A DNA stretch of 64,000 nucleotides, from the NCBI RefSeq assembly GCF_000296445.1, contig NZ_JH815198.1, positions 1,055,114 to 1,119,113 of the forward strand, given 5' to 3'. Below are positions 1 to 64,000 of this stretch, piece by piece. Positions within the stretch are counted from its first letter, which is position 1. Each line of letters starts with the position of its first letter. Both the position numbers and the translations under genes were made by a program. This DNA comes from Slackia piriformis YIT 12062 (GTDB taxonomy: Bacteria; Actinomycetota; Coriobacteriia; Coriobacteriales; Eggerthellaceae). The notes under the pieces were generated by a model. That model was not told the origin of the DNA. It was given only the letters and a program-made list of their open reading frames with translations, and ran no database searches.

Positions 1-463
1 TAAGGGCGATATAGCCCGGAACGTCCACATGGGCAGGGCACGACACCACGCAGGGCGCCCCTTGAGACGAGCTGCGCAGGCAGCTGCCGTGCGCCATATG
101 CTGCTCGAAGTCTTCGCGAAATGCGCGGATGCTTATCAAGGCCTGCTCGGCGGCCTGATATCCGATCGCGCAATCGGAACTGACGCGAATATGCTCCGCG
201 AGCTCCTCGAGGTCTTCAAGAGCTCCTTCGTGCGCGCGCCCGTCGATGATTTCCTCGAGCATATCGGAAATGCTCGCAAGGCCGATGCGGCACGGGACGC
301 ACTTTCCGCAGCTTTGGGCATGAGCTACGCCTACATGCGCACGCGTCATATCCACGGGACACGTTCCTCGCGCGGTTGCGCCAAGACGGCGCGCCGTCGC
401 CCCGCATTGCCCGCTCATTGCCGCGAACAATCCCGTTTGCGGCGAAGGGTTCGCTATGCTCAT
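1..463 (-). CDS. Fe-S flavoprotein subunit, NuoF C-terminal/GltD N-terminal type (partial)
   Basis: The gene runs off the left edge; about 154 N-terminal residues are visible. I chose the ATG at 463 because a perfect AGGAGG lies 5 bases upstream. Near residue 50 it reads QSCGKCVPCRIG, the cysteine motif that binds the N3 4Fe-4S cluster in NuoF/HydB proteins, and near the edge APCVVSCPAHVDVPGYI, the Fer4_20 motif that opens GltD and related NADPH:acceptor flavoproteins. A further cysteine lies at GTCPVD. The FMN/NADH part of NuoF is not upstream of the cluster motif, so the protein starts with the cluster domain and probably continues into FAD/NAD(P) domains outside the window. Such proteins pass electrons between NAD(P)H and a hydrogenase, formate dehydrogenase or similar partner. 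Family assignment is fairly safe; the partner is unknown. Confidence 0.75.
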   Translation of the reverse strand, partial: MSIANPSPQTGLFAAMSGQCGATARRLGATARGTCPVDMTRAHVGVAHAQSCGKCVPCRIGLASISDMLEEIIDGRAHEGALEDLEELAEHIRVSSDCAIGYQAAEQALISIRAFREDFEQHMAHGSCLRSSSQGAPCVVSCPAHVDVPGYIAL

Positions 464-625
464 GAAGCCTCCTGGATGTCGACGATAGGGCGTTCAAGCC
501 CGCCTGTGCGCTTTCGGAGCCATTCGGCGAATCCGAAAGCGTAAGAGACGCATCATCTTACCAGGCTGTCGCTTCAAAGAAGCCGACAATACCCGAGGAA
601 ATGCGGACGTAACAGGCGCCGCGTC

Positions 626-1609
626 CTACGGCACCTCCGTAAGAACCTTCGTCGACGCCACATTGCCGGGCGCAATCATGAGAACGCCGACGTCACCTAC
701 CTCAGGCGCATCGAAATACAATGTTCCGTCGATGGTCTCGGCCATGGAAAAGCGGTCGCAGCGCTTGAAGGAGATGACCACGTCCACGCCTTCGACCGCG
801 CAAAACGGCGTCGGGTCGGTTGTCAGAGCAATCACCGTATCCACTTTCGCCGCAGCGAATCGGTCGAGGATGTCCTGGATATGCTCGACAAGGCCTGGAT
901 CGACCGATTCCGGGTCGACGGAGGAGAAGATGTCGGAAACGCTGTCGTAAGCGCCGGTCGTGCGCGTAGTGACCGTTTCGTTCGTGATGCCGAAAATCCC
1001 CGGGGAGGTCTCGGTCTGCGTCGTGGTGGTCTTCGTGGTGGTCTGTTTGGGGACAACCAGCTCGGAGACCATATCCGGAGTCAGACTGAAAATGCCGTAA
1101 GTATGGCCCTGCTTCATAACGATGCGTCCGGTCATGTAATCCTGGAACGAATCGGGACCGACTTCCATGACGGAGGCGTTCTTCTCGCTGTAATGCGTCC
1201 GCGCCTCTTCCAGGGTGACCGTCTGCGAGGACGAATCCGACCCGCCCTCTTCGTTCTCCGGCGAATCGGGAGATGCGTCCGAATCCGACGAGGGAAGAGC
1301 GGTTCCCTCGAAAAGCACGACATCGTAGCCCGTCATATCCCCCGCGATATCGTCAATGCTGGTGGCGGCCACGTTGAGATTGTGCCCCGCATTGATATAA
1401 GACGTCAGGATAACGAAGCCGGCAAGCACGAGCGCCCCGAAAACGCCGAGCGCAATGAACTCCCGCCTTCTCTGAGAGTGACCATCCGCCGACCGGTCGC
1501 GTGCCTCGAGCAGACGCCGCGCTTCTTCCGAGCAGCGAAAAGCCTCTTCTTCGCATTGGCAAAGATCGCCTTCGGCGCCTTCGTCTTTCATATGCTCGTC
1601 TTTCTGCAT
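626..1609 (-). CDS. membrane-anchored protein of unknown function
   Basis: This is a 327-residue protein I do not recognise. An acidic cytoplasmic N-terminus (about residues 1-48) with two Cys (CQCEEE) precedes one hydrophobic segment (about 52-70), so most of the chain probably lies outside the membrane. The outside part has an acidic Ser/Asp-rich linker (about 105-130), a Thr-rich low-complexity run (TTTKTTTTQTE, near 190-200), and a C-terminal domain of about 90 residues (AAAKVDTVIALTTDPTPF to the end) that looks globular. The gene starts 10 bases below the uvrA stop and is probably cotranscribed with it, although a functional link is not implied. The presence of a single anchor and a flexible linker suggests an extracytoplasmic sensor or scaffold, but this is only inference. 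Confidence 0.7.
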   Translation of the reverse strand: MQKDEHMKDEGAEGDLCQCEEEAFRCSEEARRLLEARDRSADGHSQRRREFIALGVFGALVLAGFVILTSYINAGHNLNVAATSIDDIAGDMTGYDVVLFEGTALPSSDSDASPDSPENEEGGSDSSSQTVTLEEARTHYSEKNASVMEVGPDSFQDYMTGRIVMKQGHTYGIFSLTPDMVSELVVPKQTTTKTTTTQTETSPGIFGITNETVTTRTTGAYDSVSDIFSSVDPESVDPGLVEHIQDILDRFAAAKVDTVIALTTDPTPFCAVEGVDVVISFKRCDRFSMAETIDGTLYFDAPEVGDVGVLMIAPGNVASTKVLTEVP

Positions 1610-1619
1610 GGCATCCCCC

Positions 1620-4490
<2,871 letters not shown>

Positions 4491-4694
4491 ATCAAGCCCC
4501 TTTTTCCGAGTATGCGAAATTACAGCGCCACGATTGTAGCGCATGGCGGAACAGAGCCGAACAAAAGTACGTGATTTCCTCGGTTCGTCCAAAACGGGTG
4601 CACAAAATGCGCCGCGCTCTGTGACCGACGCCCTTCGAAGCGCCGCGCAATCGCGCTGCGGCCGACAGGCTTCGGCGCAAAGCGCCTGGTGTCT

Positions 4695-5387
4695 TTACAT
4701 CCCCGGCTTCACCAGACCGCTCTCGTAAGCCGCCACGACCAGCTGGGCGCGGTCGTGCGCATCGAGCTTGCTCATGATGCGCCCCACGTGCGTGCGAACG
4801 GTGGCCGGCGAGATGACAAAATCGGACGCGATCTCTTCGTTGCTCATGCCGCGACCCACCATGGAGAGAATCTCGCGTTCGCGCTCGGTCAAACCATCGA
4901 TGGTCGAGCCGTCGAAACGGGACTTGCGACGCGATTGCGCATAGGTCTCGACAAGACGGCGGGTGATGGAAGGGTCGATGAGCGCATCGCCCTGTGCGAC
5001 GACGCGCACCGCGCGAGCGAGCTCTTCGGGCTCCACGTCCTTGAGAAGAAACCCGCTCGCCCCCGCCGCAAGGGCGTCGTAGACGTATTCGTCCAGGTCG
5101 AACGTTGTGAGAATCAAGACGGCGGTATGCCGCGTTTCGGGGTCGTCGGAAAGCAGGCGCGTTGCCTCAATCCCATTTTTCCGCGGCATGCGGATGTCCA
5201 TCAGCAGCACATCGGGACGCATCCTTTTGGCGAGCGCGACCGCATCGAACCCATCCACGGCCTCCCCCACCACTTTGATGCCGGGAAACGACGAAAGAAT
5301 GAGACGAAACCCCTTGCGCACCAAATCCTGGTCGTCGGCTATCGCCACGCGAATCACATCTGGAGCATTCGTACCCCTAGAGTCCAT
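4695..5387 (-). CDS. NarL/FixJ-family response regulator
   Basis: This 230-residue transcription factor has an N-terminal receiver domain (about 13-125) and a C-terminal LuxR-type helix-turn-helix (about 160-225, with GLTEREREILSMVGRGMSNEEIA). The acidic pair is D18-D19 and the predicted phospho-acceptor is D64 (LLMDIRMP). It overlaps the end of the upstream histidine kinase gene by 11 bases, so the two are translationally coupled and almost certainly form one signalling pair. No target gene is next to it, so the regulon cannot be read from context. Confidence 0.93.
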   Translation of the reverse strand: MDSRGTNAPDVIRVAIADDQDLVRKGFRLILSSFPGIKVVGEAVDGFDAVALAKRMRPDVLLMDIRMPRKNGIEATRLLSDDPETRHTAVLILTTFDLDEYVYDALAAGASGFLLKDVEPEELARAVRVVAQGDALIDPSITRRLVETYAQSRRKSRFDGSTIDGLTEREREILSMVGRGMSNEEIASDFVISPATVRTHVGRIMSKLDAHDRAQLVVAAYESGLVKPGM

Positions 5388-6678
5388 ACCGACCGCCTTC
5401 CAACGGTATCTCAGCCTTCAGCACGCACCCGCCGTGCGAACCGTCTATCGAAAACACGCCGCCGAGCGCTTCTATGCGTTCCTTCATCCCTTCGAGCCCG
5501 TGGCCCGGAGCCGATGCGGCAACGTCGTCTGCGAGCCCTACGCCGTCATCGGAAAAGACCAGGGATGCCTGCGTTGCCGTAGAACGAAGGAGGATGTCGA
5601 CCGAGTTCGCCTGCGCATGGCGGACGGTGTTCGTTGCCGCCTCCCTCACCAGGGAAAACAGCGCCATATCCACGATAGCGGGAACGTCTTCTCTGCGGTA
5701 GCCCTTCGTTGCGCACGTAACCTCCAAAGAAGCCCTGCGAAGGTATTCGACAACATCGGCCAGACGCTCCGTGCCTTCGGAAGGGGCGGTCTCGGGCTTT
5801 TCGTCCCCTCGAAGAACGCCGATCATGGAGCGTATCTCGTCAAGGGCGCCTTTCGACACGAGGCGAATATCCGCAATGGCTTCTTTCGCTGCAGCAGGGT
5901 CGGAATCGACCAGGCGCTCAGCGGCGGCAGCCTGGATGGCCACGGCGGAAAGGGAGTGCGCCGTGATGTCGTGCACGTCGCGCGCGATGCGCACGCGCTC
6001 TTCGGCGACGCGGCGAGCGGCAAGCTCTTCGCGGCTTCGCTCGGCCTCTTCCAGGCGACGGTGCGTTTCCGCCATGTAGGCCCGATACGTCCTGAGAGCG
6101 AATCCGGCAAGCGCCGCAGCAACGACGAAGATGAGGTTTTGCGTGCGCATGACCGTGGCAAGCGTCTCGCTCGGAAGAGGCGTGGGGGCAAGCAGCATCA
6201 CCGTTGCCGTAAGAAGGCCGGCAACGACGGCGTGCCGCCTGTCGAGCAGATAGCTCAGGCTGCACACGGCCACCATGGGACCGATCGCCGAAAGGGCGAA
6301 TCCGGACATGTAGCCGCTCGAGAAAAAAAAGCACGCGAGAACGATCGCAAGCGTCGGCCACGGCGCCACACGACGAAGCACGAGCGGAAGCGTCGTGAAA
6401 GCCAACGCGCCGTAGGCGTACATGTTGGGAACGATGTTGACAAGCCCCGCCATCTCCCGAAACGGACCGTCCACGTAGATGACCGACGTCGACGCGAGAA
6501 AAAGTTGTCCGCAGCCGAACAAAAACGCGATTAAGGCGATGCCCGCATCGACAACCCAGTCGCTGGCGCGCAGGGCATCCTCTTCCGCAGGACGAGCGGC
6601 ATCGAGAAAGCGACGCTGCTGCACGTCGTCGGAAAACGAGGAAAACCTCTGCCGCAGGGTATGCATCGTGTTTTTCAT
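5377..6678 (-). CDS. sensor histidine kinase (HisKA_3 type)
   Basis: The protein has 433 residues from the ATG I chose, which has GAGG 5 bases upstream; a GTG and an ATG just before it are also in frame. The N-terminal half has about five hydrophobic segments (around residues 45-65, 80-102, 108-125, 130-165, 180-197), so the sensor is membrane-embedded with no large extracytoplasmic domain. The dimerisation domain has the HisKA_3 phospho-acceptor His236 in ARDVHDITAH, and the ATPase domain has the N-box REAATNTVRHA and the G-box FSDDGVGL. This arrangement is typical of the DesK/LiaS-like kinases that pair with NarL regulators, and the regulator gene overlaps its 3' end. The signal is unknown. 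Confidence 0.92.
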   Translation of the reverse strand: MKNTMHTLRQRFSSFSDDVQQRRFLDAARPAEEDALRASDWVVDAGIALIAFLFGCGQLFLASTSVIYVDGPFREMAGLVNIVPNMYAYGALAFTTLPLVLRRVAPWPTLAIVLACFFFSSGYMSGFALSAIGPMVAVCSLSYLLDRRHAVVAGLLTATVMLLAPTPLPSETLATVMRTQNLIFVVAAALAGFALRTYRAYMAETHRRLEEAERSREELAARRVAEERVRIARDVHDITAHSLSAVAIQAAAAERLVDSDPAAAKEAIADIRLVSKGALDEIRSMIGVLRGDEKPETAPSEGTERLADVVEYLRRASLEVTCATKGYRREDVPAIVDMALFSLVREAATNTVRHAQANSVDILLRSTATQASLVFSDDGVGLADDVAASAPGHGLEGMKERIEALGGVFSIDGSHGGCVLKAEIPLEGGRYGL

Positions 6679-6755
6679 CATCACCTCATGCTAAGGCAGG
6701 CATCCGCCGCATGCCATACCGTATTCAACGTAACCTCGCGCTCTGCGTGCGGGGA

Positions 6756-7676
6756 CTAACCGCGCGGATGGGCTCGATGGTGCTCGCTTTTCAAGCGCGC
6801 TGGGGAAACGTGCGTATAGATCTGAGTCGTGGACAGGCGGGCATGGCCGAGCATCTCTTGGACGCTGCGCAGGTCAGCCCCACCCTCCAAAAGGTCGGTC
6901 GCAAATGTATGGCGCATGTCGTGAGGGCTCAGGGAGGCATCCAGGCCCGCAAGCAAGAGGCTCTTCTTGAACATCTTGCGCAAGGCGTCGGTCGTCATCT
7001 TATTGCCGCGCGTCGACACGAAGAAATGCGGGCACTCCTTGCCGCCCAGCAGCGCAGGGCGGGCGATCCACGCATAAGTGCGCATGGAGTCCACGGCAAG
7101 ATCGTGCAACGGAATGATTCGCTCCTTGCCGCCTTTCCCGAATACCTTAGCCTGCTTGAGGTCGAAATCCACATCGCAAGCAAGCAGGTCGGAGGTCTCG
7201 GAGACGCGAGCTCCGCATGCATAGAGAAACTCAAGGATAGCCTTATTTCGCATATCCTCGGGTTCGTCGCTTCCCGCATACGCGCCGAGCAGCTTCGCCA
7301 TCTCGGCGGCAGATATGACCCGCGGCAGGCGCTTCGCCGCCTTCGGCCCTTGAAGAACGCTTACGGGATCTGATTCCGCATGCCCGCGCGCGACCGCCCA
7401 GCGGAAAAAAGAGCGAAGCGCGGAAAGATGCCTGTTGATGGTACGCCGCGAATATGCGGCACGGTCGAGCTCGGAGAGGTATCCGCGCACCTCGCGATGC
7501 GTGGCGCCTAAAGGATCGACTCCCGCCCGATCGGCCCACGAACCGTAGCTTGCAAGGTCGGCCCTGTAGCTGCGAACGGTATGCGGGGAGGCGTTTCTTT
7601 CGGCCTCGAGCATCGTGCAGAATCGGTCGACGAGCCCCGCGTAGCGCTCGTTCGCCTCCGACAAATCCTGGGGCAT
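6756..7676 (-). CDS. xerC: tyrosine recombinase XerC-type
   Basis: This 306-residue recombinase should resolve chromosome dimers together with a second Xer protein. The N-terminal SAM-like core-binding domain covers about residues 10-95 and the catalytic domain the rest. Catalytic residues are visible: R157 in GARVSE, K181 in GKGGKER, H252 and R255 in HDMRHTFA, H278 in LGHARLST, and the nucleophile Y287 in TQIYTH. It starts 3 bases after the trmFO stop, a pairing also known from Bacillus (trmFO-xerC), which is why I prefer xerC over xerD. Sequence alone does not separate XerC from XerD firmly. No phage or transposon genes adjoin it, so a housekeeping role is more likely than mobility. Confidence 0.88.
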   Translation of the reverse strand: MPQDLSEANERYAGLVDRFCTMLEAERNASPHTVRSYRADLASYGSWADRAGVDPLGATHREVRGYLSELDRAAYSRRTINRHLSALRSFFRWAVARGHAESDPVSVLQGPKAAKRLPRVISAAEMAKLLGAYAGSDEPEDMRNKAILEFLYACGARVSETSDLLACDVDFDLKQAKVFGKGGKERIIPLHDLAVDSMRTYAWIARPALLGGKECPHFFVSTRGNKMTTDALRKMFKKSLLLAGLDASLSPHDMRHTFATDLLEGGADLRSVQEMLGHARLSTTQIYTHVSPARLKSEHHRAHPRG

Positions 7677-7679
7677 GGC

Positions 7680-9020
7680 CTAGAGCACCCCCGCTTCGCG
7701 CAGGTCGTCAACGTACGCGCGAAGCGCGCGTTCTCCGCGCTGGGCATAAGCGGCGTAACGCTGCTGCTTATTACGGATGCGCTCGGCGAAAGGCTCCATA
7801 ATGCCGAAATTGACATGCATCGGCTGGTAGTCGCAGGTGTTTTGATCGGTGGCGTAAGCGAGCAATGCCCCGAACGCCATGTCGCGAGGCATGGGCGGCA
7901 TGGTCGATCCCGACAGGTCGGCGTAGACGCACAGAGCCGCGTAAAGACCCGACATGATGGCCTCGCAGTACCCCTCCGTTCCCGAAAGCTGACCCGCTAT
8001 ATGAAGAGGCACAGGACAAGAGGTCTCGCGCACGCGAAGCGTCGCATCGAGCAGCTTCGGAGCGCACACGAACGTATTGCGATGCATAACGCCGTAGCGG
8101 GCGAATTCGGCATGCTCCAACCCTGGAATCATGCGAAAGACGCGGCGTTGCTCGGGAAAGGTCAGATTGGTCTGGAACCCGACGAGATTGTAGGCGGTCA
8201 AATCCGAGTTTTCGGCGCGAAGCTGCACCGCCGCCCAGGGGCGACGGCCCGTTGCAGGATCGGTAAGCCCGACCGGCTTGCACGTACCGAACCGAGGAGC
8301 GTCATGGCCCTTGCGGGCGATCTCCTCGATCGGCTGACACGCCTGGAACAAATCGTTCGTCTCGAAATCCTTCTTGATGACACGCTCGGCCTTCAGGAGC
8401 TCGTCGATGAACGCATCGTAGCTTTCCTTGGTGAACGGGGCGTTCAGGTAGTCCCCGACGGCATCCGACTCGTAGCGAGACTGCCTGAACAGCACCGTCT
8501 CATCAAGGGAGTCGGCCATGACGATCGGAGCCGCGGCATCGAAGAACGCGAGGTTCTCAGACCCCGTTTCGCGGGCTATCCATGACGCCAGGGCGTCGGA
8601 GGTAAGCGGGCCCGTGGCAAGAACGACGGCATCGGCATCCGACGGGGGCTCTTTTACCTCTCCCACGATGTAATCGATGTTCGGATGGTCTTTCACCAGA
8701 CGCGTCACGCCTGCAGAGAAGACATCGCGGTCAACCGCAAGCGCCCCTCCCGCCTCGACACGGGCGCGATGCGCCTGCTCGATGAGAAACGACCCCATGG
8801 CGGAAAGCTCCGCTTTGAGCATGCCCGCGGCGCTTTCCGGCTTCATGCTCTTCAACGAGTTCGAGCAGACGAGTTCAGCGCAATCCGATCCGTGATGCAC
8901 CGCCGTCTTCGTTTCGGGGCGCATCTCATACAAGCGTACTTGGACGCCGCGCGAAGCAAGCTGCAAGGCCGCTTCACTTCCGGCGAGGCCGGCACCGATG
9001 ATGTTCACTGTTTTTTCCAT
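7680..9020 (-). CDS. trmFO: methylenetetrahydrofolate-tRNA-(uracil-5-)-methyltransferase TrmFO
   Basis: TrmFO makes 5-methyluridine at position 54 of tRNA, using methylenetetrahydrofolate and FADH2. I start it at the ATG at 9020 (446 residues, family length), because the Rossmann FAD motif (VNIIGAGLAGSEAA) then begins at residue 5; a 36-residue in-frame extension upstream is not conserved-looking. The catalytic cysteine region HGSDCAELVCSNSLKS and the C-terminal NFGIMEPF stretch are present. In Bacillus topA lies between dprA and trmFO; here only 165 bases separate them and topA is absent. Confidence 0.95.
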   Translation of the reverse strand: MEKTVNIIGAGLAGSEAALQLASRGVQVRLYEMRPETKTAVHHGSDCAELVCSNSLKSMKPESAAGMLKAELSAMGSFLIEQAHRARVEAGGALAVDRDVFSAGVTRLVKDHPNIDYIVGEVKEPPSDADAVVLATGPLTSDALASWIARETGSENLAFFDAAAPIVMADSLDETVLFRQSRYESDAVGDYLNAPFTKESYDAFIDELLKAERVIKKDFETNDLFQACQPIEEIARKGHDAPRFGTCKPVGLTDPATGRRPWAAVQLRAENSDLTAYNLVGFQTNLTFPEQRRVFRMIPGLEHAEFARYGVMHRNTFVCAPKLLDATLRVRETSCPVPLHIAGQLSGTEGYCEAIMSGLYAALCVYADLSGSTMPPMPRDMAFGALLAYATDQNTCDYQPMHVNFGIMEPFAERIRNKQQRYAAYAQRGERALRAYVDDLREAGVL

Positions 9021-9185
9021 CGGCAAAGCATACCACAACGCTCTTCGACCCCATCGACGCGGCGAACGCCACACAGCACGCACGCATCCGAACCAGGCAG
9101 CCGCGATGACGGCCCCATCGGCACGCATACCTGCGCCGAAAGAGCCGTCGCACAGCTCGCACGCGTCTGAGCGAGACGACGAAAC

Positions 9186-10205
9186 TCAGGTGGCACGCAT
9201 GCACCCGAACCGTCCGTCGGGAAAACGCTCTATGACCCCAAGCGCCTCGAGCCTGCCCACGCACGCCATCAAATCCCCCACCGTGGCAAACGGGCCCGAT
9301 TCCCCCGTTGCGAACTCTTCCACGAGCTGTTCGAGACGCATCGGGTCGGCGCGCAAGGCGCTTATCACCAGACCGCCCGAATCGTCGCACGCCTTCAAAG
9401 CCGAAGAACTACCGCCTGTCGAAGGAGCAGCGCAGCCCCCTTCCTCGCGGGAAAAGAGCATCGTCAGCTGCGCGGCGCGACCATTCGGATACGCCTTCTC
9501 GGGGAAAAGCCTCGTCAGAAGCTCCTCGAATTCCGCTTCGTCCACCACCGGACCTGCTCCCTGGGCAATAAGCGCATTCGATCCGCGCGACGTGGGCGAG
9601 AAGATGGACCCAGGCACGGCGAGCACGTCCTTGTTCGCGGCAAGGGCCTCGTCCGCCGTCGAAAACGTACCGCTAGGAACCCCCGCCTCCACCACGAGCG
9701 TCGCACGGGCCAAAGACGCTATAAGCCTGTTGCGCGCCCGAAACGTATACGGCTTGGGAGGAAAGTTCCACGGATGCTCCGAAACCACCGCCCCGCCCGA
9801 TTCGACGATGCGGTTGAAGAGCCCTTTGTTGCACGAAGGGTACACGACGTCGCAGCCTCCTCCCAGAAACGCCACCGTCCTGCCTCCTGCCTCGATGGCC
9901 GCCTCATGGGCGTATGAATCACAGCCGCGCGCTCCGCCCGATATGACGCAGATTCCCATGCGGGCGGCGCATCCGGCAAGCAGGCGAGCCGCGCTTCTGC
10001 CGTACGGCGTCGCATTGCGCGCGCCCACAACGGCGAGACCTTCCTGCAGCGCCTGAGTATCGCCGATGAGATACAGCGTCTCGGGCGGCTTCGAAAGGGC
10101 TTCGAGCGCTGCGGGGTATTCAGGATCGCCACGCGCTATCTCGAACCGTGGGCCCGCTATGCATGCAGTGCCCGCTTCGCGGGAGGCAACAGCCCTCGCG
10201 CTCAT
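9186..10205 (-). CDS. dprA: DNA processing protein DprA
   Basis: DprA protects incoming single-stranded DNA during natural transformation and loads RecA on it. The protein has 339 residues from the ATG at 10205, which has GGGAGG 8 bases upstream. The Rossmann-fold core is clear: AVVGARNATPYG, ISGGARGCDSYAHEAA, SEHPWNFPP, and FRARNRLIASLARATLVVEA with PSGTFSTADEAL. After about residue 250 comes a linker and a C-terminal winged-helix-like region (about 275-335), as in many DprA proteins. Its neighbour comM is also transformation-related. Confidence 0.95.
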   Translation of the reverse strand: MSARAVASREAGTACIAGPRFEIARGDPEYPAALEALSKPPETLYLIGDTQALQEGLAVVGARNATPYGRSAARLLAGCAARMGICVISGGARGCDSYAHEAAIEAGGRTVAFLGGGCDVVYPSCNKGLFNRIVESGGAVVSEHPWNFPPKPYTFRARNRLIASLARATLVVEAGVPSGTFSTADEALAANKDVLAVPGSIFSPTSRGSNALIAQGAGPVVDEAEFEELLTRLFPEKAYPNGRAAQLTMLFSREEGGCAAPSTGGSSSALKACDDSGGLVISALRADPMRLEQLVEEFATGESGPFATVGDLMACVGRLEALGVIERFPDGRFGCMRAT

Positions 10206-10281
10206 CGTAACCACCTCCCGAAGCCTTCCTGGACGGGGCCATTCGCGACCCTGTTCGCCTTCCGCACGAACACAGTCCCCA

Positions 10282-11775
10282 TCACAAGCACCCCCTCATC
10301 CTGAAACCGATCGCCTCGACAAGATGACTTTCCCCCACTCTTTTCGATTCGTCCATGTCAGCAATCGTGCGCGCAACCGACAGCACGCGCGCTATGCCTC
10401 TGCCCGAAAGGCCTTGCGATTTCGCGACCGACTCGAGAAGCGCCTCCCCGGAGGAATCGAGTCTGCATCGAGAAAGCAAAGAGGCGGCCGAATCCCCATC
10501 CTCATCGCCAAGAACCTCGATGCGCCATCGGGCGAATTCGCGCGCCGCGCATACGCCAACGGACAGCTTGGCAGAAGCTGCTCCCGCACTTTCGCCGCCG
10601 TGGATGATAGAACCCGGGTCGCACCTCCACACGTCGATATGCATGTCTATACGATCGAGCAACGGGCCGCCTATGCGCCCTTGATAGCGAGACACCTGGG
10701 AAGGGGTGCACGTGCATGCCCGTTCGGGGTCGCCGAAATACCCGCACGGGCACGGATTCGCCGCCGCCACCGTCATGAACCGCGCCGGCATCTTCACGCT
10801 CCCGTCGGCGCGCGTCACCGTGATGGATCCTTGCTCCATAGGCTGGCGGAGAGCCTGCAGGGCCGCAGGCGAAAACTCCGGAAGCTCATCGAGGAAAAGG
10901 ACCCCTTCGTGCGCGAGGGAAATCTCGCCCGGCCTGACGGGCGTTCCCCCGCCGACCAGACCAGCCATGCTTGCGGAATGGTGCACGCAACGAAACGGCC
11001 TCGCGCCCGCGAGAATGGCCCCGATAGGCTCGCCCGCGACCGAATGGACCATAGCCGCCTGGATGCGTTCCTTTTCGCCGAGGGGAGGCAGGATGGAAGG
11101 CAGCGCCTTTGCAAGCATGGTCTTGCCCGAGCCCGGAGGCCCCATGAGAAGAATCCCATGCCCTCCTGCCGCCGCGATCTGCATTGCCCGCTTCGCCGCC
11201 TCGTGGCCGCGTATCTCGCCGAAATCGAGCAGCGCCCGCCCCCGCTCATAGGCTTTCGGACGCAAAGGAGCGGGATCGAGCGTGCGCAGGCCTGCCAACG
11301 AGCGAAACCCGAATTGCTCGATCCCTTCAAGAGGCGCGCAATCCTGCGAATCGCACGAAACGGCGAGGCTCAGCCCCAGATCGCGCGCGCACGAAGCGTA
11401 CGCAATCACCCCTTTCACCGGGCGAACCGCCCCTTCAAGAGACAACTCTCCCGCCCAAAGGTATTGCTCGAGCTTGCGAGAATCGACCTGCCCCGTGGCG
11501 CCGAGTATGGCCGCGGCTATGGGAAGGTCAAACCCAGCCCCCACCTTGCGAAGCGACCCGGGAGCCAGATTGACCACCACTTTATCCTGGGGCATCGTAA
11601 AGCCGCAGGCTCTGATGGCGGCGCGGACGCGCTCCTGCGACTCGCGCACCGCCGCATCGGGCATTCCGACAATCGTCATGCCCGGAAGCCCGTTCGACAC
11701 CACGACCTCCACGTCAACGGGCAATGCGGCCACTCCGACGATCGTCGCCGATTTCAACACACACTGCAGATGCAT
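10282..11775 (-). CDS. comM: ComM/YifB-family Mg-chelatase-like AAA ATPase
   Basis: This 497-residue hexameric helicase family drives branch migration during integration of transforming DNA. It has an N-terminal ChlI-like Lon-protease-fold domain (about 1-170), a central AAA+ core with Walker A MGPPGSGKTMLAK (about 215) and Walker B LFLDELPEF, and the C-terminal Mg-chelatase subdomain ending near the stop. CPCGYFGD and the later Cys-rich CTCTPSQ match the zinc-binding insertion of the family. Its ATG abuts the yraN stop (TGAATG), so translation is coupled. Confidence 0.95.
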   Translation of the reverse strand: MHLQCVLKSATIVGVAALPVDVEVVVSNGLPGMTIVGMPDAAVRESQERVRAAIRACGFTMPQDKVVVNLAPGSLRKVGAGFDLPIAAAILGATGQVDSRKLEQYLWAGELSLEGAVRPVKGVIAYASCARDLGLSLAVSCDSQDCAPLEGIEQFGFRSLAGLRTLDPAPLRPKAYERGRALLDFGEIRGHEAAKRAMQIAAAGGHGILLMGPPGSGKTMLAKALPSILPPLGEKERIQAAMVHSVAGEPIGAILAGARPFRCVHHSASMAGLVGGGTPVRPGEISLAHEGVLFLDELPEFSPAALQALRQPMEQGSITVTRADGSVKMPARFMTVAAANPCPCGYFGDPERACTCTPSQVSRYQGRIGGPLLDRIDMHIDVWRCDPGSIIHGGESAGAASAKLSVGVCAAREFARWRIEVLGDEDGDSAASLLSRCRLDSSGEALLESVAKSQGLSGRGIARVLSVARTIADMDESKRVGESHLVEAIGFRMRGCL

Positions 11776-12336
11776 TCAGCACCCCGTTCCGAAAGCGTTG
11801 ATGTAATGGCGAACCAGAGCGCGGCCGTTCGGCAAGGCCAAAATGGATATTACGTCGAAGCGCACGCGGCATTCCATGCCGTCGTAGTCCGCCAGGAAAT
11901 ACCCGGCTATTCGCTCGTAGCGCGCACGCTTCTTCGGCGTGACCGCCTCGCTGGGAAGGCCGTGCTTCAAGCTCGATCGCGTTTTCACCTCGACGAACAC
12001 CAAAGTTCCGTCTTCGTCGCGAGCGACGATGTCCGCCTCGCCGGCAACGCACGTCCAATTGCGTTCCAAGATGATGTAGCCACGGCGTTTGAGCAGCTCG
12101 CAGGCAGCCTCCTCGCCTCGATCGCCAAGACTTCCTTCGAGGGGCTCCCCCGCTTCCTCGCAGTCTTCGCAGATGTGCGCCTGCTCGAACGCCTCTTCCG
12201 CACGCCTTGCGGCGGCGCGCTCGGCGACGATTCTATTTTGTGCACGCGCCATGCGGGCCTTTGTCGAGCAGCGCCCCTCGTTATGCTCGCCGCCATTCGC
12301 GCGAACTTTCACATGCACATCCGTCTTCGTTCCCAT
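11776..12336 (-). CDS. yraN: UPF0102 (YraN)-family putative endonuclease with N-terminal extension
   Basis: The start at 12336 is set by AGGAGG 6 bases upstream and gives 186 residues. The UPF0102 domain begins at about residue 70 (LGDRGEEAACELLKRRGYIILERNW) and contains the restriction-endonuclease-fold signature GEADIVARDEDGTLVFVEVKTR, that is D...ExK. Most YraN proteins are about 120 residues, so the first 65 or so residues are an extension, rich in Ala/Glu/Arg with a CxxC (HICEDCEEAGE). Function of the family is not firmly known; it sits with rnhB, comM and dprA in many bacteria, as here. Confidence 0.9.
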   Translation of the reverse strand: MGTKTDVHVKVRANGGEHNEGRCSTKARMARAQNRIVAERAAARRAEEAFEQAHICEDCEEAGEPLEGSLGDRGEEAACELLKRRGYIILERNWTCVAGEADIVARDEDGTLVFVEVKTRSSLKHGLPSEAVTPKKRARYERIAGYFLADYDGMECRVRFDVISILALPNGRALVRHYINAFGTGC

Positions 12337-12510
12337 ACCGGCCTCCTGTCTCTCGGGAGAACCAAGCATAGGACCGAGTGGTTTCCTCTTTTTGGACAGC
12401 GCAGGGCATGCTTCCTTGCGCGAAAGCGACGCCGACCTTGCGGCTCGCGGCCGAACCCCTTGCCGAAACCGGGCCAAAACCAGCCAAGCAGCTTCATCGA
12501 ACCGAAGCTT

Positions 12511-12574
12511 CGCAGAAAAAAACGTCTTGGGGCCGAACGGATGCATGCCACCATCCATTCGGCCCCAAGACGTT
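12511..12574 (-). terminator. intrinsic terminator after rnhB with a very long stem
   Basis: On the minus strand 17 perfectly paired bases (12558-12574 with 12521-12537), then one mismatch and 5 more pairs, close an 8-base loop. They are followed by seven T residues. It lies 26 bases below the rnhB stop and before yraN, so it would end the rnhB transcript. Confidence 0.85.
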
Positions 12575-12599
12575 AGCTGCTTCGAAACGCTTTCCTCGG

Positions 12600-13376
12600 C
12601 TAGAAAAGGCTTTCTTGCGTCCAGGCGCGACAAAACGATGCGCGGTGAAGAGGGCTGAGGCCCAATTCCAAAATGGCGGAGATATGCTCCGCGCTCGCGT
12701 AGCCTTTGTTGCTTTCGAATCCGTATCCTGGAAACTGCTCGGCGTATTCACACATGAGAGCATCGCGCTCGACCTTGGCGATGATGGATGCAGCCGCAAT
12801 GGAAGCGCACTTCGCGTCGCCTTTGACCACGTTGTGCTCACGCGAATCGATGCCGAGCGGATTGCCATCGAGAAGCACGCAGTCCAAGACGAACCCCTGG
12901 CCTTCGACGGCTGCGACCGCGCGGGCGAACGCCGTGCGCAACGAGGCCGACATGCCGTGTTCGTCTATGAACGCCGGCGCAATGTGCTCGATATCCCATG
13001 CAAGGGCGATCTCCTTGACCTCTTTCGCGATGCGCTCACGCTTCTCAGGGGGTATCTGCTTCGAATCGTTGAGCCCTTCGATCCGAGGATTGTCGGGCAG
13101 CACTACGGCGGCCACCGTCAAAGGACCGGCAACCGGGCCGCGGCCCACCTCATCAAGGCCCGCAACCAGGCCGGATTCGCAAAACTCGCGCTGGAACGCG
13201 TACATGCCCTCAAGGCGTGCGCGCTCGGCATCTTGCGCATCAAGACGCCGAAGCGTCGCGGCAAGGGCCTGCTTGACCCCTTTGCGCTCATCGGCCGCCA
13301 AGGCTCGGGCCATGGCCTCGTACGCTTCGCGGTCGGCCTCGTGCAGGACCTGCTTTATCTCTGTCAGTGTGCGCAT
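12600..13376 (-). CDS. rnhB: ribonuclease HII
   Basis: RNase HII cuts the RNA strand of RNA-DNA hybrids and removes single ribonucleotides from DNA. Starting at the ATG at 13376 it has 258 residues, close to the Bacillus enzyme. About 65 N-terminal residues (TLTEIKQVL onward) precede the catalytic core, as in the Bacillus type. The core has the DE motif GLDEVGRGPVAGP, the motif LNDSKQIP, the catalytic Asp in DCVLLDGN, and the KGDAKCASIAAASIIAKVERD block. An upstream in-frame stretch of 30 codons is Arg-rich and unlikely to be translated. Confidence 0.95.
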   Translation of the reverse strand: MRTLTEIKQVLHEADREAYEAMARALAADERKGVKQALAATLRRLDAQDAERARLEGMYAFQREFCESGLVAGLDEVGRGPVAGPLTVAAVVLPDNPRIEGLNDSKQIPPEKRERIAKEVKEIALAWDIEHIAPAFIDEHGMSASLRTAFARAVAAVEGQGFVLDCVLLDGNPLGIDSREHNVVKGDAKCASIAAASIIAKVERDALMCEYAEQFPGYGFESNKGYASAEHISAILELGLSPLHRASFCRAWTQESLF

Positions 13377-13508
13377 TGCGGGTACGCCCTTTCGTAATCG
13401 CCCGGGTTGCATGCGGACGAATCTCTCGCCCCAATCGAAACGCGAGCGAGCCCTCGCCCGAATCATGCCGCGGATACATTCCCTCCCCGAGGCATAAGGC
13501 CCTTACGA

Positions 13509-13535
13509 GAAAAAAGGCCCGCCGAAGCGAGCCTT
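13509..13535 (-). terminator. intrinsic terminator after rplS
   Basis: AAGGCTCGC pairs with GCGGGCCTT across a TTCG loop on the minus strand and runs into a T-rich tract. It lies 12 bases after the rplS stop. Confidence 0.85.
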
Positions 13536-13547
13536 GCGGTAAACGAC

Positions 13548-13889
13548 TTAGAAAGCCTTTTCCTTGATTTTCGCAGCCTTGCCGACCTTGTTGCGAAGGT
13601 AGTACAGCTTGGCGCGACGAACGGCACCGTGACGAACGACCTCGATCTTGTCGATCTTGGGAGAGTATACCGGGAAGGTACGCTCGACGCCGACGGAGAA
13701 GCTGATCTTGCGGACGGTGAAGGTCTCACGGCAAGAATGACCGTGACGACGGATGACGTCGCCCTGGAAGACCTGAATACGCTCGCGGTTGCCTTCCTTA
13801 ATGCGATAGTGAACCTTGACGGTGTCACCGACGTTGAAAGGAGCAACTTCCTTGATCTGCTGCTGTTCGAGTGCGCGAATGATATCCAT
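13548..13889 (-). CDS. rplS: 50S ribosomal protein L19
   Basis: L19 sits at the 30S-50S interface. From the ATG at 13889 (AAAGGA upstream) the protein has 113 residues, the usual length. It contains the family blocks [41 protein letters not shown] and [10 protein letters not shown]. The longer in-frame opening upstream has no homology. trmD and rimM, frequent neighbours, are not here. Confidence 0.97.
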
Positions 13890-14257
13890 GTTTCGTTTCC
13901 TTTTCATTTCGTTTGCAACGACGTGGCCTAAGCGCTCTTTCGGGTTCGACCTGCGCGTTCGCACGCGAGGCATCGCACGCAATGCCCGAATCGGCCGAGC
14001 CCTTAAAGACCCTGGACTGTCTGGCACCCTAGCAGAGGTCGGATGGAAACGCTGCGGACCACGGGTGGTACCGTTTGCTCCGACATGAAACGGCGCGCTT
14101 GAGAAGCCGACGTAGAAGTATAGCAGGATGGCCGCGCCCGATAAAGACTTTCTTTCTGTGTTTCCAGTAAAAGCCCGTCCGAAATACGCAGCATCATTGC
14201 CGGAAACCTGCCTTCTTGCCCCCTTGCCTCAAAGCGCCGTCGCCTCAGAGGCGATGT

Positions 14258-14749
14258 CTACCTGATTCCCGGCAGACCGAACCCGGCAAGCATCTCACGC
14301 TCGCGAGCCTCCATCTCCTCCGCCTCTTCGTCGGAATGGACGTGGTCCCATCCGCACAGATGGAGAAGACCGTGCACCAGAAGTACATAAAGCTCCTGCT
14401 GGGGCGTGGTGCCGAACTGTTCGGTCTGCGCACGCGCAACGTCAGAGGCGATGATGATGTCGCCGAGCAAAAACGGCTCGTCATCAGGTACGCCGGCATC
14501 TTCGTAGGCGCCGCCCTCGTCGAAATCGTCGTCGAATCCGTCACATTCGAAGGAAAGAACGTCGGTCGGTCGGTCGATTCCGCGGAATTCCCTGTTCAGA
14601 CGATGGACTTCCTCGTCAGTGGTCAGCGTGATGGAAACTTCGGTGGTTTCCGGCTGGCCTTCCTGGGCCAGCACGTAGCGGGCGATCCCTTCGATATCCA
14701 CCCCTTCGGCGATATCGGCCCCGTGTTCGATTTCAACGGCGATGTTCAT
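14258..14749 (-). CDS. ybeY: endoribonuclease YbeY
   Basis: YbeY is a zinc RNase used in 16S rRNA 3' maturation and ribosome quality control. The protein has 163 residues. The zinc motif HGLLHLCGWDH (HxxxHxxxxxH) lies near residue 125, and NREFRGIDRPTDVLSF is the conserved substrate-side block. An acidic insertion of about 20 residues (FDDDFDEGGAYEDAGV) lies between the two and is longer than in most homologues. It starts 3 bases after the rsmE stop, so the two are one transcription unit. Confidence 0.95.
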   Translation of the reverse strand: MNIAVEIEHGADIAEGVDIEGIARYVLAQEGQPETTEVSITLTTDEEVHRLNREFRGIDRPTDVLSFECDGFDDDFDEGGAYEDAGVPDDEPFLLGDIIIASDVARAQTEQFGTTPQQELYVLLVHGLLHLCGWDHVHSDEEAEEMEAREREMLAGFGLPGIR

Positions 14750-14752
14750 CGA

Positions 14753-15550
14753 CTACCTCTTTCCGTTTCCCATTCCTCCGCATTCGTACATCACCAGCGC
14801 AGGGGCGACCACGCCCGCCGTCTCGGTGCGCAGAATAGACGGACCAAGCGTTACGGGCCATGCGCGGCTCCCTTCGGTAAGCGTGTCCACCTCTTCCGCC
14901 GAAAGCCCCCCTTCGGGCCCAACGACCACCGCTATGCGCGCATCGCGGGGGTCTACCACCCCGCATTCGGCAAAGGCCGAGGCGAACGCACCGGCGATGG
15001 TGGACGTTGCCGGGCACTCTTCCCAGCATACCAGCACGGCCGTCGCGTTCTTCAGAAACGCCGCCGCTTGCGAAACCGTCATAGGGTCGCATACCTCGGG
15101 AACGGATAGGCGCCCACTCTGCATGGCGGCCGACTTGGCGATGGCGCGCCAACGCTGCGTTTTCGAAGCCTTGCGCTTCTCGTCGAGCTTGACGACCGAG
15201 CGCGAGCAGGACAAAGGAACGAATCCGGCGATGCCGATTTCCGTGGCGTGGCGCACGATGTCGTCCATCTTGTCGCCCTTGGCTAGGCCCTGAACCAGGA
15301 TGACGTTCGGCTCGTCCGCCGGGGCCTCGAGGCGCTGCGCGATACGCACGACGATATCGCCGGAATCCGCCGAGACGATCTCGCACTCGAAGTAATCGCG
15401 TGCAGCATCGACGACGCTAATGTGCTCGCCCGCCCCCAAACGAAGCACTTTGGCGTGCTTGCGGTCGTCGGCGGCAAGGCGCAAGGCGAACTCCGCCTGG
15501 GTTTCTTCCGCAATAACCTGGTCGTCGAGGAAAAAATGATGAAGAGACAC
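14753..15550 (-). CDS. rsmE: 16S rRNA (uracil-1498-N3)-methyltransferase RsmE
   Basis: RsmE methylates U1498 of 16S rRNA. The protein has 265 residues: an N-terminal PUA-like domain (about 1-75) and a SPOUT methyltransferase domain with the trefoil-knot motifs VVVGPEGGLSAEEVD and LGPSILRTETA. VLVQGLAKGDKMDDIVRHATEIG is also typical. It follows dgkA by 15 bases and precedes ybeY by 3. Confidence 0.95.
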   Translation of the reverse strand: MSLHHFFLDDQVIAEETQAEFALRLAADDRKHAKVLRLGAGEHISVVDAARDYFECEIVSADSGDIVVRIAQRLEAPADEPNVILVQGLAKGDKMDDIVRHATEIGIAGFVPLSCSRSVVKLDEKRKASKTQRWRAIAKSAAMQSGRLSVPEVCDPMTVSQAAAFLKNATAVLVCWEECPATSTIAGAFASAFAECGVVDPRDARIAVVVGPEGGLSAEEVDTLTEGSRAWPVTLGPSILRTETAGVVAPALVMYECGGMGNGKR

Positions 15551-15565
15551 GGCTTATCCTTTCGG

Positions 15566-15967
15566 CTAGCACCCGAGAAACAGCGCCCATGCGGCGGGAA
15601 CGAACACGATGCCGGCAACGGCCACGCTTGCAACGGCGAGAATGAGCGCAGCTCCTGCGGCGCAATCTTTCGCGCGCTTGGCGAGCGGATGGATGTCGGG
15701 CGATGCGAGGTCGACCACCGCCTCGATGGCGGTGTTGACGCATTCGGCGGCAAGTACCGCACCGATACAGACGACGACGGCGGCCCATCCCCACAGAGGC
15801 ACCTGCAGCAAGGCGCACAGAGCCAAGGCGCACGCCGCGGCCGCTATGTCCACCTTGAAATTGCGCTCGCCCGCCGCAGAGACAACGCCTTGCGCGGCGT
15901 AGCGAAACGACTTGAAAAACTTGTTCTGCGCCTTCAGATCGAGTCCGCTCGGCTGTCTTTCGCTCAT
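15566..15967 (-). CDS. diacylglycerol/undecaprenol kinase family protein
   Basis: This is a small integral-membrane kinase of the DgkA family, 133 residues. I start it at the ATG at 15967, which overlaps the mtaB stop as ATGA. Three hydrophobic segments follow an N-terminal amphipathic stretch, and the conserved residues are in ERNFKVD, ECVNTAIEAVVDL and AKRAKDCAAGA. In Gram-positive bacteria members usually phosphorylate undecaprenol and so recycle the lipid carrier for cell-wall synthesis; substrate choice cannot be read from sequence. Confidence 0.9.
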   Translation of the reverse strand: MSERQPSGLDLKAQNKFFKSFRYAAQGVVSAAGERNFKVDIAAAACALALCALLQVPLWGWAAVVVCIGAVLAAECVNTAIEAVVDLASPDIHPLAKRAKDCAAGAALILAVASVAVAGIVFVPAAWALFLGC

Positions 15968-17190
15968 AGCACACACTCCACGACATCTCCCGGCAAAGTC
16001 TGCGCGGGCGCCGCGATCGTATGGTAGCTTTCCGTCGTCGCGGCGCCGTCCGTTTCCACCAAAACGTATTCGACCATTCCCTTGCGCGCCGCAAAATCAT
16101 CCGCCCGCAGCTTGGCTCCCAGCGCCTCGAGCCTTTTCGCACGGTCGGCCTTCACCTCAGGCGCCACCTGGTCTGTGCGCTTAGCCGCAGGAGTCCCTTC
16201 GCGTTTCGAGTAGCGAAAGACATGAATCTTCGAGAATCGACACGTCTCTGCCACACGACACGTTTCCAGGAAATCCTCTTCAGTTTCGCCCGGAAAACCT
16301 ACGATGATGTCGGTCGAAAGCGAAAGGCTCGGAATGGCGGCGCGCAGCTTCGCTACCAGATTCTCGAAATAGTCGGCCTTGTACGGTCGCGCCATTTCCT
16401 TGAGCACGCGCGACGAGCCCGACTGCAAAGGCAGATGCAAATGGCGGCAGATGCGCCCGTTCGAACGCGCCATGAGGTCGATCAGGGCGTCGTCGACATC
16501 GCGCGGCTCGACGGACGAGACGCGAAAACGCACCGTGTCGGGAGTTGCTTCGAGGAGGTTTTTCAAAAGCCCCGCGAGCGAGGCGCCTTCGAAGCGATAC
16601 GACCCCAGGTTGATACCGGTCAGGACCACCTCGCGCGCACCTGCTCCAACCAGCGTGCGCACCTCTTCGACGATATCGGGAAGCGGACGGGACCATGCCT
16701 TGCCGCGCGCTACGTGCACGATGCAATACGTGCAGGCGTTGTTGCAGCCGTCTTGCACCTTCACGCCGACGCGCGTCGGAAACTCGGCGCCCACGCGCAA
16801 AGACTCGGACGCGGCAACCGCCTCGTCAAAAAGACTCGTCAGCCTCCCTTTGGGAACCACCGACACGCGTTCGCTCATGGATGCGTACGTATCAGGGTCG
16901 ATGGCCGCCGCGCAACCTGTCACCACAACGCGCGCAGAATCGTTCGCGCGCAGCGCCTGGCGCACCGCCTTGCGGGTTTTCTTCTCGGCCTCCCCCGTCA
17001 CCGTGCAGGTGTTCACGATGATGAGGCTCGCCTCCGAAAGAGGGACGCACGAAGCGCCCTGGGACAGCAGACGAGCTGCAAAGTCGTCGCTTTCCACGCG
17101 ATTGACCTTGCAGCCCAGGTTGACGACATGAAATGCACGGCCACAGCCGTCGAGGATTTCAGCCACGTCTCGCACCTTAATTGAACGCAT
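15964..17190 (-). CDS. mtaB: tRNA methylthiotransferase MtaB-type (radical SAM)
   Basis: MtaB adds a methylthio group to t6A37 of tRNA. The 408-residue protein has the N-terminal MTTase domain with three cluster cysteines (NLGCKVN, NTCTVT, TGCAA), the radical SAM motif CNNACTYC, and [12 protein letters not shown] and [17 protein letters not shown] short TRAM-like segment closes it. The ATG overlaps the dnaJ 3' end by 14 bases; a GTG seven codons inside (VAEILDG) is an alternative start. The 3' end overlaps dgkA. Confidence 0.93.
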
Positions 17191-18316
17191 CGCGCAAACG
17201 CTGCAGGGGGCTGCGCGCGTAGGCTACGTCTTCGCCGAATTCCTGCGCCACCTTCTCGAGCAGTTCGCGCTGCTTCTTGGTGACCTTCTTCGGAATGAGC
17301 ACGTTGATATGCACGTACATATCACCACGCGAATCGGAGTTCAGGCGCGGCATGCCCATGCCCTTGACGCGGACAATTTGCTCGTTCTGGCACCCTTCGG
17401 GAATGCGCACCTGCACCTTTTCGTCTTCGAAGATGCCGTCTATTTCGATTTCCGCGCCAAGCGTCGCCTGGATGAAGCTGATGTTCGCGCGCGCATGAAG
17501 GTTGTCCCCCTCGCGCTCGAAGAACTCGTGCGGCTGAATGCGGCACGTCACGATGAGGTCGCCCGCCTTGGCGCCATGCATGCCCGCTTCGCCGAAGCCG
17601 CCCGCGCGCAGCTGCTGGCCTTCGCGGATGCCTGCGGGAACCTCCACGGTGACGTGCTGGCGATCGGGGATGCGACCCTGGCCCTCGCATTCCTCGCAGG
17701 GGTTCTCGATGACTTTGCCCGTGCCGCCGCAGTTGCGGCAGGTGCTCGCCGTCTGCATGTCGCCCAAGAACGTATGCTGGACCGTCACCACGCGTCCGCG
17801 ACCTCCGCATTCGGGGCAATCGATTTCATGGCCGTCTTCGCCCATGCCCGTGCCGCTGCACGCTTCGCAGGGGGCGAGGCGGTCGTAGACGATTTCCTTT
17901 TTCGCACCCGCCGCCACTTCTTCAAGCGTCAGACGCAGGCCGACGCCCATATCGCGACCTTCCTTGCGTACGTTCGCCTGGCCGCCGGCAGCACCGCCGA
18001 AGAAGCTCGAGAACAAATCACCCATGCCACCGAAGCCGCCGCCGAACAAATCGTCGAAATCCACATACTGGTATCCGCCGCCGCCAGGACCCGAAGCCGC
18101 GCCCGGAACGGTGCCGAAGCGGTCGTACTGGGCGCGCTTCGTGGAATCGGAAAGCACGTCATAGGCTTCGTTGAGCTCCTTGAAGCGCTCCTCGGCATCG
18201 GGCGCCTTATTGACATCGGGATGCAGCTCTCGCGCCTTGCGACGGAACGCCTTTTTAATCTCATCGTCGGTAGCGGTCTTGGACACGCCAAGAATCGCGT
18301 ACAGGTCTTTTGCCAT
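17177..18316 (-). CDS. dnaJ: chaperone protein DnaJ
   Basis: DnaJ stimulates DnaK ATPase and delivers clients. The 379-residue protein is a full type I member: J domain with HPD (about residues 1-70), Gly/Phe-rich linker (70-115, with [21 protein letters not shown]), zinc domain with four CxxCxGxG repeats ([32 protein letters not shown]), then the substrate-binding domains. It follows hrcA by 24 bases; dnaK and grpE lie elsewhere. Confidence 0.98.
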
Positions 18317-18340
18317 AACGATTGGTTACCTTCCTATTGT

Positions 18341-19345
18341 CTACAGGTCGCGCAGTGCGCTTCGCGCGGCGCGAACAGCCTTGATGACCTTCGAATAATC
18401 CATACGCGTCGGACCGATGACCGCGACGACGCCCGATGCGTCGGACGGGCCGTACTGGGCCGCCACCACGGAAACGCCGGAAAGCTGGCTCGCATCGTTT
18501 TCGCTGCCGATGCGCACCTCGAGGGGATTGCCCGAGCTTGCGACATCGTCGAAAAGATGCATGAGAACGGTATCGTCCTCGAGCACCTGCAGCACCGGTA
18601 GCGCTGCGGCGGCGTTGCTGAATTCAGGCTTGCTCAGAAGCGACGAAATGCCCAGTCTGTGGGCACGGCCCGATTCCTCCACGTCCACGCAAGCCATAAG
18701 CTCGTCGATGACGACGTGCGCGAGAGGACTCGAAAGAGCATCGCAGACCTCCTGCGCCCCGATGCCGCGGACTTCCGACATGGACTTGCCCGAAAGAACC
18801 TCATTCAAGGCGTTTTGAACGCCTGCAAGTTCGTCGGAGGCGACTTCGTCGGCGAATTCGATATGACGATCGAGCACCTGTCCGTCGTTGGTGACCACCA
18901 CCATCAAAGCGCGGTGCGGCGTAAACGACACGAGAGACACCTGCTTGACCGACGTAGCAAGCAACGACGGCGCAAGCACGATGGACAGGCAATCGGTAAG
19001 ACGCGTCAACGCCGCCGAGGTTTTATCCATCAGATCGTCCATCTTCGTAGCCGCATCACGCAGCTCGTCGAATGCGTCTCCTTCGGTTTCGTCGCCGAAC
19101 TCCCTTTCGAGCAGGTCGTCCACGAAGGCACGATACCCCGCGTCGGTGGGAATGCGGCCAGCCGAAGTATGGGGAGATGTCAAATACCCCTCGTCCTCGA
19201 GCACCGAAAGCTCGTTTCGCACCGTAGCAGAGGAAACGCCGAGGCTGTAGCGATCGACAAGCGTGCGCGAACCGACAGGTTGCGCATTGACGATGTAGTC
19301 CTCGATAAGGGCTTGGAGCACCTTCTGTCGACGATCGGACAACAC
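18341..19345 (-). CDS. hrcA: heat-inducible transcription repressor HrcA
   Basis: HrcA represses chaperone genes by binding CIRCE. The protein has 334 residues from a GTG start with AGGAGG about 11 bases upstream. The winged-helix N-terminus (LSDRRQKVLQALIEDYI, SSATVRNELSVLEDEGYLTSPHTSAGRIPT) is typical, and the rest matches the GAF-like dimerisation region. A CIRCE-like site lies 66 bases upstream, which suggests autoregulation of hrcA-dnaJ and the genes after it. Confidence 0.96.
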   Translation of the reverse strand: MLSDRRQKVLQALIEDYIVNAQPVGSRTLVDRYSLGVSSATVRNELSVLEDEGYLTSPHTSAGRIPTDAGYRAFVDDLLEREFGDETEGDAFDELRDAATKMDDLMDKTSAALTRLTDCLSIVLAPSLLATSVKQVSLVSFTPHRALMVVVTNDGQVLDRHIEFADEVASDELAGVQNALNEVLSGKSMSEVRGIGAQEVCDALSSPLAHVVIDELMACVDVEESGRAHRLGISSLLSKPEFSNAAAALPVLQVLEDDTVLMHLFDDVASSGNPLEVRIGSENDASQLSGVSVVAAQYGPSDASGVVAVIGPTRMDYSKVIKAVRAARSALRDL

Positions 19346-19410
19346 GAGACGTCAGACCTCCTCCATACGTTGTGGCGCAACGATGCGCATTGAATCATAC
19401 AAACGTGATT

Positions 19411-19437
19411 CTAGCAGCCTTGAAACACGAGTGCTAA
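19411..19437. promoter_or_regulatory. CIRCE-like operator for HrcA
   Basis: One arm is the perfect consensus GAGTGCTAA, the spacer is exactly 9 bases, and the other arm (CTAGCAGCC) matches TTAGCACTC at six of nine positions. It lies upstream of hrcA on the minus strand and also in front of the divergent island genes. Confidence 0.75.
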
Positions 19438-19582
19438 CGCGAAGCGCAAACGTCACGAACCCGTCACGTCGAACGGGAACCAGCCGCGCGCGGCAAGCAA
19501 CACCGACGCCTTCTCGCGAAATTCGCAAGCCCTTCTACGGCAGGACGCAAACCGCCTGCCTTCATCGAAAGAAGGGAGAGCC

Positions 19583-20461
19583 ATGGATATTTCAGCCCAA
19601 GACCCCAATAGACGACGCATACGTCGGCAAAACCTTGACCGCGCAAGTGTTGCGCAGTTTAGCGTTGTCGGCGAAAGCGAGGTACCAGGCATGTGGACAA
19701 CGGGTCGACTGAGCAAGCTGACTGGAATTCCCGCACGGACCCTGCAGGAATGGAGCAAAAAACCCAAAACAAGCACTCGAGGAAAAACGAGCGGATCGGG
19801 AATCCTCCCCGCTACGACGAACCCCGGAAACGGCTACCGACTTTTCGATGAGGATTCGCTTTACGACATCCTCGTCATAAAGCTTGCAAAAGAGGCCGGG
19901 CTGCAGGACGCGCAGATTCGCGACATCACAATGCCGAAAACGAAAGGACGACCAATGGCCGATGCCTATATAGAACGGCTCTTGCGTAAACGTTGCGAAA
20001 TCGATCGCAAAATCGAGATAGCAAGAACGATTTCTTTCGTCGAACGCACAAAAATCTTCTCGCTTCGCGCCGATTGCGAAACCGAGGACGCACGCGGCTT
20101 GGAAGGACTGATGGCATCCGAACTTGTGGACTGCATCGCCGCACGTATTGCCGAATCGAGCCGAAACGAGCAGGCCGAAACCGACCGCCTAATCAACGAC
20201 GCATCATGGCATGCCGGCGTCGAAACACTTGAAATGCTCTGGAGGAGCGGAGAAAGCCCCCGCGGGGGCGACGCCATGCGAGCGGTCGAAATGCTCCATA
20301 GAAGCCTTGACGGCATCCCCTATGCCATTTCGACCGAGATGTTTTCCGCCATTGCGACCAAATGGGCGTCGAAGGGATACACCCGCATTGTTTTGGCACT
20401 TCGCAATGGCGAAGAGTTCCTCGCGTTTTTCGAACAAGCCGCCTTAGCCTACGGCGCTTGA
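19583..20461 (+). CDS. MerR-like transcriptional regulator with an extended wing
   Basis: This 292-residue protein is the first gene of a plus-strand island. AAGGGAG lies before the chosen ATG; a second in-frame ATG (MWTTGRLSK, residue 37) fits the usual MerR beginning. The helix-turn-helix is at about residues 38-60 (TGRLSKLTGIPARTLQEW) and GYRLFDEDSLYDI (85-97) matches the second wing region. Between them lies a Ser/Thr/Gly-rich insertion of some 20 residues, where ordinary MerR proteins have a few. The long C-terminal part (about 120-292) is mostly helical and matches no ligand domain I recognise. It has 4 scattered Cys but no metal motif. Probable role: regulator of the downstream genes; this is inference from position. 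Confidence 0.7.
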   Translation: MDISAQDPNRRRIRRQNLDRASVAQFSVVGESEVPGMWTTGRLSKLTGIPARTLQEWSKKPKTSTRGKTSGSGILPATTNPGNGYRLFDEDSLYDILVIKLAKEAGLQDAQIRDITMPKTKGRPMADAYIERLLRKRCEIDRKIEIARTISFVERTKIFSLRADCETEDARGLEGLMASELVDCIAARIAESSRNEQAETDRLINDASWHAGVETLEMLWRSGESPRGGDAMRAVEMLHRSLDGIPYAISTEMFSAIATKWASKGYTRIVLALRNGEEFLAFFEQAALAYGA

Positions 20462-20505
20462 GCACGGATATGCCGACAATCATCTAAGACAAAGAAAGGG
20501 AAACC

Positions 20506-21327
20506 ATGACCGAAAACAATTCCGAGAAAGCACGCATGGTGAAAAAACCGGCCGTAATCACCGCAGCATGTATCGCCGCAGCCGCATTTGTCGTAGTCGC
20601 ATTATTTGCAACGCACGTCATTTGTCTCCACGATTGGAAGCCCGCCACCTGCACCGAACCCGAAAAATGCGCCGTATGCGGAAGAACGCAAAACGAACCT
20701 CTTGGACACGACCTACAAGAAGCCACTTGTCTCGATCCGCAAATATGCCTGCGCTGCAACGAAACCTTCGCAAGCCCGCTTGGCCATGATGTAGACGAAT
20801 GGGAAACCGTGCATGAGGCAAGCTGTTCCGAAACAGGCGAAAAGCACGGCATCTGCCAACGCTGCAAGCAGACGATTACGGAAGAAATTCCCAAAATCGC
20901 CCATACCGAAGGCGACTGGAGCATCGTCGTCGACGCAGCGATCAACAGCGACGGAACCGTCACACCGGGAGAAAAGGCGTTAATTTGCTCGGTATGCGGA
21001 TCGGAAATAAAGCGGGAGCAATACAGCGTGGAAGTAACGCTTTCCCAGCAAAACGCCCTGAAGCAGACCCGCGATTATTTGACGTGGCTGCACCCCTCGT
21101 ATGCCTATCTCGTCGATTGGCTTGAAACCTACGACGGATACACGCACGAAGACGCAGTGTTTGCAGCCGACTATTGCGGCGCCGATTGGAACGAACAGGC
21201 GATTCTGTGCGCCAAAAACAGACTGAGCATGTCGGGAGCGTCGCGCGACGGCTTGGTCGAAGAGCTCCGCTACATGCAGTTCGACAACGCCCAGATAGAG
21301 CAGGCCCTCGCGGCGGTTGGATATTAA
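20506..21327 (+). CDS. membrane-anchored CxxC-repeat protein with C-terminal Ltp-like repeats
   Basis: The 273-residue protein has a strong ribosome site (AAAGAAAGG) and follows the regulator by 44 bases. One hydrophobic segment (about residues 15-38) anchors it, with the rest probably outside. Residues 42-165 carry four CxxC pairs (C55/C58, C81/C84, C117/C120, C161/C164), three of them in a repeat of the form ATC-x5-6-CxxC ending with LGHD. Residues 180-273 contain two copies of a motif like the Ltp/host-cell-surface-exposed lipoprotein repeat (YTHEDAVFAADYCGADWNEQAILCAKNRL; FDNAQIEQALAAVGY). Ltp proteins in some phages block DNA injection by other phages. Whether this one does is not known. 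There is no lipobox. Confidence 0.7.
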   Translation: MTENNSEKARMVKKPAVITAACIAAAAFVVVALFATHVICLHDWKPATCTEPEKCAVCGRTQNEPLGHDLQEATCLDPQICLRCNETFASPLGHDVDEWETVHEASCSETGEKHGICQRCKQTITEEIPKIAHTEGDWSIVVDAAINSDGTVTPGEKALICSVCGSEIKREQYSVEVTLSQQNALKQTRDYLTWLHPSYAYLVDWLETYDGYTHEDAVFAADYCGADWNEQAILCAKNRLSMSGASRDGLVEELRYMQFDNAQIEQALAAVGY

Positions 21328-21391
21328 ACAAGTTCTGCAAACGGACGGGTACGGCATACCACGCCGTACCCGCTTGCGAAAGGAGCCGCCA

Positions 21392-22090
21392 ATGGCGAAA
21401 GCAATAGAGAACACCTCCGAAAAAATCGATGAAGAGAAAGCCGGGCGGATTCTCGACACGATTTACGAAAAAACGCTTACAGGTATTCCCAAAGTAAGCA
21501 GACCGGTCGACGACCTGGCCGACGACTATATCCAAAAAAGCAATTCGCCTGAAAAAGCGGCCAAAAAACTCGCAACCGCGCAGATTGCAAAATGCGGAAC
21601 ATCGGGATTCATTGCCGGCCTCGGAGGTCTCATCACCCCGCCCGTGGCAATACCCGCCAATCTAAGCAGCGTTCTCTATGTGCAAATGCGCATGATAGCA
21701 GCCATCGCCAAAATCGGCGGATACGACCCCAAAACAGACCAAGTGCAGACCATGGCGTACATATGCCTCACGGGAAGCGCAGCCTCCAACATCGTGAAAG
21801 ATGCGGGCATAAAAATAGGAGAGAAAACTCTCGAGGCCGCAATCAAGAAAATCCCAAGAGCAGCTCTTACCAAAATCAATCAGAAAATCGGATTCAGGCT
21901 TATAACGAAATTCGGCGAAAAAGGGGCCATCAACCTCGGAAAAATGATTCCTGTTGCAGGAGGGATTATCGGGGGAAGCTTCGACGCCGTCTCTACGGCA
22001 GCCATCGCATCAAACGCCATCAAGGTATTCATCAGGCACGAAGACATATCTCAGCCCTCCTCTTCGAACGATGGAGCCATAAATCTCTGA
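21392..22090 (+). CDS. EcsC-family protein
   Basis: The start at 21392 has AAAGGAG at the right distance and gives 232 residues. The pattern resembles EcsC-domain proteins (PF12787): a short charged N-terminus, SPEKAAKKLATAQIAKCGTSGF, then a glycine/proline-rich hydrophobic block (GLGGLITPPVAIPANLSSVLYVQMRMIAAIA, residues 76-106) and a second one (GKMIPVAGGIIGGSFDAVSTAAIA, 183-206). These stretches suggest membrane association. EcsC function is unclear; domain members occur in phage defence and secretion-related contexts. After the TGA the frame stays open for 20 codons to a TAG (see findings). Gene content is AT-richer than the flanking core genes. Confidence 0.72.
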   Translation: MAKAIENTSEKIDEEKAGRILDTIYEKTLTGIPKVSRPVDDLADDYIQKSNSPEKAAKKLATAQIAKCGTSGFIAGLGGLITPPVAIPANLSSVLYVQMRMIAAIAKIGGYDPKTDQVQTMAYICLTGSAASNIVKDAGIKIGEKTLEAAIKKIPRAALTKINQKIGFRLITKFGEKGAINLGKMIPVAGGIIGGSFDAVSTAAIASNAIKVFIRHEDISQPSSSNDGAINL

Positions 22091-22210
22091 AGCATCGTTG
22101 GCGACACCGTGCAGGCAATCGGTGGATTCATCGGAGCAATCAGAAGAAAATAGCCTCATGAGACGGCAGGCACCCCCGTAGCGTTACACAGGAATAAAGG
22201 AGGAACGCCT

Positions 22211-22390
22211 ATGTCCCCATTCGACCCACTCAAATTCGCAAGCGATATTGCCAACGGGATAGGAAGCGGCATAGGGCAGGTGGCCAGCGACGCCTTCCGT
22301 ATCGCCGAACAGGCCGGCGCAGCGGTGGCCGACGGCATCGGCCAAGCCTTCGAAGCGGTGACAAAAACCACCGCAGACGCAGCCAATTGA
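22211..22390 (+). CDS. 59-residue glycine/alanine-rich helical protein
   Basis: This short gene has an excellent ribosome site (AAAGGAGGAAC, 4 bases before ATG) and reads MSPFDPLKFASDIANG... to a TGA at 22388-22390. The protein is rich in Ala and Gly with GxGxG-like spacing (ANGIGSGIGQVASDAF; AEQAGAAVADGIGQAFEAV) and regularly placed acidic residues, which would make one or two amphipathic helices. It has no signal peptide or cysteine. It lies between the EcsC gene and the 136-residue gene. No homology is recognised; an interaction with membranes or with its EcsC neighbour is only a guess. Confidence 0.65.
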   Translation: MSPFDPLKFASDIANGIGSGIGQVASDAFRIAEQAGAAVADGIGQAFEAVTKTTADAAN

Positions 22391-22459
22391 AAACCCGAAC
22401 CACGCTATAGCGCGACAATCACGAAAAAGTGCGTATACATCAAGCCTTGCAAAATAACC

Positions 22460-22870
22460 GTGTTGAAAATCACCGAAGACAACAACGGAAACCCCATCGA
22501 AAGCCGTCCGCGCACAATGAGAATGTCTCGGGACGGGGACGGCATTGAGATAGTCGATTCGCTCGGACAAACCATCGAATCTTTATCTATAGCGAATTGC
22601 AGCCTTTTCAGCAAAAGCGAGAAAGTGGATACCGGAAACCCCCTGATGAAAATAGCCGCAGGCGCTTTCGGATGGTCGCATACGCCATACGGACCGCTTC
22701 CGGGAGCATTGCTTGGAGCGGCATCGAGCATTTTCGCCCAAAAAGAACGCGATATCTGGCATGCGGAAATCATGCAACACAATGGCGAAAAAATAGTCTA
22801 CCGATTGGCCGATAAATCAGATGGCGAAGAACTCATCGATTTTCTTGAGACATACATGCGCGAGATGTAA
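22460..22870 (+). CDS. hypothetical protein with an internal glycine-rich hydrophobic segment
   Basis: The 136-residue frame opens at a GTG (22460) or the adjacent TTG; there is no ATG upstream and the ribosome site is weak, so the start is uncertain. The N-terminal and C-terminal parts look like beta-strands (MRMSRDGDGIEIVDSLGQTIESLSI; RDIWHAEIMQHNGEKIVYRLA) and the chain ends with a helix (GEELIDFLETYM). Between them residues 60-91 form a Gly/Pro/Ala-rich hydrophobic segment (MKIAAGAFGW, LPGALLGAASSIF). This resembles a PH-like fold with a membrane-inserting loop, but I cannot assign a family. It is the last gene of the plus-strand island. Confidence 0.6.
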   Translation: MLKITEDNNGNPIESRPRTMRMSRDGDGIEIVDSLGQTIESLSIANCSLFSKSEKVDTGNPLMKIAAGAFGWSHTPYGPLPGALLGAASSIFAQKERDIWHAEIMQHNGEKIVYRLADKSDGEELIDFLETYMREM

Positions 22871-23056
22871 ACCACGCGTACGAACCCCAAAAAACGCCCC
22901 GCCCAATGCATTGAAAACGACCGAGGAGCGCGCATAGTCCCGTCAAAATCGACAAACGCCGTCAACGACAACCTTGAAGGCTGGAACGACCGTGCGCATG
23001 CCAGACGGCCTCCCTCGCATTCCGCTTGCTTTTTCCATCATAGCCCGCAAGCCTCG

Positions 23057-24088
23057 TTAGGCATCGCCGCCTAGATACGCCGCTTCTTCGGCCTCTATGC
23101 GCACGCGGTCTTCAAGCAAACGCTCAAGCACAGCATCAAAATCGTCGATGGTCACGCATTGGTTCAAATCGCCCCGAGCACGGGCGGCGCCTGGTATGCC
23201 TTTCAGATACCACATGACATGCTTGCGCATGTACACGAGGTTGTTCCCCATGCGCTGAGAAAGAAGCTCCGCATGCCGATGCGCCATGGCCACGCGCTGC
23301 TCGGCGGAAGGCGGCGCAGGCTCGTCCTTGCCGCAAAGCGCAGCTTTCACCTGAGAGAACAACCACGGATTACCCTGCGCGGCACGACCGATCATCACCG
23401 CGTCGCACCCCGTCTGCCGCACAAGAGCCACAGCGTCAGAACCGCTTTTCACGTCTCCGTTACCGATTACGGGAATGCTGAGCGCACGCTTGACGCGCGC
23501 GACGACGTCCCAATCAGCAACGCCAGTGTAGAACTGGGCGGCTGTGCGGCCATGAACCGCCACGGCGGCCGCCCCGGCGTCTTCCACCATGCGGGCGAAC
23601 TCGACCGCGCAGTCCTCGCCTGCGCAATACCCCTTGCGAAACTTCACCGTGACCGGATGCTCAACCGCCCCGGAAACCCGGCGCACGATATCGCATGCCA
23701 AATCGGGAGTCTTCAGCAGCGCGCTGCCGTCGCCCTTCTTCACGATTTTCGGAGCCGGACATCCCATGTTGATGTCTATATACGCAAGCGCATCGCCCAT
23801 CTGTTCTTCGACCCATGCGGCCTCGCGGGCCATGGTATCCGGCTCATGGCCGAACAGCTGCACGGCCACCCGGCTTTCGTTGGAAGCACGGTCGAGCAGA
23901 TGGCGCGTCTTCTCGTTGGCAAACGAAAGCGCCTTCGAAGAAACCATCTCGGTATAGGTAAGGTCCACCCCGCATTCAATGCACAGCTGGCGAAAGGCGA
24001 TGTCGTTCACTCCCGCCATGGGGGCAAGCAGCACGGGAACCGCATCGGAGGAAACCCGGTCTGACAAAAGGCTACGGAGCCAGCTCAT
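23057..24088 (-). CDS. dusB: tRNA-dihydrouridine synthase
   Basis: Dus enzymes reduce uridines in tRNA with FMN and NADPH. From the ATG at 24088 (GGGAGG upstream, 17-base overlap with hemW) it has 343 residues. It shows the start block VLLAPMAGVNDIAFRQLC, the active-site cysteine loop NMGCPAPKIVKKGDGSALL, VHGRTAAQFYTG, PVIGNGDVKSG and MIGRAAQGNPWLF. The two C-terminal helices end near MRKHVMWYLKG. It is DusB-like by these blocks; the exact uridine target is not determinable. Confidence 0.93.
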   Translation of the reverse strand: MSWLRSLLSDRVSSDAVPVLLAPMAGVNDIAFRQLCIECGVDLTYTEMVSSKALSFANEKTRHLLDRASNESRVAVQLFGHEPDTMAREAAWVEEQMGDALAYIDINMGCPAPKIVKKGDGSALLKTPDLACDIVRRVSGAVEHPVTVKFRKGYCAGEDCAVEFARMVEDAGAAAVAVHGRTAAQFYTGVADWDVVARVKRALSIPVIGNGDVKSGSDAVALVRQTGCDAVMIGRAAQGNPWLFSQVKAALCGKDEPAPPSAEQRVAMAHRHAELLSQRMGNNLVYMRKHVMWYLKGIPGAARARGDLNQCVTIDDFDAVLERLLEDRVRIEAEEAAYLGGDA

Positions 24089-25184
24089 AGAGCCTCCCAT
24101 ACAGTTCGTTGCCCAGAAGCCATCCCCCGAACGTGGGCATGTAGCGGCCGCCTTTGCGCTCGACCAGATTGTCGCGCACCATGCCGCGATACACCTCGAG
24201 CACTTCGGGAAGAAGCAGCGCCGCTTCACGGACCTCGTCCTCGGAGACGCCACGGCACATGCGCATCTTCATCATGAGATCTTCTGCCGCCATCTGCCTG
24301 CGGTCAAGGTCGTCAACCACTTCGCCGTCCTGCACGCGCATGCGGCGCGCAGAGTTCTGCGTCATGGTGACAGCGGAGGTACCCAGCCCCAGGTAGGGAA
24401 CGCCCGTCCAGTAGGCTATGTTGTGTCTGCATTCGTAGCCTTCTTTTGCGTAGCTTGCCACTTCGTAGCGATGGAACCCGGCGGGCGTAAGCTCGTTGGG
24501 AGCCATGGCCATCATAAGGGCCTCGTGCTCTTCGTTGACATCTTCTATCTCGCCGGCATCCACCATGTTGCGAAAAGGCGTGTGGTCCTCGATCGTCAGA
24601 GGGTAGACGCTCACGTGGGTGACTCCGAGATCGATAGCTTTGCGGAGGCTTTCGAGGAACATCTCGGGCGTCTGCCCCGGTATGCCGCACATCAAATCGA
24701 CCGAGACGTTTTCGAAACGCTCCTGAGCCATGCGGACGGCCTCTTCGGCGCGCGCCCCGTCATGCACGCGGTCAAGCGTCTTGAGCAGACCGTCGTCGAA
24801 GCTCTGCACGCCGATGGAAAGGCGGTTGACGCCCAACGCATAGATGTCTCGGACGAGCTCGGGCGTGATGCTTTCAGGATTCGCCTCCATGGAGCATTCC
24901 ACATCGGGCGTCAAGTCCATGGAAACCCCGAGCGTGTACAGCAGGTTCGAAAGATGCTTCGAGCCGATATAGGAAGGGGTTCCGCCGCCGAGGTAGACGG
25001 TCTCTATCGCGGAAAGCTCGCCTTCTTTCGCCTTGCGGCGGATATCGAGAATGAGCCGCTCTATGTACTCGCCGATTTCTGGGCTATCGCGGTCGACGGC
25101 GCGCGTGGCGAAATCGCAATACGCGCAGCGATGCTTGCAAAACGGAAGATGGATATAGAGCGCTTTATAGGGATCGTGAGGCAT
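24072..25184 (-). CDS. hemW: HemW-type radical SAM heme chaperone
   Basis: This 370-residue protein has the radical SAM motif CKHRCAYCDF near residue 15, then YLGGGTPSYIG and the E-containing CSMEANPESI. It lacks the extended N-terminus of true oxygen-independent coproporphyrinogen oxidase (HemN) and matches HemW, a heme insertion protein often misnamed hemN. The ATG at 25184 overlaps the nitroreductase stop as TAATG. The family assignment is firm, the heme role is inferred from the family. Confidence 0.9.
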   Translation of the reverse strand: MPHDPYKALYIHLPFCKHRCAYCDFATRAVDRDSPEIGEYIERLILDIRRKAKEGELSAIETVYLGGGTPSYIGSKHLSNLLYTLGVSMDLTPDVECSMEANPESITPELVRDIYALGVNRLSIGVQSFDDGLLKTLDRVHDGARAEEAVRMAQERFENVSVDLMCGIPGQTPEMFLESLRKAIDLGVTHVSVYPLTIEDHTPFRNMVDAGEIEDVNEEHEALMMAMAPNELTPAGFHRYEVASYAKEGYECRHNIAYWTGVPYLGLGTSAVTMTQNSARRMRVQDGEVVDDLDRRQMAAEDLMMKMRMCRGVSEDEVREAALLLPEVLEVYRGMVRDNLVERKGGRYMPTFGGWLLGNELYGRLYELAP

Positions 25185-25705
25185 TATTCCACCCATCTGA
25201 TGACGTCTTTACGAACAGGAACGCGGAGGTCATCGGCCGCATAGCCAAGGGCCGCAAGGCCGTGGACCTCGTGATCTTCGGGAATGCCGAACGCATCGAG
25301 CTGTGCACGAATACGAGCGTTGTCGCATATCCCCTCGAGCTGATTGATCCAGACGCTGCCGATGCCGAGGCTCGTAGCGGCGAGCATCATGTTCTCCATG
25401 GCGCAGGAATCGTCTTGCTTGCCCCATGGGCTTTCCTTGACATGAGAGACGATGACGATGGCTGCGGGGCAATACATGTCATAGCCCTCCCGGCCGAGGA
25501 CCTCGCCAATCACGCCCGCCAAAACGGCGATGCGCTTGCGATCAGGCACAACGGTAAACGTCCATTCTTGCCGGTTCATGCCGCTGGGAGCCCAAGGGCC
25601 GCAGGCGACGATGGCCTCAAGGTCTTCACGCGCGATCGGCTCGTCTGTGAACGAGCGCACGCTTCGGCGCGCGAGAATCGTCTTGATGGTTTCGTTCGTC
25701 TTCAT
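25184..25705 (-). CDS. nitroreductase-family flavoprotein
   Basis: The protein has 173 residues from the ATG at 25705 (AGAGG 5-6 bases upstream); the in-frame opening further up carries no homology. FMN-contacting signatures are RRSVRSFTDEPI near residue 12, PSGMNRQEW near 40, and GIGSVWI near 118. Nitroreductases take two electrons from NAD(P)H to quinones, nitro compounds or similar acceptors. Its actual substrate is unknown. It is coupled to hemW by TAATG. Confidence 0.88.
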   Translation of the reverse strand: MKTNETIKTILARRSVRSFTDEPIAREDLEAIVACGPWAPSGMNRQEWTFTVVPDRKRIAVLAGVIGEVLGREGYDMYCPAAIVIVSHVKESPWGKQDDSCAMENMMLAATSLGIGSVWINQLEGICDNARIRAQLDAFGIPEDHEVHGLAALGYAADDLRVPVRKDVIRWVE

Positions 25706-25828
25706 AAACGCCTCTTTCTCGCTGTCTTTCGCGGGAATTATAGACCGCACCCGCACGGAGGGCCCGTGAATGCTTCCCGCGTCACGAAACGAACGCGAAG
25801 CGCGATCGAAACGCGCGCTCCGACACGA

Positions 25829-25852
25829 AGCAAAATGCGCCCCGCGAGGCGC
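25829..25852 (-). terminator. intrinsic terminator after the EFR1 ferredoxin gene
   Basis: TGCGCC pairs with GGCGCA around a 6-base loop and is followed by TTTTGC on the minus strand. It lies 48 bases after the stop at 25900 and before the nitroreductase. Confidence 0.6.
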
Positions 25853-25899
25853 ACCGTGCCATGGACGCCCCGTCCGCACCGCGGCTTTCCGGCGGATGC

Positions 25900-26679
25900 C
25901 TAGAGGTAGATGCGGGAGCCTTGCCTCTTCGAATGCTTCGCCGTGAAAACACCCGCCGCCATCTTGAATTTGAGGCCGCACACCGAACGTCCTTTCAGGG
26001 GACAAACCGCAACGCATCGCATGCACGAGATGCATCGGGCGGCATCGATCGACTTCGGATTCTCGAAGGAGATGGCGCCCACGGGACATTCGAGAGCGCA
26101 CCGAGCGCAAGCGGTGCACGCTCCCACGATCTCGGGAATGAACGGCACGCCCCCGAATTCACGGTAAGGCCGAGAGCCCGGCACCCGCACGACAGACATA
26201 TCGTCGCACGAAGAGGCGGACGGGAGCTTCTCGCTCGTTTTTTTGGCGAAAGCGTCTATGTCCGCAAAATCGGCGGCATCGGGCCGGCCGGACGCGACCC
26301 TTTCGAAGATGGAATGCTGCGCGACGAATGCAGCCGCGGAAACAACGCGGAAACCGGCCTTTTCCACCGCGTCGGCAAGCTCTAGAAGCGTGTCGTCGAT
26401 ATCCCTATTGCCGTACGAAACCACCAAAACCGCGCAGGCGCCGTTGCCTTCGCACGCCGCAATCTTGTCAAGCGCGGGGGCAGGAACGCGGCCTCCGTAC
26501 GACGGAACGCCGAAAACCACAAGATCGCCCGCATCGAACGCTTGATTGACCTGGCTTTTTTCGCGCGTGATATCGAACTCTTCCGCATCGACGCCGAAAG
26601 CGCGGCAAAACCGCCTTACGATGGTCTTCGTCGACCCCGTGGCGGAAAAGACCACGGAATACATCTTCTTCGTCTCCAT
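25900..26679 (-). CDS. EFR1-type flavodoxin-ferredoxin protein
   Basis: From the ATG at 26679 the protein has 259 residues. The first 160 form a flavodoxin-like domain with an FMN loop SATGSTK (12-18) and VVFGVPSYGGRVP (54-66). The C-terminal part carries two 4Fe-4S clusters: CTACARCALECP (188-199) and CISCMRCVAVCP (216-227). EFR1-family proteins are common in gut anaerobes and their role in electron transfer is not established. It is followed by a terminator and is probably its own transcript. Confidence 0.9.
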   Translation of the reverse strand: METKKMYSVVFSATGSTKTIVRRFCRAFGVDAEEFDITREKSQVNQAFDAGDLVVFGVPSYGGRVPAPALDKIAACEGNGACAVLVVSYGNRDIDDTLLELADAVEKAGFRVVSAAAFVAQHSIFERVASGRPDAADFADIDAFAKKTSEKLPSASSCDDMSVVRVPGSRPYREFGGVPFIPEIVGACTACARCALECPVGAISFENPKSIDAARCISCMRCVAVCPLKGRSVCGLKFKMAAGVFTAKHSKRQGSRIYL

Positions 26680-26742
26680 AAGCGCACCCTTTCGACAGCA
26701 GCGGCCCCGCGCCATGCGGAGCCGCCGCGAAAAAGACCCGGT

Positions 26743-28548
26743 CTATTCGTCCACCTTGAGGATGGCCATGAAGGCTTCCTGGGGAACCTCTACGTTGCCG
26801 ATGGCCTTCATGCGCTTCTTGCCGGCCTTCTGCTTCTCGAGCAGCTTGCGCTTGCGAGAGATGTCGCCGCCGTAGCACTTGGCCAAGACGTCCTTGCGCT
26901 TTGCGCGCACCGTCTGGCGGGACAGGACGCGCCCGCCGACCGCCGCCTGGATAGGAACCTCGAACATCTGCTGAGGGATGATCTCCTTGAGCTTCTCGCA
27001 CAGCACGCGGCCGCGGTCGTACGCCTTGTCCTTATGGACGATGAAAGAGAGTGCATCGATCGGCTTGCCCGAAAGCAGGATATCAAGCTTCTGCAGCGCG
27101 CCCGGCTTATAGCCCAGATACTCGTAATCGAGGCTGGCATAGCCTTTCGTGCGGCTTTTGAGCTGGTCGAAGTAATCCAAGATCAGCTCGGACGACGGAA
27201 TCTCCCATATCATCTCCACCGTGGTAGTGGACAGATAGTTCATGGTCTTGAACGTTCCACGATGCGCGACGGTGAGGTCCATAACCGCGCCCACGTAGTC
27301 GGGCGGAATCATGATGGTCGCCTTCAGGTACGGCTCTTCAACATGGTCGATATGCGAAGGGTCCGGCATATCCTGGGGGGAATGAAGGCTCACCATGTCG
27401 CCGTTGGTTTTGTATACGTGGTATTCCACGCTCGGGGCGGTAGCGATCAGGTCGAGCCCGAATTCGCGCTCGAGACGCTCCTTGATAACCTCCATGTGAA
27501 GCAGCCCCAAGAATCCCACGCGGAACCCGAAGCCGAGCGCATGGCTATTCTCCGCCTCCCAGATAAGCGCGGGGTCATTGAGGGAGAGTTTCTCCAGCGC
27601 CTCCTTCAACGGCTCGTACTGGTCTCCGTCGATCGGGAACAAGCCCGTATAGACCATGGGCTTAGCCTCGCGATAGCCCGGAAGCGGCTCTTCGACGCCT
27701 CCAACCTTGGAGGTGATCGTGTCGCCCACGCGGACCTGCGATACGTCTTTCAAGCCAGTGACCAAATATCCTACTTCGCCGACCGAAAGCTCAGGAAGCG
27801 CAATCTCGGCGGGACGGCGCGCGCCCACCTCTTCGACCTGCATCTCGGTTTTCGCGTTGACCAGACGAACCGCATCTCCTTTTTTGATCGAGCCGTCCAC
27901 GACACGAATCAAGGCAACAACGCCACGGTAGGCATCGAAGTAAGAGTCGAAGATAAGCGCGCGCAAGGGAGCCTTCGGATCGCCTTCGGGGGAAGGAATC
28001 ATATGGACTACGGCCTCGAGAAGATCGGGAATACCCGCGCCGGTCTTGCCGCTGGCGAGAATCGCATCGTCCGCAGGAATAGCGAGGCCGTCTTCGATTT
28101 CTTCCTTCACGCGTTCGGGCTCGGCGGCGGGAAGGTCGATTTTGTTGATAAGCGGAATGATTTCCAGGTCGGCGTTCATCGCCATCATGGCGTTCGCGAC
28201 CGTTTGCGCTTCCACGCCCTGAGTGGCGTCCACCACGAGCACGGCGCCTTCGCATGCCGCAAGACTGCGGCTAACCTCGTAGGTGAAGTCCACATGACCC
28301 GGCGTGTCAATCAGGTTGAACTGATACTTCTGACCGTCGTCGGACGTGTAGTCCACGCGCACGGCCTGGCTTTTAATCGTGATGCCGCGCTCTCGTTCGA
28401 TATCCATGCTATCGAGCAGCTGTTCGGTCATGTCTCGCTTCGAGACCGTTCCCGTGAGTTCGAGAATACGGTCGGAAAGCGTCGACTTGCCGTGGTCGAT
28501 ATGGGCGATGATGCTGAAATTTCTGATAAAGCGAGGATCGGTTGCCAT
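26743..28548 (-). CDS. lepA: elongation factor 4 (LepA)
   Basis: EF4 is a ribosomal GTPase that resembles EF-G without domain IV. The 601-residue protein has [10 protein letters not shown] (G1), the switch [19 protein letters not shown] (G3), NKIDLP (G4), and the family C-terminal domain with [23 protein letters not shown]. All domains are complete. Confidence 0.98.
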
Positions 28549-28676
28549 GATGTCCTATACGTTCCTTCGATGTCACGCGAATAATTGAATAGCGTCTTTA
28601 AGGTGCGCATCATATCCTGCGATGCGCACAGCGTATTGTATCGTTTCAACGGCAAGGCGCGAAGACGAACGGCTCT

Positions 28677-29264
28677 TTATGCCTCGGCAAGATGGCGCTC
28701 GATGGCCTTTTTGAGCTCGTCGATGCCCAGTCCGCTTTCCGAAGAGCATGCGACAACCTCCGTCTCGGGACCGAAGGAAAGCTGCTTTCGCAGCGCGGCC
28801 TTCTGACGCATGATCTGCGATTTGCTTAGCTTATCCGCCTTGGTGAGAACGATCATGAACGGCAATTCCGCCTCTTTGAGGAATTCAACCATCTGTACAT
28901 CGAGCGATGTGGCAGGATGGCGAATGTCGATCAGGGAGACCACGAGCGTGAAATTGCGATCCTGCTCGAAATAGCCGTTGATCATCTCGGCCCAACGCAC
29001 CTTCTCGGATTTCGAGACCTGGGCATATCCGTACCCCGGAAGGTCTACGAAATGAGAGTTTTCGGCATTAAAGAAATTGATGGTAGACGTCTTGCCCGGC
29101 TTCGAAGAAACCTTGGCAAGCTTCTTGCGGTTGAAAAGCTTATTGAGCAAGGATGACTTGCCGACATTGGAGCGACCCACGAAGGCGACCTCGGGACGCG
29201 TCGAAGCCGGAAGCTGCCCCGACGTTCCGTACGCGGCAGCAAAACTGACATTATGGTAATTCAT
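28677..29264 (-). CDS. ysxC: ribosome biogenesis GTPase YsxC/EngB
   Basis: EngB is a single-domain GTPase needed for 50S assembly. The 195-residue protein shows G1 GRSNVGKSS, G2 region KPGKTSTINFF, G3 DLPGYGYA, G4 TKADKLS, and the C-terminal SSESGLGIDEL. Length and motifs are standard. It sits between lepA and rpsT. Confidence 0.97.
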   Translation of the reverse strand: MNYHNVSFAAAYGTSGQLPASTRPEVAFVGRSNVGKSSLLNKLFNRKKLAKVSSKPGKTSTINFFNAENSHFVDLPGYGYAQVSKSEKVRWAEMINGYFEQDRNFTLVVSLIDIRHPATSLDVQMVEFLKEAELPFMIVLTKADKLSKSQIMRQKAALRKQLSFGPETEVVACSSESGLGIDELKKAIERHLAEA

Positions 29265-29408
29265 CGGTTCTCCTGTCTTGGATTTCGCCTGTTATGGTAC
29301 CCGATTCGATGCGGCTTCCCTCAAAAAACAGGAAACAGGCATGCGACGAAGCGGCGACGCGGCACGCGCGCTATGGACGACCCGCCAGCTTTCCTGGATG
29401 GCGGCGCA

Positions 29409-29440
29409 TAAAAAGAGAGGCCCCGATCTCTCGGAGCCTC
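29409..29440 (-). terminator. intrinsic terminator after rpsT
   Basis: A GC-rich stem (GAGGCTCCGA with TCGGGGCCTC, GAGA loop) is followed by TCTTTTT on the minus strand, 36 bases below the rpsT stop. Confidence 0.85.
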
Positions 29441-29475
29441 CTTCCCCTTAAAAGTGCGGAAATACCGCGAGATGC

Positions 29476-29982
29476 TTATTCAGCAGCTTCCTCTGCCTCT
29501 TCGGCAGCCTCGGCAGCAGCGGCCTCGGCGGCAGCCTTTGCCTTTGCCTCATGAGCAGCAGCCTCGGCCTTCAGGGTAGCCTCGCGGCGGACTGCCTTCT
29601 CCTTGGCAGCAGCCTCGTAAGCAGCCTGACGCTCGGCCTTCTTGGCAGCCTTCTTGGTGCCGCCCTTCGCGACCGGCATCTTCTTCTCGCGCTTAGGAGC
29701 AGCGGCGATGTCTTCTGCGGTCACGACGGTGTTGGCAAGAGCCATGACGCCGCTCTTGCGGTTGGCGGCCTGGTTCTTGTGGATGACGCCCTTGGAAACA
29801 GCCTTGTCGAGCAGGCGGCATGCATGCTGAGCGGCAACGTAAGCCTTGACGCCGTCTTTGGCTGCAACAGCCTCGCGGACCGCGCGGACGGCGGTCTTCA
29901 GCTCGGACTTGACTGCGCGGTTGCGCATGCGAGCTTTCTCGGCGGTCAGGATACGCTTCTTCTGACTTTTAATGTTTGCCAC
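29476..29982 (-). CDS. rpsT: 30S ribosomal protein S20 with a long C-terminal extension
   Basis: S20 binds 16S rRNA early in 30S assembly. The start is a GTG at 29982 with GGAGGAAAG upstream. Residues 1-87 are ordinary S20 ([43 protein letters not shown]). The remaining 80 residues are an extension rich in Ala, Glu and Lys, ending [12 protein letters not shown]. Total length is 168 against a normal 85-90. The extension keeps in frame to a clean stop, so it is not a sequencing slip. Its charge pattern suggests a flexible or coiled tail outside the ribosome core. Confidence 0.95.
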
Positions 29983-30150
29983 AGTTCTTTCCTCCAGTTG
30001 CATTGGGGTGTAACGAGCAGACGAACCTGTTCGCTTCGCGGCCTTTTTGCCGCATGCTTGCACGTATGTACGCCCTCATCGGCAGCACCGAATCACCGGG
30101 CGCGACGGGCATGTGGACAAGGCCCGCATGGCGCACAAGCGACGATATAC

Positions 30151-30177
30151 TTTATATGAAACAACTCCCCACGTCAA
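30151..30177 (-). promoter_or_regulatory. likely promoter of rpsT
   Basis: TTGACG and TATAAA are 15 bases apart on the minus strand (alternative -10 hexamers give 16-17). They are followed by about 170 bases to the rpsT start. Confidence 0.4.
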
Positions 30178-30219
30178 AGGGAAGTTTTGCAATTAGAGGA
30201 AATTCCCAGATATTCTGCA

Positions 30220-31191
30220 TCAGGCACGAAACGTATCGAGCAGCCACCGAAGAAACGTCTCATCCGGATCCGATCCGGTTTTCATCATACGCTCGCATTC
30301 GCGAACGCTTGAGAACGCATGGCGCAGCTCGGAGGGTTTCCATCGCCTAGCCCAGCCCATGTGGTTTTTCACGCGCCACTCGGGCACTTTCAACTGGGTC
30401 GCAAGGGCTTTCGTCCCGCTTTGCCCGCGGGCCGCGAGCGAATGCGCCGTCACAAGCTCGCGCAAGCGCGTCGCGCACATGCCGACGAGCGCATAAGGAG
30501 ACGCGCTGTCCATCTTCGACAGAAGGTCTACACAAAGCCGCATGTCGCGGGCGGCAAAAGCGTCCACAAACTCCCACGGCTTCACCTCGGCGGTGCGGCT
30601 CACCATGGCATCGACCTCGGCTACGCCAAGGGGCCGTCCTCCCGCCGTATGGGAGAGGGCGAGCTTTTTCAGCTCGGCATCCAGATGAACCGTATTCTCC
30701 CCTACCAGCTCGATCAAGTGCTGCGCCGCCGCGTCGTCGAGAGTGATACCGTGCGTGACCGCCATGGCGCGAACGGTCTTGGGAAGCTCGTATTTCTTCA
30801 TCGGCGCGCAGTCGATAACCGCCTTCTTGCCCACGGCGGCAACAGCCTTGTACAGGCGTGTATTCTTCGCGAGCTTACGAGCCACAAGGCACAGCACCGT
30901 GCTTGGTGACGGCTCGGAAAGATACGTCACCAAGGCTTCGGCGTCGGATTTCTTCAGGGCGTCGGCCGCATGGACCACCACGAGGCGGACATCGCTCGCG
31001 AAGGGGACGGTATTGCAGGCAGAGACGATGTCATCGCCCGAGGCCGATTCCCCGTGGAAGACGTCGTGGTTGAAATCGATATCCCCCAATTTCGCAATGC
31101 GGGCATGAAGACGCTTCAGCACGGTCTCGCGCTTGAGTTCATCTTCTCCGTTGATGAGGTATGCGGGCAAAAGAGCATTAGTATCAGTCAT
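30220..31191 (-). CDS. holA: DNA polymerase III delta subunit
   Basis: HolA opens and loads the beta clamp. The 323-residue protein starts at ATG 31191 (a GTG two codons upstream is an alternative). It shows the delta-specific YLINGEDELKRETVL near residue 10, the loader-fold block SDVRLVVVHAADALKKSD, and the C-terminal collar region. It follows comEC by 24 bases, a very common gene order (comEC-holA-rpsT). Confidence 0.93.
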   Translation of the reverse strand: MTDTNALLPAYLINGEDELKRETVLKRLHARIAKLGDIDFNHDVFHGESASGDDIVSACNTVPFASDVRLVVVHAADALKKSDAEALVTYLSEPSPSTVLCLVARKLAKNTRLYKAVAAVGKKAVIDCAPMKKYELPKTVRAMAVTHGITLDDAAAQHLIELVGENTVHLDAELKKLALSHTAGGRPLGVAEVDAMVSRTAEVKPWEFVDAFAARDMRLCVDLLSKMDSASPYALVGMCATRLRELVTAHSLAARGQSGTKALATQLKVPEWRVKNHMGWARRWKPSELRHAFSSVRECERMMKTGSDPDETFLRWLLDTFRA

Positions 31192-31215
31192 AGGCACAGT
31201 ATAGCGCAGGTCGCC

Positions 31216-33465
31216 TCAGGGCTTCTGAGCGAACACCGAAACCCTATCGCCCTCGAACCGACAGGTTACGTCCCCCTGCGTGTCGGTGCGAAACACCCTT
31301 GCGCCTGATTCTTCGAATTCGCTCAAAGCCTCCTTGGAAGGATGCCCGTACCGGTTGCCTTTGCCTGCGCTTATAAGCACGACCTGAGCTCCGGTTCTTT
31401 CCGCAAATCCTTCGTCGACCCCGGCCTTGCTTCCATGATGGCCCGCCTTGAACACCTCCACCGCACCGATACGCGCCTCGTCCATCATCGAACGTACCTG
31501 GGCGGCCTCGGCATCGCCCGTCAAAAGGACGCTCGATTCGGGGCTGCCGTCCGCCTGGGCGTCAAACGACACCAAAAGGCAGAGGCTGTCCGCATTGCCT
31601 CCTTCCTCCTCGAACGAATACGGCCAGACGACCGTGCACGTGAATTTCCCCACGCGCACCGTATCGCCCACGCTCACGCTCCGCACGCGCCCGTCCCCTA
31701 CGGCATCTCGAGCAGCCGACAACAGCTGCACGCAGTCGTCGCAGCCGCAGACGAAGGTTTCGGAGGAAAGCAGCACGTCTCCAACGATATTCGCGGACAA
31801 AACGCCGAGGCAGCCGCAGTGGTCGTCGTCATGATGACTGATAGCGACGCCGTCAAGAGACGAAACCCCGTGCCGCGCAAGCGCCGAGAGCAGCTTCTGC
31901 TCCTGGTTTCCCGTATCCACCAGCAAGCTCGCTCCTTCGCTTCGTATCAAAAACGCATCCCCCTGCCCCACATCAAGCATCACCACCTCGTCTTTCGCCG
32001 CATACGGCACCACCGCCAGATACGCAACGCCCCCGGCAAGCACGAAGCACAGTCCCAAGCGCAGCGCCTTCGCACTTGGATCGGGCCACCGCGCCCACAA
32101 AAACCCCGCAACGCACGCGACGACGAAACCGACTGCAAGCATATCCCCTGCAACGGGAATGCAAGACCAGGAAAGCCGCGCGGCCGCTTCGGCCCCGGCG
32201 CAAAAAACATCGGCTCCGCGCGCGAGAATGGCAAGCGCCGCCGACCCCGCAGCGGGCGCAACCGCATGCAGCCCAAGAGCAAGAAGCCCTCCCGTAAGAA
32301 ATACCGTGAACACCGGAGCGGCAATCAGATTGGCAAGCGGGGAAAGAAGAGGAAGACGAGAAAAGACCGCCACCGTTGCCGGCAATATGGGAAGGCTCGC
32401 CGCAAACGTGAGGGCAAACGCATCGCAAAGCGCACGGACACGCCCCGAGCACAGCTTCTCCATCCAGAAGGAGAACAAAGGGGAGAAAACGATCACCCCG
32501 AGCGTCGATGCAGCAGAGAGGAAAAACGAAAGCGACAGGGCATTTTCGGGATGAAGCGCGATGAGCACGCATACGCACGCCCCCAACGCCGACAACGCAT
32601 GCGAGCGCCTCTTCGCCCAAATGGAAAGAACGACCACCGAAGCCATGACCGCGGCGCGAAGCACGGGGGCCGAAAGGCCCGTGAAGACCGCATAGAAGGC
32701 ATAGAAGAAGCACAGTGTCAGAGAAAGAAGCCTTTTCGAACAGCCGAGGCGCGTGAGCAAGGCCGACACCAAAACCGCAACGACCGAAAGGTGCGAGCCG
32801 GAAACCGCCACGATATGAGCGAGCCCGAGCACCTTCATGTCCTCGTACAGGCCGTCCTCTTCGAGGTTCAACCTGTCTCCCGCGGTCAGGGCTCGAAGCA
32901 GAGCGGAGCCCTTTCCTTCGATGGAGTCGAAGGCGGCGCAGGCCTTCTTTCTCAGGCCGGAAAGAATGGCAAGAGGACCCTGGTCAGGGGCGAGGGCAAC
33001 ATCATCCAGCCGAGCAGACGCCACAACCCCCTGCTGCGCATAGCGCATGTCGGACGCATCCGAGAAATCGGAAAACGACGCCTGCGCCGTCACCCTTTCC
33101 CGCGCCATGAATCGCTCGGATCCTTCGTAGAGAATGCGCACATCGTAAGATCTCCCCGCATGATAGATGCGAGCCAGCGCGCTGAATCCGAAATCGCCTT
33201 GCCGCGCATCCTCCAGCAGCTCGAATTCGTAAACACCTGACTGAAGAGAATCGGGAATGCGCGATTGTCCAGGATGGTAGGTGACGAAAAACAACGCCGC
33301 GGCAACGGCCCAAACCACGAGGGCGCAGCCGAGAGTCAGAGGAAACGACGGACGAGCGGGAATGCTCGGCGCCCTCGAGACAACGGCTCCTTCGGACGTA
33401 CTGCCAGCATCGCCCTTTCCGACGCGATCATATTCGACGGCGCCCTCGTCGAGCATGCGCATCAT
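31216..33465 (-). CDS. comEC: DNA internalisation protein ComEC/Rec2
   Basis: ComEC is the membrane channel for single-stranded DNA uptake. The 749-residue protein has an N-terminal DUF4131-like region (about 40-190), the multi-spanning Competence domain (about 200-480, with HIVAVSGSHLSVVA), and a C-terminal metallo-beta-lactamase domain with SHHDDDHCG and GHHGSKAG. It starts inside the comEA stop (ATGA overlap). Full length and domains suggest that it is functional. Confidence 0.95.
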   Translation of the reverse strand: MMRMLDEGAVEYDRVGKGDAGSTSEGAVVSRAPSIPARPSFPLTLGCALVVWAVAAALFFVTYHPGQSRIPDSLQSGVYEFELLEDARQGDFGFSALARIYHAGRSYDVRILYEGSERFMARERVTAQASFSDFSDASDMRYAQQGVVASARLDDVALAPDQGPLAILSGLRKKACAAFDSIEGKGSALLRALTAGDRLNLEEDGLYEDMKVLGLAHIVAVSGSHLSVVAVLVSALLTRLGCSKRLLSLTLCFFYAFYAVFTGLSAPVLRAAVMASVVVLSIWAKRRSHALSALGACVCVLIALHPENALSLSFFLSAASTLGVIVFSPLFSFWMEKLCSGRVRALCDAFALTFAASLPILPATVAVFSRLPLLSPLANLIAAPVFTVFLTGGLLALGLHAVAPAAGSAALAILARGADVFCAGAEAAARLSWSCIPVAGDMLAVGFVVACVAGFLWARWPDPSAKALRLGLCFVLAGGVAYLAVVPYAAKDEVVMLDVGQGDAFLIRSEGASLLVDTGNQEQKLLSALARHGVSSLDGVAISHHDDDHCGCLGVLSANIVGDVLLSSETFVCGCDDCVQLLSAARDAVGDGRVRSVSVGDTVRVGKFTCTVVWPYSFEEEGGNADSLCLLVSFDAQADGSPESSVLLTGDAEAAQVRSMMDEARIGAVEVFKAGHHGSKAGVDEGFAERTGAQVVLISAGKGNRYGHPSKEALSEFEESGARVFRTDTQGDVTCRFEGDRVSVFAQKP

Positions 33466-34211
33466 ACGCAGATGCTCCCTTTGAGCTTTTCGTACTTCTT
33501 CTCGCCTATGCCGCTTACGCGCTGGATATCTTCGATCGAGGCGAACGGCCCGTTCGCCTCGCGTTCATCGAGAATGGCTTGAGCGGTTGCCGGCCCGACG
33601 CCAGGCAGAGAATCAAGCGCTTCGAGACCCGCCGTGTTGATGTTGACAAGACCGCCTGCACCGGAAGAACCCTGCGCGCCGGCGTCGGAAGAACCCGATG
33701 AAGGGGAAGACGAACTCGGCGATGCTTCGAATTCTTCGACGGTGAGGACAAAGATTTGCTCGCCATCCGACACTTTGCGTGCGAGGTTAACGGATTCCTG
33801 AGAAGCTTCGGCAGCAAAACCGCCCGCAGCTTCCACAGCATCGCGCACCCGAGCTCCTTCTTCGAGCTCATACACGCCCGGAGATGCGACGGCGCCGGAA
33901 ACATGAACCGCCAACGTCGGCAAAACGGCAGAATCCTGATCGGCGCCCGAGCGCTGCGACGGCTCCGAAGAAGGCGCCGCTTGGCCCTCTTCGGAGGCAT
34001 CCGCGCCCTCCTTCGCTTCAAAGGAGCCTTCGGCGTCTTCGGATGCTACCACCTCGAACGTGGGAGACTTCCCCGAAAAAGACACGAAACCCGCCGCTAC
34101 GCCCGCAAGCGCCGCGATAAGCAAAACGCCGGCACCAACCAGCGCCGGCGTGGGAATATGCGAGATATGAAGCCTTGATTTCAAGTTGTACGCAGAGCGA
34201 GAAAACGGCAT
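33462..34211 (-). CDS. comEA: competence protein ComEA
   Basis: ComEA binds double-stranded DNA outside the membrane. I start it at the ATG at 34211, where AAAGGA lies 8 bases upstream (249 residues). After a short cytoplasmic part it has one membrane segment (about 25-45), an acidic Ser-rich linker (50-100), an SLBB-like domain (about 103-150, VHVSGAVASPGVYEL), and a C-terminal helix-hairpin-helix pair (LVNINTAGLEALDSLPGVGPATAQAI). The stop overlaps the comEC start. Confidence 0.95.
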   Translation of the reverse strand: MPFSRSAYNLKSRLHISHIPTPALVGAGVLLIAALAGVAAGFVSFSGKSPTFEVVASEDAEGSFEAKEGADASEEGQAAPSSEPSQRSGADQDSAVLPTLAVHVSGAVASPGVYELEEGARVRDAVEAAGGFAAEASQESVNLARKVSDGEQIFVLTVEEFEASPSSSSPSSGSSDAGAQGSSGAGGLVNINTAGLEALDSLPGVGPATAQAILDEREANGPFASIEDIQRVSGIGEKKYEKLKGSICV

Positions 34212-34371
34212 GGCGAACATCCTTTGCACGACGGGAAACCTGTCCCCATCGTGCCAAAGCGACCTTTTCGAAACCTTGCCTCGCCACCGCGCCTTTTCTT
34301 GCTCGAATCAGCGTAGGCACCGTGCAAGATTCATACGGCCTTCCTCGTGCGCACCGCGCATACAGCCGCGC

Positions 34372-35667
34372 CTACCCGAACAGCACCGTTCCTTGCGAGA
34401 CTGCAGCGTCGGCATCAGCGACCCTTGAGCTGGATTGCGCCTGCTCGGCGGCACGGGCCGCATCGCGAACGCGGTATGACGAAGGGCAGCGGTATTCGTG
34501 CAGCTCGAGATTCTCCATGATCTCTTCTATCCACTCCTGCCACGGCAACGCCTCTTCCGCAGCCTCGACGTCCGCGATCTTCGCATGGGTCTCGGGGCTG
34601 CGCGGCATGAACAACGTGCAGCAGTCGGGAGCAGGATTGCTCGAAATCTCGAACGTGCCAAGCTTTTGCGCATCGGCGATGATTTCAAGCTTGTCGCTGC
34701 CGATCAGCGGACGGAAGATTTGCATCTCGACCGCCGCGTTTGTCGCCGCGAGATTGTCAAGGGTCTGAGAAGCAACCTGGCCGAGGCTCTCCCCCGTCAC
34801 CAGCGCCTTCGCCCCTTCCCTACGGGCAATTCGCTCGGCGATCCTCATCATGAGACGGCGATAGATTATGATCCGCAGCGCAGGAGGAACCATCCCCGCG
34901 ATATCGCGCTGGTAATCGCCGAACGGAACCACGTATACGCGAGCTATGCCGCCGAAGCGCTCGAGAACATGGGCGATATCGTCGACCAGATATTCGGATG
35001 TCGACGCCGTCTGGGGGCGACCGGAGAAGTGAACGCCTATGCAGGTGGCCCCGCGACGAGCCATGCGCCACGCCGCCACAGGAGAATCGATGCCCGAAGA
35101 CATCAGGCACACGACCTTGCCCGCCGTTCCCACCGGCAAGCCGCCCACGCCGGGAATGCTTTGCGCGTAAATGTAGGAATGGCCCTGTACCACCTCGACG
35201 TGCACCTCCACGTCGGGATGCTTCATCTTCACCTTTTTATCGGGGTAGCGTTCACACAGATACGCCCCCACCAGCTGGTTCATCTCCATGGAGTCGATTT
35301 CGAAATCGGTGTGGTTGCGACGCGCGACCACCTTCCACGTATCGAAGGCCCCTGCTTCCGAAAGGGCCGCATCCGCCGCGGCGTACATCTGGTCGAGCTC
35401 GCGGTCGCACACAAAGCCGCACGAAACGCGCGCAACGCCGGGGACGCGCGCGATAAGGTCTGCCGCCTCGGCGATTTCCGAAGCGTCTGCGGACGCCTGG
35501 TACATGACCAGAACGCGACCGGAAATACGCGTCACCTTTTCGACGGGCGCGTCCTCGAGCAAGGAGGAGAGATTGCGCATGAGATGGCGCTCGAACGTGG
35601 AACGATTGTGGCCCTTGAGTCCCAGCTCATGATAATGAACCAGGCTGATTCGCTGAAAATGAGGCAT
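34372..35667 (-). CDS. thiI: tRNA 4-thiouridine synthase ThiI
   Basis: ThiI makes 4-thiouridine at position 8 of tRNA and can donate sulfur to thiamine synthesis. The 431-residue protein has a ferredoxin-like N-terminus, a THUMP domain (about 60-170) and the PP-loop SSGIDSPVA (190-198). EIISDAQ-like IIADAQKLGTFEISS and CCTLFMP follow. It lacks the C-terminal rhodanese domain of the E. coli protein, as in Bacillus. The last 45 residues are Ala/Ser-rich and not conserved-looking. Confidence 0.95.
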   Translation of the reverse strand: MPHFQRISLVHYHELGLKGHNRSTFERHLMRNLSSLLEDAPVEKVTRISGRVLVMYQASADASEIAEAADLIARVPGVARVSCGFVCDRELDQMYAAADAALSEAGAFDTWKVVARRNHTDFEIDSMEMNQLVGAYLCERYPDKKVKMKHPDVEVHVEVVQGHSYIYAQSIPGVGGLPVGTAGKVVCLMSSGIDSPVAAWRMARRGATCIGVHFSGRPQTASTSEYLVDDIAHVLERFGGIARVYVVPFGDYQRDIAGMVPPALRIIIYRRLMMRIAERIARREGAKALVTGESLGQVASQTLDNLAATNAAVEMQIFRPLIGSDKLEIIADAQKLGTFEISSNPAPDCCTLFMPRSPETHAKIADVEAAEEALPWQEWIEEIMENLELHEYRCPSSYRVRDAARAAEQAQSSSRVADADAAVSQGTVLFG

Positions 35668-35684
35668 GGTGCTCCCTTATATCG

Positions 35685-35713
35685 TAAAAAGGCTCGCTAG
35701 AAGCGAGCCTTTA
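35685..35713 (-). terminator. intrinsic terminator after rpoZ
   Basis: AAAGGCTCGC and GCGAGCCTTT pair perfectly around TTCTA; TTTTTACG follows on the minus strand. It lies between rpoZ and thiI and would end the gmk-rpoZ transcript. Confidence 0.85.
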
Positions 35714-35737
35714 ATAAGACACATTCACAAGCAGTGC

Positions 35738-35998
35738 TTAATGCTGAGAAATATCGATGGTCTCGGGGTCGTAGGAGACCTCGCCGCGAGCAATTTCGGA
35801 AAAAGCCATGGAAAGCGGCTTTTTGTTGTTTGCCTTGGCAATTTCGACGGCGCTGGAAAGCTGAATGGCGCGATCGCGCTGACCGCGCATCATGTCGTTG
35901 ATATCATGCGCGCGCTTCGATGCCAAAGAGCACAGAAGAAAACGGTCGTTGTCGGTGGCGTCCAACAAGACGTCAATTTTGGGATCGATGATGCTCAT
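35738..35998 (-). CDS. rpoZ: RNA polymerase omega subunit
   Basis: The 86-residue protein has the omega signature DRFLLCSLASKRAHDIND and KPLSMAFSEIARGEV. Omega helps assemble RNA polymerase. It lies 17 bases after gmk, the usual neighbour. Confidence 0.95.
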   Translation of the reverse strand: MSIIDPKIDVLLDATDNDRFLLCSLASKRAHDINDMMRGQRDRAIQLSSAVEIAKANNKKPLSMAFSEIARGEVSYDPETIDISQH

Positions 35999-36015
35999 AT
36001 AGATACGTTCCTCGT

Positions 36016-36579
36016 CTAATTCTCTGCTTGACGTTCGATATATGCCACAAGTTCATCCGTGCATACATCAAGATTGTCGTTCACGAATTGTATATCATAC
36101 TCCATTTTCCGAGAAAGCTCTAGCTCTGCATTCTTCATACGCAACTTGATGCTCTCCTCGGTTTCCGTTGCGCGACCGCGAAGCCTTCGTTCAAGCTCTT
36201 CGAGCGAAGGGGGCTCGATGAAGACCAGGTGCGCGGAAGGAACCTTTTCTTTAATCTGGAAGCCGCCCTGAACGTCTATCTCGAGAATGACCTGATCGCC
36301 TGCGGCAATATGCTCCTCGACCATAGCCCTCGGCGTGCCGTATTTATGGTCGTGCACCTGAGCCCACTCGAGAAAACCATCCCGTTCGGCCAGCGAATCA
36401 AAATCGGAATCCGACTTGAAAAGATAGTGAACGCCATCCACCTCCCCCTCGCGCGGATCGCGCGTGGTGGCTGAGATGGAAAGCCATGCATCGGGAACCC
36501 TCTCGATCACGCGAGAAACAAGCGTTCCTTTGCCAGCGCCAGATGGTCCGGACACGACGAAAAGATTCCCTGTACGCAT
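36016..36579 (-). CDS. gmk: guanylate kinase
   Basis: Gmk phosphorylates GMP to GDP. The 187-residue enzyme has the P-loop SGPSGAGKGTL, the GMP-binding STTRxPR-like SATTRDPREGEVDGVHY, and DVQGGFQIK. It is complete and sits in the mihF-gmk-rpoZ order typical of Actinobacteria. Confidence 0.97.
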   Translation of the reverse strand: MRTGNLFVVSGPSGAGKGTLVSRVIERVPDAWLSISATTRDPREGEVDGVHYLFKSDSDFDSLAERDGFLEWAQVHDHKYGTPRAMVEEHIAAGDQVILEIDVQGGFQIKEKVPSAHLVFIEPPSLEELERRLRGRATETEESIKLRMKNAELELSRKMEYDIQFVNDNLDVCTDELVAYIERQAEN

Positions 36580-36594
36580 GGATGCTCCTTTACG

Positions 36595-36903
36595 TTAGCG
36601 AAGACGATCGAGCAGAGCTGCTTCTTGACGCTCGCCAAGGCCCTTGAGGCGGCGGCTTTCGGCGATTTTCAGCTCGGCCATGATCTTCTCGGCCTTCGCC
36701 TTGCCGTAGCCGGGGAGGGTTTCGATGAGCGTGGAGACCTTCATGCGGCCAACCACGGGGTCGTCCTTCATGCCAAGGACATCCTCCAAAGACAGTTTGC
36801 CGGATTTGAGGTCGTCACGGACCTGCGCACGCTTGATACGGGCGGCCTTTGCCTTCTCCAAAGCTGCCTGACGCTCTTCAGCGCTCAATTGAGGAATTGC
36901 CAT
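36595..36903 (-). CDS. mihF: actinobacterial integration host factor (mIHF)
   Basis: This 102-residue protein starts at the ATG at 36903. It matches actinobacterial IHF, a nucleoid protein unrelated in fold to the enteric IHF: ALEKAKAARIKRAQVRDDLKSGKLSLEDVL, and a helix-two-turn-helix MKVSTLIETLPGYGKAKAEKIMAEL. It is followed closely by gmk. Upstream lies a pair of interleaved inverted repeats (36992-37035). Confidence 0.93.
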   Translation of the reverse strand: MAIPQLSAEERQAALEKAKAARIKRAQVRDDLKSGKLSLEDVLGMKDDPVVGRMKVSTLIETLPGYGKAKAEKIMAELKIAESRRLKGLGERQEAALLDRLR

Positions 36904-36991
36904 TGTATTCTCTCCTTCGATATCTGCTGCCTCTCGATGCAGCGATACGGGATAATACCACATGAGACGCACGTTTCAACAAGTCTTGCCC

Positions 36992-37035
36992 GTATTTTCA
37001 ATTACGGCGGCATTATCGTTGAAAATACCGCCGTA
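36992..37035. repeat. two interleaved inverted repeats upstream of mihF
   Basis: GTATTTTCAA (36992-37001) is the reverse complement of TTGAAAATAC (37019-37028), and TACGGCGG (37003-37010) is the reverse complement of CCGCCGTA (37028-37035). Both are perfect. The order a-b-a'-b' permits either hairpin or a pseudoknot in RNA, or two overlapping dyads in DNA. Confidence 0.8.
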
Positions 37036-37107
37036 CAAGCATCAAGGTGTGGATATTACATGACACGGCGCATGTGCGCAAGGTAACCTGCGTCCCTGGT
37101 CACACGC

Positions 37108-37818
37108 CTAAAGATCGGCAGCGATGGCATCAAAGGCGGCTGCGGGATCGTCCGCCTGCGTAATCGGGCGGCCCACCACGATATGAGAAGCGCCCGCGTC
37201 AAAGGCGGCCTTCGGCGTGGCAACGCGGCTCTGGTCGCCCAGCGCAGCGCCGACAGGACGCACACCCGGAGTAACGATCAACGCATCAGGGCCCAGCAGC
37301 TCGCGCAGCATGGCGGCTTCCTGAGGCGAAGCGACGACGCCCGAAAGGCCCGCCTCTTGAGCGCAGGCAGCAAGCGCCTTCACCTGCTCGCCGACCCCAC
37401 GAGAAACACCCGTCTGAGCAAGCGTCTCTTCGTTCATGCTGGTAAGAACCGTAATGGCGAGGGTATCGGCCTCGGTGCCCGATTCGTCGACGGCAGCCTG
37501 AGCCGCCTGCATCATCGGAATGCCGCCTACGGCATGCATGGTGATCATATCGGCACCAGCTTCGACCGCGGAAGCCGCCGCGCCCTGCACCTGATGGGGG
37601 ATATCGTGGAACTTCAGGTCAAGAAAAACCTTGAAGCCCAAAAGCTTGAAGATCTCGACGATCTGCGGACCCTCTGCGTAGTACAAGGTCATGCCCACCT
37701 TGAGCCATTTTGCCTTGCCCTGGAGTTTTTTCGCAAGGTCGAGCGCCGTCTGGCGATCGCAGTCCAAAGCCACGATAACGCGGTCGGCACGCGGGGTGCT
37801 TTCGTAAGCTGCTAGCAC
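37108..37818 (-). CDS. pyrF: orotidine 5'-phosphate decarboxylase
   Basis: PyrF makes UMP from OMP. I start it at the GTG at 37818 because GGAGG lies 6 bases upstream; it overlaps the pyrD stop by 7 bases. The protein has 236 residues and the group I motifs [42 protein letters not shown] (active-site D-x-K-x-x-D), VTPGVRP and VVGRPITQA. It is the last gene of the pyr operon; pyrE is not here. Confidence 0.96.
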
Positions 37819-38726
37819 TGGAGTCCTCCGATCAATTCGTTGATGTCCTTGACGCCTTGACGCTCGCAATACGCGATCATGCCGTCGAGCACGTCGTTTT
37901 CTGCATGGGGATTGACGAAGTTAGCCGTGCCCACGGCAACGGCGGTGGCGCCGGCGAGCATAAATTCGATGGCGTCTTCGCCCGTAGAGATGCCGCCCAT
38001 GCCCAGAAGGGGAACCTTGACGGCCTGATGGCACTGCCACACCATCCTCAAGGCAACGGGTTTGACCGCAGGGCCCGACAAGCCGCCGACGACGCGGGCA
38101 AGCTTGGGACGGCGGCGTTCGACATCGATCGCCATGCCCAAAAGCGTGTTGATCAACGAGATGGCGTCTGCGCCGGCCGCTTCGGCGGCGCGCGCGATTT
38201 CCGTGATATCGGTCACGTTGGGAGACAGCTTCACGATCATCGGCTTGGTCGCCACTTCGCGGCAAGCGGAAACCACCGCAGTCACGCTGGGAACGTGCGT
38301 GCCGAAGGTCAGACCGCCAGCGTCGACGTTCGGGCAGCTGATGTTGATTTCGTACGCATCGGCCTGGCCGTCTTCCTCGAGAGCCTCGAGAACTTGCACG
38401 TATTCCTCGATGCTGTGGCCCGAAACGTTCACGATGGAAGGAATCCCTTGGGCCTTAATCCACGGAAGGTCCACTTCGCACAGATGCTTCACGCCGGGAT
38501 TCTGCAGACCGATGGAGTTGAGCATGCCGCTCGGCGTTTCGGCGATGCGAGGAGAGTCGTTGCCCTCCCATCCATTGAGCGAGACGCCCTTGGTGGTGAT
38601 AGCCCCCATGCGGGATACGTCGACGAAATCGGAGTATTCGCGGCCTGCGGCGAACGTGCCCGACGCGTCGGTTACGGGATTGGGCATGACGAGCCCGCCC
38701 AGATTGACCTCGAGATTCAGCGACAT
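37812..38726 (-). CDS. pyrD: dihydroorotate dehydrogenase (class 1B catalytic subunit)
   Basis: PyrDB oxidises dihydroorotate and passes electrons through PyrK to NAD+. The 304-residue protein starts at an ATG overlapping the pyrK stop (TAATG). It has [50 protein letters not shown] with the catalytic Cys near 130-137, and [19 protein letters not shown]. Presence of pyrK just upstream fixes the class as 1B. Confidence 0.96.
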
Positions 38727-39517
38727 TACCACACCACATCCTTCGCGTTGAAGACCGGGCCGTCCACGCAGGAGCGCTTCTTGCCCGCAACCGTTTCCAC
38801 CACGCACGAGAGACACGCGCCCACACCGCACGCCATGCGCTTCTCCATGGAAATCCAACACGGCACCTGCGCGTCCTCGGCAATGCCGGCGACGGCGCGC
38901 ATCAAGGGCTCGGGGCCGCAGCAATACACGGCATCGTACTCGCCCGTCGCAAGCGCTTCGCGCACCGGCTCGGTGCAAAAACCAGAGAATCCGACCGAGC
39001 CGTCATCAGTAGCCAGAATAGGATCGCGTCCGAGGAGCTGCGCGTAATCGGCGCGCGTAACCAGCATGGATTCGGTCTGAGCGCCCAGAATCACCTCGAA
39101 AGAACGACCCGCCTGCGCCAGCTCTTCGGCGAACAGGAACAACGGAGCCGCGCCAACGCCGCCGCCGACAAGCAGGATGTTGCCGTCAACAGGCTGCCAC
39201 CCGCGACCCATAGCGCCGATTAAGGCGCACTCGACGCCTTCGGCGTATTGCGTCATGAAGGCCGTGCCCTCGCCTACTACCTGGTAGATGATCTCGATCG
39301 TGCCGTCTTGAACATTGGAGCGATACACCGAGAACGGGCGGCGAAGAATATGCGCCTCCATACCGGGAAGCTGCATGTGGACGAACTGGCCGGGGCGAAT
39401 GGCACGGGCCATCCTCGGCGCCGCAAGCGTGATCTTATACAGACGAGGACCCAGCTGCTCGTTGGCAAGCACGCGGGCTTTCTCGTCGAAGTGTTTCGAT
39501 GGGCTGCAATCACACAT
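38726..39517 (-). CDS. pyrK: dihydroorotate dehydrogenase electron-transfer subunit
   Basis: PyrK carries FAD and a 2Fe-2S cluster for PyrD. The 263-residue protein starts at the ATG at 39517. It has the flavin-binding RPFSVYRS, the nucleotide region [30 protein letters not shown], and the cluster cysteines in [13 protein letters not shown] with the last Cys in KRSCVDGP. Translation is coupled to pyrD by TAATG. Confidence 0.95.
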
Positions 39518-39701
39518 GTCGAAACCTTGTCTCTCTGAGTTGGACACGTATTGCGCGCGCTGAAACGACACGTTTCGGCGCGCATGGCATTATTGTACCC
39601 GCCTTTGCTCAAGCGGGACTCCACGTTGCGCGAAGTAGCAGAATACGCCGACATTGCGCATCGTCGCCGCAAGACCTCGCAGCGACCCTCAAAAGCAAAC
39701 G

Positions 39702-39733
39702 CGAAGAAAGGGGACGCGCTTGCGCACGTCCCC
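39702..39733 (-). terminator. terminator-like hairpin between pyrC and pyrK
   Basis: A stem of GGGGACG paired with CGTCCCC, extended by three more pairs around a GCAA loop, is followed by TTTCTTCGC on the minus strand. It lies in the 282-base gap between pyrC and pyrK, about 65 bases after the pyrC stop, and would reduce readthrough from pyrRBC into pyrKDF. The T tract is imperfect. No strong promoter is evident between it and pyrK. Confidence 0.6.
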
Positions 39734-39799
39734 TCTGCCACGAAAGAAGTCGGGAGCTCAAACCAGGAGCCCCACCGAAGAAGTGAGCGCTCGTTCGAG

Positions 39800-41092
39800 C
39801 TATTCGACGATTTCGCCGTTCTCAAGCGTTGCCACGCCGCCGACGAAGACGTCGGTCGCACGGCCTTCAAGCTCGAATCCGATGAAGCCGGAGTTCTTGG
39901 ACTTCGAGACGAATTCGTCGTCGTTGACGGTCCAGGCAACCGTCGGGTCGAAGACGGTGATGTCGGCGACGCTTCCCTCCGCGATCTTGACGGGCTCGAG
40001 GCCGAGAATCTCGCGAGGAGCGATGGCCATAAGCTCGACCATCTCGGAATAATCGATCACGCCCGGCTTGACCAGGTTGGTGAGAACAAGCGCAAGGCTG
40101 GTCTCGAGGCCGGTCATGCCGAAGGGGGCGTACTCGAACTCATGCGCCTTCTCCCATTCCGCATGGGGAGCATGGTCGGTGACGATGGCGTCGATGGAGC
40201 CGTCCTTGACGCCTTCAATCAAAGCCTCGCGGTCTTCCTGCGTGCGCAGCGGCGGGTTGACCTTGAGCGAGGTGTTATAGGTAGAATCAATGTCGTCCTC
40301 GGAAAGGAACAGGTGATGCGGGGTAACCTCGCAGGTAACCGGCAGGCCCTTCTCCTTCGCGGCACGAACCATATCAAGACCTGCGGCGGTGGAGATGTGC
40401 TGGATATGCAGCGGGCATCCCGTCAGCTCGCACATCATGATGTCGCGCGCGATCTGAAGCTCTTCGCCCTGCGCCGGCCAGCCGAGCAGACCAAGACGCG
40501 TGGAGACGACGCCTTCGTTGACCTGGCCAGCACCGACCAGGCTTTCGTCCTGGCAGTGGCTCATGAACACCTTGCCGAACATCTTGCCGTAATCCATGAC
40601 GCGGCGCATCATGCCGGCTTCCTGGATGCCGCGGCCGTCGTCGGTGAAGGCGACAGCGCCGCGAGCCACCATGTCCCCCATCTCGGAGATAATTTCGCCC
40701 TTGAGACCCTTGCTCATGGCTCCGGAGGGATAGACGCGGCACTTGCCCACCTCGGCGGCGCGGGCGATCATGTAGCTGATCACGACGCCGTTGTCGGCAA
40801 CGGGGTTGGTGTTAGGCATGGCGCATACGCCGGTGAAGCCGCCCTTGGCAGCAGCGCGCGTGCCGCTTGCGATGTCTTCCTTGTGCTCGAAACCGGGCTC
40901 GCGCAGATGCACGTGCATGTCCACCAGGCCGGGAACAAGGTATTTGCCGGACAGGTCGCGAACCTCGGCGCCCTCGACCTCGATGTTCTCGGCGACGCGA
41001 GCAATCTTATCGCCTTCGATCAGGACGTCGACGACTCCGTCGAGCTCGACAGACGGATCGACGACGTGAGCGTTCTTAAGAATCAAGGCCAT
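39800..41092 (-). CDS. pyrC: dihydroorotase
   Basis: PyrC closes carbamoyl aspartate to dihydroorotate. The 430-residue protein starts at the ATG at 41092 with GGGAGG 8 bases upstream, overlapping pyrB by 17 bases. It is a type I amidohydrolase: VDMHVHLREPGFEHKEDI (metal HxH), the histidines of VFMSHCQD and IQHIS, and the catalytic VTDHAPHAEWEK. All are present. Confidence 0.96.
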   Translation of the reverse strand: MALILKNAHVVDPSVELDGVVDVLIEGDKIARVAENIEVEGAEVRDLSGKYLVPGLVDMHVHLREPGFEHKEDIASGTRAAAKGGFTGVCAMPNTNPVADNGVVISYMIARAAEVGKCRVYPSGAMSKGLKGEIISEMGDMVARGAVAFTDDGRGIQEAGMMRRVMDYGKMFGKVFMSHCQDESLVGAGQVNEGVVSTRLGLLGWPAQGEELQIARDIMMCELTGCPLHIQHISTAAGLDMVRAAKEKGLPVTCEVTPHHLFLSEDDIDSTYNTSLKVNPPLRTQEDREALIEGVKDGSIDAIVTDHAPHAEWEKAHEFEYAPFGMTGLETSLALVLTNLVKPGVIDYSEMVELMAIAPREILGLEPVKIAEGSVADITVFDPTVAWTVNDDEFVSKSKNSGFIGFELEGRATDVFVGGVATLENGEIVE

Positions 41093-42020
41093 TGTCGGCA
41101 CCTCCCAAAAGCAGATACATTGCAGCCATACGCACGCAGATGCCGGCGTAGACCTGTTCCAGAATGACCGAGCGCTGCGGATGGTCGGCCATGTAGCTGT
41201 CGAATTCGACGCCGCGGTTGATCGGACCGGGGTGGCAGATGATGGCGTCGGGCTTCATGAACTTCTCGCGCTCTTTGGTCAGGCCGAAAAGCTGGTGGTA
41301 TTCGCGCAGGCTCGGGAACGGAGCGCCCTCGAGGCGTTCACGCTGGATGCGCAGCATGTAGACAACGTCGAGCTCGGTGAGAGCGGCGTCCAGGTCTGCG
41401 GTCACATGGTCGGCGCCGAGCACGTCGGGGCGGGCCGGCATGAGCGTGCCGGGGCCGATCAGCGTGACCTCTGCGCCCATGATCTTCAGCGCGGGAACCA
41501 GAGAGCCGCATACGCGGGAGTGTCCGATGTCGCCAACGATGCCGACCTTGAGGCCGTCGAAGGACTGCTTATGCTGCCAGATGGTATAGAGATCGAGCAG
41601 CGCCTGGGTGGGATGCTGATGCTTGCCGTCGCCGGCGTCGATGACGCAAGCCGGCGTATGCTGAGAGATGATGTGGGGAGCGCCCGCATGCTTGTCGCGC
41701 ACGACCACCATGTCGATCTTGTAGGAGTTCAGGGTTGCCACCGTATCGATGAGGCTTTCGCCCTTCACGGTTGCCGTGGAAGAGCCGCCGAAGTTGAGGC
41801 TGTCGGCGGACAGGCGCTTCTCGGCGAGCTCGAAGGAGCTGCGCGTGCGGGTGGACGGCTCGTTGAACATATTCACGATCGTCTTGCCCTTCAGCGTGGG
41901 AACCTTCTTGATAGCACGCTGGTTGACCTCATGAAACGCCTTCGCGGTTTCAAGAATGGTCATGATATCGGTGTCGGAATACTCCGTGATGTCAATAAGA
42001 TGCTTATGGTTGAACGCCAT
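41076..42020 (-). CDS. pyrB: aspartate carbamoyltransferase catalytic subunit
   Basis: PyrB joins carbamoyl phosphate and aspartate. The 314-residue protein has the carbamoyl phosphate motif FNEPSTRTRSSFELAEKRL, DAGDGKHQHPTQALLDLYT, and HPGPINRGVE. It is the Bacillus-like catalytic subunit without a pyrI partner. It sits 2 bases below pyrR's stop. Confidence 0.97.
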   Translation of the reverse strand: MAFNHKHLIDITEYSDTDIMTILETAKAFHEVNQRAIKKVPTLKGKTIVNMFNEPSTRTRSSFELAEKRLSADSLNFGGSSTATVKGESLIDTVATLNSYKIDMVVVRDKHAGAPHIISQHTPACVIDAGDGKHQHPTQALLDLYTIWQHKQSFDGLKVGIVGDIGHSRVCGSLVPALKIMGAEVTLIGPGTLMPARPDVLGADHVTADLDAALTELDVVYMLRIQRERLEGAPFPSLREYHQLFGLTKEREKFMKPDAIICHPGPINRGVEFDSYMADHPQRSVILEQVYAGICVRMAAMYLLLGGADNGLDS

Positions 42021-42022
42021 CG

Positions 42023-42781
<759 letters not shown>

Positions 42782-42797
42782 TTAAAGGACGTTTGAC

Positions 42798-42826
42798 AGT
42801 ATAGCCGTTCCTCGCCTCGTCCGTAA
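42798..42826 (-). promoter_or_regulatory. likely pyr operon promoter
   Basis: TATACT (-10, 42803-42798) has TTACGG 17 bases upstream (42826-42821) as a weak -35 box. Transcription would start just before the PyrR site, and the leader to pyrR would be about 185 bases. Confidence 0.55.
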
Positions 42827-43120
42827 CCCCTTTTCATGAAAAAATGCATCCTCGTGAATATAGGAAGGCTTTTACACATGAGAGGCAGACATGCGCTCTT
42901 GCATCTCGGCGCCGTTCTCGGACCTTGTCACCAAAGCGTCATCGTTTCCTTAAGCTGCGACGGGTACACTTAAACGGCACGTCCGAATCCGCGCATCCGC
43001 CCGATGCGCATTCTTCGTTTTTTCGTCGAAGCCAACGCCAAGTCGAGCCCGCCTCGGCGTGCGACGCGCGCAGCCGGCCGCAAGCGCTCCTGGCTGCAAC
43101 ACCCTGAAGGAGAAAGAACC
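42827..43120. other. intergenic region between divergent pyr operon and the CmpB-type gene
   Basis: Together with the pyr leader it makes a 510-base gap between pyrR and the plus-strand gene. On the plus strand TACACT near 42965 could be a -10 box for the CmpB-type gene, but no convincing -35 box precedes it. I see no further gene. Confidence 0.4.
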
Positions 43121-44311
43121 ATGACCAAGCACGCCCAAGACCTCGCGCCTTCCCTCGTACAGCCTTCAAGGAAGAAAATCCCCCTTGTGCTGAAGGTGTT
43201 CGGCATCCTGCTCATCGTCGTCGGCTCGCTCACCGTGGCCACCATCGCCCTTTCCGCCTTCGGAATCTCTGAAGGCTTCACCAAGTCTTTGTCCGACTAC
43301 GACACCACCACCCTCGTCATCTTCGGCGTGGAAGTGGCGCTCACCGCCGTATCGGGCGTGCTCTATATAGCGCTCGGCGTGTATCTGCTGCGCAACAAGC
43401 GCCGCTTGGCACGGCATGCTCTGGAGACGCTCATCATTTTGGACATCTCCCTTTTCCTCTGCGATGTCATGGTCTACGGATTCAGCCTCCAGGGCATCAT
43501 CGCATCGCTTATCCGCCTGGTTTTGGCCATTGCGCTCATGGTCTATATTGACCCCTCCCTCTCCGAAGAGCGAGAGCTGCGTCGAAAGCTGCGCGACATG
43601 GAGACAAGGGAACGGGCCGAGGAAGGAACGCTCGGACGAGACGAGACCGGCAAGGGTTACATCGAACTCGACTTCTTCAACCTGTTCTGGATTTTCGTCG
43701 TATGCTGCGTTCTGGGCCTGCTCATCGAAACCGTGTATCACGCGATCGTCTTCGGTGGCTACCAAGACCGAGCCGGCGTTCTCTACGGACCGTTTTCTCC
43801 CATCTACGGATTCGGAGCCGTGCTGATGACCGTGGCCCTCAACCGCTTCCACAATAAACCCATTGCGATTATCTTCTTGGTAAGCGCGATTATCGGCGGC
43901 GCCTTCGAGTACCTGACGAGCTGGTTCATGCAGTTCGCCTTCGGCATCGTGGCGTGGGACTACACCGGAACCTTCCTTTCCATAGACGGCCGCACGAACT
44001 TCGTGTTCATGTGCATGTGGGGAGTCCTCGGCTGCCTATGGGTCAAGTTGCTTTTGCCGCGCATGCTCAAGCTCGTCAACATGATTCCCTGGAATTGGCG
44101 CTACAGCGTCACCACCGTATGCGCCGCGCTCATGATCGCGAACGGCGCCATGACTTTGTTCGCCCTGGACTCCTGGTACCAGCGCGAAGCCGGCCATGAG
44201 CCCACCAACGCAATCGAGCGCTTCTGTGCCGAGCACTACGACAACGACTTCATGGAACACCGTTTCCAGAGCATGTCCATCAATCCTGACAACGCAACCC
44301 GCGTTTCCTAG
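43121..44311 (+). CDS. putative ABC-transporter permease, CmpB-type membrane protein
   Basis: The protein has 396 residues from the ATG at 43121, which has AAGGAGAAAG upstream. The N-terminal part holds four hydrophobic segments (about 22-45, 63-87, 101-117, 121-141), a charged linker follows (145-185), and the C-terminal half matches the CmpB domain (PF06541): LIETVYHAIVFGGYQDRAGVLYGPFSPIYGFG and a further four segments. Despite the family name no ATPase or binding protein adjoins it, so a transport role is unproven. It is transcribed divergently from the pyr operon and ends in a strong terminator. Confidence 0.8.
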   Translation: MTKHAQDLAPSLVQPSRKKIPLVLKVFGILLIVVGSLTVATIALSAFGISEGFTKSLSDYDTTTLVIFGVEVALTAVSGVLYIALGVYLLRNKRRLARHALETLIILDISLFLCDVMVYGFSLQGIIASLIRLVLAIALMVYIDPSLSEERELRRKLRDMETRERAEEGTLGRDETGKGYIELDFFNLFWIFVVCCVLGLLIETVYHAIVFGGYQDRAGVLYGPFSPIYGFGAVLMTVALNRFHNKPIAIIFLVSAIIGGAFEYLTSWFMQFAFGIVAWDYTGTFLSIDGRTNFVFMCMWGVLGCLWVKLLLPRMLKLVNMIPWNWRYSVTTVCAALMIANGAMTLFALDSWYQREAGHEPTNAIERFCAEHYDNDFMEHRFQSMSINPDNATRVS

Positions 44312-44687
44312 AGGTACCCTATGCGCTTTCTCTCTTAGACCCACCTGCTTACGCCCGCCTGCCACCATACGGAAGGACGCCTGCGCATCATGCGAGAGAC
44401 CGCCTGACGAAATCGTCCGGACCCACACGAAAAAGCCGCCTACTTGGCGGCTTTTTCACGCAAGCGTAAAGGCGGGCGCCCCGCGTCCATGCACAACCGG
44501 ATGCGGCATGGTACCCAATTGGGTTCGTGGTCAAAATGCACTTATCGGGAGAAAAACCGTCACCGCTTGCCGCCATATTGCTACCGTTTGCCGCCAATAG
44601 TTCCCAAAGGCTGCAAGGCAATAAAAGAGCGGTTGCATTTCCCCTGTTCAGAGCGGCAATGATTCCCTGTTTGCAACAACCGGGTTC
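44312..44687. other. intergenic region up to the IS element, with a short direct repeat
   Basis: Apart from the terminator it has no gene. The 14-base motif ACCGYTTGCCGCCA occurs twice, 21 bases apart (near 44560 and 44581). Confidence 0.6.
44428..44457 (+). terminator. intrinsic terminator after the CmpB-type gene
   Basis: AAAAAGCCGCC pairs with GGCGGCTTTTT around TACTT, so it ends in a T run on the plus strand and is close to symmetric. It lies about 120 bases after the stop. Confidence 0.8.
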
Positions 44688-44754
44688 TGATGTGGCTATA
44701 CTGTTTTGGACGGTTTCATGAGGGACGGAGGGCCCTTTGCGGAAGGAGGCTCCG

Positions 44755-45042
44755 ATGCGCGACCCGAAGCACCCGAGGAAGTTCACCGAGGAGTTCAAGC
44801 GCCAGATCGTGGCGCTCTACGACGGCGGGAAGCCCGCCGCCGAGATCATGCGCGAGTACGATCTCGGCAGGTCGACGTTCCGGCGCTGGGTGAAGCTCGT
44901 CCACGAGACCGGCTCCCCCCCCGCGGCGGACAACCGCACGCCCGAGGAGTCGAGGCTGCTCGAGCTCGAGCGCGAGAACGCGCGACTGCGGATGGAGGTC
45001 GATGTTTTAAAACAAGCGGCGCTGATATTCGCACGAAAGTGA
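44755..45042 (+). CDS. IS3-family transposase OrfA
   Basis: OrfA has 95 residues from the ATG at 44755 (GGAAGGAGG upstream). It has the helix-turn-helix TEEFKRQIVALYDGGKPAAEIMREYDLGRSTFRRWV and a leucine-zipper-like C-terminus (LLELERENARLRMEVDVLKQ). It normally binds the IS ends and, by -1 frameshifting, becomes the N-terminus of the OrfAB transposase. Confidence 0.93.
   Translation: MRDPKHPRKFTEEFKRQIVALYDGGKPAAEIMREYDLGRSTFRRWVKLVHETGSPPAADNRTPEESRLLELERENARLRMEVDVLKQAALIFARK
45006..45012 (+). other. programmed -1 ribosomal frameshift site
   Basis: The heptamer T TTA AAA sits in the orfA frame at VDVLK. A -1 slip here reads FKTSGADIRTKVTVIAAN, which joins orfB in frame. The orfB frame stays open through the whole overlap. 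Confidence 0.8.
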
Positions 45043-45881
45043 CGGTGATAGCGGCCAACGCCCGCCGCTACCCGGTATCGGCGCAGTGCAGGATCCTGGG
45101 CGTCCCGCGCTCGACCTACTACCACATGCTCGCGCACCCGCCGCGCCCGAAGGCCCCCGACCCGATCGAGCCGGACGTGGTCGGCGCCTTCGAGGCGTCC
45201 CGCGGCGGATACGGGGCGAGGAGGCTGAAGATCGTCCTCGCGAGGTCGGGAGTCGTCGCCTCGAGGCGCAGGATATGCCGCATCATGAGGGAGAACGGCC
45301 TGGCGAGCGCGTACTCGGGACGCGCCCCGCGGGGAGGCCGCGGGCCCGCGCAGCCGCCTTCCGCGGGGAATGTGCTGGCGAGGAGGTTCGACGGCCACCC
45401 CCCGCGCACCCACCTGGCGGCCGACCTCACCTACGTCCGCGCCGGCGGCTCGTGGTGCTACGTCTGCCTCCTGGTCGACCTGTGCAACCGCGAGATAGTC
45501 GGCAGCTCGTGCGGGCGGCGCAAGGACGCGCGCCTGGTCAAGGCGGCGTTCTCGAACGTGGACTTCCCGCTAGACGAAGTCGAGATGTTCCACAGCGACG
45601 GAGGGTCGGAGTTCTGCAACTCGGAGATCGACGCGCTGCTCTCGGCCTTCGGCATCGAGAGGTCGGTCTCGCGCCCCGGCAACCCCCACGACAACGCAGT
45701 GGTCGAGTCGACGAACAGGGTGCTCAAGCGAGAGCTGGTGCGGGGGCGCCCCTTCGCCTCGGAGGAGCATCTGAGGACCGAGCTGTTCGACTGGGTGAAC
45801 TGGTACAACAACTGCAGGCTGCACTCGACGCTGGGCTACATGACCCCGGTCGGGTTCAGGGAGGCGGGCCTGAGTCTCTGA
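45039..45881 (+). CDS. IS3-family transposase OrfB (DDE integrase core)
   Basis: The catalytic part of the transposase. As a separate reading frame it starts at a GTG overlapping the orfA stop (GTGA) and has 280 residues; it is more likely made as OrfAB fusion. The catalytic triad is visible: D in LAADLTYV, D in FHSDGGSEF, and E in NAVVESTNR, with the final DWVNWYNNCRLHSTLGYMTPVGF typical of the family. Confidence 0.93.
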   Translation: MTVIAANARRYPVSAQCRILGVPRSTYYHMLAHPPRPKAPDPIEPDVVGAFEASRGGYGARRLKIVLARSGVVASRRRICRIMRENGLASAYSGRAPRGGRGPAQPPSAGNVLARRFDGHPPRTHLAADLTYVRAGGSWCYVCLLVDLCNREIVGSSCGRRKDARLVKAAFSNVDFPLDEVEMFHSDGGSEFCNSEIDALLSAFGIERSVSRPGNPHDNAVVESTNRVLKRELVRGRPFASEEHLRTELFDWVNWYNNCRLHSTLGYMTPVGFREAGLSL

Positions 45882-45912
45882 CCGGATCGCCCAAAAAGAT
45901 GTTGCCACATCA

Positions 45913-46272
45913 TTCCCCGTATCGTTCGTTATTGACCACAAACGCCGAAATACACGCATGCTGTTCCCCCTATAGACCCCTATTGACCACACGGACGAAA
46001 ATACAGCCGCCGCAAGAAACTCAGCGCCATGCGGATGGGCCAACCCTAATCAAGGCCCTGTCCAGAGGAATGGTCCGTCCAGAGGAATTGACCTGTTCGG
46101 AGAAACGCCCTGTCCAGAGGAATTGCCTCCTCAAGGTTCAGTCGCACTTATTATCTATACAACGTAAAATAAGCTTTTGTTCAGGCTTTATTATATTTTT
46201 TCAAACATGGCCCAAAATACCTAAAAGCCTGAGTTTTACGAAATTTTACAGTGTATAGATTCGCAGTTGATA
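45913..46272. other. intergenic region with two families of short repeats
   Basis: No gene is seen. GTCCAGAGGAAT occurs three times (46060-46071, 46077-46088, 46112-46123), and TATTGACCACA followed by a ...CG.CGAAA.TACA stretch occurs twice (near 45930 and 45980). Spacing is irregular, so this is not a CRISPR array. The right part is AT-rich. Confidence 0.7.
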
Positions 46273-46725
46273 TTAAAGAAGTCCTGCGAGACGGGTGTTC
46301 AGAACGAGGTTGTAATAGGTTGCAGCAGCAAGAAGACCAATTCCCACCAAGACAGAAACAACGGCCCAGATCTTCTGTCGCTTCAGATAGGTCTCTTTCG
46401 AAACGCCCATGGACAAAGCCCGGTTGAACGCATAGGGCTGGGAAAGCACGGCGAACGCAAACGTGACTGCCGTAAGCGCCACGAACACGACAATGCCGAG
46501 AACGACAGCAAGAGGCGTCCGCTCCGCTAAGGCGTTCACGAAGCAGGTATCGGCCACAAGCCATAGCGGATAGAACGCTATGGACACCCAGAGCCCATGG
46601 GCGCACCCCCAAATCGGCGGAAGAAACAGAGCTCCGATATTGAGCCGAGGAACGCCCGCGTTCATCTCCTCGACCTCTTTCCGGCGAAGCGCCTGCGCCT
46701 CCTTCTTAGCGATTTTCTTCGACAT
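46273..46725 (-). CDS. membrane protein of unknown function
   Basis: The 150-residue protein has a charged N-terminus (MSKKIAKKEAQALRRKE) and three or four hydrophobic segments (about 30-60, 70-97, 118-140). PPIWGCAHGLWVSIAFYPLWL is a notable conserved-looking block. The gene overlaps the 3' end of the hydrogenase maturation protease gene by 20 bases, so it is translationally coupled to it. I do not recognise the family. Confidence 0.7.
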   Translation of the reverse strand: MSKKIAKKEAQALRRKEVEEMNAGVPRLNIGALFLPPIWGCAHGLWVSIAFYPLWLVADTCFVNALAERTPLAVVLGIVVFVALTAVTFAFAVLSQPYAFNRALSMGVSKETYLKRQKIWAVVSVLVGIGLLAAATYYNLVLNTRLAGLL

Positions 46726-47320
46726 GTCCGGCCTCCTCGCCTATCGCACGCAATGCTACATCGTCCACCATGCTCGTATCGCCGCACGGGGCGCCCTCCA
46801 CGTTTCCGCCCTCGGTCGGCGGAACGAAAACCGTTCCGTCCGCATTGCGAACCTCGACGCCAAGGTCTATGAGCTGCGCGAGCACGCAATCCACCAGAAG
46901 AGGCAGCGCGGCAAAAACATCGGGGGTAAGGCCTTCGGTCAGAGTGGCGGGGCTCATGTTTTCAACCTGCACCCCGAAGCACATTCCGTCGCATTCGTAG
47001 CCCAGTAGCGTCGCAGCCTGAATAAGGTCGATAAGACGCAGATCGTGCAGCGACTGCATGATGCCGTGCCCGCCTATCTCGTCAGGGGCGAAGCGGTATA
47101 CCGTACCGGGTTTCGCATCGGGAACATCGACCGCATCGACAGCAATGACGAAGTCGTAATCGCGCACGACGGGAAGAAGGTCCATGCTCATGCATCCGGC
47201 ATCGAAAAGCGCCACGTTCTCAGGAAGCAAGTAGCGCTCATTCAATTCGTCGTATACGGCCGGACCCGCGCCGTCATCGAGCATAAGCCTGTTGCCCACG
47301 CACAGCACCGCTATCTTCAT
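46706..47320 (-). CDS. hydrogenase maturation protease (HybD/HycI type)
   Basis: These endopeptidases remove the C-terminal tail of NiFe-hydrogenase large subunits after nickel insertion. The 204-residue protein has CVGNRLMLDDGAG, and the nickel-binding residues align as D16, D62 (VIAVDAVD) and H92 (SLHDL), matching E16/D62/H93 of HybD. The C-terminal 45 residues exceed the family length. No hydrogenase structural gene lies in the window, so the partner is encoded elsewhere. Confidence 0.9.
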   Translation of the reverse strand: MKIAVLCVGNRLMLDDGAGPAVYDELNERYLLPENVALFDAGCMSMDLLPVVRDYDFVIAVDAVDVPDAKPGTVYRFAPDEIGGHGIMQSLHDLRLIDLIQAATLLGYECDGMCFGVQVENMSPATLTEGLTPDVFAALPLLVDCVLAQLIDLGVEVRNADGTVFVPPTEGGNVEGAPCGDTSMVDDVALRAIGEEAGHVEENR

Positions 47321-47328
47321 GTTGCTCC

Positions 47329-47745
47329 CTACTCTCCAATCCGCGTCTCAAATACTGCCATCGTGTACGTCGACTTGAAGGCCACTTCCCCATTCGGACG
47401 CGCTATAGAGACCTCCGCCACAACAGTGCGCTTTCCCGCATGCTGGACAACGGCTACAACTGACAGGTATTCGTCCGTGATTCGGGCGGGACGAAGAAAG
47501 TTCGCCGAAACAGTCATGGTCGCATTGTCGTAGCCGTACGTATCGGCCGCACCCGAAGCGGCCTCATCCGCCAGGGCGAGAAGAAAGCCCCCGTGAACGT
47601 TGTCGTATTCGTTCGCACAATCGGCGCCGGGGTACGCGCGCATCTCGAAACGTCCCTTTTCGACGGAGACGAACTCCGAGCGATCAAAGCCCCTCAGATT
47701 CCTGATATGGCTCTTGCAGCTTTCGATAATTCGTTCATCAAGCAT
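47329..47745 (-). CDS. PaaI-family hotdog thioesterase
   Basis: The 138-residue protein has the hotdog signature NVHGGFLLALADEAASGAA near residue 50 and VSANFLRPARI near 82. PaaI-like enzymes hydrolyse acyl-CoA thioesters, often aromatic. Its real substrate is unknown. It lies 8 bases upstream of the hydrogenase protease gene in the same direction. Confidence 0.87.
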   Translation of the reverse strand: MLDERIIESCKSHIRNLRGFDRSEFVSVEKGRFEMRAYPGADCANEYDNVHGGFLLALADEAASGAADTYGYDNATMTVSANFLRPARITDEYLSVVAVVQHAGKRTVVAEVSIARPNGEVAFKSTYTMAVFETRIGE

Positions 47746-47890
47746 AACGATTACCTTTCATGTTTCCCAAGCCCGCGCATACGCGAGCGGACGAACTGAA
47801 GCACATCCTGCGCATAAAGCGAAAACGCCCCGCCCCAGGGCATTACGGTTTGAGAGCGCAAGACCTCTCGAGACTTGAGGCGCCGGGCCA

Positions 47891-48670
47891 TCAGAACAGC
47901 CCGGAAACGAACAGGAAATCGAGCGATTTCAGGCGGGAACCCACATGCTCGCGCACCCAAGATTGGCAGAGATGCAATATTTCAAACATAACCCTGCACG
48001 GAGGCCTTGAAGCCACGACATCGTCGAACGTCGACATAAGCAGGAAATGCGCCCACGATAAGACCTCGACGGGAATGCGCTGCGCATCCGAGAACAGAAG
48101 GCATCTCGAACAGACCACGCCCCCTTCCGCCGCAGAAAACAAAACGGTGTCTCGCGCCGTTTCCGTGCACGATAAAGGCATGGAGACTCCGCAGCCGACG
48201 CAGCGATCGAAACATGGGCGAAATCCCGCGAAGGAGAAGGCCTTCAGCATAAAGGCGGCGCATACCGCCAACGCCTCCTCGGCATTGCAGGAGCAAGCGT
48301 GGCCAAGCGCCGAAGAGAGAAGCGCGAACATCTTCGGCGACGCAAGGTCAGGCTGCGTGAGGCGCGATGCAAGGTCCACCACAGGAGCGCATGCCGCAGC
48401 ATGCTGCGCGTCAAAAACGATGCCCTGATGGGCGTCGACAAGGCGCACTTCCTTGACGATATCGAGACTCTTCCCCGACGCCATGAGAGCTTCCACTTCA
48501 GCAAAGATTTCAAGCCGGGAGGAGAACGGGGAATTCGGCTTGCGCGCGCCCTTGGCCACGGCGCGCACCTGGCGTCCATCCTCGGCGAGCAGGGTCAGAA
48601 TCAAATCCGATTCGCCCAGCTTCGTCTTGCGCAGCACGATCGCGTGCAGAGAGTACGTCGGCCCGACCAT
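47891..48670 (-). CDS. recO: DNA repair protein RecO
   Basis: RecO loads RecA at gaps with RecR and also acts in transformation. The 259-residue protein has the OB-fold N-terminus (YSLHAIVLRKTKLGESDLILTLLAEDGRQVRAVAKGARK) and a zinc motif with CFDRCVGCG and CSRCL. Nothing is missing. Confidence 0.93.
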   Translation of the reverse strand: MVGPTYSLHAIVLRKTKLGESDLILTLLAEDGRQVRAVAKGARKPNSPFSSRLEIFAEVEALMASGKSLDIVKEVRLVDAHQGIVFDAQHAAACAPVVDLASRLTQPDLASPKMFALLSSALGHACSCNAEEALAVCAAFMLKAFSFAGFRPCFDRCVGCGVSMPLSCTETARDTVLFSAAEGGVVCSRCLLFSDAQRIPVEVLSWAHFLLMSTFDDVVASRPPCRVMFEILHLCQSWVREHVGSRLKSLDFLFVSGLF

Positions 48671-48697
48671 TCTTCCTCCTTACGTCAAACCTCGCTT

Positions 48698-48782
48698 CAT
48701 TCGCCAAAAGCGCGTCTCCGGAAGCATTCGCTGCCGAAACGCACGTCCTAACGCAGTCGCCGCCGAAACGCGCGTCCGACAG
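48698..48782. repeat. three imperfect tandem repeats upstream of recO
   Basis: Units of 27-29 bases begin CATTCGCC, CATTCGCT and CAGTCGCC and each contains a variant of GAAACGCRCGTCC. They lie 28 bases upstream of the recO start. Confidence 0.6.
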
Positions 48783-48844
48783 GAGCCTGCGCCGCAACGA
48801 CCCACTTTACATCTGCGCCATTGACAAGGTTCAATGGGCCGCAC

Positions 48845-48877
48845 AATAAAACGGCGGAGCCCTTCGACTCCGCCGTT
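48845..48877 (-). terminator. intrinsic terminator after thrS
   Basis: AACGGCGGAG and CTCCGCCGTT pair around an 8-base loop and TTTATTG follows on the minus strand, 62 bases below the thrS stop. Confidence 0.8.
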
Positions 48878-48938
48878 CGGCCACGCCCTCTATGCGACTG
48901 CCCGAGAACGAGGCGTTGCAATAGAAGCGACACGCAGG

Positions 48939-50699
48939 CTATGCGCGCGTGCGAATCTCCTCGGTAATTTCCGCAATGAAGTCCTCGACGGATTTCTGGA
49001 CCGTTTCGTTGGAACGATCGCGTACGGAAATATTGCCCTCCTCGGCCTCCTTTTCGCCGAGAATCAGCATGTAGGGAACGCGGTCGATGCCACGCGCCTC
49101 GCGAATCTTGTAGCCGATCTTCTCATCGCGATCGTCGACGACCACGCGCACGCCCGCTTCGTCGAACTTCTGAGCCACCGCATGAGCGTAGTCGCGGCTT
49201 TTCTCGGACACGGGGAGAACCTTCACCTGGATAGGAGCAAGCCACGTGGGGAACTTGCCGGCGAAATGCTCGATAAGAATGCCGATGAAACGCTCGACGG
49301 AGCCGAAGCATACGCGATGCAGCATGATGGGACGCTTCTTGGAGCCGTCAGCGTCAGTGTAGTCGATTTCGAAATTCAGCGGCATCTGGAAGTCGAGCTG
49401 CACGGTGCCGCACTGCCACGTACGACCCAGGGAGTCTTCCAGATGAAAGTCGATCTTCGGACCGTAGAAAGCACCGTCGCCTTCGTTGATAACGTAGTCC
49501 ATGCCAAGCTTGTCGAGAGCGGTCTTGAGACCCTGCTCCGCAGCCTCCCAATCTTCGTCGGAGCCCATAGAATCCTCAGGACGCGTGGAAAGTTCGACAT
49601 GATACGTAAAGCCGAAGTTGTCGTAGACCGACGTGATGAGGTTCGCCACGCCCACGATTTCATCGGTGAGCTGCTCAGGCGTCACGAAGAGATGCGCATC
49701 GTCCTGGTTGAAGCAGCGCACGCGGAACAGGCCGTGCAGCGCACCTTTGAGCTCATGGCGATGAACGAGGCCGATTTCGCCCGCACGAATGGGAAGATCA
49801 CGGTAGCTGCGCGGCTTGGAGGCGTACACGAGAACGCCGCCCGGGCAGTTCATGGGCTTGATGCAGTACTCTTCGTCATCGATCGTGGTGGAGTACATAT
49901 TGTCTTTGTAGTGATCCCAGTGGCCGGAAGTCTCCCAGAGATGGCGGTTCATAATCTGGGGCGTGGAGATTTCGATATAACCCGCCTTGCGATGGATCTC
50001 GCGCCAGTAATCAAGCAGGGCGTTCTTGAGAATCATGCCGTTGGGCAGGAAGAACGGGAAGCCGGGGGCTTCGTCGCGCATCATGAAAAGGTCCATTTCG
50101 CGACCGATCTTGCGATGATCGCGCTTTTTCGCCTCTTCGATCATCGTCAGATGAGCGTCGAGCTCTTCTTTCGTCGCGAACGCAGTGCCGTTCACGCGCG
50201 TCAGCATCTTATTGTTGGAATCGGCCTTCCAATACGCTCCGGAAACGCTCGTAAGCTTGAACGCCTTGAGAGCTTTGGTATAGGTGATATGGGGGCCGAC
50301 GCACATGTCGATATAATCGCCCTGCTGGAAGAAGGTGATACGGGCGTCTTCCGGCAGGTCCCCGATATGCTCGACCTTGTACTTCTCGCCGCGCTCTTCC
50401 ATCAAAGCGATAGCCTCGGCGCGAGGAAGTTCGAAAGCGCTGAACTTCAGGTTTTCCTTCACGATCTTCTTCATCTCCGCCTCTATAGCGGGAAGATCGT
50501 CCTCGGAAAGCCTTTTATCGCCCAGGTCGACATCGTAGTAGAAGCCGTTGTCGGTTGCGGGGCCGTAGGCGAAATCGGCCTCGGGATAGAGGCGCTTGAT
50601 GGCCTGGGCCATGATATGCGCGGCAGAATGACGAACGATGTGCGTTACCTCGTCCTGCGCGACTTCAGCGACAGAGCCGTCGTTGTAAAGGGCCTTCAT
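48939..50699 (-). CDS. thrS: threonyl-tRNA synthetase lacking the TGS domain
   Basis: ThrS charges tRNA-Thr. The 586-residue protein begins with MKALYNDGSVAE and reaches the editing domain at once (HIVRHSAAHIMAQAIKRLYP, near residue 22), so the N-terminal TGS domain of about 60 residues seen in E. coli ThrS (642 residues) is absent. The editing domain, class II catalytic core (MNCPGGVLVYASKPRSYRDLP with the zinc Cys, RVRCFNQDDAHLF) and anticodon-binding domain are complete. No in-frame start further upstream restores the TGS part. Confidence 0.95.
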   Translation of the reverse strand: MKALYNDGSVAEVAQDEVTHIVRHSAAHIMAQAIKRLYPEADFAYGPATDNGFYYDVDLGDKRLSEDDLPAIEAEMKKIVKENLKFSAFELPRAEAIALMEERGEKYKVEHIGDLPEDARITFFQQGDYIDMCVGPHITYTKALKAFKLTSVSGAYWKADSNNKMLTRVNGTAFATKEELDAHLTMIEEAKKRDHRKIGREMDLFMMRDEAPGFPFFLPNGMILKNALLDYWREIHRKAGYIEISTPQIMNRHLWETSGHWDHYKDNMYSTTIDDEEYCIKPMNCPGGVLVYASKPRSYRDLPIRAGEIGLVHRHELKGALHGLFRVRCFNQDDAHLFVTPEQLTDEIVGVANLITSVYDNFGFTYHVELSTRPEDSMGSDEDWEAAEQGLKTALDKLGMDYVINEGDGAFYGPKIDFHLEDSLGRTWQCGTVQLDFQMPLNFEIDYTDADGSKKRPIMLHRVCFGSVERFIGILIEHFAGKFPTWLAPIQVKVLPVSEKSRDYAHAVAQKFDEAGVRVVVDDRDEKIGYKIREARGIDRVPYMLILGEKEAEEGNISVRDRSNETVQKSVEDFIAEITEEIRTRA

Positions 50700-50854
50700 G
50701 GATTATCTCCTCTCAAAATGCGAATACGCATAATCAATACCGTACATTCAACCGCAGGCTGAAGAAACGGCGATGCTGCGGCAAGCGGGCGGTCCACCCG
50801 CATCGTTCGGCGAGACGGAATGCTCGCATCATGCAAGGCATAATGCGCTACAAG

Positions 50855-50880
50855 AAAAGCCGCCCGTCGAGGCGGCTTTT
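50855..50880 (-). terminator. intrinsic terminator after the zinc-ribbon membrane protein gene
   Basis: AAAAGCCGCC and GGCGGCTTTT are perfect complements around a 6-base loop with TTTTCTTG following on the minus strand, 14 bases past the stop at 50895. Confidence 0.8.
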
Positions 50881-50894
50881 GCAACCAAGAACCG

Positions 50895-51440
50895 TTATCG
50901 CTCCTGCTGACGCGTGGCGCCTTGCAGAGGGGCTTTGCCGGCCGGATTTGCCTGAGGTGCCGCCTGCTGATGCGGGTGGCTGGTAGTTCGAGCACCGCGA
51001 CGAGCCGGCGCCGCAGGCAAGGAGGTTGCGCAATACGGGCAGACCGTCCAGGAAGGATCGAGGGCATGACCGCATTTCACGCATTGGTTCTTCAGGCGCT
51101 GATGGCAATTCGGGCACAGGATATAGTCTGCTTCGACGGGATACCCGCAGTTGCCGCATTCGCCATACTGCATAAGCTGACGCTGCTTCAAAGCCACTTC
51201 CAGCTCCTGCTCGTCGCGGTCGATCTGCAGCAGCGGAGGGCGCAAGAGGCAGTATGCGATGATGCCAACCACAGGAACCAGGGCCACAATCGCCCATACA
51301 TACCACATGGTTCCGCGAAGATACGCATCGCGCACCACCCACACAACGGACAAAACGTACAGAATAACCAGCATGACAACAAAGACCGTCATGGCCATCT
51401 GCAGTTCCGGGGTCCATAATTGAGAGAGAATCTCGCTCAT
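50895..51440 (-). CDS. membrane protein with a double zinc ribbon
   Basis: The 181-residue protein has two N-terminal hydrophobic segments (about 14-37 and 44-66), then a soluble part. Residues 94-138 contain CGNCG, CPNCH, CVKCG and CPYCA, which form two zinc ribbons. The last 40 residues are Ala/Pro/Gln-rich. The soluble ribbons presumably bind a partner, as in many such bacterial proteins, but the partner and role are unknown. It lies between thrS and valS with its own terminator. Confidence 0.75.
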   Translation of the reverse strand: MSEILSQLWTPELQMAMTVFVVMLVILYVLSVVWVVRDAYLRGTMWYVWAIVALVPVVGIIAYCLLRPPLLQIDRDEQELEVALKQRQLMQYGECGNCGYPVEADYILCPNCHQRLKNQCVKCGHALDPSWTVCPYCATSLPAAPARRGARTTSHPHQQAAPQANPAGKAPLQGATRQQER

Positions 51441-51750
51441 TTCGCTTCCTTTTCATTGCTCTCCGTAAAAACGAGAGCCTTCATTCCGCTTTTTACCGCT
51501 CATCATTGTAGCAAAGATATGGACCCTTCGCGAAAAGTACGAAAGATTCGATGACGACCCGCCCGTTTCACGTTGCAGACAGGTCGCATCGCAGGACGGC
51601 ATCGCGCACGAAGCCCCCCCGAGAAGAGCGCCATGCGCCGAAACAGACGCCGACAGCGAAAGACGCGCCCCGAAGGACGCGTCTTTCTGTCATATCCGTC
51701 GCAAAGAATGCGGCACGCGATCGATGGCCTTTCTTTCGGCGCGATGCCGT
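51441..51750. other. intergenic region before valS 3' end
   Basis: 310 bases with no convincing gene. It holds the valS terminator-like hairpin and, on the side of the zinc-ribbon gene, an AT-rich patch (near 51500) that may hold its promoter. Confidence 0.4.
51658..51687 (-). terminator. terminator-like hairpin after valS
   Basis: GAAAGACGCG and CGCGTCTTTC are perfect complements around a 10-base loop about 64 bases below the valS stop. The T tract is poor (TTTCGCTG). Confidence 0.6.
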
Positions 51751-54423
51751 TTAGGCAAGCTCGGCAATCTGGCTTGCCAGAAGATCGAACTTCGCCTCGA
51801 GCTCGGCGTGCTTCGCCTTGTCCTTCTCGATGATTTCGGGTTTTGCCTTCGCCAGATAACCCGGATTCGAGAGCTTCTTCTCCACCTTCGCGATCTCTTT
51901 CTGAAGCTTCTCCTGCTCCTTGACCAAGCGGTCGCGTTCGGCCTTGAAGTCCACCAGACCGGAAAGCTCGCAATAGACCTCGCAGCCGGAAACGAGCGTC
52001 GCAGCGCTTTCTGCAGGCTTTCCGGCATCCGTGGAAACCTGCATGCCGGAAAGGCGCGCAAGCGATTCGATCAAGGCACGCTGCTCATCGATCAAAGACG
52101 AATCTTTGTCCGTGGCGGCCTTCACCGTGACGGCAAGCTCCTGCTTGGGGGAAATGCCGTACCGGGCGCGAACGGAGCGAACCGCCGACACGATGCCGCA
52201 CACCATGCCCATGGCGCGCTCTGCGTCCTCGTCCTTCCAGCGAGCCAGGCCTTCGGGCTCGGGCCAAGACGCCATCATGAGGGCCGGTGCCGCATCGCCG
52301 TGAGGAACCTTCTCCCAGATAGCTTCGGTCACGAACGGCATGGCCGGATGCAGCAGGCGCAAGGCGTTATCGAGCACATAGACCAGATTGCGCTGGACCT
52401 GCAGGCGCTGTTCGCCCTCCGCATGAAGCGAGGCCTTGGAGAACTCGATGTACCAGTCGCAGAATTCATTCCAGAAGAAGCCATGCAGGTCGCGAGCCAC
52501 TTCGCCGAACTGGTAGGTCTCGATGCCCTTGGTCACGCTCTCGGAAAGCTCGGCCAAACGCGAGAAGATCCACGCGTCGGCGGGGCCGGTCACGCGAGGC
52601 TCGCCCGGCGTGTAGCCCTCGAGGTTCGATAGCACGAAGCGACTTGCGTTCCAGACCTTGTTCACGAAGGCGCGCGCAGCGTCCGTGCGCGGAGAGTCGA
52701 TCAGCTCGTGCGTCTTCGGGTCGATATTGGCGTCGAAGCGCACGTCCTGATTGTTGGTGACCAACGTGAGCAGGTTGAAACGCATGGCATCTGCGCCGTA
52801 CTTCTCGATGAGGTCCATCGGATTGACGCCGTTGCCCTTCGACTTGGACATACGCGTGCCGTCCTTAGCCAGGATGGTGGCGTAGATGACCACGTCATGG
52901 AACGGAATCTCGTCGAGGAAATACGTCGAAGCCATAATCATACGGGCGACCCACAGCGCGATGATGTCACGCGCAGTGACGAGCGCCTTGGTGGGATGAT
53001 GGCCTTCCATGAGCTCGGGCGTATCCGGCCAGCCCTGTGTGGCGAACGTCCATAGCTGGCTCGAGAACCAAGTATCCAGCACGTCTTCGTCCTGGCGGGT
53101 GGCAGCGCCGCATTTCGGGCAGGTGTGCACGTCTTCCATGGACGCGTCCATCCAGCCGCATTCGTCGCAGTAGAAGACCGGGATACGATGGCCCCACCAC
53201 AGCTGACGCGAGATGCACCAGTCTTTGAGGTTTTCCATCCAGGTGAGATAGCTCTGCGTCCAACGCTCGGGATGGAATTTGATTTTCCCGCTTGTCACGG
53301 CCTCGGTTGCGGGGCCTTTGAGCTTCTCGACCGCGACGAACCACTGCTCGGACAGCCAGGGCTCGAGCGCGGACGGGCAGCGGTAGCAATGCATGACGGA
53401 GTGGTTGTGCTCCTCCACGTGGTCAAGCAGACCATGCTCCTCGAACCAGGCGACGATGGCCTCGCGGCATTCCTCGCGGCTCATGCCGGAGAACTCGCCG
53501 TAGCCTTCCACCACGTGCGCCGTTTCGTCGAAGATGTTGATCTTCTCGAGGTCGTGACGCTCACCCATGGCGAAGTCGTTAGGGTCGTGCGCAGGCGTAA
53601 CCTTCACGAAGCCCGACCCGAAACCGGCATCGACGTAGAAGTCGCTGAAGATGGGAATCTCGCGGTCAACGATGGGCAGCTTGACGGTTTTGCCGACGAA
53701 TTTGTCCTTCTCGTGGTCTTGAGGAGACACGGCAACACCGGTGTCGCCGAGCATGGTCTCGGGACGGGTGGTAGCCACGACGATGTAATCTTGCCCGTCG
53801 ACCGGCTCGGTCAGCGGGTAGCGAAGATGCCACAGATGGCCGGCTTCTTCTTTATACTCCGCCTCATCATCGGAAATGGCGGTGCGGCAATGAGGGCACC
53901 AGTTCACGATGCGCTTGCCGCGATAGATGAGCCCGTCATTGTACCAGTCGACGAACGTCTTGCGGACGGCCTTGGCGTAGTCGTCGTCCATGGTGAAATG
54001 AGGGTCGGAGAAATCCGCCGAGCAGCCCATGCGCTTGACCTGCTCGAGGATGTATCCGCCGTACTCATGCGTCCAGTCCCAGCATGCGTCGATGAATTTC
54101 TCGCGTCCGATATCGCGGCGATTAATGCCTTCTGCCGCAAGCTTTTTGTCGACTTTCGTCTGCGTGGAGATGCCGGCATGATCGGTGCCGAGAATCCAAC
54201 GGGTGGAACGGCCGCGCATGCGATAGAAACGCACAATGGTGTCTTGGATGGTATCGTCGAGCGCATGCCCCATATGAAGCACGCCCGTGACGTTCGGCGG
54301 CGGGATGGTAATGGTGCAATCCCCCACGCCAGGACTGCGACGGTAGTAATCGCCCGCAATCCATTTGTCGAGCATGCTCTGCTCGACGGATTCTGAGTCG
54401 TAATTCTTGGAGAGCTCTTCCAT
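51751..54423 (-). CDS. valS: valyl-tRNA synthetase
   Basis: ValS charges tRNA-Val. The 890-residue class I enzyme has the HIGH-type motif PPPNVTGVLHMGHAL near residue 45, the editing domain (TTRPETMLGDTGVAV), the KMSKS-type KDGTRMSKSKGN, and a C-terminal coiled-coil arm (DFKAERDRLVKEQEKLQKEI). The length is normal. It begins 8 bases after clpX. Confidence 0.97.
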   Translation of the reverse strand: MEELSKNYDSESVEQSMLDKWIAGDYYRRSPGVGDCTITIPPPNVTGVLHMGHALDDTIQDTIVRFYRMRGRSTRWILGTDHAGISTQTKVDKKLAAEGINRRDIGREKFIDACWDWTHEYGGYILEQVKRMGCSADFSDPHFTMDDDYAKAVRKTFVDWYNDGLIYRGKRIVNWCPHCRTAISDDEAEYKEEAGHLWHLRYPLTEPVDGQDYIVVATTRPETMLGDTGVAVSPQDHEKDKFVGKTVKLPIVDREIPIFSDFYVDAGFGSGFVKVTPAHDPNDFAMGERHDLEKINIFDETAHVVEGYGEFSGMSREECREAIVAWFEEHGLLDHVEEHNHSVMHCYRCPSALEPWLSEQWFVAVEKLKGPATEAVTSGKIKFHPERWTQSYLTWMENLKDWCISRQLWWGHRIPVFYCDECGWMDASMEDVHTCPKCGAATRQDEDVLDTWFSSQLWTFATQGWPDTPELMEGHHPTKALVTARDIIALWVARMIMASTYFLDEIPFHDVVIYATILAKDGTRMSKSKGNGVNPMDLIEKYGADAMRFNLLTLVTNNQDVRFDANIDPKTHELIDSPRTDAARAFVNKVWNASRFVLSNLEGYTPGEPRVTGPADAWIFSRLAELSESVTKGIETYQFGEVARDLHGFFWNEFCDWYIEFSKASLHAEGEQRLQVQRNLVYVLDNALRLLHPAMPFVTEAIWEKVPHGDAAPALMMASWPEPEGLARWKDEDAERAMGMVCGIVSAVRSVRARYGISPKQELAVTVKAATDKDSSLIDEQRALIESLARLSGMQVSTDAGKPAESAATLVSGCEVYCELSGLVDFKAERDRLVKEQEKLQKEIAKVEKKLSNPGYLAKAKPEIIEKDKAKHAELEAKFDLLASQIAELA

Positions 54424-54431
54424 ATCCCCCT

Positions 54432-55817
54432 CTATTCTTCTCCCTTTTCGATTCCATCGCTGGAATCGACCATGCCCTCTTGCTCGTCATTGGCCAGCTG
54501 TTCGATGGCAGGCCTGGTCTGCCCCGTGATATCGCTTTCATGCAACACCACACGCGTGCCCGGTCCGTATTCGGGCAGGTCGAACATGACGTCTTGAAGC
54601 ACGCGCTCGCAGATGGAACGAAGACCGCGTGCGCCCGTGCCGTGCTCGACCGCCTCGTGGGCAATCGCGCGCAAAGCGTCGTCGGCGAATACGAGCTCGG
54701 AGTCTTCGAACTCGAACATGCGCGTGTACTGCTTGACCAATGCGTTCTTCGGATCGGTCAGGATATGCACCAGGTCGTCTTCGGTCAGCTCGTCGAGGGA
54801 GCAGACGACCGGAATGCGGCCGACGAATTCCGGAATCATGCCGAACTTGTTCAGGTCCTCGGGCAAAACCTTGGAAAGCAGCTCGGCTTCGGCATGCTTC
54901 TTGCTTTCGGGCATATCGTTGGTAAAGCCGATGCCCGTCTTGCCCACGCGCTGTCCGATGATGTCGGCCAGGCCGACGAACGCTCCGCCCAGAATGAACA
55001 GGATGTTCGTCGTATCGATATGGATAAGCTCCTGCTGAGGATGCTTGCGGCCGCCCTGCGGCGGCACGGCCGCTTCGGTGCCCTCGACGATTTTCAACAA
55101 AGCCTGCTGGACCCCCTCGCCCGAGACGTCGCGCGTGATGGAGAGGTTTTCGGCCTTGCGAGCGATCTTGTCGATCTCGTCGATATAGATGATGCCTATC
55201 TGGGCACGTTCGACGTCGAAATCAGCCGCCGTGATGAGCTTCAACAGGATGTTCTCCACGTCCTCGCCCACATAGCCCGCTTCGGTGAGCGTAGTGGCAT
55301 CGGCGATGGCGAAGGGAACCTGCAGCGTGCGAGCAAGCGTTTGCGCAAGCAGGGTCTTGCCCGAGCCCGTGGGACCGAGAAGCATGATGTTGCTCTTGGC
55401 GAGCTCCACATCGCTTTCATCGGCCTTCTGGCCAAGGCTGATGCGCTTGTAATGGTTGTACACCGCTACCGAAAGCGCACGCTTGGCCGCATCCTGACCC
55501 ACCACATGCTGGCTCAATCGCTCGTAAAGCTCATGCGGCGTAGGAAGCGAGGCCAAGACCTGCTCGGCGCTCGGCACGCCTTCCTCGGACTCTTCACGCT
55601 CGAAATCAACCGCTTGGTCGTACGACTTCGGCGCGCCGTCTTGCATGTAGCCGCCCTGAGACAGCACGTCGGAGCAGACCGAGATGCACTCGTCGCAAAT
55701 GCATACACCGTCAGGGCTTTGGATCATGCCGCCGACCTGGTCGGCCGTTTTGCCACAAAAAATGCAGCGCGTGTCTTTCGGGTCGATATTGGGAGAATCG
55801 GTATCGTTCGTTCGCAT
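54432..55817 (-). CDS. clpX: ATP-dependent protease ATPase subunit ClpX
   Basis: ClpX unfolds substrates for ClpP. The 461-residue protein has the N-terminal zinc domain ([25 protein letters not shown]), Walker [13 protein letters not shown] near 150, Walker [12 protein letters not shown], and the pore/IGF-side elements. It lies 4 bases after clpP. Confidence 0.97.
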
Positions 55818-55821
55818 CGAG

Positions 55822-56445
55822 TTAGGCTTCCTTCTTCGTTGCAGCGCGCGAGGTGATGATTTCGTCGACGAGGCCGTAGGCCTTGGCCTCTTCGGCGGTC
55901 AGCCAGTGATCGCGCTCGGAATCGCGATGGATGGTTTCGACGGTCTGGCCGGTATGCTTCGCAAGGATGCCTTCGAGGCGATCGCGGGTCTTGCGCATCT
56001 CCTCGGCAAGAATGTCGAAGTCGGTCTGCTGGGTGCGCTCGCCCGAGCCGCCCATGGGCTGATGAATCATGATCTGAGAGTTGGACGTGATGAATCGCTT
56101 GCCGGGCGTTCCCGCCGTGGTGAGCACCGAACCCATGGAAGCAGCCATGCCCAAGCATACCGTGGAGACGTCGCAGCGGATGAACTGCATGGCGTCATAG
56201 ATGGCAAGACCTGCCGAAACGCTTCCTCCGGGAGAATTGATATAGAGGGAGATGTCCTTCTCTGGGTCGGCACTTTCCAGATGGAGAAGCTGAGCTACGA
56301 CAATATTGGCCACATCGTCGTCAATGGCGCTTCCCAAAAACACGATGCGATCGTTGAGCAGGCGAGAATAAATGTCGTACGAGCGCTCGCCGCGCGGCGA
56401 CTGCTCGATAACGTAAGGGATGGTGTACCCATTGCGTATATCCAT
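55822..56445 (-). CDS. clpP: ATP-dependent Clp protease proteolytic subunit
   Basis: ClpP is the serine peptidase of the ClpXP machine. It starts at the ATG at 56445 (207 residues); the longer in-frame opening is not supported. The catalytic Ser103 ([10 protein letters not shown]) and His128 ([10 protein letters not shown]) are visible, and the Asp lies in HRDSERDHW. Gene order clpX after clpP after tig is classical. Confidence 0.97.
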
Positions 56446-56472
56446 GATGGTCCCTTTCTGTAATACAACCAT

Positions 56473-56501
56473 GGCTCGCCCCCTTCGAAAGGAGACGAGC
56501 C
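56473..56501 (-). other. long hairpin in the tig-clpP intergenic region
   Basis: GGCTCGTCTCCTT can pair with AAGGGGGCGAGCC around TCG, giving 13 pairs including three G-U. No T tract follows; it lies 28 bases upstream of clpP. It might be an RNA processing or stability element. Confidence 0.5.
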
Positions 56502-56607
56502 AGGTTAATGTAACACGATATTTCGAACGCGTCTTCTCGCGCATCGCACGTTTACCGTACAAACATACGTCGCGCCCTTGATGCGCTACGACGAAGCGTC
56601 AGTCATG

Positions 56608-58026
56608 CTATTCCTCAGCGGAATCCTTCTCTTCGGCCTTCTCAGCCTTCTTGGAAGACTTCTTTGCAGCCTTTTTTGCGGGCTTCTTCTCTTCGGCCTT
56701 CTCAGCGAGCTGCTCGACCTCTTCGATGTCGGCCTCCTTGAGCAGGGCCTCAAGAGCCTTGCCGCGCATGATGCCCTCGCGAACGATATGCAGACGGCCC
56801 TGGGACTTCCACTCGGCAAACAGCGCGTCGGTGTCTTCAGCACCACTGTTCTTGAATTCGTCGAGGATGTCCTCGTCGGTCACTTCGATGCCGGCGTGAC
56901 GAGCCCATGCGTCAAGAGCGAGGTTCTCTTTGACGTTGTCGATAGCCTGAAGCTTGACGTCTTCCTTGAAGTCCTCGGGAGTGATGTCCTGGGCCTTGAG
57001 GTATGCGTCAAACGTCGCGCCCTGGTTCTGCAGCTGGGTGAAGAACGCCTGAAGCAGCTCGCGCTCGGCGTCTTCGACCATGGACTCGGGAGCCTCGCCC
57101 ACCAGGCGCTCCTGAAGAGCGTAGAGAGCGTTGTTCTCCATGATGCGAGGAATAGCCTCGCCCTTCTGCTGCTCGATGGACTCGCCCATGCGAACGCGCA
57201 GCTCGGCGACGTCAGCGAAGCCCAGGGTCTCTTTGACCCACTCGTCGGTGATTTCGGGAGCGACCTTCTTCTTGACGACCTTGATCTCGACGTCGAACGT
57301 GGCGTTTTCGGTCTTCTCCTTCAGGAAGGAGGTAACCATGCAGGGGTTCTCTTCGACATTGAGGGTGATGGACTTGGTCTCGCCCTTCTTCATGCCGATA
57401 AGAGCCTCGTCGAAAGCGGCGGGGAACATGCCCTGGCCGAGCTCGTACATACGGTCCTCGACGCCCAGAGCGTCAATGGCCTCGCCGTTGTCGTCTTTGA
57501 CGGTCATGGTCAGCTCGACAATGCTCTTCTCCTTGACCTTGGTGTTGGCAGGAGCATTCTTATAGTCGAAGTAATAATCGCCCAGAGAATTGATCTGCTC
57601 GTCAATCTCAAGCTCGGAAGCCGTCTTGAACGGAATCTCCACATGGACGGGAGAGTAATCGGAAAGCTCGAGTTCGGGCTTGACTTCGAATTCTGCGGAG
57701 AAGGTGAAGTCTTTGCCCTCTTCCACCAGGCCTTCGACGTCGCCGAACTTCGGCTGGGAAATCATGAACAGGTTGTTCTCGTCAACGGCCAGAGGGAAGC
57801 TCTCGTTCACGACCTCGTCAGTAACCGTGGAACGAACAGCCTCTTTGCCGAGGTTGCTGTCGATGACGGGACGGGGCACATGGCCGGGGCGGAATCCGGG
57901 GAAACGGTACTTCGCGCCGAAATCCTTGTAGGTCTTCTTGATGCGAGCGTCGATCTCGGCAGCCTCGATGGTCACCGTGAGCTTGGTGGCACCGGACTCG
58001 AGAACCTCTACCTTCGTTTTCAACAC
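56608..58026 (-). CDS. tig: trigger factor
   Basis: Trigger factor is the ribosome-bound chaperone with peptidyl-prolyl isomerase activity. The 472-residue protein has the ribosome-binding signature region FGAKYRFPGFRPGHVPRPVID near residue 40, a central FKBP-like domain, and a Lys/Glu-rich tail (KKPAKKAAKKSSKKAEKAEEK) of about 40 residues beyond the usual end. It is followed by clpP. Confidence 0.96.
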   Translation of the reverse strand: MLKTKVEVLESGATKLTVTIEAAEIDARIKKTYKDFGAKYRFPGFRPGHVPRPVIDSNLGKEAVRSTVTDEVVNESFPLAVDENNLFMISQPKFGDVEGLVEEGKDFTFSAEFEVKPELELSDYSPVHVEIPFKTASELEIDEQINSLGDYYFDYKNAPANTKVKEKSIVELTMTVKDDNGEAIDALGVEDRMYELGQGMFPAAFDEALIGMKKGETKSITLNVEENPCMVTSFLKEKTENATFDVEIKVVKKKVAPEITDEWVKETLGFADVAELRVRMGESIEQQKGEAIPRIMENNALYALQERLVGEAPESMVEDAERELLQAFFTQLQNQGATFDAYLKAQDITPEDFKEDVKLQAIDNVKENLALDAWARHAGIEVTDEDILDEFKNSGAEDTDALFAEWKSQGRLHIVREGIMRGKALEALLKEADIEEVEQLAEKAEEKKPAKKAAKKSSKKAEKAEEKDSAEE

Positions 58027-58099
58027 TATCCTCCATCTGAGTCTTGCTCAGTCCGCCGGAAAGGCGAACAGGTTACCTCTTGAGCGCGTCGGGCGAATA

Positions 58100-58184
58100 T
58101 GGTGCGGGCGAAAGGACTTGAACCTTCACGGGATTACCCACCAGAACCTAAATCTGGCGCGTCTGCCAATTCCGCCACGCCCGC
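58100..58184 (-). tRNA. tRNA-Leu (anticodon TAG)
   Basis: The 7-bp acceptor GCGGGCG/CGCCCGC, a D-arm, an anticodon loop TTTAGGT with anticodon TAG, a long variable arm typical of leucine tRNAs, and the TTCAAGT arm are present. The CCA end is encoded. Confidence 0.96.
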
Positions 58185-58344
58185 ACATTGCAAAGAATGC
58201 CCTTCTGGACACGCAACAGCACATGATAGCAAAAAGAGCACGCTGCGGGGAGTACAGGAACGGATTCATGCAACCTCCCCGTATCGCAAGGCGCGAACGC
58301 CCCGCATTGCAGCCTCTTCGGCGCTTTCGGCCTCTGCGTTTCTC

Positions 58345-60420
58345 CTACACCTTATCTTCGAGGTCAAGCTGCATCAAATGCACGTTCTCGCGCATGGTCT
58401 TCGCCGTTGAGCGGCTGATGCGTCCCTTCTCGTACATATCCTGGATATGGTCGAGCTCGAGGAAGCACGCCAGCCTGCGAACCTCTGTGGCCTTGTCCTC
58501 GACCCGCGCGGCCGTGCCTATGCCGCGGCCGATTCGCCTGAGACGACGAAGATCCCTTTGGATTTCTACCATCAAGGCGCTCACGTCTTCCGTGCGATAG
58601 CCCGGGTCATTCAGGCACACACGCAATTTAGAGAGGACGTGCTCTAAGGCGCGTATCTGAAATTCGCGAACCTCGAGGTCTTCGGGCGAGCACGCCGAGA
58701 AGAAACGGTGATCGTGAATGGAGCGCTTCACGGACTTCGCAATCAGCGCAGCACGCTTGCGCAAGACGCCGAAGAGCCACCAGATGTTGCGCTCGTGCCG
58801 AATAAGGTCCATCTCTTGCTGTATGCGCCGCAGCATGCGGTAGCCCGCCACGGCGGAGACCGATTCCTCGTCGATAGCGGCAAGCACGAACTCGCGTTCC
58901 CACCCGAGCGCCTCTACATGAAGCCCCGTGTCCTCCTCTTCGTAGCCCGTTCCCTGCTTGATGCGCTCGATTCGGTCGTTGTACTGCTTCATGACCGCCT
59001 GCGTGGCACGACGGTTCTCCTTCGTCTGGCGCGCCGCGAGGTCTTCGATGACGCCGCGCAAAACCTCTATGGAAGCCTGAATGTTCGCATCGACAGACGA
59101 GTCCTGCTTCTTGGGAAGAAGGACAGGCAAGACGAAGTTAGCCAGAAGCAATGTCACCAAGATCACGCCGCTGGCCAGAAAAATCAAAAAGTCCCTCTCG
59201 GAAAACGGCGCGGTAGCCGCACCCATGGAATACGGCAGCGTGAACATGATCGAAAGCGTGATGGCGCCCTTCGGGCCCGCTAGCGCAAGCGCGCAGGATT
59301 CGACCAGGGAGTCCTTGGTAAACAGCCTCACCGATTTCATGACACGCCTCACCTGGTCGGGAGACCCGCCACTGTTCTTCTGCTCCTTATGGGCACGCTG
59401 TTTACGGCCGATGTAATTCAAGGCAAGGAACCACAGCATGCGCACGCCTATAACCGCCGCGCTCAATGCCAAGACGAGCGCTATGAGCTCGGGGTTGCTC
59501 ACCGAACGCTCTTCCCACATGTCGCTCATCGCGTAAGGAAGCTGCACGCCAAGCAGGACGAAGACGATTCCATTGAGAATGAACGCCAGAACCTTCCAGA
59601 CGCTTGTCGAGACGATTTTCATGCGGGCAATGTTCGGGCCGATGCTTCGATTGAAAAACGAATAGGAAAGACCCGCCGCCACGACGGCCAGAATCCCCGA
59701 AACGTGCACCTCTTCGGCGATAAGGAACACGAAAAACGGCGTCAACACCTCAAGCAGGACGTGAAACGTCGTGTCCTCGAGCCCGAAATCGCGAACGCGG
59801 GAGACGAAGAAAGCAAGAATGGCCGCGCATACGAGGCCGAGGCCGATCCCTCCGAAAAAGCTCACGACAAACGACGTCGTGGCGTCGAGGAGAGAAAAGG
59901 CGCCCGTAGTAAGCGCGGCGATGGCGAACTGGAACGACACGACGCCCGATGCATCGTTGATAAGGGATTCCCCGGAAAGAAGGACCTCCTGCCGCTTGTT
60001 CAGGGAAGCGCGCTGCGACAAAGAAGCCACCGCCACCGCATCGGTAGGACCGAGCGCTGCACCGAGGGCGAAAGCGGCGGCCAGAGGAATGCTCGGCTGC
60101 AAGAAGTTGAGCATGAACCCCACGACGAGGATTGTGGCGACAACAAGGCCCACCGCCAGCGAAAGTATCACCGTCCTGTTCGACCAAAGAGCGACCTTGT
60201 CAACCTGGCGCGCCTCGTCGTAGAGCAGAGGCGCGATGAACAGCACCAAAAACAGCTCGGGGTCGAGGGAGAAGTTCGACGCGGTGAATCCGAAGAACGA
60301 AATCGCCACACCTATGGCTATCTGAATCAGGGGCGTCGAAACGCCGTGCACCACTTGGTTAATCAGCGCCGAGACGATGACGGCCAAGGCAAGGACAAGG
60401 ATGAAGCTGAATGTAGTCAT
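58345..60420 (-). CDS. CPA1-family Na+(K+)/H+ antiporter with a large cytoplasmic C-terminus
   Basis: The 691-residue protein starts at the ATG at 60420, overlapping the lipid kinase stop as ATGA. About 12 membrane segments fill residues 1-430; family motifs include FIAPLLYDEARQ, GPTDAVAVASLSQRAS, ESLINDASGVVSFQFAI with the ion-binding Asp, and AGPKGAITLSI. From about 430 to the end lies a helical soluble part of about 260 residues, with many charged coiled-coil-like stretches and no recognised nucleotide-binding domain. It probably exports Na+ or K+ in exchange for protons and helps pH or osmotic balance; the ion is not determinable. Confidence 0.88.
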   Translation of the reverse strand: MTTFSFILVLALAVIVSALINQVVHGVSTPLIQIAIGVAISFFGFTASNFSLDPELFLVLFIAPLLYDEARQVDKVALWSNRTVILSLAVGLVVATILVVGFMLNFLQPSIPLAAAFALGAALGPTDAVAVASLSQRASLNKRQEVLLSGESLINDASGVVSFQFAIAALTTGAFSLLDATTSFVVSFFGGIGLGLVCAAILAFFVSRVRDFGLEDTTFHVLLEVLTPFFVFLIAEEVHVSGILAVVAAGLSYSFFNRSIGPNIARMKIVSTSVWKVLAFILNGIVFVLLGVQLPYAMSDMWEERSVSNPELIALVLALSAAVIGVRMLWFLALNYIGRKQRAHKEQKNSGGSPDQVRRVMKSVRLFTKDSLVESCALALAGPKGAITLSIMFTLPYSMGAATAPFSERDFLIFLASGVILVTLLLANFVLPVLLPKKQDSSVDANIQASIEVLRGVIEDLAARQTKENRRATQAVMKQYNDRIERIKQGTGYEEEDTGLHVEALGWEREFVLAAIDEESVSAVAGYRMLRRIQQEMDLIRHERNIWWLFGVLRKRAALIAKSVKRSIHDHRFFSACSPEDLEVREFQIRALEHVLSKLRVCLNDPGYRTEDVSALMVEIQRDLRRLRRIGRGIGTAARVEDKATEVRRLACFLELDHIQDMYEKGRISRSTAKTMRENVHLMQLDLEDKV

Positions 60421-61355
60421 GAAGAGGGCCCTTCCTGGGAGGCGAAAAGAACATCGAGCTCTCGGGGCAAGACGGCGATATCGTAGCGATCGGCATGCAG
60501 GGCCTCGCCGTCTATTTGAGCTGGCGGCGGAACGTTGAAAACAAGACTCAGCGAGCGGGCGCGACCGAAAGAAAGCGTATCGGTGTAGCCGACGTGCTTT
60601 CCCTTTTTCGCCTTCAGGAAAATCTTCGCCGCCTGCGCAAAACCCAACGGAGGACGGGCGAAGCAGAAATCGAGAAGCCCATCGCATGGATCGGCATCGG
60701 GGCAGACCTTGAACCCACCGCCGTAAGTGGGGCCCACTTGCACGGCAAAAAGAAAGACGCCGACATCCCTGGGCTCTTTTTCGTCAATGGAAAACAAACA
60801 AGCGTATTCGTCACGGTGGAAGACGAGCTGATTGATGCCCTCCTCGAGAAAAAGCCTTGTTCCCTGACGCCCCGTACGCTCGCGGCGTTCATGCGTTCCA
60901 AGGGCGATAGCCGCATCGAGCCCGAACGACAACGTCTGCATGAAGTATTCGCCATTGCACATCCCCACGTCAGCCGCACGCCTGACGGCGGTGAGGAGCT
61001 GGGGGAAGGCCTCGGAGACCGACAGCCTCATGCCAAGCGTGCGCGCGTAATCGTTCCCGTTTCCGCATGGAAGCACGCCGAGAGCCGGACGCTGGGTCCG
61101 AGGGATTTTCATGAGCCCCTGAACGACTTCGTGAATGACCCCGTCTCCTCCGACAGCAAGAACGGTGTCGTAGGCGACCGAAGATGACGCCAGATCCGCC
61201 GCATGCCCTGATGCGTTCGTCGTTCGAATATCGAGCTCGAGAAAAGGCGTCTCGCCAACGGCGGATGCGTATTTCAAGAAAGCAGCCGCCCGCGCACCGT
61301 TGCCGTTTTGAGCCGCTGGATTCACGATGGCGAGGGTTCGTCCAAGATGGTGCAT
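60417..61355 (-). CDS. diacylglycerol-kinase-like lipid kinase (YegS/DagK family)
   Basis: The 312-residue soluble kinase has the family phosphate-binding region VLAVGGDGVIHEVVQGLM near residue 67 and GVLPCGNGNDYARTLGM near 92, and the C-terminal beta-domain with DGLLDFCF and QIDGEAL. The group phosphorylates diacylglycerol, sphingoid bases or similar lipids. Translation is coupled to the antiporter by ATGA. Confidence 0.92.
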   Translation of the reverse strand: MHHLGRTLAIVNPAAQNGNGARAAAFLKYASAVGETPFLELDIRTTNASGHAADLASSSVAYDTVLAVGGDGVIHEVVQGLMKIPRTQRPALGVLPCGNGNDYARTLGMRLSVSEAFPQLLTAVRRAADVGMCNGEYFMQTLSFGLDAAIALGTHERRERTGRQGTRLFLEEGINQLVFHRDEYACLFSIDEKEPRDVGVFLFAVQVGPTYGGGFKVCPDADPCDGLLDFCFARPPLGFAQAAKIFLKAKKGKHVGYTDTLSFGRARSLSLVFNVPPPAQIDGEALHADRYDIAVLPRELDVLFASQEGPSS

Positions 61356-61494
61356 GAGTTCGCCCTCCCCTTCGTTGCGCCGATTACGATTCTGTCATTA
61401 TACGAACACGCCGTGTGAAGCAGAGAAAAAGCACCGAAGATAGCCACAAAGAAATAAGACACAACTCGACCGAAAGCAAAATCTCGGCCGACAC

Positions 61495-61520
61495 ATAAAA
61501 AAGGGACGCTATCGCGTCCC
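61495..61520 (-). terminator. intrinsic terminator overlapping the stop of the 72-residue gene
   Basis: GGGACGCG and CGCGTCCC-type arms (61520-61503) contain the TAG stop in the loop and run into TTTTTT. This would end transcription just after the short gene. Confidence 0.85.
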
Positions 61521-61727
61521 AGGCTCGGCAACTTCCCAATTGCTCAAAAAGATGTCGCCGTTCTCGTAGGGGCAACGGCATTTGTCCTTGCCATCGCTGA
61601 CTTCGACCCAAAATCCATTGCGCCCGTATTTCCTATCGAGCGGATCGATTTTGTAAATCTGACCGGGTTCAAGGCTTACGCCGGTAATCAAAGAGCGCCT
61701 ACCTTTGTACCTCATCAGTTCACTCAT
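61509..61727 (-). CDS. 72-residue protein of unknown function
   Basis: The short gene starts at the ATG at 61727 (weak AGGCAAG upstream). The protein looks beta-rich (YKGRRSLITGVSLEPGQIYKID, GFWVEVSDGKDKCRCPY, DIFLSNWEV), with one CxC, and resembles an SH3-like small domain. The stop codon lies inside a perfect terminator, which supports it as a true gene. I do not recognise the family. Confidence 0.65.
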   Translation of the reverse strand: MSELMRYKGRRSLITGVSLEPGQIYKIDPLDRKYGRNGFWVEVSDGKDKCRCPYENGDIFLSNWEVAEPGTR

Positions 61728-61883
61728 TGCTTGCCTGCCCTTCTCGGCCTCTATCGACGCACCGTATTGTTCAGTAAATCTTCGTTTGCGAACCGCGATT
61801 CTACACGCAAGATGTATGCGGATGCAAGCGTTCTCTAACAACAGACGTTCGATGTTAACATTGCCGAATACCGTTTTGAGAAA

Positions 61884-61907
61884 TAAAAAAGGCCGGAAAA
61901 CCGACCT
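61884..61907 (-). terminator. terminator-like hairpin after the first tRNA-Lys
   Basis: AGGTCGG and CCGGCCT pair around TTTT and run into TTTTTA on the minus strand, 10 bases past the tRNA. Confidence 0.7.
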
Positions 61908-61916
61908 GAGAAATCA

Positions 61917-61992
61917 TGGTGGATCGTCGGGGACTCGAACCCCGGACCTTGGGATTAAGAGTCCCCTGCTCTACCAACTAAGCTAACGATCC
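61917..61992 (-). tRNA. tRNA-Lys (anticodon CTT), copy 1
   Basis: GGATCGT/ACGATCC acceptor, loop CTCTTAA with anticodon CTT, TTCGAGT arm and encoded CCA are all readable. It is identical to copy 2. Confidence 0.96.
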
Positions 61993-62034
61993 AAGTGAAG
62001 ATATGTATGTGTGCTTTGCGAAAAGCGCTTAGCT

Positions 62035-62062
62035 ATTATAACAAGCAAAATGGGTAATGCAA
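62035..62062 (-). promoter_or_regulatory. tRNA-Lys promoter
   Basis: TATAAT (62040-62035) has TTGCAT 16 bases upstream on the minus strand. The tRNA starts 43 bases downstream. Confidence 0.75.
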
Positions 62063-62265
62063 GCTGTTTTTCAGAATTTTTTCCAACGCCTCGAACCCTC
62101 TGCCCGAGAAACACCAAGAGGCACCGAGTCCATCTTGCAAGCCGCTCGCCCGAACCGCCCGCCCCGACGAAGCGTTGCCTCAAACGCTAGTGCAGGATGC
62201 CCAACCTCCATGCGCCGCTTCGGTTGCTCGCTCGAACCCTCTTGCTTCACCAGTCGTTAAACATG

Positions 62266-62290
62266 AAAAAGCCGGAGAAAACCTCCGGCT
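62266..62290 (-). terminator. intrinsic terminator after the second tRNA-Lys
   Basis: AGCCGGAG and CTCCGGCT pair perfectly around GTTTT and end in TTTTC on the minus strand, 10 bases after the tRNA. Confidence 0.8.
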
Positions 62291-62299
62291 GATAATTCA

Positions 62300-62375
62300 T
62301 GGTGGATCGTCGGGGACTCGAACCCCGGACCTTGGGATTAAGAGTCCCCTGCTCTACCAACTAAGCTAACGATCC
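62300..62375 (-). tRNA. tRNA-Lys (anticodon CTT), copy 2
   Basis: Same sequence as copy 1. It lies 77 bases after tRNA-His and is probably cotranscribed with it. Confidence 0.96.
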
Positions 62376-62452
62376 GAAAGAAGCTATGTAAAAGTACTGA
62401 GTCAAACTCGAAACTTCTGCATTCGATGCTTCATTCTTATGCAGAAGCGCGC

Positions 62453-62530
62453 TGGGGTGGGTAATCGGACTCGAACCGACGACCTCCAGAGCCACAATCT
62501 GGCGCCCTAACCAACTAGGCCATACCCACC
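62453..62530 (-). tRNA. tRNA-His (anticodon GTG)
   Basis: GTGGGTA/TACCCAC acceptor, loop TTGTGGC with anticodon GTG. The additional 5' G (-1) opposite C73, specific to tRNA-His, and the encoded CCA are visible. Confidence 0.96.
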
Positions 62531-62549
62531 ATTTCGTGCGCGAGTTGGT

Positions 62550-62578
62550 ATTATAGACAGGTCGCCGAACACATGCAA
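62550..62578 (-). promoter_or_regulatory. promoter of tRNA-His (and tRNA-Lys copy 2)
   Basis: TATAAT (62555-62550) has TTGCAT 17 bases upstream on the minus strand, with transcription toward the tRNA 20 bases further. Confidence 0.75.
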
Positions 62579-63006
62579 TACCTTATTTCAAATTTTTGCT
62601 TCTTTCGCTCCTTCGCCTTCTCGCGTCTCGCCTCCTGCCTTTTCCCTCGGCCAAAATGTAAAGCATTTTCGATCATGAGCCCCAGCGCCCTCCTTATCCC
62701 ACTCGTTTCGCCGCTCGGCATCATATGAACGGGGATTTGCTCTCTTCGTATCCGACAACAACCCCCACCGAAGCACACAAGGGTTCATAACCTCAATTTC
62801 TTTGCGCAGAAGGCCCCCGGGGAGAAGACTTCACTCGTAAGCAAAGACGGAAAGACTCGAACGAAGAATCCCATAGGCTTGATTGAATGCGGCGCATCAA
62901 GAAGCCCCATCGGCCGAAGAAACCGGCGAGCAGCCCGCTGCCCCGCACGCCCGTCGGCCTTCGAGAAAGCCGTTCAGCATTTCTGCACCGAGAGAGGTAT
63001 TTCCGC
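62579..63006. other. intergenic region without a recognisable gene
   Basis: About 430 bases. Short frames on both strands lack ribosome sites, and their residues are low-complexity. I see no gene, repeat or other structure. Confidence 0.5.
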
Positions 63007-63012
63007 TATAAT
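63007..63012 (+). promoter_or_regulatory. -10 box upstream of tRNA-Arg
   Basis: A perfect TATAAT lies 45 bases upstream of the tRNA. The -35 region is weak. Confidence 0.55.
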
Positions 63013-63056
63013 GCATGGGCATGCCTCGATGCCCGTTCGCGCATCGGCATCTTTTC

Positions 63057-63132
63057 GCCCCCGTGGCTCAATGGATAGAGCACCGGACTTCTAATCCGAT
63101 GGTTGTGGGTTCGAATCCCGCCGGGGGCGCCA
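63057..63132 (+). tRNA. tRNA-Arg (anticodon TCT)
   Basis: GCCCCCG/CGGGGGC acceptor, loop CTTCTAA with anticodon TCT, TTCGAAT arm and encoded CCA. Confidence 0.96.
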
Positions 63133-63140
63133 TGAAACCA

Positions 63141-63171
63141 AAAGCCGCCAGGGTTTACCGGCGGCTTTTTT
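63141..63171 (+). terminator. intrinsic terminator after tRNA-Arg
   Basis: AAAGCCGCC and GGCGGCTTT pair perfectly around AGGGTTTACC, followed by a T run on the plus strand. Confidence 0.85.
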
Positions 63172-63371
63172 CCATTATCCGGGAAGTCAGGATGCAAGCC
63201 TCCTTAAAACGCAGCGCTCTCAACCCTCGCTGAACCGCACCCTTATCTGGAAGCTGGATGCGCTTTGAAACGGGGGCATTAAAGCGGTTTGCGGCCCCAT
63301 TCAAGTAGTGGATAAGAGCAGGCTGGAGAGAACACGAATTCAAGACGGACAGGACAGCAATCTCCCAGGCT

Positions 63372-64000
63372 TCATTTCGCCATGGCCTTCAATTCCTCCA
63401 CAAAAAGAGACGCAGTCTCATCCTCCAGGAAGTCATCGCGATAGAGTACATAGAATTCCGTCGAGATTCTCAAGTCTTCAAGCTCGAATGCGCGACATTC
63501 TGCTCGACGGTCTATTCCGAACCGTGGAATAAGCGTCGCAGGAACAACTCCGAAAGACTCCGAAAAATCACCTGCAAAATATTCGAAATGGTCTCCGAAA
63601 GAAAGAGGCCGTATGGTAACAACCGCACCACGCTCGCGAAGACGCTCCGCAACGCCATCTCGTATGTAGCTACGATAAATATCGGGAGGAAGCACGATGT
63701 CCGCTCCGTCCAAGTCTACCGCCTGCAGGTTTTTCTTGGCAAAAAGAGGATTTCCTTCGGTCATGAGCAACATTACGGGTTCGCTCTGCAGCCTAAATCC
63801 TGAAACTCCGTCTGGAAATGGAGCCTTCGACGAATCCTTCCTCCAGCTTTTAAAGCCCGACACCACAATGTCGTTGCTCCCGTCCAACAACGCATCGACA
63901 GTGCTAGACGGACCAGCAACCGACACTATTTCAACAATCTTTTTCGGCGAGCGCTCTCGCAACGCGCGGCACGCTTTATACGCGTAGCTTTCGAGCCATG
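63372..64000 (-). CDS. LysR-type transcriptional regulator, effector-binding domain (partial)
   Basis: The gene runs off the right edge; the frame stays open to base 64000, reading WLESYAYKACRALRERS before the part that begins with a TTG. About 209 codons are visible. They match a LysR substrate-binding domain: VSVAGPSSTVDALLDGSNDIVV, LLMTEGNPLFAKKNLQAVDLDG, DGVAERLRERGAVVTIRPL. The DNA-binding domain is beyond the edge, so the family call depends on the effector domain. Confidence 0.75.
   Translation of the reverse strand, partial: WLESYAYKACRALRERSPKKIVEIVSVAGPSSTVDALLDGSNDIVVSGFKSWRKDSSKAPFPDGVSGFRLQSEPVMLLMTEGNPLFAKKNLQAVDLDGADIVLPPDIYRSYIRDGVAERLRERGAVVTIRPLSFGDHFEYFAGDFSESFGVVPATLIPRFGIDRRAECRAFELEDLRISTEFYVLYRDDFLEDETASLFVEELKAMAK

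What the first reader, a model, noticed from the sequence alone, without database searches (positions are those of the whole stretch)
19583..22870. Strand-reversed five-gene island combining membrane-active protein families with its own regulator
Five plus-strand genes sit between minus-strand hrcA and dus. They comprise an unusual MerR-like regulator, a membrane-anchored CxxC/Ltp protein, an EcsC-family protein, a 59-residue helical protein and a 136-residue protein with a glycine-rich insert. The codons look AT-richer than in neighbours. Ltp is a superinfection-exclusion family in some phages; EcsC-domain and small helical proteins point at membranes. A phage-exclusion or envelope-stress module is a reasonable but untested reading.
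Basis: partly seen in the sequence, partly recalled or inferred. Interest (0 to 1): 0.72.

Follow-up and report, generated by a model that had tools for sequence, protein, structure and literature searches.

The report
MerR-controlled operon of membrane-surface proteins
A small, patchily inherited gene set in a gut bacterium makes proteins shaped to lie on the cell membrane, one of them from a family that viruses and plasmids also carry, so it may be an untested way of shutting out viruses.

Summary
The plus-strand block between hrcA and dus is real, AT-richer than its flanks and accessory: 3 of 12 genus genomes have it. It is not five genes. The 59- and 136-residue ORFs are halves of one gene cut by an in-frame TGA at 22388; three relatives read through that place. 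The MerR most likely starts at 19691: the stretch before it holds a MerR-type promoter with a 19-bp spacer and a dyad, one copy in each of the four genus genomes with a close MerR relative, none in the other eight.

MerR, exported or anchored protein and EcsC recur together in other Coriobacteriia. EcsC is PADLOC candidate PDC-S29; a sister species has PDC-S30 and DUF4230 at the same site, with a similar tail. The last gene joins an amphipathic helix to a PH fold (Z 12.4). In viral contigs EcsC relatives mostly sit reversed between their neighbours (12 of 15).

Best reading: an accessory membrane-guard operon, perhaps anti-phage. Function is untested.

The parts
18341..19345 (-). hrcA, left flank (core gene)
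   Evidence: present in 12 of 12 genus genomes
19635..19665 (+). MerR-type promoter and operator: -35 TTGACC, 19-bp spacer with dyad GCGCAA-GTG-TTGCGC (19641-19655), -10 TAGCGT
   Evidence: footprint shared with L002 and G001 and G011; TTGACNGCGCAANNNTTGCGC occurs once in each of G000, G001, G003, G011 and in none of the other 8 genus genomes; dyad 1 in window against 0.02 expected
19691..20461 (+).
   Evidence: PF13411 9.4e-6; dN/dS 0.17 from 19691, 0.57 for the upstream extension
20506..21327 (+). membrane-anchored protein: one TM helix, four CxxC motifs, two Ltp repeats; no lipobox
   Evidence: PF07553 3.3e-9, two stretches; phrog_4980 superinfection exclusion 3e-17; KD peak 2.71 at residue 17; CxxC at 55, 81, 117, 161, no lipobox in the first 60 residues
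21346..21372 (+). RNA hairpin 18 nt after the Ltp stop codon and just before the EcsC ribosome site, without a U-tract
   Evidence: z -3.33; a hairpin of different sequence follows the Ltp stop in L002 too, z -4.52, but there it lies about 190 nt before EcsC
21392..22090 (+). EcsC-family protein, PADLOC candidate PDC-S29, 232 aa
   Evidence: PF12787 1.6e-10; PDC-S29 1.1e-79; dN/dS 0.11
22091..22153 (+). in-frame remnant of the EcsC amphipathic tail, after TGA 22088-22090
   Evidence: aligns with the end of the longer L002 tail; 21 codons, dN/dS 0.49
   Evidence: uninterrupted in L002, G216, G322; bridge dN/dS 0.15; PH/PTB fold; amphipathic N-terminus
   Evidence: low confidence there; strongly hydrophobic in G216 (KD 2.41), not in the window copy (0.86)
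23057..24085 (-). dus, right flank (core gene)
   Evidence: next to hrcA in 9 other genus genomes

Best explanation
Shown: the block is one accessory operon of a recurring kind, MerR, then an exported or anchored protein, then EcsC, then (here and in G003 and G322) an amphipathic-PH protein, inserted between hrcA and dus. Shown by conservation: its only operator copy in the genome lies at the regulator's own promoter. Inferred: the MerR is an autoregulator and switch of this operon alone. On a signal it untwists its 19-bp-spacer promoter and transcribes the operon. The gene-2 protein is held outside the membrane. EcsC and the amphipathic-PH protein settle on the inner face through amphipathic helices, a hairpin and a PH-like domain, and together they alter or shield the membrane. 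Inferred and least certain: the threat they guard against is phage, by blocking genome entry as Ltp and other superinfection-exclusion proteins do. In this genome the last gene carries an internal TGA and EcsC has lost most of its tail, so this copy may be partly inactive.
For: Patchy locus, 3 of 12 genus genomes. Operator once in each of the 4 genus genomes with a close MerR relative and in none of 8 others. MerR, exported protein and EcsC in a row in L005/G044, L044 and G322, the lipoproteins of the last two being 45% identical over 242 positions, and MerR with EcsC in L035. Same site in G001 with DUF4230 and PDC-S30 but an EcsC tail 74.5% identical over 153 bp to that of L002, while the cores share only chance-length DNA matches. 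Coherent amphipathic periodicity (best angle 98-101 degrees) in all four g45 N-termini and three EcsC tails. PH fold Z 12.4, rmsd 2.4 over 101 residues. g2 to the superinfection-exclusion PHROG 3e-17; g3 to PDC-S29 1.1e-79. EcsC relatives in 15 viral contigs; in 12 of 15 both neighbouring ORFs are on the other strand. 357 plasmid records, including a 2131-bp plasmid on which EcsC is the only listed gene, one next to a restriction-modification pair and one between Cmr and Csm6 genes. Among 139 immediate neighbours of EcsC some match JukA, Cas10, SIR2, Old and AriA models.
Against: No activity of any kind has been measured. The defence-neighbour counts have no control set. Many EcsC genes stand among housekeeping genes, and of the 300 Klebsiella plasmid records I inspected one, where EcsC lies next to ter-type genes. 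No defence gene was seen beside the window operon, and the flanks were not scanned for one. g2 lacks a lipobox, and most of it is deleted in G003 while the operon stays, so the Ltp part is dispensable. g45 relatives in G216 and G368 have no EcsC in the 12 and 10 kb read, the G368 one being a piece only. The EcsC model is mediocre (mean pLDDT 66) and found no clear match among solved structures. An ordinary alpha helix also peaks near 100 degrees, so the 11/3 reading is not proven.
Confidence: 0.42

Rival explanations
1. The operon is an envelope-stress module, not an anti-phage one: a MerR that senses a membrane-active compound (bile salt, peptide, antibiotic) or lipid stress turns on a protein coat that stabilises the cytoplasmic membrane, working like PspA or LiaH-type coats. 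Phages and plasmids carry EcsC because it helps any host.
For: MerR regulators usually answer to small molecules or oxidative and metal stress (general knowledge). Amphipathic helices and a PH fold. DUF4230 and lipoproteins, not known defence genes, are the recurring partners: DUF4230 is among the five Pfam families tied as commonest in 139 EcsC neighbours, 3 each, with phage integrase and three FAD/NAD-binding families; it was confirmed in L048, L057, L078, L035 (two genes) and G059. The G216 relative of g45 lies beyond an Asp23/AmaP-like cluster, families named from recall.
Against: PDC-S29 and PDC-S30 were listed as defence candidates (PADLOC); reversed single-gene placement in phage late regions is typical of lysogenic-conversion and exclusion genes (general knowledge); the locus is patchy and its parts differ between species.
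Confidence: 0.38
2. In this genome the operon is a decaying remnant: TGA codons have cut the last gene and the EcsC tail and nothing useful is made from them. This can be true together with either functional reading.
For: Two genes end at TGA codons after which the frame still resembles that of the relatives. The ORF-5 start GTG 22460 has no visible ribosome site. In G003 the Ltp gene is mostly deleted.
Against: MerR, the EcsC core and the bridge codons keep low dN/dS (0.17, 0.11, 0.15), although a recent break would not show. The operator is intact.
Confidence: 0.4
3. The TGA codons are read through or recoded, so that full-length g45 is made in this organism.
For: The bridge after the TGA is as constrained as the rest of the PH part (0.15 against 0.18, 23 codons); two TGAs of this kind occur in one operon.
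Against: No tRNA-Sec over the family cut-off in the genome; no stable stem after the TGA (z +0.77); L002 has no Cys there, but an indel.
Confidence: 0.1

Closest known systems
PDC-S29 and PDC-S30 (PADLOC phage-defence candidates)
   Same: g3 matches PDC-S29 over 216 of 220 positions, E 1.1e-79; the core at the same site in G001 and that of G322 are PDC-S30, E 4.5e-90 and 4.5e-91, as are those of G059 and the second copy in this genome
   Different: Here inside a MerR operon with an anchored protein and a PH protein, and with an amphipathic tail in the relatives; the PDC-S30 proteins of G001 and G322 do not match Pfam EcsC at E 0.01
Ltp superinfection-exclusion lipoprotein of phage TP-J34 (PMC3952083, passages seen)
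   Same: Two Ltp repeats, net negative repeat region (15 acidic and 6 basic residues in 99); predicted membrane anchor
   Different: TM anchor without a lipobox and four CxxC motifs in place of the serine-rich spacer; in an operon between two core genes
MerR regulators with 19-20 bp spacer promoters
   Same: HTH, and a dyad inside a 19-bp spacer
   Different: Enlarged wing between helices; no Pfam match for the C-terminal part
PH/PTB/FERM-F3 fold
   Same: Fold of residues 76-219, Z up to 12.4
   Different: Helical hairpin inserted between strands and an amphipathic helix in front; no Pfam family reached its cut-off and no PDB sequence matched
Lipid-surface amphipathic-repeat proteins (apolipophorin III, plant senescence domain)
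   Same: 98-101-degree periodicity over 52-110 residues; the G001 tail weakly matches Senescence 1.9e-4 and ApoLp-III 0.006, both below the curated cut-offs
   Different: Attached to EcsC or to a bacterial PH fold

Membership tests
PDC-S29 (PADLOC) | Match to the family profile over its length | tested here: met
   1.1e-79, positions 1-216 of 220
PDC-S29 (PADLOC) | Anti-phage activity | not testable with these tools
   Candidate only; PMC11514479 passages list it in strain ST1A and call PDC genes candidates
Ltp superinfection-exclusion proteins | Ltp repeats | tested here: met
   PF07553, two stretches, 3.3e-9
Ltp superinfection-exclusion proteins | Lipobox and lipid anchor | tested here: not met
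   No lipobox by pattern in the first 60 residues; hydrophobic TM segment instead
Ltp superinfection-exclusion proteins | Binding to the tape measure protein, block of DNA injection | not testable with these tools
   Mechanism from PMC3952083 passages
MerR regulators | MerR HTH | tested here: met
   PF13411 9.4e-6, above the cut-off
MerR regulators | Promoter with 19-20 bp spacer holding a dyad | tested here: met
   By sequence only: TTGACC, 19 bp, TAGCGT; TATGGT in G011
PH-fold proteins | Two packed sheets capped by a C-terminal helix | tested here: met
   Predicted model only: Z 12.4, rmsd 2.3-2.4 over 100-101 residues
Genomic or defence island | Integrase, att repeats or neighbouring defence genes | not tested
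   None seen between hrcA and dus when read; no search for att sites, flanks not scanned against PADLOC
Selenoprotein (TGA as Sec) | tRNA-Sec in the genome | tested here: not met
   Ten weak matches, none over the family cut-off

The most novel reading that the evidence does not exclude
The hrcA-dus locus is a part-swapping membrane immunity operon. Under one MerR switch, PDC-S29 and PDC-S30 cores are exchanged on a common amphipathic tail and paired with exchangeable outside sensors (CxxC-Ltp, DUF4230, lipoprotein), and with a bacterial PH protein they coat the inner face of the membrane to stop phage DNA entry. Prophages use the bare EcsC core for the same end, as a reversed single gene in their late region.
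Probability: 0.28. Interest if true: 0.82.

Novelty: new variant of a known kind. Interest (0 to 1): 0.55.

Why it matters
EcsC-family proteins are common (114 genome stretches, of which 80 were kept; 357 plasmid records), are named as phage-defence candidates, and the listings I saw showed no paper on what they do (one search listed 30 of 359 papers, nearly all on other meanings of the word). This locus gives them partners, a regulator with a defined operator, and a testable topology: outside protein, inner-face coat. It also shows two candidate families at one site, and a bacterial PH-fold family that reached no Pfam cut-off and matched no solved sequence. If the anti-phage reading holds, it explains why phages carry EcsC; if not, it points to a membrane-coat stress system.

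Tried and rejected
Rejected: five separate genes. Rejected: MerR start at 19583. Rejected: selenocysteine reading of the TGA. Rejected: fixed core operon. Not found: relatives of g1, g2 or g5 in viral contigs or of g5 in phage records. No clear solved-structure match for EcsC: the best row is the MxB stalk, Z 7.0, rmsd 4.7, which may be a common arrangement. The Pfam and PADLOC census of EcsC neighbours has no control set and shows only the 25 commonest of 154 and 65 families, so I do not claim enrichment; gene choice was by longest ORF and will hold antisense ORFs in GC-rich loci. For that census 75 of 80 loci were used: L002 and four near-duplicates (L025, L027, L056, L073) were dropped, neighbours under 90 aa skipped and long ones cut at 900 aa; 139 neighbours resulted. 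For the EcsC structure alignment 46 proteins were given: 42 of the 81 EcsC ORFs and 4 of the 6 viral ones. Amphipathicity: one of two controls, an EcsC core stretch, also had a high moment (p 0.0035) but at 88 degrees; the hrcA control did not (p 0.30); the tail of the second EcsC of this genome was weakest (p 0.04); the angle cannot tell an 11/3 helix from a plain alpha helix. My DUF4230 profile was built from its own hits, so the Pfam check is the evidence. The class search for g45 reached 2 of 396 genomes, the order search 5 of 395, the phylum search 1 of 396, own genome counted; the G368 hit is a C-terminal piece only. The 1083-bp hrcA-dus gap of G006 was read but its content not identified.
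Full report
**What is there.** Five plus-strand ORFs lie between minus-strand hrcA and dus. The genome is a Slackia relative: L002, the nearest public locus, is a Slackia MAG, and its contig has the length and content of contig C110 of same-genus genome G003. Profile searches give MerR for g1, Ltp repeats for g2 and EcsC for g3, and nothing above cut-off for g4 and g5. g2 also matches PHROG families named superinfection exclusion (3e-17 and 1.3e-12), and g3 is PADLOC PDC-S29 (1.1e-79). GC falls from about 0.61 to 0.53 across the block. GC3 is 0.55-0.67 in the block against 0.70-0.77 in five flanking genes.

**Two corrections to the gene list.** In L002 the 59- and 136-residue ORFs are one ORF, which runs off the contig. 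The same uninterrupted architecture occurs in G216, another family of the order, at 232 aa, and in G322, another genus of the family, at 237 aa. In the window the frame is open except for TGA 22388-22390. I call the single gene g45. EcsC too ends at a TGA after which the frame continues for 20 residues that resemble the end of the longer L002 tail, but with weak constraint (0.49). tRNA-Sec was not found over its cut-off and no stable stem follows the g45 TGA, so recent breakage is the likelier cause. The second correction is the start of the MerR. The stretch 19635-19665 reads TTGACC, 19 bp with the dyad GCGCAA-GTG-TTGCGC, then TAGCGT. It differs at 2 of 31 positions in G001, where the protein is only 51% identical, and it returns upstream of the 40% identical MerR of G011, at another genomic site, with TATGGT as -10. 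TTGACNGCGCAANNNTTGCGC occurs exactly once in G000, G001, G003 and G011, the four genus genomes with a close relative of this MerR, and in none of the other eight. The start is therefore most likely ATG 19691, and the regulator most likely controls only its own operon.

**The locus is accessory and its parts differ.** hrcA is in 12 of 12 genus genomes. In nine of them dus follows within 103-515 bp (eight) or 1083 bp (G006), and the MerR and EcsC searches place neither there. The operon lies between hrcA and dus in the window, in G003 (MerR, a remnant of Ltp, EcsC, g45; dus on the next contig) and in G001 (MerR, DUF4230, a second EcsC type; dus on the next contig). Continuity across the two contig breaks rests on matching contig ends, not on assembly. 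The EcsC of G001 is PDC-S30 (4.5e-90). Its core shares only chance-length DNA matches with that of L002, yet the last 153 bp are 74.5% identical (E 2e-14). So the promoter, the regulator and the EcsC tail are kept while the outside protein and the EcsC core differ. Exchange of the middle part is my inference.

**The arrangement recurs.** G322 has MerR, a lipoprotein, PDC-S30 with a tail, and g45, with a small reversed HTH gene in between. L005/G044 has MerR, a 45-aa ORF, a lipoprotein and PDC-S29. L044 (Kribbibacterium) has MerR, a lipoprotein 45% identical to that of G322, and PDC-S29. L035 has MerR and PDC-S29 with two DUF4230 genes downstream. G059 has DUF4230 and PDC-S30. DUF4230 genes also flank EcsC in L048, L057 and L078, and DUF4230 is one of five Pfam families tied as commonest, 3 of 139 each, among immediate EcsC neighbours. 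Against this, of the 80 EcsC loci only four (L002, L005, L035, L044) showed a MerR of this profile, and g45 relatives in G216 and G368 have no EcsC in the 12 and 10 kb read, so the parts also work alone or with others.

**Structure.** The AlphaFold2 model of g45 (four sequences) is fairly confident, at pLDDT about 80, in most of residues 81-130 and 181-210 and poor in 1-75 and 139-177. The confident part is a PH/PTB/FERM-F3 fold: Foldseek puts PH and PTB domains first (best E 4e-3, probability 1.00; no row reaches 1e-3), and VIA-align gives Z 12.4 at rmsd 2.3-2.4 over 100-101 residues, its 50 rows being PH, PTB, FERM and related entries. A helical hairpin is inserted between two strands; it is strongly hydrophobic in G216 (2.41), borderline in G322 (1.67) and weak in the window (0.86). 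The N-termini of all four g45 proteins, and three EcsC tails, have their strongest periodicity at 98-101 degrees over 52-110 residues, as lipid-surface helices of the 11/3 kind do; a plain alpha helix cannot be told apart this way. The EcsC model is mediocre and has no clear match. A hairpin of different sequence follows the Ltp stop codon in both the window and L002 (z -3.33 and -4.52); its role is open.

**Phages and plasmids.** Fifteen IMG/VR contigs encode an EcsC relative. By ORF calls both neighbours of EcsC are on the opposite strand in 12 of 15. L162 (same contig as L146) and L148 have a same-strand neighbour upstream and L165 is cut by the contig end. L165-L167 are near-identical, as are L168-L170, where two of three calls rest on a 64-aa ORF; the copy in L172 is truncated. 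Counted by distinct context this is 8 or 9. A terminase large subunit like that of L144 is in six of the contigs. Such lone reversed genes are the usual place of morons (general knowledge). On plasmids, 357 records match, 300 of them Klebsiella. Single records show EcsC as the only listed gene of a 2131-bp plasmid (that gene table is incomplete by design), beside a Sau3AI-type restriction pair, between Cmr and Csm6 genes, near a Tn3 element, and beside ter-type genes with mercury genes further off. In PMC11514479 (passages seen) PDC-S29 is listed in one S. thermophilus strain; I saw no test of it in those passages. PMC3952083 (passages seen) says that Ltp repeats act by binding the tape measure protein. 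PMC13041782 (passages seen) deleted a DUF4230 gene of S. mutans without a significant biofilm defect.

**How it most likely works.** Shown by sequence or prediction: one accessory operon, a conserved operator at its own promoter, an anchored protein, a PH fold, amphipathic helices. Inferred: MerR autoregulation, assembly of EcsC and g45 on the inner face of the membrane, and a guarding role. The phage reading (about 0.4) rests on family company: PDC-S29 and S30, Ltp, morons, mobile elements. The envelope-stress reading (about 0.38) rests on the regulator type and the membrane anatomy. Neither has been tested. In this genome the last gene may be broken, so tests should use the intact relatives.

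**Novelty.** The parts are known kinds; their combination, the presence of PDC-S29 and S30 at one site, and the amphipathic-PH family did not turn up in my searches (paper listings; families and structures). Those searches cover open-licence PMC papers only, and I saw capped listings.

Noticed in passing
G000:C1:1282812-1283306 (L107 1195-2265 -): A second EcsC-type protein (PDC-S30) with an amphipathic tail elsewhere in the same genome, with no MerR seen in the 3.5 kb read.
   Followed up: partly
G000:C1:1424947-1425423 and 1429091-1429417 (L134, L135): Separate paralogues of the CxxC half and of the Ltp half of g2 lie about 4 kb apart, so g2 looks like a fusion of two modules.
   Followed up: partly
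L002 4642-5762: In G003 a deletion joins the end of the MerR gene directly to the last 46 codons of Ltp (in another frame), removing the rest of that gene while the operon stays.
   Followed up: yes
L138 (2131-bp E. coli plasmid): EcsC (PDC-S29) is the only listed gene of a tiny cryptic plasmid.
   Followed up: no
L144, L145, L147, L171, L172: Phage late regions with several small proteins that share an H-[HY]-G-[IV]-x-G-[MQ]-[KR]-W-G-like motif near the N-terminus, in tandem around the terminase; function unknown to me.
   Followed up: no
L003 6822-7486 and 8770-9434: Two near-identical copies of a RelE/RelB-like toxin-antitoxin pair (named from recall) downstream of EcsC in Adlercreutzia.
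   Followed up: no
L157 3344-3559 -: A small reversed HTH gene sits between lipoprotein and EcsC of the G322 operon; a similar reversed HTH gene is near the G059 operon (L104 3001-3216).
   Followed up: no
window 19410-19437: A degenerate CIRCE-like element before hrcA (right half GAGTGCTAA kept) lies between hrcA and the MerR promoter; name from recall.
   Followed up: no
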